Below, piece by piece: positions 1 through 37,974 of a DNA stretch of 37,974 nt. Location of the stretch: positions 1 through 37,974 of the forward strand of contig JAJZPM010000037.1 of NCBI GenBank assembly GCA_021811105.1, read 5' to 3'. Under the pieces are notes generated by a model. The model saw nothing but the letters and a program-made list of their open reading frames with translations. It searched no databases and had not been told where the DNA came from. Both the position numbers and the translations under genes were made by a program. Within the stretch, counting starts at the first letter, position 1. Each line of letters begins with the position of its first letter. The stretch comes from Nitrospirota bacterium (GTDB taxonomy: Bacteria; Nitrospirota; Thermodesulfovibrionia; Thermodesulfovibrionales; UBA6898).

Positions 1-2
1 TG

Positions 3-98
3 CTCGGCGTGTCTCCTCAGGCGTTGTATGCCTTGGCGAATCGCGTTGAAAGGTCCGGTCAGATACGACCGGAAGCAATGGCGCGCTGGTGCGGGTGA
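3..98 (+). pseudogene. HigA/XRE-type antitoxin fragment (partial)
   Basis: The window opens inside a reading frame that gives LGVSPQALYALANRV, then SGQIRPEAMARWCG, then a TGA at 96-98. This resembles the second half of the helix-turn-helix of HigA-family antitoxins, in which an L-G-V-S-x-x-x-L stretch is followed by an I-x-P-E-M-A-x-R segment. The frame stops well before the usual end of that family, and the next gene begins only about 30 bases later as a fragment. I read it as a broken antitoxin gene at a rearrangement junction. The 5' end lies outside the window. Recognition rests on about 30 residues, so it is tentative. Confidence 0.35.
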
Positions 99-127
99 AT
101 GTTGTTTAAGTTGGCAACGTCCCCTAA

Positions 128-1867
128 AGTCCGTTTTTTGAAAACAACAGAGCTGATGCTCAAGCCCTTAGGGAGGTCATCAAAAAGAAAGTAAAGTTCC
201 CGCAGGATAAGTTCCTGAAATTAAAGGAAGCGTTCCCATGCATACTTTCTGGGATCAGAGATTATGCCGAGTACATTCCTCTTGAACCCGAAATATTCGA
301 CCTGCTGATCATTGATGAAGCCTCCCAGGTAAGCATTGCGCAGGCCTTCCCTGCTTTGTTAAGGGCAAAGAAGGTACTGATACTTGGGGATAAAAAACAG
401 TTCAGCAACGTCAAGTCCGCACAGGCAAGATCAGAGACCAATACCGAATACCTCAATAGACTGCGCGATACATTCAAAAGGACTATCTCCGATTCTTCGG
501 ATAAGCTCGTAAGGCTGGATAAATTCGACATCAAAACATCGATTTTGGACTTTTTCGAATTCATAAGCAACTACAGCACACAGCTGATGAAATATTTCAG
601 GGGATACAAGGAAATCATCTCCTATTCAAACAAGAACTTTTATCGTGACAGTCTGCAGGTTATGAAAATCAGAGGGAAATCCATTGATGAAGTGCTGGTC
701 TTTTCTTTTGTTGACCATGATGGCAAAGTGGAGCCCTTCCAAAACACCAACACCTTCGAGATCGATTTTATTATCAAGGAGCTTCAAAATCTCAAAGCCA
801 ACCAATGTAAGAATACCGTAGGTATAATTACTCCCCATACAAATCAGCAGAAGCTTCTCATGGAAAAGATAAGTGCCCTTCCGGAGAAAGATTTCTTCTT
901 TGAAGATATGCGCCTTAAAATCATGACATTTGATACGTGTCAGGGCGAGGAAAGAGACATCATTTATTACTCAATGGTAGCTACAGAGACTGATGACAAG
1001 CTTTGGGGTGTATTCATCAAAGACCTTAACAAAGTGGATATTGAGGAAGAAGGCAAGATCAAAGCGCAGCGGCTCAATGTAGGGTTCAGTCGTGCCCGCG
1101 AACGCATGCATTTTGTATTGAGCAAACCATTGAGCGAATTCAACGGGTCAGTCGGTGAAGCTCTCAGGCACTATCATCACGTCCTTGAAGATGCAAGACA
1201 GGAAAAGCCCGTGACCGCCGTTGATCCTAAATCAGCTATGGAGCCGTATGTTTTACATTGGCTCTACCAGACCGAATTCTGGAATAAAAACAAACAGAGG
1301 GCAGATTTATTTCCTCAATTTGCGTTGGGGAAGTATCTGAAGCAGCTTGAGAAAAGTTACCACCATCCGGAATATAAGGTGGACTTCCTGCTTATATATA
1401 CCGACGTACCTGGGACAGAGCATAAGATAATTATTGAGTACGACGGATTTCATGAGCACTTCAAGAACATTGAGGGAATCAATGAGCTCAACTATTCGAG
1501 ATATTATTCAGATGATGATATTTATCGTGAAAAAGTGTTGGAAAGCTACGGATATAAGTTCCTGAGAATAAACCGCTTTAATGTGGGGCAAAATCCAATT
1601 CAAACCCTCGATAAAAGAATCGCCTCATTGGTAAAACCAATAAAGGGAAACCATGAGATTGTAAACGACATTCACGAGACTATCGAGGGTCTGTCTGACG
1701 GAGACATGAAGGAATGTCCGAAGTGCAAAGGGGTCAAAAATATCGATGAGTTCAAGGATAAAGGTCTCATTTCAGGGGTTGGCAGAATATGCAAGGCTTG
1801 CAAGGGCTCAAAGAAGAACAACAGAAATAACAAGAGACGACGGTTTCAAAAACCCCCGTGGCTTTAA
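128..1867 (+). pseudogene. 5'-truncated SF1 (UPF1-like) helicase with Vsr/DUF559-like nuclease domain and zinc ribbon
   Basis: The open frame runs from a stop at 125-127 to 1867. It encodes the second half of a superfamily-1 helicase: Walker B LLIIDEASQ (302-328), motif III GDKKQF, a motif near YFRGYKEIISYSN, motif V QGEERDIIYYS and motif VI RLNVGFSRARERM. A PD-(D/E)xK-like domain follows (KVDFLLIY, then IIIEYDGFHEHF, then VLESYGYKFLRINRF), as in Vsr/DUF559/MTES_1575 nucleases. The protein ends with a CPKC...CKAC zinc ribbon. Walker A and everything before it are missing. The frame has no ATG upstream of Walker B; the first usable start is a TTG at 356, past motif II, so a working helicase cannot be made. 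The intact family is typical of defence or DNA-processing helicase-nucleases. It is probably a remnant left by a deletion or insertion near base 125. Confidence 0.75.
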
Positions 1868-2087
1868 TTATGAATGGCGCGGTCAGGCTTTGGATTGTGG
1901 CATTTGGCTGCGCTATCCGACTTGTACCTTTTTTCAGTCTAATCGGGGTAATCAAAGGCATTTGTTCCTGTGAGAAACCAAACCGAGTCTTTATCCACGA
2001 CAGTTGATTTGAAACAAAATGCCGACACCGCCAAAGCGTGCGAAAAAAAAGGAAGCCGGTTATAGCGTTTCCTCTAAAGGTGGATTT

Positions 2088-2106
2088 TCCCGATAACCTA
2101 TCGGGA
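2088..2106. repeat. Inverted repeat downstream of the selenoprotein gene
   Basis: TCCCGATA and TATCGGGA are exact inverse complements separated by ACC, giving an 8-bp stem just past the end of the minus-strand gene at 2116. A weak T-rich tract lies further along on the minus strand, but no T-run follows the stem directly. It could be a rho-independent-like 3' end or only a repeat. The rest of 1868-2115 holds no gene that I can support. Confidence 0.4.
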
Positions 2107-2115
2107 TCAGACCCC

Positions 2116-2319
2116 TCAGGATCCCCCGTAGCCGACTGAAACTTTTTCACCCTCAACGACAACAGGGACCTGCCTGACGCCCTTTGAAAGCCTGAGCATT
2201 TCCTCAAGTTTTACAGGGTCTTTCTTCACATCAAAATACTGAGCAGCGGTGTAGGCTGACCTAGCCTTTTCAGTGTAAGGTCAGCCGGCCTTGCCGTAAA
2301 TAATGACTTCCGCAGCCAT
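2116..2319 (-). CDS. Glutaredoxin-like selenoprotein (UXX-star family-like), in-frame UGA = Sec
   Basis: Reading through one TGA (2283-2281) gives a 67-residue protein: MAAEVIIYGKAG-U-PYTEKARSAY, then KLEEMLRLSKGVRQVPVVVE, ending VSVGYGGS. This is a compact thioredoxin fold with the redox motif U-P-Y-T where glutaredoxin has C-P-Y-C. The cis-Pro segment (RQVPVV) and the terminal GYGG are also glutaredoxin-like. The TGA falls exactly at the catalytic Cys position, and the frame stays open with conserved-looking sequence for 54 codons beyond it. A GGAGGT site sits four bases before the ATG at 2319. A hairpin (2254-2286) encloses the UGA. From memory it matches the small UXX-star (seleno)protein family. 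It probably acts as a cytosolic thiol/selenol redox protein. It lies 30 bases downstream of a small membrane-protein gene on the same strand. Confidence 0.85.
2254..2286 (-). promoter_or_regulatory. Bacterial SECIS-like hairpin around the UGA codon
   Basis: On the minus strand GGCTGACCT (2286-2278) pairs perfectly with AGGTCAGCC (2262-2254), a 9-bp stem closed by a 15-base loop TACACTGAAAAGGCT. The UGA lies in the 5' arm. Bacterial SECIS elements are hairpins at or immediately 3' of the Sec UGA inside the coding region and bind SelB through the loop. Placement and stem strength fit. The loop has G residues, but I cannot confirm SelB recognition from sequence alone. Confidence 0.75.
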
Positions 2320-2349
2320 TGGACCTCCGATGGAATTTTTTAAATCCGC

Positions 2350-2517
2350 CTAAACCCAATTTTTCCCTATCTTATAGCCGGCCCAAATGCCGATAAAACC
2401 CCCAACGGCGCCAAAGAATAAAGAAGACATGGATAAGGCGCTATCGCCCCAAAGCAACGGAATATAGCTGCCTATGAAGGACCCTATCACCATACCCGCC
2501 ATGACAAATTTTCTCAT
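2350..2517 (-). CDS. Small membrane protein, two transmembrane segments
   Basis: This 55-residue protein begins MRKFVMAGMVIGSFIGSYIP and ends WAGYKIGKNWV. It has two hydrophobic, glycine-rich stretches (about residues 5-22 and 32-47) separated by the short polar segment WGDSALS, consistent with an inner-membrane helical hairpin. A TATAAT lies at 2529-2524 on the minus strand, only about six bases before the ATG, and no clear Shine-Dalgarno is visible, so the message may be nearly leaderless. The selenoprotein gene follows after 30 bases, suggesting a two-gene unit divergent from hemH. I do not recognise a named family. Confidence 0.65.
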   Translation of the reverse strand: MRKFVMAGMVIGSFIGSYIPLLWGDSALSMSSLFFGAVGGFIGIWAGYKIGKNWV

Positions 2518-2632
2518 AACTGTCTTATTATACTTCCGGATGGGAAATTTGCTGAGAAAACATGTGCCGGAATTTTTGACGATGGGCCATCAATTTTTAT
2601 AGACTACCTGAGGCAGGGGAACTACCTTAAAA

Positions 2633-3679
2633 ATGAAAGCCAATGATCTAATTGCCGTTTTGCTTCTGAACCTGGGCGGCCCGGACTCCCTCGAAGCGGT
2701 GAGACCGTTTCTTTTCAATCTCTTTTCTGACAGGGAGATTATCAGGCTTGGCCCCCAGTTCATGCAGAAACCCCTTGCCGCTCTCATCTCTGCAGTGCGC
2801 CATAAGAAGACGGAGGGATATTACCGTTTGATCGGAGGCAAGTCTCCGATACTCGATATCACGGAAGCCCAGGCAAGGGCGCTTGAACAAGAGCTCAACA
2901 ACCAGTTAGGAGTCAGACTACAGGCGTCAGAAGCCGAGAAACCCTCATCCCTCACCTCTCGCCGTTTGCCATATAGGGTTTTTATCGGCATGCGCTACTG
3001 GCATCCTCTGATCGAAGATATAGTGCGCGAAATCCACGAGGAAGGGATCAGAAAAATTGTCGCCCTCGGCCTCTATCCCCATTATTCGATCGCCACGACC
3101 GGCTCGTCGCTTTCGAAACTGAAAGAGGTCGCCTCGCGTTTCTCAGGCGATCCGTTCGAAATATTCACGGTCCTGTCGTGGCAAGACCACCCGCGTTACA
3201 TAGACGCGCTCGTCGAGAAGATACAGAAGGGGATCGATGCCTTTCGGCCGTCCCGCCGCAGGGGCGACGTCCATCTCCTCTTCAGTGCCCATAGCCTTCC
3301 GGAGAAATTCATCGAGGAGGGGGACCCCTACGTCGAACATATACGGACGACGATCGGTGAGATTGGGAAAAGGATCGAAATTGAGTGGGACCTTTCGTAC
3401 CAGTCGAAGAGCGGACCGGTAAAGTGGCTTTCGCCCTCTACGGACGAGATGATCGGGACACTGTCGGGACGGGGAGTGAAAAAACTTCTTGTCGTCCCGA
3501 TCAGCTTTGTCTCGGACCATATAGAAACCCTTTACGAAATTGATATACTATACAAAAAACTGGCTGCTTCGCACGGCATGAGGCTCGAAAGGACGGAATC
3601 TCTCAATACGTCGCCGCTCTTTATCTCGGCACTTGCGGACATCGTGCGAAAGGGAATGAAGGAGGCGGGATGGGCCTGA
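2633..3679 (+). CDS. hemH: Ferrochelatase
   Basis: The product is 348 residues and inserts Fe(II) into protoporphyrin IX (or, in the coproporphyrin branch, coproporphyrin III) to form haem. The N-terminus VLLLNLGGPDSLEAVRPFL is the family signature. The substrate-site segments LYPHYSIATTGSS and LFSAHSLP carry the metal-handling histidine. The C-terminal half has YQSKSGPVKWLSPSTDE and VVPISFVSDHIETLYEID, including the conserved acidic residue of the H-x-E-T-L block. The length is usual for a soluble or membrane-associated bacterial enzyme. The ORF overlaps the next gene by 10 bases, so the two haem-pathway steps are probably translationally coupled. The pair fits the haem demand of the multihaem cytochromes encoded further along the window. 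Confidence 0.95.
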   Translation: MKANDLIAVLLLNLGGPDSLEAVRPFLFNLFSDREIIRLGPQFMQKPLAALISAVRHKKTEGYYRLIGGKSPILDITEAQARALEQELNNQLGVRLQASEAEKPSSLTSRRLPYRVFIGMRYWHPLIEDIVREIHEEGIRKIVALGLYPHYSIATTGSSLSKLKEVASRFSGDPFEIFTVLSWQDHPRYIDALVEKIQKGIDAFRPSRRRGDVHLLFSAHSLPEKFIEEGDPYVEHIRTTIGEIGKRIEIEWDLSYQSKSGPVKWLSPSTDEMIGTLSGRGVKKLLVVPISFVSDHIETLYEIDILYKKLAASHGMRLERTESLNTSPLFISALADIVRKGMKEAGWA

Positions 3680-4857
3680 AGCGATACGACCTCATTGTGA
3701 TAGGCGGGGGCATCAGCGGGCTGAGTCTCGCCCATTATGCCTCAAGGGCCGGTCTTAAGACGCTCCTTCTTGAGAAGGCGCCCCAGGCGGGCGGCTGCTT
3801 AAGGACGATGAGGAAGCCAGGCGACTTCTGGCTTGAGCTCGGCGCCCACACCTGCTATAACTCATACGGAAATTTCATAAGGATCATTGAGGAGTGCGGG
3901 ATCAGGGAGGCGCTTCAAAGCCGGCAGAAGGTCCCCTTCATGATGTTCGCGGACGGCAAGGTGAAGTCAATTCCCTCCGAGCTCAATTTCCTTGAACTAA
4001 TCTGCTCGGCGCCGCGAATATTCACCCTCCCGAAATCCGGCATGACCGTCGGATCATATTACTCGAAGATAGTCGGTAAGAGAAATTTCGACAGGGTCAT
4101 AGGCCCCGCCCTGAGCGCAGTGCCGTCGCAGCGGGCGGACGACTTCCCTGCAGAGATGCTCTTCAAGAAAAGGAAACGAAGGAAAGACATCATAAAGAAG
4201 TTCACCCTGAAAGGCGGACTTCAGACGATCGCCGACGCAGTGCTGTCAGGGAAGGACATCGAGGTGCTCGCCGGGGTGGAAGCCTCGGCGGTCGAGGCCG
4301 GCAATTCGCTTTTTAAGGTCTCAGCCGGAGACAAGGGGGAATTCACCGCAGATAACCTGGGGTTGGCAGTGGCGCCGTCCGCGGCCTCGGCGCTTCTTAA
4401 GAACGCCCTTCCTGATGCAGCGGAGCGGCTCTCGGCAATAAAGGTCGTGCAAGTAGAATCACTCGGTGTAGTCGTCAGAAAAGAGGCTGTCGGCCTGCCG
4501 CCTTGTGCCGGGCTGATACCCGTGCATGACGTATTTTTTTCTGCGGTGTCGCGAGACATCATCGCGGACCCGACATACAGGGGGTTCACGTTTCATTTCA
4601 GGCAGGGGGTGGACCGTGAGAAAAAAATGAGGAGAATCGCCGAGGTCCTTGGTACTGGCAAATTCGAGGCTTCCTCGGAGAATATCTCTCTGCTTCCTTC
4701 TCCTGTCCTGGGCCACGAGAGAATCGTGGGCGATATCGACAAGCTCATAGAAGGCAAAAGGGTATATATCACGGGCAATTATTTCGCGGGCCTTGCGATA
4801 GAGGACTGTGTTGCAAGATCTTCAGCGGAGTTCAGCAGGCTAAAGGCAAAATCATGA
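3670..4857 (+). CDS. hemY: Protoporphyrinogen oxidase (FAD-dependent, HemY/PPOX type)
   Basis: The product is 395 residues and oxidises protoporphyrinogen (or coproporphyrinogen) before iron insertion by the upstream enzyme. It starts with a Rossmann FAD motif, VIGGGISGLSLAHYASRAG, followed by the LLEKAPQAGGCLRT block that contacts FAD. A central RADDFPAEMLFKK segment and a second FAD contact near the C-terminus (RVYITGNYFAGLAIEDCV) match the flavin amine-oxidase/PPOX layout. It is somewhat shorter than typical HemY (about 450-470), mainly in the substrate domain. Use of an FAD enzyme of this class normally implies O2 or another acceptor; in anaerobes the acceptor is unclear. Phytoene-desaturase-like or general amine-oxidase roles are the alternatives, but hemH linkage makes PPOX the best call. 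Confidence 0.85.
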   Translation: MGLKRYDLIVIGGGISGLSLAHYASRAGLKTLLLEKAPQAGGCLRTMRKPGDFWLELGAHTCYNSYGNFIRIIEECGIREALQSRQKVPFMMFADGKVKSIPSELNFLELICSAPRIFTLPKSGMTVGSYYSKIVGKRNFDRVIGPALSAVPSQRADDFPAEMLFKKRKRRKDIIKKFTLKGGLQTIADAVLSGKDIEVLAGVEASAVEAGNSLFKVSAGDKGEFTADNLGLAVAPSAASALLKNALPDAAERLSAIKVVQVESLGVVVRKEAVGLPPCAGLIPVHDVFFSAVSRDIIADPTYRGFTFHFRQGVDREKKMRRIAEVLGTGKFEASSENISLLPSPVLGHERIVGDIDKLIEGKRVYITGNYFAGLAIEDCVARSSAEFSRLKAKS

Positions 4858-4871
4858 CGGGAGGTACTAGT

Positions 4872-5468
4872 ATGCGTTTGAAGGTTTTCTGGGCGGTTAT
4901 GGCGTTTCTCGTCCTGGCTTCCACGGCTGCGGCGGAGATGAAATCGAGAAAATTCACGAAAGAGGAGATCAAGAAGATGGCGGAGACAAGAGCGGCAATA
5001 GAGACGAAATTCGGCAACATCGAACTGAAATTTTTTCCTGACGTTGCGCCGAACCATGTGAACAACTTTATCGAATTGGCAAAGAAGGGTTTCTATGACG
5101 GCACCACTTTCCACCGGGTGATCCCGGGCTTTATGATCCAGGGCGGGGACCCCAATTCGAAGAACGCCGATAAGGCAACGCACGGCATGGGCGGGCCGGG
5201 ATACACGGTTAAGGCCGAGTTCAACAGCAGGCCCCATAAACGCGGCATTCTCTCGATGGCAAGGGCTGCGGACCCCAACAGCGCCGGCTCCCAGTTCTTT
5301 ATCTGTGTCGCGGATGCCCCGTTCCTCGACAGGCAATATACGGTCTTCGGAGAGGTGGTCTCCGGTATGGATGTTGTGGACAAGATCGTGAGCCAGCCGA
5401 GGGATTCGAGGGACAATCCCAACGAGCGGATCGAGATAAAGGTAAAAGTGAGCGAAAATAAAGGTTAA
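4872..5468 (+). CDS. Exported cyclophilin-type peptidyl-prolyl cis-trans isomerase
   Basis: The start is set at 4872, seven bases after GGGAGGT, which gives a clean signal peptide (MRLKVFWAVMAFLVLASTAAA) and a 198-residue preprotein; an earlier ATG overlapping hemY by four bases would only add six residues. The cyclophilin domain shows FYDGTTFHRVIPGFMIQGGD (catalytic Arg in the FHRVI block), SMARAADPNSAGSQFFI (Q-F-F-I core) and the DRQYTVFGEVVSGMDVVDKI end. It would catalyse proline isomerisation of periplasmic proteins and help fold secreted or outer-membrane proteins. It belongs to the hemH-hemY transcription unit by position. A GC-rich imperfect hairpin near 5484-5513 may end the unit. Confidence 0.93.
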   Translation: MRLKVFWAVMAFLVLASTAAAEMKSRKFTKEEIKKMAETRAAIETKFGNIELKFFPDVAPNHVNNFIELAKKGFYDGTTFHRVIPGFMIQGGDPNSKNADKATHGMGGPGYTVKAEFNSRPHKRGILSMARAADPNSAGSQFFICVADAPFLDRQYTVFGEVVSGMDVVDKIVSQPRDSRDNPNERIEIKVKVSENKG

Positions 5469-5734
5469 TTATTTTTCTGCCGTCCCCGGGGAGGCAATAT
5501 CACTTCCCCCGGGCATGGCCTGTTTCCGCAAAATTTCGTTTGATAATTTTTACTGAAAGTTTTATTCTAAATACAGAACGGCATGCAGAGAAAGATACCT
5601 TCTTTTCCGAGATTATTTTCATCACCGGATAATCACACGAGTCCTTTCTTTTTTAAAACCTCTCTCACGGAAACAGAGTTAGGGGCCCCGAATGCCCGCG
5701 GTTTTAATAATTTTTTTGGAGGAAGGAGAACAAT

Positions 5735-5965
5735 TTGAAAGAACAAGAGATCATCGAAAGCCTGAAGAAAGAGAACGAAGAATTCAAAAAGCTTCTGGAA
5801 GATCACCACGATCTCGACGCGACGCTTGCCGAGATGGATAAAAAAGTGTATCTCACCCCCGAAGAAGAAATCGAGAGGAAGAAGCTTCAGAAACTGAAAC
5901 TGGCGAAGAAGGACAAGATGGCCGAGTTTATCCGGGATTTCAGGAAGGGCAACCCTGTAGGCTGA
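5735..5965 (+). CDS. DUF465 (YdcH-like) small coiled-coil protein
   Basis: The product is 76 residues and highly charged. An N-terminal helix with L-x-K-E-N-E-E-F-K-K-L-L-E-D-H-H-D-L-D is followed by the loop YLTPEEEIERKKLQKLKLAKKDKM, which is the diagnostic DUF465/YdcH pattern (H-x-x-L-D, T/S-P-E-E, L-K-K-x-K-L-x-x-K-D). It probably forms a helical hairpin or coiled coil; the function of the family is unknown. Translation starts at TTG, supported by a strong GGAGGAAGGAG site 6-16 bases upstream. Flanking spacers of 266 and 215 bases make it a single-gene unit. Confidence 0.85.
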   Translation: MKEQEIIESLKKENEEFKKLLEDHHDLDATLAEMDKKVYLTPEEEIERKKLQKLKLAKKDKMAEFIRDFRKGNPVG

Positions 5966-6085
5966 AAAAGGGCAGACGAACTCGATCACTCCGATTCAGA
6001 GTCTGTTATGAAAACCTGATCGGTTATCGTTAATCTGTTATTCCGGCCCGGTCGCCTTCCCCGCCACAGGCGTGTCAATCTTTAT

Positions 6086-6109
6086 AGGGGCGATATGCAT
6101 ATCGCCCCT
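6086..6109. repeat. Perfect 24-bp palindrome
   Basis: AGGGGCGATATG is followed at once by its exact inverse complement, so the whole 24 bases are palindromic. It lies in the spacer between the DUF465 gene and ilvD. No T-run follows, which argues against a classical terminator. Similar GGGGCGA...TCGCCCC palindromes occur as dispersed REP-like repeats in many genomes, and that is the likeliest identity. A cruciform or a 3'-end stabilising hairpin is possible. Confidence 0.6.
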
Positions 6110-6180
6110 GATTCGTCTGGGCCTACACCGCAAGACTTTCCGGCGATCATACATCAACATAAACATAGGAGGGATTTTTT

Positions 6181-7833
6181 ATGAGAAGCAAGACGATAAA
6201 AGAAGGCCTCGAACGTATGCCCCATAGGGCACTGCTCTATGCGACCGGTCTGCCGAAGACCGAGATCGGAAAGCCCTTTATCGGGGTGGCCACAAGTTTC
6301 ACGGACCTGATCCCCGGCCACAGCGGCATGCGGGACCTCGAACGGTTCATCGAAAAAGGCGTGCATACGGGAGGGGGATACCCGTTCTTTTTCGGCATCC
6401 CCGGCATATGTGACGGGATTGCGATGGGACACGGGGGAATGCACTATTCCCTGGCGTCGAGAGAACTGATCGCCGACATGGTCGAGACGGTCGCAGAGGC
6501 GCACAGGCTCGACGGCCTAGTCCTGCTCACCAACTGCGACAAGATTACACCCGGCATGCTCATGGCCGCCGGGAGGCTGAACATTCCTTCTATCGTGGTG
6601 ACCGCGGGCCCTATGTTTTCGGGCCATTACAAGGGCAGGAGGCTGAACCTTACGAGCGATACCTTCGAGGCGGTTGGAAAATTCAAGAAGGGGCTCATCA
6701 GGAGCGACGAACTTGAGGCGCTCGAGATGTGCGCCTGTCCCGGCGCAGGTTCCTGCCAGGGCATGTACACCGCAAACACTATGGCCTGCGTTACCGAGGC
6801 CCTCGGCATGAGCCTGGAGGGCTGCGCTACGGCGCTCGCCGTCTCTGCCAAGAAGAGGAGGATCGCGTTCGAAAGCGGCCGTCTGATCGCACAGCTGGTG
6901 AAGAAGAACGTAACGCCGAGAAAGATCATGAACAGGAAGGCGTTCGAAAATGCGATTATCGTTGACCTCGCCCTGGGCGGGTCGACGAACACAGCGCTCC
7001 ATATCCCAGCGGTCGCGCATGATGCGGGGCTGGACCTTCCGCTTGACCTTTTCGACAGCCTGGCGAAAAAGACGCCCCATATTGCGGCCATGCTGCCGGG
7101 CGGCAAGAACTATCTCGAAGACCTCGATTATGCGGGCGGAATACCCGCCGTGCTGAAAAGGCTGAAAGGGAAGCTCAACGACAATATCACCGTAAGCGGG
7201 AAGCGCATCTACGAGATAGCCGACGCCGCTGAAATTTTCGATGAGGAGGTGATCAGGCCGCTCGAAAGGGCCCATCACAAGCAGGGGGGGATCGCCGTGA
7301 TGAAGGGCAATCTTGCGCCCGGCGGTGCGGTCGTGAAACAGACCGCGGTGAGCAAGAATATGATGCAGTTCAAAGGGAGGGCGATCGTCTTCGATTCCGA
7401 AGAGGCGGCGATGAAGGCGGTCCTCGCCGGGAAGGTGAAGCCCGGCCACGTGGTCGTGATACGGTATGAAGGGCCCAAGGGAGGGCCGGGCATGCGGGAG
7501 ATGCTTTCGCCTACCTCGGCGATCGCCGGCATGGGCCTGAGCGAATCTGTGGCCCTGATCACCGACGGAAGGTTTTCGGGCGGCACGAGGGGGCCCTGCA
7601 TAGGGCATATCTCGCCCGAGGCGATGGAAGGCGGTCCTCTTGCCGTAGTCAGGGACGGCGACGAGATACGTATCGATATCCCCCGGAGGACCCTCGACGT
7701 CATGTTGACGGACGCGGAGATCCGTTCGAGACTGAAGGTGTGGAAAAAGCCTGCGCCGAAGATCAGGAAAGGCTATCTTGCCAGATATGCGAGATTTGTC
7801 AGTTCGGCGAACGAGGGCGCGATTATGAAGTAG
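6181..7833 (+). CDS. ilvD: Dihydroxy-acid dehydratase
   Basis: The product is 550 residues and dehydrates 2,3-dihydroxy-isovalerate and -methylvalerate to the 2-keto acids in valine, isoleucine and leucine synthesis. Fe-S ligand regions are visible: [15 protein letters not shown] (Cys119) and [16 protein letters not shown] (Cys186 and Cys192). At the position where plant-type [2Fe-2S] enzymes have Cys the sequence is [13 protein letters not shown], with Gly as in the E. coli-type enzyme, so an O2-sensitive [4Fe-4S] cluster is expected. The C-terminal [21 protein letters not shown] block is the family signature. TAGGAGGG precedes the ATG by eight bases. No other branched-chain genes are nearby. 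Closely related sugar-acid dehydratases are excluded less firmly, but length and motifs favour IlvD. Confidence 0.95.
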
Positions 7834-7900
7834 TCCCGTCGGCCGTTGCGACGGGATCGGGGGGAGGGGAAGTCGTGTTGTTTCCTTTACAGGGCAACAC
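7834..7900 (+). promoter_or_regulatory. ilvD 3' hairpin and rpsO leader hairpin
   Basis: Two stems occupy the ilvD-rpsO spacer. TCCCGTCG (7834-7841) pairs with CGACGGGA (7849-7856) and begins at the base after the ilvD stop codon; it lacks a T-run. GTGTTG (7875-7880) pairs with CAACAC (7895-7900), with an inner CCT/AGG pairing, about 55 bases before the rpsO start. Bacterial rpsO leaders often carry structured sites through which S15 represses its own translation. This second stem is a candidate, but I see no recognised S15-leader class. Confidence 0.35.
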
Positions 7901-7954
7901 CTTCTATGGTAACCTTAACGATACAAAAAATCGGCAGCGAAAGGTGGTGATTCG

Positions 7955-8221
7955 ATGGGAATCGAAAAGAACAAGCAGAAAATCATAGGAGATTTCAAGC
8001 TTCACGAGAAAGATACCGGTTCACCGGAGGTGCAGATCGCGATACTGAGTGAAAGGATAGGATATCTCACCGAGCACTTCAGGATTCATACAAAGGATCA
8101 CCACTCCCGCAGGGGGCTGCTAAAGCTTGTCGGCCAGAGGAGAAAGCTGCTCGACTATCTGAAAACTTCAAACAGAGAGCGATACGATAATATTATCAGT
8201 CGGCTTGGAATCAGGAAATAG
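7955..8221 (+). CDS. rpsO: 30S ribosomal protein S15
   Basis: The product is 88 residues, the standard length. It contains the family core [19 protein letters not shown], then [22 protein letters not shown] and [17 protein letters not shown]15 is a primary binder of the 16S rRNA central domain. AAAGGTGGTG lies seven bases before the ATG. pnp starts six bases after the stop, the conserved rpsO-pnp order found across bacteria. Confidence 0.98.
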
Positions 8222-8227
8222 GAAAAA

Positions 8228-10330
8228 ATGGTGAATAGAGTTGAAATTGAAGTCCGCGGGAAAGGACTGAGCTTAGAGACCGGCAAAATGGCGAGGCAGG
8301 CCGACGGCTCGGTGATCGCCCAGTACGGCGATACGGTAATACTTGCCACTGCCGTAAGCAGCAAGACGCCCAGGGAGGGGATCGATTTTTTCCCTCTCAC
8401 GATCGATTATCAGGAGAAGACCTATTCTGCCGGGAAGATACCCGGCGGGTTTTTTAAGAGGGAGGGCAGACCGACCGAGAAGGAGGTCCTTACGTCGCGT
8501 CTTATCGACAGGCCGGCCCGGCCGCTTTTCCCGAAAGGGTTTGCCTGCGAGACCCAGGGCATAGTCAACGTTCTTTCTTACGGGGACGAAAATATCGCCG
8601 ACATACTCGGGATCGTGACAATGTCAGCGGCGCTTCATATATCCGATATCCCCTTCGGCGGGCCTATCGGGGCGGTCAGGATCGGAAGGGTCTCCGGGTC
8701 TTTTGTGATCAACCCGGACCTTAGGGAACAAGAAGAGTGCGACATCAATCTCGTGGTCGCCGGGACCGCGGACGCGGTGGCTATGGTCGAGGGCAGCGCT
8801 CAGGAGATGAGCGAAGCCGATCTTCTCGAGGCGATCGACATCGCGCACCGGGAGATAAAGAGGCTCTGCGAGGTACAGATTGAATTGCGGGACAAGGCCG
8901 GAAAGCCGAAGCGGACGGTGATTGAACCGGTCACGGACGAGACGCTGAAGAAGACCGTGACGGAACTGGCGCTCGAAAAAATAAGGGGGGCGATCGTGAT
9001 CCCCGACAAAATGCTGAGACAGGCGACCCTTGACGAGATCAGGAAGGGGATTATCGAGCAGCTCAGCACTGAAGAGAACAACCTTTCGGCGGAGATTTCC
9101 GCCGTCTTTAACGATATTGAAAAGAAGCTCGTAAGGAACATGATCCTGAATGACAACGTCAGGGCCGACGGAAGGACTCCGGAGCAGATCAGGCCGATCA
9201 CCGCGGAAGTCGGCATCCTGCCGCGCACACACGGGTCGGCGTTATTCATCAGGGGAGAGACGCAGTGCCTCGCGGTGGTGACGCTCGGGACCTCCGAAGA
9301 CGAGCAGCGGATCGACTCCCTCGAGGGCGAGACATCCAAGACCTTTATGCTTCACTACAACTTTCCGCCTTTCAGCGTCGGCGAGGTGAAGCCCCTCAGG
9401 TCTCCCGGTCGAAGGGAGATCGGGCACGGCATACTCGCAGAACGGTCGCTGAAGGCGGTGATGCCTTCGAAGACCGATTTCCCTTATACGGTGCGAATCG
9501 TCTCTGACATACTCGAGTCGAACGGTTCCTCTTCGATGGCGACGGTATGCGGAGGCACCCTTGCCCTGATGGACGCGGGCGTGCCGGTCAAGGCCCCGGT
9601 CGCCGGCATCGCAATGGGGCTCATCAAGGAAGAGGACCGGTTCGTCGTGCTGACCGACATCCTCGGGCTTGAAGACCACCTCGGCGATATGGACTTTAAG
9701 GTGACCGGAACGGCGAACGGCATCTGCGCGTTTCAGATGGACACGAAGATAGGCGGCATTCCGAGGGACGTAATGACAAAGGCGCTCGAACAGGCCCGGC
9801 AGGGGAGGCTTTTCATCCTTGAAAAAATGAAGGCGACGCTCGCCGAGCCGCGTGGGAACCTCTCGATGCATGCGCCGAGGATCTACACGATGCATATCAA
9901 GCAGGAGAAGATACGCGAGGTCATCGGTACGGGCGGGAAAGTCATACGGGGCATCATAGAACAGACCGGCGTGAAGATAGACATAGACGACAGCGGCCTT
10001 ATCAATATCGCAGCGGCGGACGGGGCTGCGGCACAGAAGGCGATCGACATCATAAACAGCATCACCGCCGAGGCGGAACTCAACAGGATCTACCTGGGAA
10101 AGGTGAAGAGGATTATGGACTTCGGCGCATTCGTCGAGATCATCCCCGGGACCGAGGGGCTCCTTCATATATCCCAGCTTGACGACAAGAGGGTGGCGAA
10201 GGTCACCGACGTGGTCAACGAGGGCGATGAGGTGCTTGTGAAGGTGATCGAGATAGACAAAATGGGCAGGATTCGCCTCAGCAGGAAAGAGGCGATGAGG
10301 GAGAAAGAGAAGACTTCCGAAACGGTTTAG
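8228..10330 (+). CDS. pnp: Polynucleotide phosphorylase
   Basis: The product is 700 residues, typical of PNPase. It degrades RNA 3'-to-5' phosphorolytically and can act within the degradosome. Two RNase PH domains are seen: the first begins with VEIEVRGKGLSLETGKMARQADGSV and includes PGGFFKREGRPTEKEVLTSRLIDRP; the second carries HYNFPPFSVGE and RREIGHG with SLKAVMP. A KH domain (about 560-620; IREVIGTGGKVIRGI with the GxxG loop) and a C-terminal S1 domain (about 625-690; GKVKRIMDFGAFVEIIPGTEG, ending IRLSRKEA) follow. It is coupled to rpsO by six bases and closed by a good terminator at 10356-10381. Confidence 0.98.
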   Translation: MVNRVEIEVRGKGLSLETGKMARQADGSVIAQYGDTVILATAVSSKTPREGIDFFPLTIDYQEKTYSAGKIPGGFFKREGRPTEKEVLTSRLIDRPARPLFPKGFACETQGIVNVLSYGDENIADILGIVTMSAALHISDIPFGGPIGAVRIGRVSGSFVINPDLREQEECDINLVVAGTADAVAMVEGSAQEMSEADLLEAIDIAHREIKRLCEVQIELRDKAGKPKRTVIEPVTDETLKKTVTELALEKIRGAIVIPDKMLRQATLDEIRKGIIEQLSTEENNLSAEISAVFNDIEKKLVRNMILNDNVRADGRTPEQIRPITAEVGILPRTHGSALFIRGETQCLAVVTLGTSEDEQRIDSLEGETSKTFMLHYNFPPFSVGEVKPLRSPGRREIGHGILAERSLKAVMPSKTDFPYTVRIVSDILESNGSSSMATVCGGTLALMDAGVPVKAPVAGIAMGLIKEEDRFVVLTDILGLEDHLGDMDFKVTGTANGICAFQMDTKIGGIPRDVMTKALEQARQGRLFILEKMKATLAEPRGNLSMHAPRIYTMHIKQEKIREVIGTGGKVIRGIIEQTGVKIDIDDSGLINIAAADGAAAQKAIDIINSITAEAELNRIYLGKVKRIMDFGAFVEIIPGTEGLLHISQLDDKRVAKVTDVVNEGDEVLVKVIEIDKMGRIRLSRKEAMREKEKTSETV

Positions 10331-10355
10331 CGGTTTTACTTTTTGGCGAAATGCG

Positions 10356-10381
10356 AAGGGGATAAGACATATCCCCTTTTT
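10356..10381 (+). terminator. Rho-independent terminator of rpsO-pnp
   Basis: AAGGGGATA and TATCCCCTT form a 9-bp stem with an AGACA loop, and the message then runs into TTTTT (10377-10381). It lies 25 bases after the pnp stop codon. Confidence 0.85.
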
Positions 10382-10493
10382 CATTTTCTGGCACGTGCAT
10401 CCGACAGGGGATGCGATGAGCGCAAAAGACTTTTTTCTGTGATATTATCTTACAGCTACATTGATGAGAGGGCTTTGCGGAGCCTTCCGTCCC

Positions 10494-10513
10494 GTCCCGA
10501 AAGCTTTCGGGAC
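10494..10513. repeat. 20-bp perfect palindrome
   Basis: GTCCCGAAAG is followed directly by CTTTCGGGAC. A flanking CCGTCC/GGACGG pair may extend the structure to about 10487-10525. It sits in the 286-base spacer between the pnp terminator and the M16 peptidase gene. No T-run follows. It resembles dispersed REP-like palindromes; a regulatory role is not shown. Confidence 0.5.
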
Positions 10514-10616
10514 TCCGGAGGACGGATTATGGACCTTTTTCCGCACATTTGCCACTCTTTATTATATTGATATGCACCGCTAGGGATTATTTTATCTAAG
10601 GGCGGAAGGGAGCAGA

Positions 10617-11864
10617 ATGTTCAAGAAAGAGCACCTCGAAAACGGCATACCCGTCGTAATGGAACCTATAAAAAACCTGCGCTCAGTATCGGTCGGCGTC
10701 TGGGTAAAGGTCGGGTCGAGATATGAGACGCGCGAAGAAAACGGCATCTCCCACTTCCTTGAACACATGTTCTTCAAGGGGACAAAGAAGCGGACGACCA
10801 AGGACATCGCAGTGGATATCGATTCGATCGGCGGCGACCTGAACGCCTTTACCTCGCGGGAGAACACCGCTTTTTATATCAAGGTCCTCGACGAGCATCT
10901 CGACAGGGGAGTCGATCTGCTCTCCGACATTTTTGTCAATTCGGTCTTTCCCGATGAAGAAATCGAGAAGGAGAAGAAGATCGTCAGGGAAGAGATCAAG
11001 ATGGTCGAGGACACGCCCGATGATTATATACACGACCTCTTCAGCGCGACCGTCTGGGGGCAGGAGGGGCTCGGCCAGCCTATCCTCGGGCTAAGGGAGA
11101 CGGTCGCCTCGTTTACGAGGGAACACGTCGTCGGCCATATCAAGAGATACTACGGGACGAAAGACATCGTGATCGCCTGTGCAGGAAATTTTTCGCCGGA
11201 AACTCTTATCGCGATGCTGAACAGGCGCTTCGGGGGGCTGCGACAGGGCTCGATGCCGAAGAGAGGGGAGGCCCCCGCATTTCGGCGGGACGTGAAAGTC
11301 TATTCGAAAGACATGTCCGAGGCGCACATCTGCATCGGCGTGCCGGGCGTGTCTCAGGCGAGCGAGGAGCGGTACGCCTTCTTCGTGCTCAATACGATAC
11401 TCGGCGCCGGGGTGAGTTCGAGACTCTTCCAGGAGATCAGGGAAAAAAGGGGGCTGGCGTATTCGGTCTATTCCTTTACCTCGTCCTTCAGTGACACCGG
11501 ACTCTGGGGTATTTATGCGGGAGTCAGCAGGAAGAAGATTCGGGAGGTCGCCGACCTGATCGTGGCCGAGATGCTGAACCTGAGCAGTTCCCTCACCGAT
11601 GTCGAACTCGAACGCGCCAAGAACCACCTGAAAGGCAACCTGATACTCGGTCTCGAATCGACGAACAGCAGGATGAATAACCTTGCCCGGCAGGAAATAT
11701 ATTTCGGCAAGTATATCTCGCCTGAAGAGATCATCAAGTCCATCAACATGGTCGGCATGAAGCAGATCAGGGAGCTTTCCGAGCGACTGATCAGGAAAGA
11801 CTTCTTCGCAGTCACCGCTCTGGGGCCCCTCCAGAAGAACGTGCTCGACGATGTGATCGGATAG
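10617..11864 (+). CDS. M16-family zinc metallopeptidase (processing-peptidase-like)
   Basis: The product is 415 residues. The inverted zinc motif HFLEH is at residues 46-50, and the third ligand Glu126 lies in KIVREEI exactly 76 residues after His50, so the active site is intact. The second, catalytically inert half carries the RGLAYSVYSFTSSF arginine-tyrosine region typical of M16B peptidases. There is no signal peptide, so it is expected in the cytoplasm or a crossing compartment. The rpsO-pnp-M16 order is widespread (YmxG/MlpA position in Firmicutes and proteobacteria). Substrates are unknown; peptide turnover is inferred. AAGGGAG precedes the ATG. It converges on gspN with only 34 bases between stops. 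Confidence 0.93.
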   Translation: MFKKEHLENGIPVVMEPIKNLRSVSVGVWVKVGSRYETREENGISHFLEHMFFKGTKKRTTKDIAVDIDSIGGDLNAFTSRENTAFYIKVLDEHLDRGVDLLSDIFVNSVFPDEEIEKEKKIVREEIKMVEDTPDDYIHDLFSATVWGQEGLGQPILGLRETVASFTREHVVGHIKRYYGTKDIVIACAGNFSPETLIAMLNRRFGGLRQGSMPKRGEAPAFRRDVKVYSKDMSEAHICIGVPGVSQASEERYAFFVLNTILGAGVSSRLFQEIREKRGLAYSVYSFTSSFSDTGLWGIYAGVSRKKIREVADLIVAEMLNLSSSLTDVELERAKNHLKGNLILGLESTNSRMNNLARQEIYFGKYISPEEIIKSINMVGMKQIRELSERLIRKDFFAVTALGPLQKNVLDDVIG

Positions 11865-11898
11865 TCCGGAAAGGTCAGCCGGCTTCGGGTTGAGGGTC

Positions 11899-12681
11899 CT
11901 ACAGCGGCAGAGGTCCGGTGAGGGGGATTGAGTAATATCCCGGCGAGACTTCGTATTTCCTTAGCATCAGGAAGACGAGATTCTGGTCCTTGAAGGCTTT
12001 CTCCGGCATTAATTCCATGGTAAGGCTCATCCTGCCGCCGGTGATGTCCCCTTTGAGCCTTGCGTAGATCCCTTCTCCCTCGAGCGCAAACGACTTTATC
12101 CGGAGCATGCCGCCGTCCACCGTCATTGCGCCCCGGCCGCCGGTGAAGAAATCGAGCGGTACCGCGACACCGCCGAAGGTGGCCTGGTCGAACTGCGCGT
12201 CGGTCACCGAAAACGTGACACCGCCCTTTGTGTTTCTGATATTGATATTACCCGAGAGGATGCCCTGTCCTTCGATTCCAAGAAGCGCAAAAAAAGGCAT
12301 GTATTGCAGTTCCGCGCCGTTGACCGAGACGGTGACGTGGCTTTCCCCCCGGAAGAGGTCGATTGAGCCGTTTACCTTTCCCCTGCTCAGGTCGCCGCTG
12401 AATAAAACGTTGAGCTTCAGGAGAAGGAGCGACAGGGGATTGATCCGACCCTCGATGTTATTAACGGACAGAAGCTTCTTGCCGTTTTTGGTGAGCGTGA
12501 TGTTTCCACAGCTGAAATTGTAGAAGAGTCCTTTACGCATGTCCGTCACCCCGAGACGGAGACTGCCGTCGTGCATCGCCCCTTCGACGAGATTGGTGAG
12601 GAGGGATTCGGGCACGGCGATGATCCACAGGCCGAAGACGAGGAAGACGAGGAAGACCGCGGCGATAAGAAACCGCTTCAC
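11899..12681 (-). CDS. gspN: Type II secretion system protein GspN
   Basis: The product is 260 residues. An N-terminal membrane anchor (KRFLIAAVFLVFLVFGLWII) is followed by a beta-rich periplasmic region with the LRLGVTDMRKGLFYNF, NINIRNTKGGVTFSV and LRIKSFALEGEGIYARLKGDI repeats typical of GspN/AsmA-like proteins. GspN is an accessory inner-membrane T2SS component found in a subset of systems; its exact role is unsettled. Its ATG overlaps the gspM stop (ATGA), so it is the last gene of the gspG-N run. Confidence 0.85.
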   Translation of the reverse strand: MKRFLIAAVFLVFLVFGLWIIAVPESLLTNLVEGAMHDGSLRLGVTDMRKGLFYNFSCGNITLTKNGKKLLSVNNIEGRINPLSLLLLKLNVLFSGDLSRGKVNGSIDLFRGESHVTVSVNGAELQYMPFFALLGIEGQGILSGNINIRNTKGGVTFSVTDAQFDQATFGGVAVPLDFFTGGRGAMTVDGGMLRIKSFALEGEGIYARLKGDITGGRMSLTMELMPEKAFKDQNLVFLMLRKYEVSPGYYSIPLTGPLPL

Positions 12682-13178
12682 TTCGGGGTAATCAACCCTA
12701 TCGTCATGGTAACGTTCAGGAGGGAGGGGTTATCGAAGGAAGTCTTGACGGTGGTCTTTTTCACCGACAGGATCATCGGCGCGTGCTCTATTTTGTACAG
12801 GATGTTCACCATCTCGTTCATTGTCACCTTTTCGACCAGAACATCCGCCTCTTCCTCGACCGCGTATTTTTTCTCCCTGGTGCCAGCGGATTTCACGGAC
12901 TTCACCTTCTGGTTCAGTCCGAGAGACCTGAAGACCTCGTCGACCGCCTGGACGATCCCCTCCACCTTAGTGAGCGATTTCTTTCCCTCGACCGAATCGA
13001 CCGTCCTCTTCAATCCCTGGTATTCATCGGCAAGCACGAAGAGCTCTTTCTCCTGGGAGCGCAGGGCGTTGCGATCTTTCTTTATCGAGAGGGAAACCTC
13101 GAACAATATGAGGCAGATGACGAAGAGGAGGGCGAAGCCCGAGATGATCACGAGCCTTCTGTCGACTTTCAGGTTCAT
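12678..13178 (-). CDS. gspM: Type II secretion system protein GspM
   Basis: The start at 13178 gives 166 residues and an ATGA overlap with gspL; a longer frame upstream lies within gspL and is not used. After a short cytoplasmic end (MNLKVDRR) there is one transmembrane helix (LVIISGFALLFVICLILF), then a coiled coil with DRNALRSQEKELFVLADEYQ, and a ferredoxin-like periplasmic domain. GspM joins GspL in the inner-membrane platform and contacts GspC and GspF. Sequence identity in this family is low; the call rests on topology, size and position between gspL and gspN. Confidence 0.85.
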   Translation of the reverse strand: MNLKVDRRLVIISGFALLFVICLILFEVSLSIKKDRNALRSQEKELFVLADEYQGLKRTVDSVEGKKSLTKVEGIVQAVDEVFRSLGLNQKVKSVKSAGTREKKYAVEEEADVLVEKVTMNEMVNILYKIEHAPMILSVKKTTVKTSFDNPSLLNVTMTIGLITPK

Positions 13179-14254
13179 GTCTTTCTCCCCTTCGCGACGA
13201 TGGTGAAGAGCGTCCTGTTCTCCGCCGAAGGTTTTGTATCGGAAATATTCACCCCGGCGAAGACCTTCTCCAGTTCGGACTTGGTCTTTTGCACGTCGCT
13301 CAGCGTAGAACACTCCCCTTTCAGCACGATGTTCTCCTTATCCACACTCACCTCACGGAAGACTATGCCCGGCCTGCCGACCCTGCTCAGGTCGAGCAGC
13401 ACCTTGAGGGGAGAAACGCCGATGAAGGATTCCTCTTTATCTTTGAGCTCCTTCATATGCGCCCTGAGCTGATAGAGTTCGTTCGAGACCCTCTTCTCCG
13501 CAGGAAAGAGCCCCTGATAAGTCTTCCGCATTGTCTCCCTGATCGAGTTGCTCTCGCGCTTAGACGCGATAATCCCCATGATGGAGTCTGCCGCGAAGAC
13601 GAGCAGCAGCAGCAGGACGAGAACGGCCGTCATCCTCAGGGACCTTTTTGTGCGCTCGTCGTCGACCGTATACGCGAATTCGCCCCTCCGAAGATTGATC
13701 GTCGGGTCCGTGATCTCCTTATATGCGCTTTCCATCCGCGCTTTGCCATCCATCGTTTCGGGAGCGAGGAGCCGCGTTGCGATCTCTTCCGCAGTGGCGG
13801 ATGAGGCGACGACCGCGGCCAGTTCCACGGAGATGACCGCCTTGGGATCGATGCCTGAACCCCGGAGCTGTTCCAGTATTGCCCTCAAGGTCTCCTTCGG
13901 AACGTATGCCACGAGCACCTGCGATTTCCCGTCGGCGCGGCTGACCACATGCACGTCGAACACGACGCTGCGGGAGCCGCCCAGCACGAGGTTGTCGATC
14001 TCGAAGGGGACGAGTTCCCGTATTTTCCTGACGTCCGAGAAGGGAAGTTCGAGGACCCTGAAGTCCAGCAGGCCGAGCGGCAGGCTCAGGAACGATTCAT
14101 CCGGCCTTTCGAGAGGCTGTTCTATCGCGAAAGAATAGCCCTCGCCCACGGGTGAGGTGAAGATCTCCTCAGGTGTGCTGCTCCTGCCGTTTTTTTCGAA
14201 GACGTAGCAGGACAGTTCCCTTTCTTTGAGGTCTGCGAGGACTGCCTTACTCAC
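13175..14254 (-). CDS. gspL: Type II secretion system protein GspL (PilM/PilN-like)
   Basis: The product is 359 residues. The cytoplasmic actin-fold part contains SLPLGLLDFRVLELPFSDVRKIRELVPFEIDNL, the characteristic GspL/PilM segment that meets the GspE N-terminal domain. One transmembrane helix follows (RMTAVLVLLLLLVFAADSIMGII, about 210-232), then a coiled coil and a periplasmic ferredoxin-like domain (VLLDLSRVGRPGIVFREVSV and after). GspL couples the cytoplasmic ATPase to the platform. The gene lies 23 bases after gspK and overlaps gspM by four. Confidence 0.88.
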   Translation of the reverse strand: MSKAVLADLKERELSCYVFEKNGRSSTPEEIFTSPVGEGYSFAIEQPLERPDESFLSLPLGLLDFRVLELPFSDVRKIRELVPFEIDNLVLGGSRSVVFDVHVVSRADGKSQVLVAYVPKETLRAILEQLRGSGIDPKAVISVELAAVVASSATAEEIATRLLAPETMDGKARMESAYKEITDPTINLRRGEFAYTVDDERTKRSLRMTAVLVLLLLLVFAADSIMGIIASKRESNSIRETMRKTYQGLFPAEKRVSNELYQLRAHMKELKDKEESFIGVSPLKVLLDLSRVGRPGIVFREVSVDKENIVLKGECSTLSDVQKTKSELEKVFAGVNISDTKPSAENRTLFTIVAKGRKT

Positions 14255-14277
14255 CGTCGCTATCCATGATTATTTCT

Positions 14278-15201
14278 CTACATCTCCTTCCAGTACAGCA
14301 CTGAGCTGCCCGCCAGCACGCTCTCGACAATCCTTTTCACGCCGCCCGACTCGGCGGTCGCTATTACGTGAAAACTGCTTCCCTTTGTCGTAATCAACCC
14401 CTGCAAAGATGTGTACTTCTTATCATCCATGCCCAGGACGTTCTTGATGTCCGATATCTGCTGGAAGGGCTCGCTGTTTCGATAACTTACGATCCGTTGT
14501 GCCAAGTCCCGATCGATCGAGTCCGACAGGGACATGAGCACCGGGACGTCCGCCCCATTAACATTAATTCTGCTGTCTCTGTCGGTGTATATTGTAACAT
14601 AGGGCCGAAATTTCTCATACGTTTCCATGTCGATGCCCGGAATCAGGAGCAGCTCATCCACGCTGTCGAGATCAGCGTTCTTTGCGCCATTTTCCGAGTC
14701 GCCCAGCCTCGGTTCGCTGTCGGAATCGATCCAATCCGCGATCCGGTCGGCGATTTCCGGATTCAGCTGAAGCTCCTTGAGCAGTCTTACGAACCTGGCG
14801 TTGGCGTCTATATCTTGCGCGCCGCGGTAGAACCCCGTATGGCCGAGGACGTTCAGGTTGAACTTCGCATTCTCATCCTCGATCCGCAGGGTGATGGTGC
14901 CGTCGAGGTCTTCGAAGGGGATCTTCTGGCCTATTTCGAACACGCCCTTTGTGTATGCATCCTGAAGACTGGCCGCAATGAGCCGGGAAGCCAGCTTAGT
15001 GGCCGATCTGGCGGTGACCGAGAGTTCCTGCGAGGTCTGCCAGTTGTGAAGAGCATTGGTATTTACATACACGCCGTAAGCGAATTCCACGACCATTGCC
15101 GTGATCAGAGCGACGATCATCAGTGTGAGGACGAGGGCCATACCCCTCTGTTCCGTAAAAGGTGAAAGGTGAAAGGTGAAAGGTTTCTTCCCCGGTCTCA
15201 C
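14278..15201 (-). CDS. gspK: Type II secretion system minor pseudopilin GspK
   Basis: The start is the GTG at 15201, overlapping the gspJ stop (GTGA) and preceded by GGAGG at good spacing; the product is 307 residues. A short basic leader ends QRG, with prepilin-peptidase cleavage before MALVLTLMIVALITAMVVEF. Glu5 is missing, as expected of the tip subunit GspK. The large alpha-helical insertion (residues about 110-240) includes ADRIADWIDSDSEPRLGDSENGA and DSVDELLLIPGIDMETYEK, the metal-binding/helix-hairpin-helix pattern of GspK. The leader codons contain an AAAGGTG heptamer repeat (15158-15184) that could shift the frame. It caps the pseudopilus with GspI and GspJ. Confidence 0.92.
   Translation of the reverse strand: MRPGKKPFTFHLSPFTEQRGMALVLTLMIVALITAMVVEFAYGVYVNTNALHNWQTSQELSVTARSATKLASRLIAASLQDAYTKGVFEIGQKIPFEDLDGTITLRIEDENAKFNLNVLGHTGFYRGAQDIDANARFVRLLKELQLNPEIADRIADWIDSDSEPRLGDSENGAKNADLDSVDELLLIPGIDMETYEKFRPYVTIYTDRDSRINVNGADVPVLMSLSDSIDRDLAQRIVSYRNSEPFQQISDIKNVLGMDDKKYTSLQGLITTKGSSFHVIATAESGGVKRIVESVLAGSSVLYWKEM
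15158..15184. repeat. Heptanucleotide tandem repeat inside the gspK leader
   Basis: AAAGGTG occurs three times in a row plus AAAGGT, 27 bases with no interruption. On the coding (minus) strand it encodes the F-T-F-H-L-S-P-F stretch of the GspK leader, 5 to 13 codons after the GTG. A unit of seven is not a multiple of three, so gain or loss of one unit would shift the frame. Confidence 0.9.
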
Positions 15202-15812
15202 AGCGTTCCTCCGATCATCGGCCTGACCGTTTCGAAGAGGCTGACAGGTCTGTCCTTGATCATGGCGGTGATCGTGATCCTGATCTCTGGGGGGGGATTC
15301 CCGGTTTCGCTTGTGTCCCATGTCTTGACCCATTTATCGCCCTGTTTAACCTCCACCGTAAAGGAGTCGACTCCTTCGATAAGATCTACGCCCTTTATCG
15401 TGTTGTCGGGCTTGTAGGGGTTTCCCATTTTCTTGTAAAGCGTGAGAACGCCGTCTTTCTCCTCGACATAATACGATATCGCCGAAAGACCGTATGTCAG
15501 CGGGGAAAAGGCGGTGAAGCTTAGACGCGATGTCTGTTTGCCGTAAATGTCCCTGTCTTCCAGCCTGAAGAAGGAATGTGTGTTCGTCTGCCGGTAGAGG
15601 ATGGCCTCCGTTTCCCTGCCGATCACGTCGACGGCGTTCCTGCATTCCTGGAGCTTGATCAGCGACTCGTCGAGCCCGTCTATCGCCTTTTGGGAGAGGA
15701 AAAAAGTGCTGTAGAGAGCCGTCAGTATGATCGCGAGGAGGGCAGTCGCGATCAGCAGTTCGAGGAGCGTGAATCCGTCTTCGGTATTGAGAAAGGGCTT
15801 GAAGGTCCTCAT
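15198..15812 (-). CDS. gspJ: Type II secretion system minor pseudopilin GspJ
   Basis: The product is 204 residues. The prepilin leader MRTFKPFLNTEDG is cleaved before FTLLELLIATALLAIILTAL, with Glu5 present. The globular part includes LQECRNAVDVIGRETEAIL and the RLSFTAFSPLTYGLSAISYYVEE beta region typical of GspJ. GspI, GspJ and GspK form the pseudopilus tip. The ATG overlaps the gspI stop by four bases. Confidence 0.93.
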   Translation of the reverse strand: MRTFKPFLNTEDGFTLLELLIATALLAIILTALYSTFFLSQKAIDGLDESLIKLQECRNAVDVIGRETEAILYRQTNTHSFFRLEDRDIYGKQTSRLSFTAFSPLTYGLSAISYYVEEKDGVLTLYKKMGNPYKPDNTIKGVDLIEGVDSFTVEVKQGDKWVKTWDTSETGNPPPEIRITITAMIKDRPVSLFETVRPMIGGTL

Positions 15813-16189
15813 AGGGTCTTTTCGATAAATTCGCTGAACTTCACGTTTTCCTTCCCGTTGACAACGGTCACCAGGATCTCCGAGATGCCGGGATAGGGAG
15901 ATGCCTTTATCTCGGTTGTATAATGATATGCGCCGTACGGATCCGGAAAATCGCCTTTCGTGGCCGCAGGGCTCGTCTCGATTTCATGGAGCTTGTTTTT
16001 GGCGAGCATCGTGGCTATGGTAAGGGTCTCTTGCCGTTCCGCGATGCCGAGATGATAATTGAGCGAATAGAGCAGGGTGATCAATAACCCTCCTATGATC
16101 GCAAGCGCGATCATGATTTCGAGAAGCGTGAAGCCTCTCCTCGCAAAAGGTGAAAAGCGAAATGTGAAAAAAGCGGACAACTTTTTCAT
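15809..16189 (-). CDS. gspI: Type II secretion system minor pseudopilin GspI
   Basis: The product is 126 residues. The leader MKKLSAFFTFRFSPFARRG is cleaved before FTLLEIMIALAIIGGLLITL, and the downstream MLAKNKLHEIETSP segment is the GspI hallmark (A-x-N-K-L-x-E-x-E). The leader resembles that of GspK (F-T-F-x-x-S-P-F), reflecting a related degenerate GTGAAA-type repeat in the DNA. It overlaps gspH by four bases. Confidence 0.92.
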   Translation of the reverse strand: MKKLSAFFTFRFSPFARRGFTLLEIMIALAIIGGLLITLLYSLNYHLGIAERQETLTIATMLAKNKLHEIETSPAATKGDFPDPYGAYHYTTEIKASPYPGISEILVTVVNGKENVKFSEFIEKTL

Positions 16190-16686
16190 TGCTGCCAGCC
16201 TTCTGCGACCTTCACCCGGCCGCTGACCGGATTGATCGACACGGTCATTTCCTTTTCATCCTCAAACAGGTGCATTGCCATATATTCCCGGATCCCAAGG
16301 GGCCCGAAAAAAACGGTCACCTCTCCCTTTTTCAGTTCTCCCTTGGACTGCAGGTAAACGCCCGCGAGGCTCCGGAGCTTTTCCGATTTTTCTCCGTCAG
16401 GCCCTTTCCACGAGAGCTCTCCTTCCCCCATGTCGAATTTCAGCGGATAGGTCTCTTTTGCGGATATGGAGTTGTCGTTGAGATATCGCAGAAGCGATGC
16501 CGCCTTTCTCGCATCGGACTTGATTTTGTCGTCCGAGCCATAGAACGCTGGAAAGATAAGTGACGCCATAAGGCTGATGATGAAGATGACTACGGCAAGC
16601 TCAAGAAGGGTAAACCCCGCTCTTCCCCCATCGCGGGTGTAAGCCCGCGTTTTGAAAAAAGGGAGAAGTGAGACCGATTGCTTCAT
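16186..16686 (-). CDS. gspH: Type II secretion system minor pseudopilin GspH
   Basis: The leader (MKQSVSLLPFFKTRAYTRD, then GGRAG) is cleaved before FTLLELAVVIFIISLMASLI; a 166-residue product is obtained from the ATG at 16686. Alternative starts at 16713 (ATG) and 16725 (GTG) cannot be excluded because no convincing ribosome site is seen. The C-terminal domain has TVFFGPLGI and MTVSINPVSGRVKV, the GspH/FimT type. It joins the tip complex to the major pseudopilin shaft. A palindromic repeat separates it from gspG. Confidence 0.88.
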   Translation of the reverse strand: MKQSVSLLPFFKTRAYTRDGGRAGFTLLELAVVIFIISLMASLIFPAFYGSDDKIKSDARKAASLLRYLNDNSISAKETYPLKFDMGEGELSWKGPDGEKSEKLRSLAGVYLQSKGELKKGEVTVFFGPLGIREYMAMHLFEDEKEMTVSINPVSGRVKVAEGWQQ

Positions 16687-16733
16687 CGGGATACTACACA
16701 GTAAGAGTTCCATAAGCGGATGCACATTTCGCT

Positions 16734-16809
16734 AAAATCTCCCCTTATCCCTCTTTGCCAAAGAGGGGTAAATTCCTCCCTTTGGCAAAGGGAGGTTAGG
16801 AGGGATTTT
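16734..16809. mobile_element. Palindromic MITE/REP-like element between gspG and gspH
   Basis: Two arms are imperfect inverse copies of each other: 16734-16768 (starting AAAATCTCCCC) and 16775-16809 (ending AGGAGGGATTTT). Each arm also contains its own hairpin: CCCTCTTTG/CAAAGAGGG and CCTCCCTTTG/CAAAGGGAGG. This is the form of the widespread non-coding repeats with CCCTTTG-CAAAGGG cores. It lies in the transcribed spacer and could slow or stabilise the message between the major pseudopilin gene and the minor ones. Confidence 0.7.
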
Positions 16810-16848
16810 CTGATAATCGTGTGCACACTATTTTGAAAGCATTAATCA

Positions 16849-17328
16849 TTACTGCATGTCCCAGCTCTTGATGTCCGCATCCTTCCCTTCGCCGCCCTCC
16901 TTACCGTCGTTTCCGTAAGTCAGGATATCGAAGTCGCCGTGGATGCCGGGCGAAACGTAAACATACGGGTTTCCCCACGGATCGAGGGGGATCTTCTTCT
17001 GTTCGAGATATCCGCCTTCCCGGTACTTTTCGGGGACCTTTCCGGTCGCCGGCTTTTCGATCAGGGATTCGAGTCCCTGTTCAGTCGTCGGATACTCGCC
17101 GTTGTCGATCTTATAGAGTTTGAGAGCGGTCTCGAAGTTCTTTATCTGGACCTTGGCGTCGGCGATCTTCGCATCGTCGGTCCTCCCCATGATCTTCGGG
17201 GCCACAATCGCCACGAGCAGGCTGAGGATGAAGACGACGACGATGATCTCAAGGAGGGTGAAGCCCTCGCTGCCTGTCATTCCGCCGCGGGGGGAGGCCG
17301 CTTTTTTAATGTTGCACCTTTTATTCAT
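16849..17328 (-). CDS. gspG: Type II secretion system major pseudopilin GspG
   Basis: The start at 17328 follows GGAGGTGGC directly; the upstream open frame is not coding. The product is 159 residues. Cleavage at GSEG/FTLLEIIVVVFILSLLVAIV leaves Glu5. The helix continues IMGRTDDAKIADAKVQIKNF, then LKLYKIDNGEYPTTEQGLESL and DPWGNPYVYVSPG, with the C-terminal DILTYGNDGKEGGEG calcium-site region of GspG. It builds the pseudopilus shaft. It is the first gene after the ExtI-like porin, whose terminator hairpin (17511-17545) lies in the 234-base spacer, so gspG-N probably has its own promoter. Confidence 0.96.
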   Translation of the reverse strand: MNKRCNIKKAASPRGGMTGSEGFTLLEIIVVVFILSLLVAIVAPKIMGRTDDAKIADAKVQIKNFETALKLYKIDNGEYPTTEQGLESLIEKPATGKVPEKYREGGYLEQKKIPLDPWGNPYVYVSPGIHGDFDILTYGNDGKEGGEGKDADIKSWDMQ

Positions 17329-17510
17329 GCCACCTCCGAAGGGTTGTATGAAATGCCGAAACACTGCTCCTCTTTCGATACTTAGTATACAATATTTCCA
17401 TGCGTATTTTAAAAAGGGCACGCACCCGGAGGAGAGGAGGTCTGCTTCTTCCGGCAAGGTGATCGGTGTGCCGGGCGGGAATGCGGAAGATGCGGCCTGC
17501 AATAAAGAAA

Positions 17511-17545
17511 TCCCCGGGAAAAGGGATTTAGCCTTTCCCCGGGGA
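17511..17545 (-). terminator. Probable terminator after the ExtI-like porin gene
   Basis: On the minus strand TCCCCGGGGAAAGG pairs with CCCTTTTCCCGGGGA across a CTAAAT loop, allowing one bulge, followed by TTTCTTTATT. It begins 17 bases after the porin stop codon and separates the module from gspG. Confidence 0.65.
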
Positions 17546-17562
17546 CGAGGGAAATCCAACAG

Positions 17563-18756
17563 CTAGAATAGGAACTGGAGCATCGCCGTATACGTGTTAA
17601 AATCCTTCGAGGCAGTCGTTTCCTTGTCGAAGTTGTTGTTCGAGTATTCGAGCGATATCCTCAAGTCCTGCCCTTTCAGGTAGTAGTTCACTCCGACGCC
17701 GGTCCATTTAATCTTCTGGTCGAATACGCCGGAGAGTTCCGCGAACCTCCACTCTTCGTAGCGGCCGTAAACCTGAACGTTGCCCGGCCCGACTTTCATC
17801 GGCAGCATATATCCTGCCTTTGCATACCACCCCTTCTTCTCCCCGTTGAGGCCTATGCTGCGGGAATCGGGATCGGCGCCCTTGTAAGCTCCGTCGAAAT
17901 CGGTCTTCAGGTATGCGCTCGAGAGCGTGAACGTCCCCGAAGGCGTGGGATACTCGAAGAAGCCGTCGAAGGTCCATGCAGAATAGTCCTTCGGCAAAGT
18001 TTTTGCAAAAAGATTGGCGTAGACCGCGTTCGGCTCGAACTGATATCCTGCACCGAAGGTGAGGACTTTCTTGGTGCCCAGATAAGTCCCGCGGTATACC
18101 AGGGAGGTTTCAGGGTCCAGGAGGCTGACATGCACCCTGCCGGTATACCGGAAGTTGCTCTGCGGGTCGTCGCTGCTGTCATTGCCTTTCATCGCCGCAA
18201 GCCTGTACTGGACTTTCGCATTAATAAGGTTGCCCCAGAGGACGACCCCGTAATCACGGTTGGCGCGGGGCAGGTCCGTATAGTCGAAGAGGGAGCGGTC
18301 GATGCTGAGGGGGAAGAAACAGCCCTCGTTCTGTTCCCTTGTGAGGGGGTCTTTGGTAAGCCCGACCCGGAGCCTGAAGGCGTCCGTCCAGTCGGCGCGC
18401 AGAAAGGCGTCGAGCACGTCGAAATCGTGGAAGGGGGTGTCGGTTTCGGTGATGCCCATAATCCTGTTCTCCCCCGAGTGCTGGACCGCAAAGACAAAGC
18501 CGTAAGTGTCGGTCACCTGGCCTATGAAGGAGAGCCTGTTTCGCCGAAAGTACAGGTCCGTGGTGGTGCTGTCGCCGGAGGAGCCGGAGCCTGTATCCCT
18601 TGACTGAAGATACAGTTGCATTTCGTAATTAATCATGAGCCAGGACTCTTCGCCGAATTTGATCACCGGCCCTGCATGGGCGGTCCCAATTCCGGCGAAG
18701 ACCAGAAAAGAGATGATCAATAAAAGAAATCCCAATGACCTTTTGAAAATGTTCAT
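17563..18756 (-). CDS. extI: Outer-membrane porin, ExtI-like
   Basis: The start at 18756 follows AAGGAGATATGC. The product is 397 residues with a signal peptide (MNIFKRSLGFLLLIISFLVF to the AHA cleavage site). The rest alternates short polar and aromatic strands (YEMQLYLQSRD, LYFRRNRLSFIGQV, FRLRVGLTKDPLTRE, YTAMLQFLF at the end), as in OprP/phosphate-selective-porin-like barrels, with a terminal Phe. It follows an ExtJ-like and a rhodanese gene, the company kept by porin ExtI of the selenite/tellurite (ext) operons in Geobacter-type genomes. Transport of an oxyanion such as selenite is inferred from that context. The gene name is by analogy and from memory. Confidence 0.7.
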   Translation of the reverse strand: MNIFKRSLGFLLLIISFLVFAGIGTAHAGPVIKFGEESWLMINYEMQLYLQSRDTGSGSSGDSTTTDLYFRRNRLSFIGQVTDTYGFVFAVQHSGENRIMGITETDTPFHDFDVLDAFLRADWTDAFRLRVGLTKDPLTREQNEGCFFPLSIDRSLFDYTDLPRANRDYGVVLWGNLINAKVQYRLAAMKGNDSSDDPQSNFRYTGRVHVSLLDPETSLVYRGTYLGTKKVLTFGAGYQFEPNAVYANLFAKTLPKDYSAWTFDGFFEYPTPSGTFTLSSAYLKTDFDGAYKGADPDSRSIGLNGEKKGWYAKAGYMLPMKVGPGNVQVYGRYEEWRFAELSGVFDQKIKWTGVGVNYYLKGQDLRISLEYSNNNFDKETTASKDFNTYTAMLQFLF

Positions 18757-18810
18757 GCATATCTCCTTATCTGTCATGTAGATTTACAGCAATACAAAGC
18801 GATACCGTGT

Positions 18811-19089
18811 TCAACAGCCGCATTCGTAAGGATCCCGGTATTTGAGCCGCGGTTTTTTCACCGGGCGAGACTTTTCTTTGTTCCTGCCGGCGTTTTCTTG
18901 CCGCACTCCCTTTTCCGCGCCCTTGTCTTTTTCAGTTCCCTGAACGGGCTGCTCCTTCTGGGTTTCCTTTTTATCTGCGTGCTCGAAACCACTCTTCGAC
19001 CCCATCGCATAGCCTTTATCCGGGCCGGGAGCAGAGAAGCAGACCCCGAGCGTCAGCAGAAGGCCCAGAAAGAACGTGAACCTCGGCAT
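18811..19089 (-). CDS. Small exported basic protein, ExtJ-like
   Basis: The start at 19089 is preceded by AAGGGG; the stop of the rhodanese gene is 10 bases upstream. The product is 92 residues. A signal peptide (MPRFTFFLGLLLTLGVCFSA) is followed by a Lys/Glu-rich, low-complexity region and a conserved-looking end KPRLKYRDPYECGC. Proteins of this form, with a terminal Y-x-x-P-Y-E-C-G-C, are called ExtJ in ext operons; I assign it by context and recall. The two closing cysteines might bind metal or be linked. Function is unknown. Confidence 0.55.
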   Translation of the reverse strand: MPRFTFFLGLLLTLGVCFSAPGPDKGYAMGSKSGFEHADKKETQKEQPVQGTEKDKGAEKGVRQENAGRNKEKSRPVKKPRLKYRDPYECGC

Positions 19090-19099
19090 AGGCCCCTTA

Positions 19100-20347
19100 T
19101 CAATATCCCGGGGCGACAGGTGATCCGCCGGGAGTGCCGCTGACGCCCCCGCAGATGGAGGAGTCGGTGACATTGACCATGTCTGCCCGAAGCGCATAGG
19201 AGTTGGCACCCGTCAGCTTGTACACGGTCTTGCCAGCCTCTTTGTTGTACGTGATCGCTTCGGATCTCGCAGCAAGGTCCGTTCTCCAGGGAGAATCGGT
19301 GGCCAATGCGCCGTCTTCCGCCTGGTCCGCCATCTGGCCCCATTCTATCCATGCCCCGTCGTAGATCTTCGCCGGCCAGCCGAGTACGCCATCGAGCGCA
19401 AGGAACGTGATCGCAGCCCTGTAGCTTGTGCGGCAATAGGAATAGGCCATCGTCGAACTGCTCGCGCCGGCGGCGTTAAAGAGGGAGATGAGATCGTTTT
19501 TCGGCAGCAGTCGTCCATCCGCGCCCAGAAGGGTCGTATAGTTCTGGCTCACGGCGGTTCTCACATGGCCCTCGAAGGCCACGTATCCGCCGGACGCTCC
19601 CGTCGGTCCCGCAGTACTTCCCGCAACGCCGTTATATTCATTCGGCGATCTCGCGTCGAGGACCACGGTCTTCGGGTCATTGTCTTCGGCAACCGCGATC
19701 ATCTCGGCCAGGGGAGCCCTGAAGCGGTCGCTCTGGGTCTGAAGCTGACAGACGCTATAGGTCGATGCCGGCGGCGCAGGGGGCACCGTCGTGTCAAGCG
19801 TAAATCCCGCCTTTGAGTAGGTGTCGTTGAAGCCGTCGAGGACCCTCAGCCTTTCCTTCGGGAACCCCCAGTAGCGGAAGTTGAAGTAGGCCCGTCCGAG
19901 CGCCATCAGGTTGCCGGCGCCTGAGTCCGTGGTGAAGACGACCACGGTCTTTTCGTCGACGCCGGTCCTCTGGATTACGTTGTCCATTATTGCCTTTGTA
20001 GCCACGTCCGAAACAGTGTCGCTCACGCCATCGCTTCGGGTCGTGCTCACGTCCGTGTTGGAGTCCATAAGATATGCGCCCGGAACATGCCCTTTAATAT
20101 AAGCCGCTTGGGATGTTACGTCGAACACAACCACCTTTGTATAACCGTACTGATCAGTCCCATATCCGTTGGTTATCCATCCGTTGAGCGTCTGGGGCGA
20201 GATGAGAACGGATGTTGATGTAGCCTCGACCTTCGGGTCGCTAAAACCGCCGCCTCCGCAGCTGTAGAGATAAAGAGATATCGATACCAGCATGACCGAT
20301 ATCAAAAGAAGTGATAAACGATTCTTGTTATTTCTAATAAAACTCAT
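19100..20347 (-). CDS. extH: Double-rhodanese lipoprotein, ExtH-like sulfurtransferase
   Basis: The product is 415 residues. A signal sequence ends at Cys30 (LYSCGGGG), so it is probably a lipoprotein at the periplasmic or outer face; Tyr at -2 is unusual. Two rhodanese domains follow. The first (about 45-180) has TTDSGAG where the active loop would be and no Cys, so it looks inactive. The second (about 205-350) has the loop YCRTSYR with Cys305, then LGWPAKIYDGAWIEWGQ, the classical thiosulfate-sulfurtransferase ending, and is expected to be active. A persulfide or selenosulfide carrier role in chalcogen-oxyanion metabolism is inferred from the ExtH name and the adjacent ExtI-like porin. Confidence 0.75.
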   Translation of the reverse strand: MSFIRNNKNRLSLLLISVMLVSISLYLYSCGGGGFSDPKVEATSTSVLISPQTLNGWITNGYGTDQYGYTKVVVFDVTSQAAYIKGHVPGAYLMDSNTDVSTTRSDGVSDTVSDVATKAIMDNVIQRTGVDEKTVVVFTTDSGAGNLMALGRAYFNFRYWGFPKERLRVLDGFNDTYSKAGFTLDTTVPPAPPASTYSVCQLQTQSDRFRAPLAEMIAVAEDNDPKTVVLDARSPNEYNGVAGSTAGPTGASGGYVAFEGHVRTAVSQNYTTLLGADGRLLPKNDLISLFNAAGASSSTMAYSYCRTSYRAAITFLALDGVLGWPAKIYDGAWIEWGQMADQAEDGALATDSPWRTDLAARSEAITYNKEAGKTVYKLTGANSYALRADMVNVTDSSICGGVSGTPGGSPVAPGY

Positions 20348-20688
20348 TCTCCACTGCCTCCCTTTTCAAGAATTCTGTTGCGTGACCGACAAGATGATAC
20401 TTTCCAACACCTCCTTTCGCAGTAATAACTTGCTCAGACTCTGTTTTATATACCTCCATGAGGAGAGATTGTCGAGATCAATCGGAAGGCGGCTGCTAAA
20501 AGACGGCTCGTGAGGATACTTTCTTAAGGAGAGCAAATCGACGCACGCTATTACCGTCTTTCTCGCCATCGTATCAACATTCCGACAAAAAAAGCATACG
20601 TATGGCTTGATATTGCATGAACCGGCAGGCCGCTGTCAACGTGTAATTACAAATACGATATGAGGTTAAATAAAGGGTTTACAAGACT

Positions 20689-20704
20689 TAAAGTTTAAAC
20701 TTTA
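20689..20704. promoter_or_regulatory. AT-rich perfect palindrome, possible operator
   Basis: TAAAGTTT is followed directly by its inverse complement AAACTTTA. A 16-bp perfect dyad about 340 bases upstream of the rhodanese start could be a repressor site or a cruciform; no promoter can be firmly placed beside it. Confidence 0.35.
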
Positions 20705-20720
20705 GGGCTTATTACATGAT

Positions 20721-20747
20721 GCGCAGCGGGTTACGTCCCCGCTGCGC
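20721..20747 (-). terminator. GC-rich hairpin after the lipoprotein gene
   Basis: GCGCAGCGGG and CCCGCTGCGC form a 10-bp stem with a 7-base loop, 21 bases after the lipoprotein stop codon on the minus strand. It lacks a T-run, so it may be a 3'-end stabiliser or a weak terminator. Confidence 0.5.
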
Positions 20748-20767
20748 AAGAGAGGTGATCATTATGT

Positions 20768-21133
20768 TCATTTTATTTCCAGCTTTTTGATCTCTTCAAG
20801 GAGTTCCTCCTCGTGTATGACTCCTTTTTTCTCGAGGAGGTTGATCAATGCCTCAAGCGTATAGGGGGACTTAATTGAAGCAGATGAAGGGGCTGCCTGC
20901 TCGTGCGCTATATCCGTTGCAGCCTTGGGACCCTTCGTGGCCCCCTCCCGGGGACCCGTCGCCTCATGGCGGGCCGGGGGCTGTGAGGCAGTCTCGAGTT
21001 TCGTGACCGGGGCCTTTCTGATCTCCTCTTTCGCCTCGCTCTCAGGAGTGCTCGGGGACACTATTTTGATGCCGCCTGTCGAACTGCAGCCGAGCGCTGT
21101 AATCATGAATGTTAGAATAAGTAATCTTTTCAT
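20768..21133 (-). CDS. Small lipoprotein next to gspF, function unknown (pilotin candidate)
   Basis: The product is 121 residues. A lipobox is clear: MKRLLILTFMITALGC, cleaved before Cys16. A Pro/Ala/Glu-rich linker follows, then a C-terminal helical hairpin (YTLEALINLLEKKGVIHEEE, then LLEEIKKLEIK). AGAGGAGGAAGCG precedes the ATG. It is the next gene after gspF on the same strand, 90 bases away. Lipoproteins encoded in T2SS loci are often pilotins that place GspD in the outer membrane; this one does not show a known GspS fold by eye, so that role is speculative. Confidence 0.7.
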   Translation of the reverse strand: MKRLLILTFMITALGCSSTGGIKIVSPSTPESEAKEEIRKAPVTKLETASQPPARHEATGPREGATKGPKAATDIAHEQAAPSSASIKSPYTLEALINLLEKKGVIHEEELLEEIKKLEIK

Positions 21134-21223
21134 TGCTCGCTTCCTCCTCTTTTGTGTGTGATCGCGGATAATTACAAGGGTACCACAAATTACTGAAAAA
21201 AAGTGCTTCCGGGCAGGGGGAAA

Positions 21224-22399
21224 TTATTTCACGAGCTGGTTCAACTGGAACATCGGCAGGAGGACGGCGAGCACGATGAAGCCGACGAGGAGACCCATGA
21301 CCAGGATCATCGAAGGCTCAAGCAGCGAGAGTGCCCGCTGGACCCTGCGCTCGAAGTCCTCCTCGTAGGAATCGGCTGCCTTGCCGAGTACCTCGACGAG
21401 TGTGCCGCTTTTTTCCCCCGTCGAGATCAGTTGCAGGAGCACGGGGGGGAACCCTCCGAGCGACGTCGAGAGCCGGGCGCCCTCGGCGACCCCCTGGGCC
21501 GCCTGCATGATTTTTTCTTCGATCACTACGTTGCCGGTCGCCTTTGCCGAGAGTTCGAGCGACTTGATCATAGGCAGCCCGCCTCCGATAAGAAACCCGA
21601 GGGTCCTCGCGAACCTGCCGAAGTAGAGGCTCTGAAGGACATTGCCGGGAAGCTTCAGCCGCATGGCATCGAGAAAGCGGCCGTGTCTTTGACGCAGCCT
21701 TCTCGCCGCCAGTGCGAGCGCTGCCGCAATGATAATGAGCAGCCACCAGTAGTGCACAAACAAGTTGCTGATCGCAATCAGCACGACGGTGATAAAGGGG
21801 AGGGCGCTCTTGCTGTTTTCGAAAATCCTGACGATCTTCGGCACGACAAAGGTGAAGAGGAAGGACAACACGATAAAACCGACCGACGCCATGAAGACCG
21901 GATAGATCATTGCGGTGCGGAGTTTCGCCCTGAGGGAAGCCTGTTTCTCGAGAAAATCCGCGACCCTGATCAGGACTTTATCGAGAGTGCCGCTCTGCTC
22001 GCCGGCGGAAACCATGCTGATATAGAAGTCCGGGAAGAGACCGGAGTGGGCCTCCAGTGCCCTCGAAAGGCTGGCCCCGGCGGAAACGTTCTCCCTTATC
22101 GCCACCAGCACCGACCTCCAGAATCCTGTGTTCTCTTCCGAAAGCGAGCGGAGCGCATCGATCAGCGGCACGCCCGCGGAGAGGAGCGTCGAGAGCTGCC
22201 TCGTGAGATAGGGGAGCAGCGCATCGTCCGACCTTGACGAAAACCAGCCTTTCCCCTTTTCGCGGAGTGCGCTGATGTCTTTGGGATAGACGCCGCGGGC
22301 CTTGATGTTCGCGAGTGCGTCCTGCAGGCCATCGGCTTCGATCGTGCCTGCGGCCTGGGTCCCGTCCGTCTTGTAGCCCTTATAGTGAAAAATCGGCAT
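21224..22399 (-). CDS. gspF: Type II secretion system inner-membrane platform protein GspF
   Basis: The start at 22399 (MPIFHYKGYKTDGTQAAG) matches the conserved GspF N-terminus; the open frame above it is not used. The product is 391 residues. Two repeated GspF cytoplasmic domains are seen: FTRQLSTLL-like PYLTRQLSTLLSAGVPLIDAL, with VSAGEQSGTLDKVL, and FARTLGFLIGGGLPMIKSLE, with ISTGEKSGTLVEVL. Membrane helices are SVGFIVLSFLFTFVVPKIV, LLIIIAAALALAA and the terminal SMILVMGLLVGFIVLAVLLP. GspF transmits the motion of GspE to the pseudopilus. Confidence 0.96.
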   Translation of the reverse strand: MPIFHYKGYKTDGTQAAGTIEADGLQDALANIKARGVYPKDISALREKGKGWFSSRSDDALLPYLTRQLSTLLSAGVPLIDALRSLSEENTGFWRSVLVAIRENVSAGASLSRALEAHSGLFPDFYISMVSAGEQSGTLDKVLIRVADFLEKQASLRAKLRTAMIYPVFMASVGFIVLSFLFTFVVPKIVRIFENSKSALPFITVVLIAISNLFVHYWWLLIIIAAALALAARRLRQRHGRFLDAMRLKLPGNVLQSLYFGRFARTLGFLIGGGLPMIKSLELSAKATGNVVIEEKIMQAAQGVAEGARLSTSLGGFPPVLLQLISTGEKSGTLVEVLGKAADSYEEDFERRVQRALSLLEPSMILVMGLLVGFIVLAVLLPMFQLNQLVK

Positions 22400-22426
22400 G
22401 ATTAAATAACTGATGAGAAGCTGAAC

Positions 22427-22529
22427 TGTTGAATCGATGAAAAAAACAACCAAGGCTCAGGGCGGTTCCCGGCCTCTCTGATGTCTTATTCTTCAACCCT
22501 CAACCTCTCAACAATTTAGCGATTCAACA
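22427..22529. repeat. Inverted repeat spanning the gspE-gspF spacer
   Basis: TGTTGAATCG (22427-22436) is matched by CGATTCAACA (22520-22529), enclosing about 83 bases that include a degenerate CAACCTC-type short repeat. The spacer of 140 bases has no gene. It resembles a small MITE; its terminal repeats are only 10 bases, so this is uncertain. Confidence 0.4.
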
Positions 22530-22539
22530 TCATTATCTT

Positions 22540-24075
22540 TCAGCTTTCGACAAAGTCATTCTGCGTCACCCGCAGGACTTCCTCGACAGTCGTAATCCCC
22601 TTCAGGACCTTTTCGAAGCCGTCGGCCCTCAGCGTCTTCATCCCCAGCGAGACGGCCGCGCTCTTTACGCTCTGTGAATCGACCTTGCCGGATATCATCT
22701 GTCTCACCGAATCAGTGATGATCAGTGTCTCGAAGATCGCGGTCCTTCCGAGGTAGCCCTTGCCCAGGCATTTATCGCACCCCTTGCCCCTGTATATACT
22801 GAATGCCCCGTCTTTCGGGAGAAGGGAAGAGCCGGCAAAATAGGACCGCTCCGTGTCCGAAGGGGTATAAGGCTCTCTGCAGTGCGGGCAGATGACCCTA
22901 ACCAGCCGCTGCGCCACCACGGCCATCAACGAAGAGGCGACGAGGAAAGGTTCGACCCCCATATCGATCAGCCTCACGATGGCCGAGGGCGCATCGTTCG
23001 TATGGAGCGTGCTCAGAACGAGATGGCCGGTGAGCGATGCCTGTATCGCGATCTCAGCGGTTTCGACGTCCCTTATCTCCCCGACCATGATGACGTCGGG
23101 GTCCTGCCGGAGTATCGAGCGGAGACCCGAGGCGAAGGTCAATCCGATCTTCGGGTTTACGTGGATCTGTCCTATCCCTCTGAGCTGGTATTCGACCGGG
23201 TCTTCGACGGTGATGATATTTTTCTCTTCGGTATGGACCCTGTTCAGCGCCGCGTATAGGGTTGTGGTCTTGCCGCTTCCCGTCGGGCCGGTAACGAGTA
23301 TGATGCCGTTTGTCCTGGTCAGGAGCTCTTCGAGGCGCTTCTCGTCTTCGTTGCCGAGTCCGACCTCCCAAAGCCCGATGAGTCCCTGTTTTCTGTCGAG
23401 CAGCCTAAGGACCGCGCGTTCGCCGAAGGTGGTCGGGATGACCGATACCCTGATGTCGATGTCGCGGCCGCCGATAAGGAGCCTTATCCTGCCGTCCTGG
23501 GGAAGCCTCTTCTCGGCTATATCGAGGTCCGCCATGATCTTCACGCGGCTGATGAGCGCGTCCTGGATGATCTTGGGCGGCGTAAGCACACGATGGAGTA
23601 TCCCGTCGACCCTCATCCTCACTTCCAGCTCCTTTTCGTACGGCTCGATGTGGATATCGCTCGCCCGCTCCTTCACCGCCTGCTGGAGGATGGCATTGAG
23701 GAGCCGGATGATCGGCGCCTCCTCGGTGAGTTCAAGGATGTCCCGCGGTTTTTCAAACTCGGTTGCGACCGCTGAGAGGTCCTCTCCGGTGATGTTGTCC
23801 ATGATGTCTTCGGCCGACCCGACCCGGCCGTAAAACCTGTTGATCGCGTCTATGACGACGCCGGCCGGCGAGCGCAGCGGTATCGGAGAGAGACTGAAGT
23901 GTCTTGCGAGCTCCCTAAGGGCGAGGACACCTTTTTCATCGGCAACTGCAGCGCTGATCTGTCCGTTGTCCCTCCGCAGGGGTAAGATCATATTGGCCTT
24001 TGCGAAGGCATGAGGGACTTCCTTGATGAGCGCGAGCTCTACATCTTCGTCGAGAATGACCGAGATGGTTTCCAT
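22540..24075 (-). CDS. gspE: Type II secretion system ATPase GspE
   Basis: The start at 24075 (METISVILDEDVELAL) gives 511 residues and lies seven bases after the gspD stop. The N1E/N2E domain spans about 1-130. The RecA-like domain has Walker A GPTGSGKT (263-270), Asp-box IITVEDPVEY, Walker B DPDVIMVGE (325-332) and the His-box LTGHLVLSTLHTND. The tetra-cysteine zinc knuckle is present (Cys396, 399, 433, 436), as in GspE rather than PilT. It is a cytoplasmic hexamer that powers pseudopilus assembly. Confidence 0.96.
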   Translation of the reverse strand: METISVILDEDVELALIKEVPHAFAKANMILPLRRDNGQISAAVADEKGVLALRELARHFSLSPIPLRSPAGVVIDAINRFYGRVGSAEDIMDNITGEDLSAVATEFEKPRDILELTEEAPIIRLLNAILQQAVKERASDIHIEPYEKELEVRMRVDGILHRVLTPPKIIQDALISRVKIMADLDIAEKRLPQDGRIRLLIGGRDIDIRVSVIPTTFGERAVLRLLDRKQGLIGLWEVGLGNEDEKRLEELLTRTNGIILVTGPTGSGKTTTLYAALNRVHTEEKNIITVEDPVEYQLRGIGQIHVNPKIGLTFASGLRSILRQDPDVIMVGEIRDVETAEIAIQASLTGHLVLSTLHTNDAPSAIVRLIDMGVEPFLVASSLMAVVAQRLVRVICPHCREPYTPSDTERSYFAGSSLLPKDGAFSIYRGKGCDKCLGKGYLGRTAIFETLIITDSVRQMISGKVDSQSVKSAAVSLGMKTLRADGFEKVLKGITTVEEVLRVTQNDFVES

Positions 24076-24082
24076 TGGTCTG

Positions 24083-26290
24083 CTACTGTATCTTGAGAGT
24101 GTAGTTCGGTTCGGCATACTGGACCTCCGGCAGGGCCGAAAACTCCTCGACCGCATCTTCGACGGACTCTCCCTTTTTCAGCTTCAGGAGATACACCCGG
24201 AGCTTCTCCATATACCGCAGTATGCCCGCACCGTGCTGGGATATGATCGCGCGCGCCTTCTCTTCCGGCACGTCTTCCCTGAACTTCACGAGGATCTCAC
24301 CCTCAGCGAACCTATTATTCGTCACCGCAAACTCCTTCTTCTTTTTCTCGGTAATCTGTGCGAGCCTTGCCGGTTCTTTAATGATATGCGGGTTCAGGAA
24401 TACGAGCAGGTTTGTTTTGCTTTTTGTGACGTTCTTCGTCTTGAACAACCAGCCGAGGATAGGAATGTCTCCGAGGACCGGCATCTTCGTGACGGTCTCC
24501 TCGTCATTTTCCTGCATCAGCCCGCCGATGACGACGATCTGGTTGTCCTTCGCCACCACCGAGGTCTTGGTGGAACGCTTGGTGATCGTAGGACCCAGGC
24601 TGACGGTGAGCGCATCCGACTGGTTCTTCACCTGCGATATCTCCTGATAGATATCGAGTTTGACGTGGTCTCCTTCGGTTATCTGCGGCGTGATCTTCAG
24701 GATTATGCCGACGTCTTGTCTCACGATAGAATTGACAATCCCCGAGACCGCAGTGCCGCTGGATGCGACACCTATGGCGGACGTCGTCTGGCTCTGCGAT
24801 ACGAACGGCACGTTTTCGCCGACGAGGATCTCCGCCTCCTTATTATCCGAAGTCAGCAGTTGAGGCGACGAAAGGACGTTCACCGTGTCCCGGAAATCGT
24901 TAAGGCTGAAAAGTGCGGCAAATCCAGGAACCGTAAGGGTATTTGTGGTGACTGTTCCGTCACTGTTGGTTGTGGTCAAAGGGACGGTGAGGAAATTCCC
25001 GAGTCCTCCGGCGCTGGCGCCCTGAAGTCCCTGCAGAATGTTCTGAAAAGTGGTCTGATCGATCGTTCCGAACCCCCCTATCGCGATAGGTTTTCCGTCC
25101 TTCGTGGCAGAGGCCCTCCACTGAGTACCGAGATTCCTCAGCTTGTCCATAGAAGCCTCGACGATCATCGCCTCGACATAGACCTGTCTCCTTCTCTTAT
25201 CGAGTTGCTTGATGATCTGCGAGAGATTCTGGTAATCCGCCGGCGACGCGACGACGACAAGCGAATTCGAAGCCTTGTCCGCAGTTATGGTGATCCCGCC
25301 TGCGGCCTCAAAAGGCGTCACCGGCGTACCCGCCGCTCCAGCCGGTTTCTGCGCCTGTGTTCCCTTGATCATCCCTTCAAGCACCTTGGAAAGTTCGGTC
25401 GCATCCGCGTTTTCGAGGAAGTAGACGTTCACCCTTCCCTGCGCCTCAGGCGCGGGCGTGTCGATGAGCGGGATGAGTGCCTTCATCGACTCCCGGACGC
25501 TCCTGTCGCCGAAGAGGATCACCGCATTGAGCCTGGTGTCGGCAATGGCCGTTGCGCCTTCCGCCGCCGGTTGGCCCGGCACGGTCCGCGCCCTTGCCTT
25601 ACCCATGCCCTCGTTGAGGATCTTGGCGACCGCGTCAGCGCTTGCGTGCCGGAGGGGAATGACTTCCGGCATCTCGGTCACGGAAGGCTTGTCGATCAGT
25701 TCTGTGAGCGACAGTATCTTGTCCACGTTTGTTCCCGAATCGATCACGAGCAGGAGATTCCCCGGACCGAATACCGAGATGTGGCCGTCTTTAGAGACGA
25801 GCGGCTGGAAAAAGTGGAGCGCGTCCTCGGCAGAAACGGACTTTAACGTGATGAGCCTCGCGACGTAGCTCTCGTTGACCGGCGCGCCTTCGGTCAATAC
25901 ACGAAGCCCCTGCTGTTTGGCATCCGCCGAAGGGACGATCTTGTATGCTTCGACGCCCGAGGGGACGACGGTGAACCCTTTCAGGTCCAGTACCGAGGTA
26001 AAAAGGTTAAACGCCTCATCGATAGAGAGCTTCGACGGCGCGATGATAGTGATCTTCCCCTTGACCTTCTCGTCGAAAATGAAATTTTTCCCGGTGATCT
26101 CACTGATGAACTTTGTGATGACCGGGAGGTCGACGTCGACGAAATTGAAGGTAACGTTATTCGCAGATTTTTTTGTTTCCGGCGCATCAGCGGCAAGGGC
26201 CGTGCGGCTGCAAAGGGTCATGATGAAAAGCAAGAAAAGGAACGCCGCGGCAGGGCGGCGGAAAAACGCGGGCTTCATGGAATTTTTCAT
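24083..26290 (-). CDS. gspD: Type II secretin GspD with C-terminal subtilase-prodomain-like extension
   Basis: The product is 735 residues with a signal peptide (to about residue 34, ALAADAPE). N0 (VTFNFVDVDLPVITKFISEI) and N1-N3 domains lead to the secretin domain, with QVYVEAMIVEASMDKLRNLG, VNVLSSPQLLTSDNKEAEI, VGENVPFV, and the closing block IVVIGGLMQENDEETVTKMP and LGDIPILGWLF, then NLLVFLNPHII. The usual protein would end near residue 640. Here a further domain (663-735) reads EGEILVKFREDVPEEKARAI, then ISQHGAGILRYMEKLRVYLL, ending PEVQYAEPNYTLKIQ. That is the pattern of subtilase/fervidolysin-type prodomains. In T2SS secretins the C-terminal S-domain binds the pilotin, so the fusion replaces or follows it. 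A second ATG four codons in is possible. Confidence 0.95.
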   Translation of the reverse strand: MKNSMKPAFFRRPAAAFLFLLFIMTLCSRTALAADAPETKKSANNVTFNFVDVDLPVITKFISEITGKNFIFDEKVKGKITIIAPSKLSIDEAFNLFTSVLDLKGFTVVPSGVEAYKIVPSADAKQQGLRVLTEGAPVNESYVARLITLKSVSAEDALHFFQPLVSKDGHISVFGPGNLLLVIDSGTNVDKILSLTELIDKPSVTEMPEVIPLRHASADAVAKILNEGMGKARARTVPGQPAAEGATAIADTRLNAVILFGDRSVRESMKALIPLIDTPAPEAQGRVNVYFLENADATELSKVLEGMIKGTQAQKPAGAAGTPVTPFEAAGGITITADKASNSLVVVASPADYQNLSQIIKQLDKRRRQVYVEAMIVEASMDKLRNLGTQWRASATKDGKPIAIGGFGTIDQTTFQNILQGLQGASAGGLGNFLTVPLTTTNSDGTVTTNTLTVPGFAALFSLNDFRDTVNVLSSPQLLTSDNKEAEILVGENVPFVSQSQTTSAIGVASSGTAVSGIVNSIVRQDVGIILKITPQITEGDHVKLDIYQEISQVKNQSDALTVSLGPTITKRSTKTSVVAKDNQIVVIGGLMQENDEETVTKMPVLGDIPILGWLFKTKNVTKSKTNLLVFLNPHIIKEPARLAQITEKKKKEFAVTNNRFAEGEILVKFREDVPEEKARAIISQHGAGILRYMEKLRVYLLKLKKGESVEDAVEEFSALPEVQYAEPNYTLKIQ

Positions 26291-26351
26291 TGTGTAAGTA
26301 TATTAGTAAAAATGCATTGTCAGGTCAACCTGCGGCCCGGAGCAGCACTTT

Positions 26352-27230
26352 TCATCTGATCTGATAGGTCATTGTCAGTCTCCCCCCGTGTCTTATAATA
26401 TCGAGCTGCGCCCTGTCGATCCCTTTCAGCGAGGTGATCGCCTGCAGAGCCGTGTCGGGACTGGACATGGTAAAGTCGTTGATCCTGAGAAGGACGTCCC
26501 CGTTTTGGAGTCCGAGGCTCTGGTAAATGCCGCCCGGTTTTATCTCCCGCATGACGAAGCCCTCCTGTCTTCCATTGACGATATTCGGGACGAACCTGGC
26601 GTCCGTCATGAGCTGGTCCGGCCGTGACAGTGCCTGCTGGACCTGCTGCTGATTGATCACAAATGAGGTGTTGCCGGTCCGCTTGCCCAGGGGCACCGGA
26701 GAAGGCGGGATGCCGGGGCCGACTTCCCTCACTACAGCCAGGTCAGTAAAGGGGACCTCTATCTCTTTTCCGCCGGAACGTATCACCACGCTGTTTTCCC
26801 CAACCTTCTTCAGTATACCGAGGCCGAACACATTATCGCCGATCTTGAATATGTCCTGCCTGCCGGTCTTGTCCGAAAAGATCGCGTAGCTAAGTTTTTT
26901 CCTTCCCGCTATGGTGCCGATCAGGGAAAGGTCTGTCTGAGAAATCGACGGCCCTGACGAGGCGGACAGTGGAGTGAGTTCGCCGGCGGAAAAACCGAAC
27001 GGGTTATGTCTCATCAGCGAGGCATAATCCTGCAACTGATGCCTCATCGGGGGCGGCGCAGCGCCTTTCGGCATGCGATCGGGGCCTTTGCGGGAAAGCG
27101 CGAGCGACAGCGCGTCTTTCACAAAAAGAAGTGCCGCAGAAAGCAGGAACAGTGCGATGACAATATTGATTAACAGAAGTGTATTTCGGTTCTTGAGAAG
27201 GCGATCTATGCCGTAGTTTTTCATCGACAT
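26352..27230 (-). CDS. gspC: Type II secretion system protein GspC with PDZ domain
   Basis: The product is 292 residues. A single N-terminal transmembrane helix (TLLLINIVIALFLLSAALLF) is followed by a Pro-rich linker, the homology region DLSLIGTIAGRKKLSYAIFS, then GDNVFGLGILKKVGENSVVI, and a C-terminal PDZ domain (about 220-290; GGIYQSLGLQNGDVLLRIND, then LDIIRHGGRLTMTYQ). GspC links the inner-membrane platform to GspD. A start three codons in (MKNYG) is also possible. It is the first T2SS gene and is divergent from the barrel gene at 27547; gspD follows 61 bases on. Confidence 0.92.
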   Translation of the reverse strand: MSMKNYGIDRLLKNRNTLLLINIVIALFLLSAALLFVKDALSLALSRKGPDRMPKGAAPPPMRHQLQDYASLMRHNPFGFSAGELTPLSASSGPSISQTDLSLIGTIAGRKKLSYAIFSDKTGRQDIFKIGDNVFGLGILKKVGENSVVIRSGGKEIEVPFTDLAVVREVGPGIPPSPVPLGKRTGNTSFVINQQQVQQALSRPDQLMTDARFVPNIVNGRQEGFVMREIKPGGIYQSLGLQNGDVLLRINDFTMSSPDTALQAITSLKGIDRAQLDIIRHGGRLTMTYQIR

Positions 27231-27546
27231 GAGAAAAATAACAGAAATATTAATAAGAAGTCAAAATAGCGGCTTGACAACCCCTATATCATGTGATAGT
27301 TTGTACGAAAAGTGTCCGGAAATAAAGATTTTTGGACATGTCTCAGCACGGGGGCGTTGTGAAACGAGCGATACCGCAAGAAAAGAGTTATCTATTGAAG
27401 ACATTGGCGCTTTTTGCCCGATCATCAGCCGACCTAAACTTACCGATTTTGTTAAAGAAGGGAGGTGTAGAAACGGACATCGAAAAAGAAAGGATTACGG
27501 TTCCCTGTTGAATTCGTATTTTTTGGAACCATGAAAGGAGGGCTAA
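27231..27546. other. Divergent promoter region between gspC and the conduit operon
   Basis: This 316-base stretch has no gene that I support. A 101-codon plus-strand frame starts at 27229 inside gspC, but it carries the likely promoter within it and has no recognisable motif. A strong AAAGGAGGG ribosome site lies at 27535-27543 for the barrel gene. Confidence 0.6.
27274..27302 (+). promoter_or_regulatory. Candidate sigma-70 promoter for the barrel-cytochrome operon
   Basis: A consensus -35 TTGACA (27274-27279) is 17 bases from TAGTTT (27297-27302), a weak -10 preceded by TGTGA. The leader would be about 240 bases long. Only the -35 is convincing. Confidence 0.4.
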
Positions 27547-28809
27547 ATGCGGTGTATTTTTCGAAAGTCGTTTATTTTTTCAATCGTGCTTTTGACTTCT
27601 TTGCTTGCATCAGCCGCAGTCCACGCTGAGCCGCTAAGATTCTCGTCTTCCACTCAATTCCTTTGGGGTGACGATCTGCTTGGGGCAAACCAGGCGATCC
27701 TCGCGCAGTACCTGAGAATGAATTATGTCCCTGAAGGAAAACCCTTCTCGATCACGGGCTACGGACGGGTCTGGAAGGACTTCGGCAGCCCCGACGTGAG
27801 GAGCAATGACTTCGAGGGGAGGCTTTACTATCTCTATGTCGATTATGCCTTTGCCCCGCAGATCACCACCCGCATAGGTAGACAGTTCACCAACTTCACG
27901 GCAGGTACAGCTCTGATGGACGGGGTGCGCCTGGATGTAAGCGATATCGGCCCCGTCGGCATTACGCTGGCGGGGGGAAGGAATGTCATATTTTCCCTGG
28001 ATTCAGAGTTCACGAGGGACGGAAACTATTTCGTCGGGGTGGATGTGCATCTGCAGGACGTGAAGAACACGCAACTGGGAATAAGCTACGCCAGGAAGTA
28101 TGACGAGTCCGACCTCGCAAGAGAAGAACTCGGCATGAACTTCAGGTACTACTTCAAGATGGCGAGCCCATACGTCGAGTTGAAGTACGATGTCGTTTCG
28201 GAGGTCTTCGACGAGGCGACGGTGGGAGTAGATTTGTTCCCGATTCCCAACCTTAAGGTGAAGGCCGAGTTCTATCACTCCTATCCGACGTTCGACACCA
28301 CGTCGATCTATAGTGTTTTTGCGGTGGACAAGTACCGCGAATATCTGATTTTGGTGGAGTACAACCTCTCGGTGCCCGTGACTGTGTATGCCTCGTATAA
28401 GCGACAGGATTATGAGGAGGATACCAACGCCGATGTCTACACCATAGGCGCACGGGCACACCCCATGGACAAACTGAGCCTCAACGCCTCTTTCGATTAC
28501 CGGAAGGGATACACCGGCTATGCATATGACACCTCCGCGGGGAAAACTAATACCGACGGCAAACTCTATGGTTTCGAGGTATACGGCGATTACAAGCTCA
28601 GAAAGGACATCATCGTCTTCGCCGGTGCCCAGTTCGACACGTACGACAGACCCGAGCTGAACGGGAGCAACGACGCGAGACGTTACTGGGCCGGCGGCCG
28701 ATGGATCGCAACGAAAAACCTTGCGGTCACCGCAAGAATCGAAGACAACGACAACCCGAACTTTTCTCACAGATTTTTGGGCCGGGTTGCCCTTGACTGG
28801 AATCTCTAA
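27547..28809 (+). CDS. Outer-membrane beta-barrel of a porin-cytochrome conduit
   Basis: The product is 420 residues with a signal peptide (to about 27, AAVHAEP). The mature part is nearly all amphipathic strands with periodic aromatics (GRLYYLYVDYAFA, FVGVDVHLQDVKNTQLGISY, YHSYPTFDTTSIYSVFAVD, FLGRVALDWNL), and it ends near a short strand as outer-membrane barrels do. It is directly followed by a periplasmic-type multihaem cytochrome (15 bases) and a lipoprotein multihaem cytochrome, the gene trio of porin-cytochrome complexes that carry electrons across the outer membrane. A paralogous fragment (32382-33108) lies 3.6 kb downstream, with the DVKNTxLGISYARKYDESDL block almost identical. Confidence 0.8.
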   Translation: MRCIFRKSFIFSIVLLTSLLASAAVHAEPLRFSSSTQFLWGDDLLGANQAILAQYLRMNYVPEGKPFSITGYGRVWKDFGSPDVRSNDFEGRLYYLYVDYAFAPQITTRIGRQFTNFTAGTALMDGVRLDVSDIGPVGITLAGGRNVIFSLDSEFTRDGNYFVGVDVHLQDVKNTQLGISYARKYDESDLAREELGMNFRYYFKMASPYVELKYDVVSEVFDEATVGVDLFPIPNLKVKAEFYHSYPTFDTTSIYSVFAVDKYREYLILVEYNLSVPVTVYASYKRQDYEEDTNADVYTIGARAHPMDKLSLNASFDYRKGYTGYAYDTSAGKTNTDGKLYGFEVYGDYKLRKDIIVFAGAQFDTYDRPELNGSNDARRYWAGGRWIATKNLAVTARIEDNDNPNFSHRFLGRVALDWNL

Positions 28810-28824
28810 GGGAAAGGAGGGAAA

Positions 28825-29601
28825 ATGTATAAAAAGACTATCCTCGTTATCATCCTGCTCCTGATATTCGGGCTTGCGGTTGCGGCCTGGGCCGTCACTT
28901 CACATAAAGACTATGCGACACTGAGCATTCCCGAGTGCAACGCCTGCCACGAGTCCAGCGGAGTGGCGCTGAACCACGGTCCGATGTGGGACAAGGACCA
29001 CAGGCTTTACGCGGACAAGAAGCCGAACAACTGTCAGGACTGCCACCAGCTTTCTTTCTGTCTGGATTGCCATGACGGGGGAGGGATAGACGCGAACCTC
29101 CACTCGTCGCAGTCCGGACCTGATTATATGCCGAAATCGCACAGGACGGACTTCAGGGAGATCCATCCGATAAAGGCACGCGAAGATCCGCGGTCATGCT
29201 ACCGGTGCCACGACGCAAAGAGGTTCTGTCTGGATTGCCACAACAGGTTCAACCCGAACGACCTGGCGATGGTCTCTCACAGAAGGCAGTTCAGCGATAT
29301 CGATCTCAAGTCAGTGGGACCGAACCACACGGTCTTCAATACCGAACAGTGCCAGACATGCCATCCGAAGGGACTTGTCCCGACCCATCAGTGGTCGGCG
29401 GATCATGCGCGGGAGGCCAGAAGGAATCTCGCTTCGTGCCAGACATGTCATCCGGAAGGCGACGTCTGCATGAAATGCCACAGCGCGGCCACGGGCCTTA
29501 AGGTAAGTCCTCATCCGAGGGATTGGGACAAGGTGAAGGGACGTTTTGGAAGCGCGAGTGACAACAGGACCTGCATAAAATGCCATATCACGGTTCCGTA
29601 G
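28825..29601 (+). CDS. Nine-haem periplasmic c-type cytochrome (ExtM-like)
   Basis: The product is 258 residues with a signal peptide (MYKKTILVIILLLIFGLAVA, to AWA). Nine CxxCH motifs occur in order: CNACH, CQDCH, CLDCH, CYRCH, CLDCH, CQTCH, CQTCH, CMKCH, CIKCH. Blocks such as NHGPMWDKDHRLYADKKPNN and FCLDCHDGGGIDANLHSSQ, then YMPKSHRTDFREIHPIKAR, match from memory the ExtM-type cytochromes of selenite/tellurite operons and other outer-membrane conduits. It would accept periplasmic electrons and pass them through the barrel to the outer lipoprotein cytochrome. It sits between those two genes; the strong AAAGGAGGG site precedes its ATG. Confidence 0.9.
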   Translation: MYKKTILVIILLLIFGLAVAAWAVTSHKDYATLSIPECNACHESSGVALNHGPMWDKDHRLYADKKPNNCQDCHQLSFCLDCHDGGGIDANLHSSQSGPDYMPKSHRTDFREIHPIKAREDPRSCYRCHDAKRFCLDCHNRFNPNDLAMVSHRRQFSDIDLKSVGPNHTVFNTEQCQTCHPKGLVPTHQWSADHAREARRNLASCQTCHPEGDVCMKCHSAATGLKVSPHPRDWDKVKGRFGSASDNRTCIKCHITVP

Positions 29602-29670
29602 ATATTCGCAGATATGCATAATAGAGGAGGAATAAACCCTATGCCACTAACATCTCAGAAGGAGGGAGAT

Positions 29671-31863
29671 ATGATTAAGTCGTTTCGATTCGTTATCGTC
29701 TCGCTATGTCTTTTCACGGCGGCGTCTCTGCTGACCGGCTGCGGAAGCGGCAAGAAGGAAGGCGTCGAAAGTCCGCTCGGCCAGGCGACCAGGGTTGGCT
29801 CGGAAAGCTGCACCAACGTATGCCACGCGGCAACGGTAGACGTCACCGGCGACCAGATCGCGGTCACATGGGCGAATACTACGCACACGACGGTCGACAA
29901 TGTCCAGTGCGAGGACTGCCATGGCCCTGCCAGCCTGCACTGGGGCGTCGGTCCGATTCCGTTTCCAACTCCCGAGTCGGCACAGTGTCAGGTCTGCCAC
30001 GGCAAGGCCGGCTTCAATGCAACTGCTCACGACAACCAGCATATTCCGGGCGGGGTATTCGGTCCTGACAAGTTTTTCTTCCAGGGCGATGCGCTAAACA
30101 GCGGCCAGGCAACAATCCAGGGCGTCCCGGAATTTCTGCCGGACGGCGTAACCCCGGTTACTCATGCGGAGCATATTCAGGAGTGTTCAAGGTGTCACAA
30201 TCCCAAGCAGAGGTTTGAGTTTGCAAACGGCGATGCGAGCGGGGAGCTTGTGAAGCCCGATCCCAACAACATGCCGAATCCTGAAGTCGGCTGCGCGGGC
30301 TGCCATGACGCGCACCAGACGCAGCAGATGGTGACGATACCGCAACGGACGTCGCCGGTCGGATATCCCATTTTCAGGAGATATTTCATCGATCCTGCAA
30401 CCGGTGCACAGGTCAATTCCAACGACCCCAACGGTCAGCATCTGGCGGGATTCATCTTCCAGCCCAACGGCGCGGCTATAGGAGGGACGGTTTCGGGGAA
30501 GAACAATGAGATCAATGTGGAGCGCACCTGCGCATCGTGTCACACCAAAGGAAAGTATCAATACAGCCAGTTGCCGACGCATCAGGAAAACGTGTACACC
30601 CAGTGGACAAACTCCGGCCATGGCACGCGTAACGATCCCGCATTCGCGGAATTTTCGGCCAACCCGCCGGCCTATACGAATCCTGATACGGGCGAGACAT
30701 ATCCGGTCGGCACGCATGCGCCTTCATATCCGATCGATATGGCGCTGAGCAAGTTCGGCACGACCGCAAACACCACACAGAATGCGGGTAACAACGTTTA
30801 CGCATGCTTCCACTGCCATAACGGCATAGGGTCCAATGTATGGCAGGAGGACGCGCAGGGCACACCGGACGCCGACGTTGTATTCGGCGACGAGCCTGTC
30901 ACCTGCATCACCTGCCATGCTCCTCACGGGAACCCGACAGGGACGACCCATCAGGTGAAAGTACCGGTGAAGATGACCCAATACTCATCAAGCTCCATCA
31001 CAATCAATGGTAATGTTTTTCTTGACAATACCCCTCTTCCACCGCTCGACAAGACAGGAAACGGTACCATCTGTATCTTCTGCCACCAGGGAAGGGAAAG
31101 CGGCCTGACCCTTTACGTTACGAAGCTTGCGGCCGGCAAGACGATCACCGGCAGCTTTTTCAACCCCCATTATCTCGGCACTGCTGCCATGCTCTGGGGC
31201 GTCAATGCCTATGAATATGCGGGCAAGTCTTATACCGCCAACTTCGCCCATCAGGGCGCGAACTGCCCGACATGCCATATGGCCAATCCGACAGACGATA
31301 ATCTGAACGGCGGTCATACCTGGTGGCCGAACGTAGCAACGTGTAACGTCGCGGCATGTCACGGAGGCTTTGGTTCTATCGCGGCCGATCCGACTTCGGA
31401 CAATGGCCCTGCGAGCCCGGATGTCGCCAATTACCGCGCGAGCTTCGATACGAACAACTACACGGGAGACCCCGGAGGCGCCTCGCTTTCAATCGCGGAC
31501 TCGATCCGGGTACTGCAGCAGAAAATCATCGCAATTTTTGCCTCAAGAGGGGTTGAGTACGACGATCTCCACTATCCCTACTTCTTCCAGGCAGGCAAGC
31601 CGCACACGAGCGCTAACGCATTCACCCAATGGACGCCTTCTTTATACAAGGCGGCCTTCAATCTGTCGTTCTCTATTAAGGGACTTCCCTCCGGGGCAGA
31701 GTCCCAGGCTAACGTGCCGAACTCGTCTGCAGCTGTGCACGACTACAAGTACGTCATCCAGCTTCTGCTGGACGGGTATGAGGACCTGACTGGAGTTCCT
31801 CTGGCCGGCGCATTCAGACCTGTTGGGACAAGACCTGCGACCGTATACGGTCCCGGCCAGTAG
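29671..31863 (+). CDS. Outer-surface lipoprotein multihaem c-type cytochrome, up to 11 haems
   Basis: The start at 29671 has AGAAGGAGGGAGAT just before it and gives 730 residues; an earlier start would add 19 residues and spoil the signal. The lipobox is LLTGC, so the mature N-terminal Cys is acylated. Nine canonical sites are seen (CEDCH, CQVCH, CSRCH, CAGCH, CASCH, CFHCH, CITCH, CIFCH, CPTCH) plus two irregular ones: CTNVCH (one extra residue) near the N-terminus and CNVAACH (two extra) near residue 580. The last 130 residues have no haem site and are rich in aromatics (DLHYPYFFQAGK). It is the probable terminal reductase or electron outlet of the conduit. A strong terminator follows at 31893. 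Confidence 0.9.
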   Translation: MIKSFRFVIVSLCLFTAASLLTGCGSGKKEGVESPLGQATRVGSESCTNVCHAATVDVTGDQIAVTWANTTHTTVDNVQCEDCHGPASLHWGVGPIPFPTPESAQCQVCHGKAGFNATAHDNQHIPGGVFGPDKFFFQGDALNSGQATIQGVPEFLPDGVTPVTHAEHIQECSRCHNPKQRFEFANGDASGELVKPDPNNMPNPEVGCAGCHDAHQTQQMVTIPQRTSPVGYPIFRRYFIDPATGAQVNSNDPNGQHLAGFIFQPNGAAIGGTVSGKNNEINVERTCASCHTKGKYQYSQLPTHQENVYTQWTNSGHGTRNDPAFAEFSANPPAYTNPDTGETYPVGTHAPSYPIDMALSKFGTTANTTQNAGNNVYACFHCHNGIGSNVWQEDAQGTPDADVVFGDEPVTCITCHAPHGNPTGTTHQVKVPVKMTQYSSSSITINGNVFLDNTPLPPLDKTGNGTICIFCHQGRESGLTLYVTKLAAGKTITGSFFNPHYLGTAAMLWGVNAYEYAGKSYTANFAHQGANCPTCHMANPTDDNLNGGHTWWPNVATCNVAACHGGFGSIAADPTSDNGPASPDVANYRASFDTNNYTGDPGGASLSIADSIRVLQQKIIAIFASRGVEYDDLHYPYFFQAGKPHTSANAFTQWTPSLYKAAFNLSFSIKGLPSGAESQANVPNSSAAVHDYKYVIQLLLDGYEDLTGVPLAGAFRPVGTRPATVYGPGQ

Positions 31864-31892
31864 TTAGTTTCAGCATTTCGTCATAGTAATAG

Positions 31893-31920
31893 GCCCCGGA
31901 TTTCTCCGGGGCTTTTTTTT
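31893..31920 (+). terminator. Rho-independent terminator of the conduit operon
   Basis: GCCCCGGA and TCCGGGGC form a perfect 8-bp stem with a TTTC loop, followed by eight T residues. It is 30 bases after the cytochrome stop codon. Confidence 0.95.
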
Positions 31921-32381
31921 GAGAGAGATTGAAAGACCTATCGTTTGCCTTAAATACCAGCCTGGTACGTCATCTTTATTTTCAGTGACTTTAAAGTTAA
32001 GCACATGAAATTACGATATGAAATGTTAAGCGCCGGACTGTTATCAATATACAGTATTGTGACAATTTTTGGTTTTGTAGTGCCATTTTTTTGACTATCT
32101 CACATTATGCAGGAAGTGTTTAAGGATGTGCGGTATCACTTTTTTTGGGTGAAAGAACACAGGAAGACGGCTTGATCTGAGAAAAGTGATGGCTGCCCGG
32201 GGAAATTACTTGAATATTATTCCGGCGAGAGAATGGTACTGAACTTGCCAATCTGTCTTACTGGTATTTTTTGCGCAGCCCGACAAGACGTACTGAGATG
32301 TGCTGAAAGGAGGTAGATGGAATGTTCGTTCCTCTGTAGAGGATGAAGATATAATATCCGGTTCCCTGAAAAATTCAAGAA
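31921..32381. other. Non-coding spacer before the decayed conduit copy
   Basis: This AT-rich stretch holds no gene. A GAAAGGAGGTAG site (32305-32316) is followed by ATG at 32317, but the frame runs for only nine codons (MECSFLCRG) before TGA. The site resembles that of the intact barrel gene at 27535. A weak 5-bp dyad (CAATA/TATTG) lies at 32045-32059. It looks like the old leader of the second copy with the first third of its barrel gene removed. Confidence 0.5.
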
Positions 32382-33108
32382 ATAGGTAGACAGTTCACCA
32401 ACTTCACGGCAGGTACATCACTGATGGACGGGGCGCGCCTTGATGTGAGCAGTATCGGCCCTGTCGGTATTACGCTTGCAGGTGGCAGAGACGTCATCAA
32501 TACTCTCGATGGCGCATACAGCAGAAACGGCAACTATTTCGTCGGGGTGGACGTGCATCTGCAGGACGTGAAGAATACCGAGCTGGGCATCAGCTACGCC
32601 AGGAAGTATGACGAGTCCGACCTCGCACGGGAAGAGCTCGGGATGAACTTCAGGTACAACTACAAGATCGTAAGCCCCTACGTCGAGCTGAACTATGATG
32701 TCACCTCCGAAGTCTTCGACGAGGCGACGCTCGGTGTCGAAGTGTATCCCATGGACAAACTGCTTTTAAAGGGGGAGTTCTACCACTCCTACCCGACGTT
32801 CGACGCCACTTCCATCTACAGTGTCTTTGCGGTGGATAAATATCGCGAATACATGGTCTCGGCGGAATACAGGATCAGCAGCCCGGTTTCCGTCTTCGCA
32901 TCATATGTGAAGCAGACCTATGAAGAAGACTCCAATGCGGACGTCTTCAGAGTGGGCGCACGGTTAGTCCCGGTTGAGAAGCTGGCGGTCAACGCCTCCG
33001 TGGATTACCGCAATGGCTACGGCGGAAACCTGTGGGGCTTTGAAGTTACCGGCGACTACAGGATAAACGAGAAGATCGCGGTCGCCGCGGGCGTGCAGTA
33101 CGAACGGG
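32370..33108 (+). pseudogene. Fragment of a second conduit barrel gene
   Basis: The frame opens at 32370 after a stop at 32367. From 32382 (IGRQFTNFTAG) to about 33105 it aligns with residues 110-365 of the intact barrel at 27547; blocks such as FVGVDVHLQDVKN, GISYARKYDESDLAREELGM and FHSYPTF-like YHSYPTFDATSIYSVFAVD are near-identical, so this is a paralogue rather than chance. The first 109 residues, including the signal peptide, and the last 55 are gone. At about 33106 the barrel sequence stops and, in another frame, cytochrome sequence begins. A product would be neither exported nor foldable. The frame continues to 33365 in chimaeric translation, which is not meaningful. Confidence 0.88.
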
Positions 33109-33744
33109 CCCTGCGTCACCTGCCACATGCAGGCGACCGGCCGGCCGACAAGGACCACGAGCCACAGCCTGGCTATCGACATAAATGCCGCCAGCGAGGT
33201 CTGCATCAACTGCCACGGCACCGAGGTCGATACGGCGGAACATCTGGAAGAGTTCCTGACGGAACAGTCAACGGTATTCCAGGATGCGCTGACCCTGGCA
33301 TTGACCGTTCTCAGGAACAAGTACAATATCTCGTACAATGCTGCGGTATATCCGTACTTCTATGACCTTACGAAAGATCCGAGCGGCAAGACTGCGGTCA
33401 AGGACTGGACTCGCGGCACAGGCGATCAGGCATTCGGCAAGAAGCTGATGGGTGCATGCTTCAACATCAATGTGCTCAACCGCGAGCCGGCTGCCTTTGC
33501 ACATGCAAGGACGTATTCCCGCAGGCTGATCTACGACACCATCGACTTCCTCGATGACGGCACGATCAACCTTTCCGCCAGCGCCACGGCGGTAGCCACT
33601 TCCCCTTCCGTTTACGGCAAGGGCGAAAGCGCATACACCGACGGCACCCGGTCGCAGCTGGCACCCGGTACCACCGACGCTATGCTCTTTCTGATCAACT
33701 GGAGCCGCAGCACCGGCAAGTGGGTCACGCCGGAGCGCCCGTAA
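33109..33744 (+). pseudogene. C-terminal fragment of a second multihaem cytochrome
   Basis: In the +1 frame relative to the barrel fragment, sequence begins GPCVTCHMQATGRPTRTTSH and contains CVTCH and CINCH, then a haem-free tail (LRNKYNISYNAAVYPYFYDL, AFGKKLMGACFNINVLNREP, YSRRLIYDTIDFLDDGTINL) to 33744. The tail has the same design as the C-terminal 130 residues of the lipoprotein cytochrome at 29671 (DSIRVLQQKI, DDLHYPYFF, YKYVIQLLLDGYED). An ATG at 33127 gives 205 codons but removes one haem and leaves no signal peptide, so it is a remnant. A terminator follows at 33811. Confidence 0.85.
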
Positions 33745-33776
33745 ATTACTGCATATGTCTTTTATGATGTAACTGC

Positions 33777-33840
33777 CCCGCCTCGAAAGAGGCGGGACTT
33801 CAATACCTGAAAAACCCCGGAGAGATCCGGGGTTTTTTTA
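33777..33840 (+). terminator. Hairpin plus rho-independent terminator after the decayed copy
   Basis: CCCGCCTC/GAGGCGGG form an 8-bp stem with a GAAA tetraloop (33777-33796). A second stem AACCCCGGA/TCCGGGGTT with a GAGA loop (33813-33834) runs into TTTTTTT. The second is a classical terminator, and it survived the decay of the genes before it. Confidence 0.9.
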
Positions 33841-34398
33841 TGTCGCCGGCCGTTATGGTAACGCTCCAGAGGAGAAGGTAATTATTATAAAATGTCCCTC
33901 TACGAGTCGTAGACCTCACCCCTCTGCGGGATCATAACTCCCCTTTTACCCCCTCTTATCTTTTCTCCTCGGCGAATCCGCCTGAGTGCGGAAAGAGGGG
34001 GAGAGGCGCCGTGCTTGCCGGCAGGCAGGGAGCCTGGGGGCGTTACTCCAAAGAGTCCCGAAAGCATTCTGGATTTAGCAAAAAGGGGATCAGAGGGGAA
34101 TTTAATGATAAATTACTTAGAACCTATCTCAAAATTCAGTTCTTCAAAAAGTGCGCCTCTCGCCGTCATTCCCGTGAAGACGGGAATCCAATGTATTCGA
34201 GGAGTTCTGGATACCCGCCTCCGCGGGTATGACAAACTCAGCCGAGGCAAGTCGATTTTGCGATAGGTTCTATTTACTTCGGCAATAGCTACTGGAGTAA
34301 TAATTTGTCCCAAGCTTGATGAATGCTTACCCGTTATCTTGTTATTCTTTTGCATTATAATAGATGTTATGAAAGACATGCTTGGAAGAGGCGAGGTG
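33841..34398. other. Repeat-rich intergenic region upstream of moeA
   Basis: This stretch of 558 bases has no supported gene. It contains pyrimidine-rich and purine-rich segments near 33940-34000 (ACCCCCTCTTA and GAAAGAGGGGGAG) that could pair imperfectly, and the nested repeat at 34119-34272. A TATAAT at 34356-34361 lies 38 bases before the chosen moeA start and is a likely -10. Confidence 0.7.
34119..34272. mobile_element. MITE-like element containing an inner REP-like palindrome
   Basis: The ends AGAACCTATCTCAAAAT (34119-34135) and ATTTTGCGATAGGTTCT (34256-34272) are 17-base inverted repeats with one mismatch. Inside, 34166-34234 begins GTCATTCCCGTGAAGACGGG and ends CCGCGGGTATGAC, the widespread GTCATTCCCG...CGGGAATGAC repeat type with two hairpins. 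The structure suggests one repeat inserted in another. No coding capacity. Confidence 0.65.
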
Positions 34399-35622
34399 AT
34401 GACCGCCGGAGCAGCGCTGGATCTCCTGATCAAGAAGTTGCCTTCGAAGCCCCCCCCAAAGACAAAAGTTCCAATAGAGGATTCCCTTGGACTCATATGC
34501 GCAGAGGATATTGTTTCGCGGGAGGACCTGCCTCAGTTTGCCCGTTCTACCGTAGACGGATATGCGGTAAAGGCAGAGGACTCATTCGGGGCAACGGAGG
34601 CGATGCCGGCCTATCTCGGACTGTCAGGTGAGATCATTATGGGTCAGAAGCCCGATTTTACGTTATCTAAAGGCCTTGCCGCAAAGATACCGACCGGCGG
34701 GATGCTTCCTATGGGCGCGGACGCCGTGGTGATGTTCGAACACGTCCAGACTGTGGACGCAACGACGATCGAGGTGCTGAAGGCGGTGGTCCCCGGAGAG
34801 AATGTGATCCAGGCCGGAGAGGACGTGAAGAAAGGCGAACGGGTTGTGCCGGAGGGCAGGCGAATAAGACCCCAGGACATCGGCGCCTGCACCGGTATCG
34901 GAGTGACGTCGGTCCATGTGTATGAGCGGCCCAGGGTCTCGATAATTTCGACCGGTGACGAGATAGTGCCGGCCGCTGCGTCTCCGGCCATGGGACAGGT
35001 GAGGGACATCAACTCCTACGTGCTTGCAGCGATGATTTCGGAGGCAGGCTGCGTGGCACTCAGGAAGGGGATTATCAGGGATGAATACGTAGCGATCAGG
35101 GCCGCTGTCGAAGGTTCGATGGAGGATTCGGATGCCATAATAGTCTCGGGGGGGACATCGGTCGGGACCAAGGACATGATCGCCAGGATTATCGGCGATA
35201 TCGGCGATTCTGGAGTAGTATTCCACGGAGTTTCGCTGAAGCCGGGGAAGCCTATGATAGGCGGGGTGATGCACGGCATGCCGGTCTTCGGGCTTCCCGG
35301 GCACCCTGCCGCCGTGAGCGTCTGCTTCGAAATATTCATCAGGCCTGTGCTGGATCTGCTTTCTGGACTGGTCGAAAAATTCCCGCAGCGCGCGAGGGCC
35401 TGCATGAAGGCGAGACTTTCAAAGAACATCTCCTCGCCGCAGGGCAGGGAGGAGCATATCAGGGTCGTCATCGAGCAGAGGGACAGCGGGCTCTGGGCGG
35501 TCCCTCTGCTTGGAAAGTCCGGCCTCATTACTACGCTTGTGAAGGCCGACGGCACCATTGTGGTGCCGCTCAACATCAACGGTCTCGAGGCAGGAACGGT
35601 AGTCGACGTAAGGCTTTTTTGA
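34399..35622 (+). CDS. moeA: Molybdopterin molybdotransferase
   Basis: MoeA inserts molybdate into adenylylated molybdopterin, the last step of molybdenum-cofactor synthesis. The start at 34399 (MTAGAALDLLIKKLP) fits the family N-terminus and has GAGG seven bases upstream; ATGs at 34369 and 34378 would add up to 10 residues. The product is 407 residues. Motifs: FARSTVDGYAVKAED (domain III), PTGGMLPMGADAVV, VSIISTGDEIV, IIVSGGTSVGTKDM and FGLPGHPAAVS. It serves any molybdo- or tungsto-enzyme, including seleno-formate dehydrogenases, though none is encoded here. The next gene starts four bases after its stop. Confidence 0.95.
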   Translation: MTAGAALDLLIKKLPSKPPPKTKVPIEDSLGLICAEDIVSREDLPQFARSTVDGYAVKAEDSFGATEAMPAYLGLSGEIIMGQKPDFTLSKGLAAKIPTGGMLPMGADAVVMFEHVQTVDATTIEVLKAVVPGENVIQAGEDVKKGERVVPEGRRIRPQDIGACTGIGVTSVHVYERPRVSIISTGDEIVPAAASPAMGQVRDINSYVLAAMISEAGCVALRKGIIRDEYVAIRAAVEGSMEDSDAIIVSGGTSVGTKDMIARIIGDIGDSGVVFHGVSLKPGKPMIGGVMHGMPVFGLPGHPAAVSVCFEIFIRPVLDLLSGLVEKFPQRARACMKARLSKNISSPQGREEHIRVVIEQRDSGLWAVPLLGKSGLITTLVKADGTIVVPLNINGLEAGTVVDVRLF

Positions 35623-35626
35623 CACG

Positions 35627-36508
35627 ATGAGGATCGTCTTATTCACCCGCACAGGATTCCACCATACGTATTTCATCAACAGGCTGCAGGAGAGGTTCGA
35701 TGTTTCCTGCGTCGTCCGTGAGGGGTACCCGCAAATAAAAAAAGAGGGGGCAGTCGCATCGCTGATGAAGTACGTATTGAAAAAAGGCGGGTCCGGTGAA
35801 AAAGAGGACGAGGCCTTTCTCCGGGAGTTCAATGAGAAGTACTCCGCGGGGTTCAGGTTTCACAGGATGTTGAAGGACTATCTCAGGTCGCCCTTTGATC
35901 TCGTGGTGGAACGGCCCGGCGTGAAGTATGTGAATGTGCAGTGCGGGGATATCAACAGCAGCGGGTTTGCTTCCTTCCTGAGAGAACTCACGCCCGACAT
36001 AATAGTCGTCCTGGGGAGCAGCGTAATCAGTCCGGAGATCATTTCGGTCCCTTCCATGGCGATGATCAATATCCATTCCGGCCTCTCGCCCTATTACCGG
36101 GGGACCTGGAGCTACGGCTGGCCGATTGTCAACAACGAGCCGGAGTATATCGGCGTCACCGTCCATTGCATAGATCCCGGCATCGACACCGGAGACATTA
36201 TTTTTCAGACGAGGCCCCCGCTCGAACCCGGCGACGACCTCAACTCCATTTTCCTCAAGGTCATCTCTCAGGGCGTCGAGCTTGCCGCGGAGGCGATGGA
36301 ACGCATCATTGCGGACTCTGTTCAGACGTATCCCCAACCGCGGAACATAGGCCGGCTATACCTTACGAAGGACTTTAACGCGGCGGCCGCCCGACTCTGC
36401 CTTTCGCGTCTGGAAGGCGGAATAATCGCCGGATACCTCGCACGGAAGGATGAGGCGGACGCAGCGGTCCCGCTTTACGGCTGCGTTGCGCCAAGAATTT
36501 TAGGATGA
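35627..36508 (+). CDS. Formyltransferase-family protein (Fmt/ArnA-like)
   Basis: The product is 293 residues with a formyl-transferase domain: VVLGSSVISPEIIS, then MINIHSGLSPYYRGTWSYGW (the Asn and His active-site block) and VTVHCIDPGIDTGDIIFQT, with the catalytic Asp. Its N-terminal 95 residues are atypical, and the C-terminal OB-like domain of methionyl-tRNA formyltransferase is missing. A 10-formyl-THF-dependent transfer to a sugar amine is therefore likelier than tRNA formylation. The gene overlaps a polysaccharide deacetylase by four bases. Together they resemble the ArnA-formyltransferase/ArnD-deformylase pairing, but neither is close enough to name. Confidence 0.8.
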   Translation: MRIVLFTRTGFHHTYFINRLQERFDVSCVVREGYPQIKKEGAVASLMKYVLKKGGSGEKEDEAFLREFNEKYSAGFRFHRMLKDYLRSPFDLVVERPGVKYVNVQCGDINSSGFASFLRELTPDIIVVLGSSVISPEIISVPSMAMINIHSGLSPYYRGTWSYGWPIVNNEPEYIGVTVHCIDPGIDTGDIIFQTRPPLEPGDDLNSIFLKVISQGVELAAEAMERIIADSVQTYPQPRNIGRLYLTKDFNAAAARLCLSRLEGGIIAGYLARKDEADAAVPLYGCVAPRILG

Positions 36509-37506
36509 GGGACTGGGAGTCTTCCCTTATTCTTCTTTTTCATACGACGGAAGAGCGCGATCTGCCGTTGTTTAGGAACCTCGGAAATATCCGGCCGGCC
36601 GTATTCGAGAGGCTCTGCAAGGTGTTGAAAAAGGAATTCGATGTCGTAGGCCTGAAGACGCTGACGAACGGCCTTTCCGGAGATTCCGGAATGTCCGGGA
36701 GGCCCCTCGCGATTACGTTCGATGACGGCGGGAAATCCTATGCATCTCTTGCCGCGCCGGTCATGAGTACGTTGGGGATTCCTTCTACCTGTTTCCTTAT
36801 CACGGACTGCGTCGGCGGCGGATCCATCTACTGGCGATACCTTTTCAATTACTGCATCAATTCAGGTCATGGAAGAGAGCTCGCCGGGCTGGTAGCCGCT
36901 GCATACGGCGCGCACCTGAAAGAAGATGAGGTCATCAGCTTTACCCGAAGAAATTACGACAAGGCGAAGAACAGAGAAATCGTGGAGGGCATTATGCACC
37001 GGATCATCACCGAGGAGGAATACCTGGCAAAGGAGGGCGAACTCTTTCTGTCTTTCGATGATATCACGCGAATGAAAGCAGACCCGCTCGTCGACTTCGG
37101 CGTGCATACTCGCTCTCATCCGGTCATGAAGGGGCTGAGCGAAGAAGAAATTCAGGACGAAATCTCTGGCAGCGTCGCTTTTTACAGGGGAAAAGTAGGT
37201 CATGACTCTCCCATGTTCAGCGTCCCCTTCGGAAGGCTTAACAGGGATTATGATGAAAGGACGGTGCTTGCGGCCCTCGGCTGTTCAATCCCCGCGGTAT
37301 TCTCGGCTTACGGCGGCGGGAACGAGAGGGGGCAGCCTCGTTACAACGTCCGCAGGATTCCGGTGACAGAAGCTCTGCTCGAAGGCGGCGTCGAAGCGTT
37401 CGTGCGCTCCCTCCGTCATGTAGACGTTGCTCCCGAATATATTGAAAAAGAAAGAAGTCTCCGTGATGCGGTGGAGAGATGGCGGAAATTGTACGGGCGT
37501 GATTAA
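36505..37506 (+). CDS. Polysaccharide deacetylase (NodB-domain) family protein
   Basis: The product is 333 residues without a signal peptide. NodB motifs are present: motif 1 AITFDDGGKSY (about residue 70), motif 2 VHTRSHP (the two zinc His) and motif 3 MFSVPFGRLNRDYDE. The segment between motifs 1 and 2 is long (about 120 residues) and includes IYWRYLFNYCINSGHG. It would be a carbohydrate de-N-acylase. It overlaps the formyltransferase gene at ATGA, so coupled production is likely, and the two probably act on the same glycan or lipid intermediate. A transport or polymer gene is not nearby. Confidence 0.85.
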   Translation: MRDWESSLILLFHTTEERDLPLFRNLGNIRPAVFERLCKVLKKEFDVVGLKTLTNGLSGDSGMSGRPLAITFDDGGKSYASLAAPVMSTLGIPSTCFLITDCVGGGSIYWRYLFNYCINSGHGRELAGLVAAAYGAHLKEDEVISFTRRNYDKAKNREIVEGIMHRIITEEEYLAKEGELFLSFDDITRMKADPLVDFGVHTRSHPVMKGLSEEEIQDEISGSVAFYRGKVGHDSPMFSVPFGRLNRDYDERTVLAALGCSIPAVFSAYGGGNERGQPRYNVRRIPVTEALLEGGVEAFVRSLRHVDVAPEYIEKERSLRDAVERWRKLYGRD

Positions 37507-37521
37507 TCACGCCTCAAGAAC

Positions 37522-37551
37522 TTGACAGGCGGACCGTTTTTGCGGTTTAAT
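37522..37551 (+). promoter_or_regulatory. Sigma-70 promoter of tRNA-Val
   Basis: TTGACA (37522-37527) and TTTAAT (37546-37551) are separated by 18 bases, and the tRNA begins 25 bases after the -10. The -35 is a perfect consensus match. Confidence 0.75.
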
Positions 37552-37576
37552 GAATAGCTCAATGTTGTTCCGATAT

Positions 37577-37651
37577 AGGCTCGTAGCTCAGGGGGAGAGC
37601 GCTACCTTGACACGGTAGAGGTCGGCGGTTCGAAACCGCCCGGGCCTACCA
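37577..37651 (+). tRNA. tRNA-Val (anticodon GAC)
   Basis: The 75 bases fold fully. The acceptor AGGCTCG pairs with CGGGCCT (one G-T pair). D-arm: GCTC/GAGC. Anticodon stem: CTACC/GGTAG around loop TTGACAC, giving anticodon GAC (reads GUC, Val). Variable loop: AGGTC. T-arm: GGCGG-TTCGAAA-CCGCC. The discriminator is A, and the CCA end is encoded. Confidence 0.97.
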
Positions 37652-37809
37652 TTTTTCCTTTATAAAACAGATGGTTACGAGAAAATCGCAACAGCTTGAT
37701 TTTTTTCTCGGTGACCAACTGTAACCAAAAATATCTTCAAGTAATCGCTGTCAGATAATTTAGCCCATCTTCCGCAATTCGAAAAGTGAAAGTTAGTCAT
37801 ATCAAGTAG

Positions 37810-37974
37810 TTACAGTTGCAAACAGGCTATTTTCTGCACTACATTTTCTGCGTTTTCGATAATCTTGGGTCTGTTTGGCAAATGGATCTTCAGTCTCTGA
37901 AGGAGAACTTTCAGTTCTTTTGGCGGTGTCGAGACCACGCGTAGCCTGATTGTCTTATCCTTGGCGGGAAGCAC
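37810..37974 (-). CDS. C-terminal end of an unrecognised, possibly transposase, gene (partial)
   Basis: The minus-strand frame enters from the window edge and ends at a TAA (37812-37810). The 54 visible residues read VLPAKDKTIRLRVVSTPPKE, then LKVLLQRLKIHLPNRPKIIE, then NAENVVQKIACLQL. The composition (basic, P-x-x-x-L-x-x-L-x-L pattern) resembles the tail of some IS-type transposases, but I cannot name a family. Location close to a tRNA gene fits mobile DNA. The bases between tRNA and stop (37652-37809) have an imperfect hairpin at 37672-37716 (TGGTTAC-GAGAAAATC and GATTTTTTTCTCGGTGACCA) that might be an element end or the tRNA terminator. Confidence 0.45.
   Translation of the reverse strand: MLPAKDKTIRLRVVSTPPKELKVLLQRLKIHLPNRPKIIENAENVVQKIACLQL

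What the first reader, a model, noticed from the sequence alone, without database searches (positions are those of the whole stretch)
2116..2319. Unannotated selenoprotein: UGA in a glutaredoxin-like active site with a SECIS-type hairpin
Seen: a 68-codon frame with one in-frame TGA at codon 13, a GGAGGT site, a redox loop U-P-Y-T, and a perfect 9-bp stem (2286-2278 with 2262-2254) around the UGA. Known: bacterial Sec insertion needs a hairpin at or just after the UGA, and Sec replaces catalytic Cys in redox folds. Inference: this is a UXX-star-like selenoprotein. Standard gene callers would stop at the TGA or start after it.
Basis: partly seen in the sequence, partly recalled or inferred. Interest (0 to 1): 0.85.

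Follow-up and report, generated by a model that had tools for sequence, protein, structure and literature searches.

The report
Two-selenocysteine glutaredoxin-like small protein
The spot encodes a tiny glutaredoxin-like protein of a known bacterial family that reads two UGA "stop" codons as selenocysteine, so the suspected selenoprotein looks real but is three residues longer than first read, and its kind is already described.

Summary
The minus-strand frame is a member of UXX-star selenoprotein family 1 (NCBIfam NF041114, 110 bits against a cut-off of 72). The genome has selA next to selB, selD (itself with an in-frame UGA) and a tRNA-Sec with anticodon UCA.

In 34 family members (window included) the frame continues UGA-Gly-Val-stop; Gly and Val use all four of their codons, and the stop is TAA, TAG or TGA about equally. 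The gene is therefore 2107-2319(-), 70 aa, with Sec13, Sec68 and a true stop at 2107-2109.

Correction 2: the 9-bp stem around the first UGA is not the conserved SECIS. A 5-bp hairpin (2267-2253) beats codon-preserving shuffles (0 of 2000 reach it); the 9-bp stem does not. A second SECIS-like hairpin lies just after the true stop (2106-2088).

The protein is a truncated glutaredoxin with Sec in place of the catalytic Cys. Redox or metal-ligand roles are inferred, not shown. The family, with its two Sec residues, is published, so this is a new member of a known kind.

The parts
2107..2319 (-). UXX-star family 1 selenoprotein gene, 70 aa plus stop (MAAEVIIYGKAGUPYTEKARSAYTAAQYFDVKKDPVKLEEMLRLSKGVRQVPVVVEGEKVSVGYGGSUGV*)
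   Evidence: NF041114 109.9 bits vs cut-off 72, profile 1-70 of 70 when read through both TGAs; relatives
2323..2328 (-). GGAGGT ribosome-binding site, 3 nt before the ATG
   Evidence: sequence
2281..2283 (-). UGA codon 13, first selenocysteine, at the place of the catalytic Cys of glutaredoxins
   Evidence: TGA in 36 of 39 loci with a match; exceptions are TGC in L056, TAA in L025, and the ordinary glutaredoxin L059 with TGC; alignment to glutaredoxin CPY
2253..2267 (-). SECIS 1: 5-bp hairpin AGGCU-AGGUC-AGCCU, apical loop 18 nt after UGA13
   Evidence: 35 of 36 family members keep at least 4 of 5 pairs; 150 of 170 Watson-Crick cells vs 126.4 +/- 3.2 in codon-preserving shuffles, 0 of 2000
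2116..2118 (-).
   Evidence: TGA in all 36 loci with a parsed tail, followed by Gly-Val-stop
2107..2109 (-). true stop codon, TGA; the homologous position is TAA, TGA or TAG in 33 of 34 family members
2088..2106 (-). SECIS 2: hairpin UCCCGAUA-GGU-UAUCGGGA, loop 17 nt after UGA68 and 8 nt after the stop UGA; it lies wholly beyond the stop
   Evidence: 8-bp stem, -9.8 kcal/mol; 32 of 34 family members have such a hairpin vs 5.3 +/- 1.9 in shuffles

Best explanation
The gene at 2107-2319(-) encodes a 70-residue glutaredoxin-fold selenoprotein (UXX-star family 1) with two selenocysteines. Sec13 sits in the place of the nucleophilic Cys (GUPYT); Sec68 is followed by only two residues (GGS-U-G-V-stop). 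SelB with Sec-tRNA(UCA) decodes UGA13 with a hairpin whose AGGUC loop lies 18 nt downstream, and UGA68 with a second hairpin whose GGU loop lies 17 nt downstream, beyond the stop codon. The true stop is also UGA but lies only 8 nt from that loop, outside the 16-37 nt range of the published SECIS model, which would explain why it terminates (inferred). The protein is probably a small redox protein: Sec13 attacks a disulfide, selenium or metal(loid) substrate, and Sec68, on the tail next to the Gly-Gly that in glutaredoxins borders the active site, acts as resolving residue or second ligand. The sequence features are shown; translation and chemistry are inferred.
For: Family: NF041114 above its curated cut-off, full-length 1-70/70 when both TGAs are read; all 8 relatives from public genomes aligned with it also match. 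Sec codon 1: TGA at codon 13 in 36 of 39 loci, aligned with the catalytic Cys of solved glutaredoxins. Sec codon 2: after it Gly in 31 of 34 and Val in 32 of 34 members with all four codons of each, then a stop in 33 of 34 (12 TAA, 11 TGA, 10 TAG), while the codons beyond are not conserved as protein. SECIS 1 by codon-preserving shuffles; SECIS 2 by dinucleotide shuffles. Machinery: selA 614 bits, selB 373 bits adjacent on the same contig, selD 343 bits with an in-frame TGA, tRNA-Sec UCA. Fold: predicted beta-alpha-beta-alpha-beta-beta, pLDDT 74; best PDB match Archaeoglobus glutaredoxin, TM 0.77. Literature: PMC13188914 Table 1 lists NF041114 with motif UxxT and 2 Sec and gives the 16-37 nt spacing rule.
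Against: No expression or mass-spectrometry data. One relative has TAA at codon 13 (L025) and one appears frameshifted near the end (L029). The gene is patchy (31 clear genomes of 121) and selA is nearly universal in the order (112 of 121), so co-occurrence with the Sec machinery adds little; one genome with the gene (G057) shows no selA match. Redox or metal function is inferred only; the model's C-terminal tail is low confidence (pLDDT 53), so the Sec13-Sec68 distance is unknown.
Confidence: 0.93

Rival explanations
1. One reading: a one-Sec, 67-residue protein that ends at UGA68, with the 9-bp stem around UGA13 as SECIS.
For: The 9-bp stem exists and is the most stable local fold in this sequence; UGA68 would be a legitimate stop.
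Against: Gly-Val-stop after UGA68 is conserved with synonymous variation in 34 family members; a SECIS-like hairpin follows UGA68; the curated profile runs to position 70; the 9-bp stem is not conserved beyond coding constraint.
Confidence: 0.03
2. Decayed gene or sequencing artefact: the TGA is a plain stop and no full protein is made.
For: One relative (L025) carries TAA at codon 13 and another appears frameshifted (L029), so some copies do decay or are mis-assembled.
Against: The same TGA occurs in dozens of separately assembled genomes across several families and phyla, the protein sequence on both sides is under constraint, and the full Sec machinery is present.
Confidence: 0.02
3. Same two-Sec protein, but its job is metal or metalloid binding (Sec13 and Sec68 as a pair of ligands) and not disulfide redox chemistry.
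For: PMC13188914 suggests that Sec in the UXX-star family may be a metal-binding ligand; the tail Sec is nearly invariant and lies close in sequence to the Gly-Gly that borders the glutaredoxin active site.
Against: Glutaredoxin fold with Sec exactly at the catalytic Cys; no widely conserved neighbour gene was found in the flanks examined.
Confidence: 0.35

Closest known systems
UXX-star selenoprotein family 1 (NCBIfam NF041114; 'distant Grx-like protein 1')
   Same: Full-length profile match above the curated cut-off, UxxT motif, two Sec residues, about 70 aa, C-terminal U-X-X-stop.
   Different: Nothing of substance; the true stop here happens to be UGA, as in about a third of the members examined.
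Glutaredoxin 3 / YruB-type glutaredoxins (TIGR02181, TIGR02196; Pfam PF00462)
   Same: Glutaredoxin fold, active-site position, VP segment and Gly-Gly segment.
   Different: Sec for the catalytic Cys, Thr for the second Cys, the last helix is absent, and a second Sec sits in the tail; far below the glutaredoxin equivalog cut-offs.
HUGP/GUXX-star fusion selenoprotein (NF045501)
   Same: Its C-terminal part (profile 165-236) matches this whole protein, including the tail.
   Different: There the domain is fused to a further domain (236 positions); here it stands alone, far below that family's cut-off.

Membership tests
UXX-star selenoprotein family 1 (NF041114) | Score above the curated cut-off over the full profile | tested here: met
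   109.9 bits vs 72, 1-70 of 70
UXX-star selenoprotein family 1 (NF041114) | In-frame UGA at the UxxT site, replacing the glutaredoxin catalytic Cys | tested here: met
   TGA at codon 13 here and in 36 of 39 loci; alignment to glutaredoxins
UXX-star selenoprotein family 1 (NF041114) | C-terminal Sec followed by two residues and a stop (U-X-X-star); two Sec in all | tested here: met
   TGA GGG GTC TGA at 2118-2107; conserved in 34 members; 2 Sec listed in PMC13188914 Table 1
Bacterial selenoprotein gene | selA, selB, selC and selD in the genome | tested here: met
Bacterial SECIS model (3-9 nt loop, 4-16 bp stem, G in the first two loop positions, 16-37 nt spacing, MFE <= -7.5) | Hairpin for UGA68 (2106-2088) | tested here: met
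   8-bp stem, GGU loop, 17 nt spacing, -9.8 kcal/mol
Bacterial SECIS model (3-9 nt loop, 4-16 bp stem, G in the first two loop positions, 16-37 nt spacing, MFE <= -7.5) | Hairpin for UGA13 (2267-2253) | tested here: inconclusive
   Stem 5, loop AGGUC, spacing 18 all fit and the pairs are conserved, but the energy of the hairpin alone is -5 to -6
   15-nt loop beginning UA, 3 nt from the UGA; no conservation beyond coding
Selenoprotein | Selenium actually incorporated at residues 13 and 68 | not testable with these tools
   needs mass spectrometry or 75Se labelling
Glutaredoxin (PF00462) | Domain match and fold | tested here: met
   PF00462 32.8 bits vs 22.9; TM 0.77 to 3ic4
Glutaredoxin (PF00462) | Glutathione-dependent thiol-disulfide activity | not testable with these tools
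   biochemistry needed

The most novel reading that the evidence does not exclude
UXX-star genes whose true stop is also UGA (this one and about a third of the members examined) hold a Sec UGA and a terminating UGA three codons apart under one SECIS that lies beyond the stop. The second of the two might sometimes be read as Sec too, giving a short C-terminal extension (here U-S-R-stop) and a selenium-dependent mixture of tails.
Probability: 0.06. Interest if true: 0.5.

Novelty: new member of a known kind. Interest (0 to 1): 0.27.

Why it matters
It is a clean example of how a standard gene caller would lose a whole protein: with two internal UGAs it would leave at most a 37-residue fragment. 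It also shows that a reader who accepts one recoded UGA can still be fooled by the next one. The tail offers a natural test of SECIS spacing: in the family a Sec UGA and the stop, itself UGA in 11 of 34 members, lie three codons apart ahead of one hairpin.

Tried and rejected
Sec at UAA in G071 was considered and set aside because its tRNA-Sec has anticodon UCA. A conserved gene neighbourhood was sought and not found beyond a few close relatives. Co-occurrence with selA across 121 relatives is uninformative because selA is almost universal there. Rfam at gathering thresholds found only a tRNA-Val in the window, so no SECIS support came from there. A single-sequence search of PDB sequences gave nothing; the profile found glutaredoxins. 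Two papers cited by the review for the UXX-star and related families (Haft and Gwadz 2023; Haft and Tolstoy 2025) are not in the held library, so family knowledge rests on the 2026 review and the NCBIfam models. The 2008 GOS paper, cited by the review for 'distant Grx-like protein 1', does not use that wording in its main text.

Full report
What is there. By itself such a frame is ordinary: 255 ATG-started frames of 60 or more codons with one TGA read through occur in the window. The protein sequence is what matters. Read with Cys for Sec it hits NF041114, UXX-star selenoprotein family 1, at 106 bits against a curated cut-off of 72, and glutaredoxin in Pfam.

The genome can make selenoproteins. 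One selA (614 bits) lies directly before a selB (373 bits) on one contig. selD is itself interrupted by a single TGA in SSCAGU. A tRNA-Sec with anticodon UCA is present. Relatives with named records come from Nitrospiraceae and other Nitrospirota, Syntrophaceae and other deltaproteobacteria, a Desulfovibrio and a Pelotomaculum; the closest is 75% identical (L022 from the same genus, and L051, a Nitrospiraceae record with the same sequence).

The second selenocysteine. Reading 39 loci from 121 related genomes and the public genome set through their TGAs shows the same tail almost everywhere: G-(Y/F/C)-G-G-(S/T/A)-TGA-Gly-Val-stop. In 34 distinct members with a parsed tail, the window included, the codon after the second TGA is Gly in 31 (GGG 10, GGA 7, GGT 7, GGC 7), the next is Val in 32 (all four codons), and the next is a stop in 33 (TAA 12, TGA 11, TAG 10). 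Beyond that no amino acid is conserved. This is the signature of translation through the second TGA. A profile scan of the 70-residue reading matches NF041114 from 1 to 70 of 70, and a 2026 review lists the family with two Sec (PMC13188914, Table 1). The name fits: U-X-X-stop. So the gene is 2107-2319 with its true stop at 2107-2109, which here is again TGA.

The SECIS elements. In 36 members the only hairpin position near UGA13 that is kept in nearly all is +17 to +31 (35 of 36 with at least 4 of 5 pairs), in the window AGGCU-AGGUC-AGCCU at 2267-2253. Shuffling codons within alignment columns, which keeps every protein unchanged, never reached its 150 Watson-Crick cells in 2000 trials (mean 126.4, sd 3.2). 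That stem is nevertheless the most stable fold of this one sequence (-17.4 kcal/mol, against -5 to -6 for the conserved hairpin alone), so in free RNA the two compete; this is the weakest point of the SECIS 1 assignment. The shuffle test does not correct for the relatedness of the sequences. For UGA68, 32 of 34 members have a hairpin of 5 or more pairs with a G at the start of the loop, the loop starting about 14-24 nt downstream, against 5.3 +/- 1.9 in shuffles. In the window it is UCCCGAUA-GGU-UAUCGGGA, 2106-2088, wholly beyond the stop codon. Loop spacings of 18 and 17 nt fit the published 16-37 nt rule; the stop UGA, 8 nt from the loop, does not (PMC13188914). I infer, but have not shown, that this spacing is how the cell tells the two UGAs apart.

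What it does. Sec13 aligns with the catalytic Cys of solved glutaredoxins; the predicted fold is a glutaredoxin without its last helix (mean pLDDT 74; best match 3ic4, TM 0.77). The second position of the CxxC-type motif is Thr. The likely function is that of a small selenol redox protein, with Sec68 on the tail as resolving residue or second ligand; the review raises metal binding for the family. No gene neighbour is conserved widely enough to help, and the tail of the model is too uncertain to place Sec68 against Sec13.

Verdict. The family and its two Sec residues are already described; this locus is one more member. Whether the public annotation of this genome already carries it could not be checked.

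Noticed in passing
L015 1501-1591 / L068 5954-6044 (own genome, contig 10); also L061 in a relative: A tRNA-Cys (anticodon GCA) with a tRNA-Sec-like cloverleaf (62 bits, above the Rfam gathering score) lies between yedF and a selenium-metabolism LysR regulator. It looks like a selC* tRNA-Cys as described for Nitrospirae (PMC7609411).
   Followed up: partly
L025 1501-1704 (G071 contig 63, also within L066): A UXX-star gene with TAA in place of TGA at codon 13, about 0.7 kb from a tRNA-Sec with anticodon UCA and just upstream of a transposase-like gene; a second copy elsewhere in that genome has TGA. Decay or assembly error is likely, but it is unexplained.
   Followed up: partly
L056 66-278: A Pelotomaculum relative has Cys (TGC) at position 13 but keeps TGA at the C-terminal Sec, so the two Sec positions can change independently.
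   Followed up: no
L009 (own genome contig 19): selD is itself a selenoprotein gene, with one in-frame TGA in SSCAGU.
   Followed up: no
window 32424-33744: Two overlapping frames look like part of an outer-membrane porin-like gene and the end of a cytochrome-like gene, resembling the intact pair at 27547-28809 and 29614-31863; possibly a partial duplication with a deletion or an assembly join (by eye).
   Followed up: no
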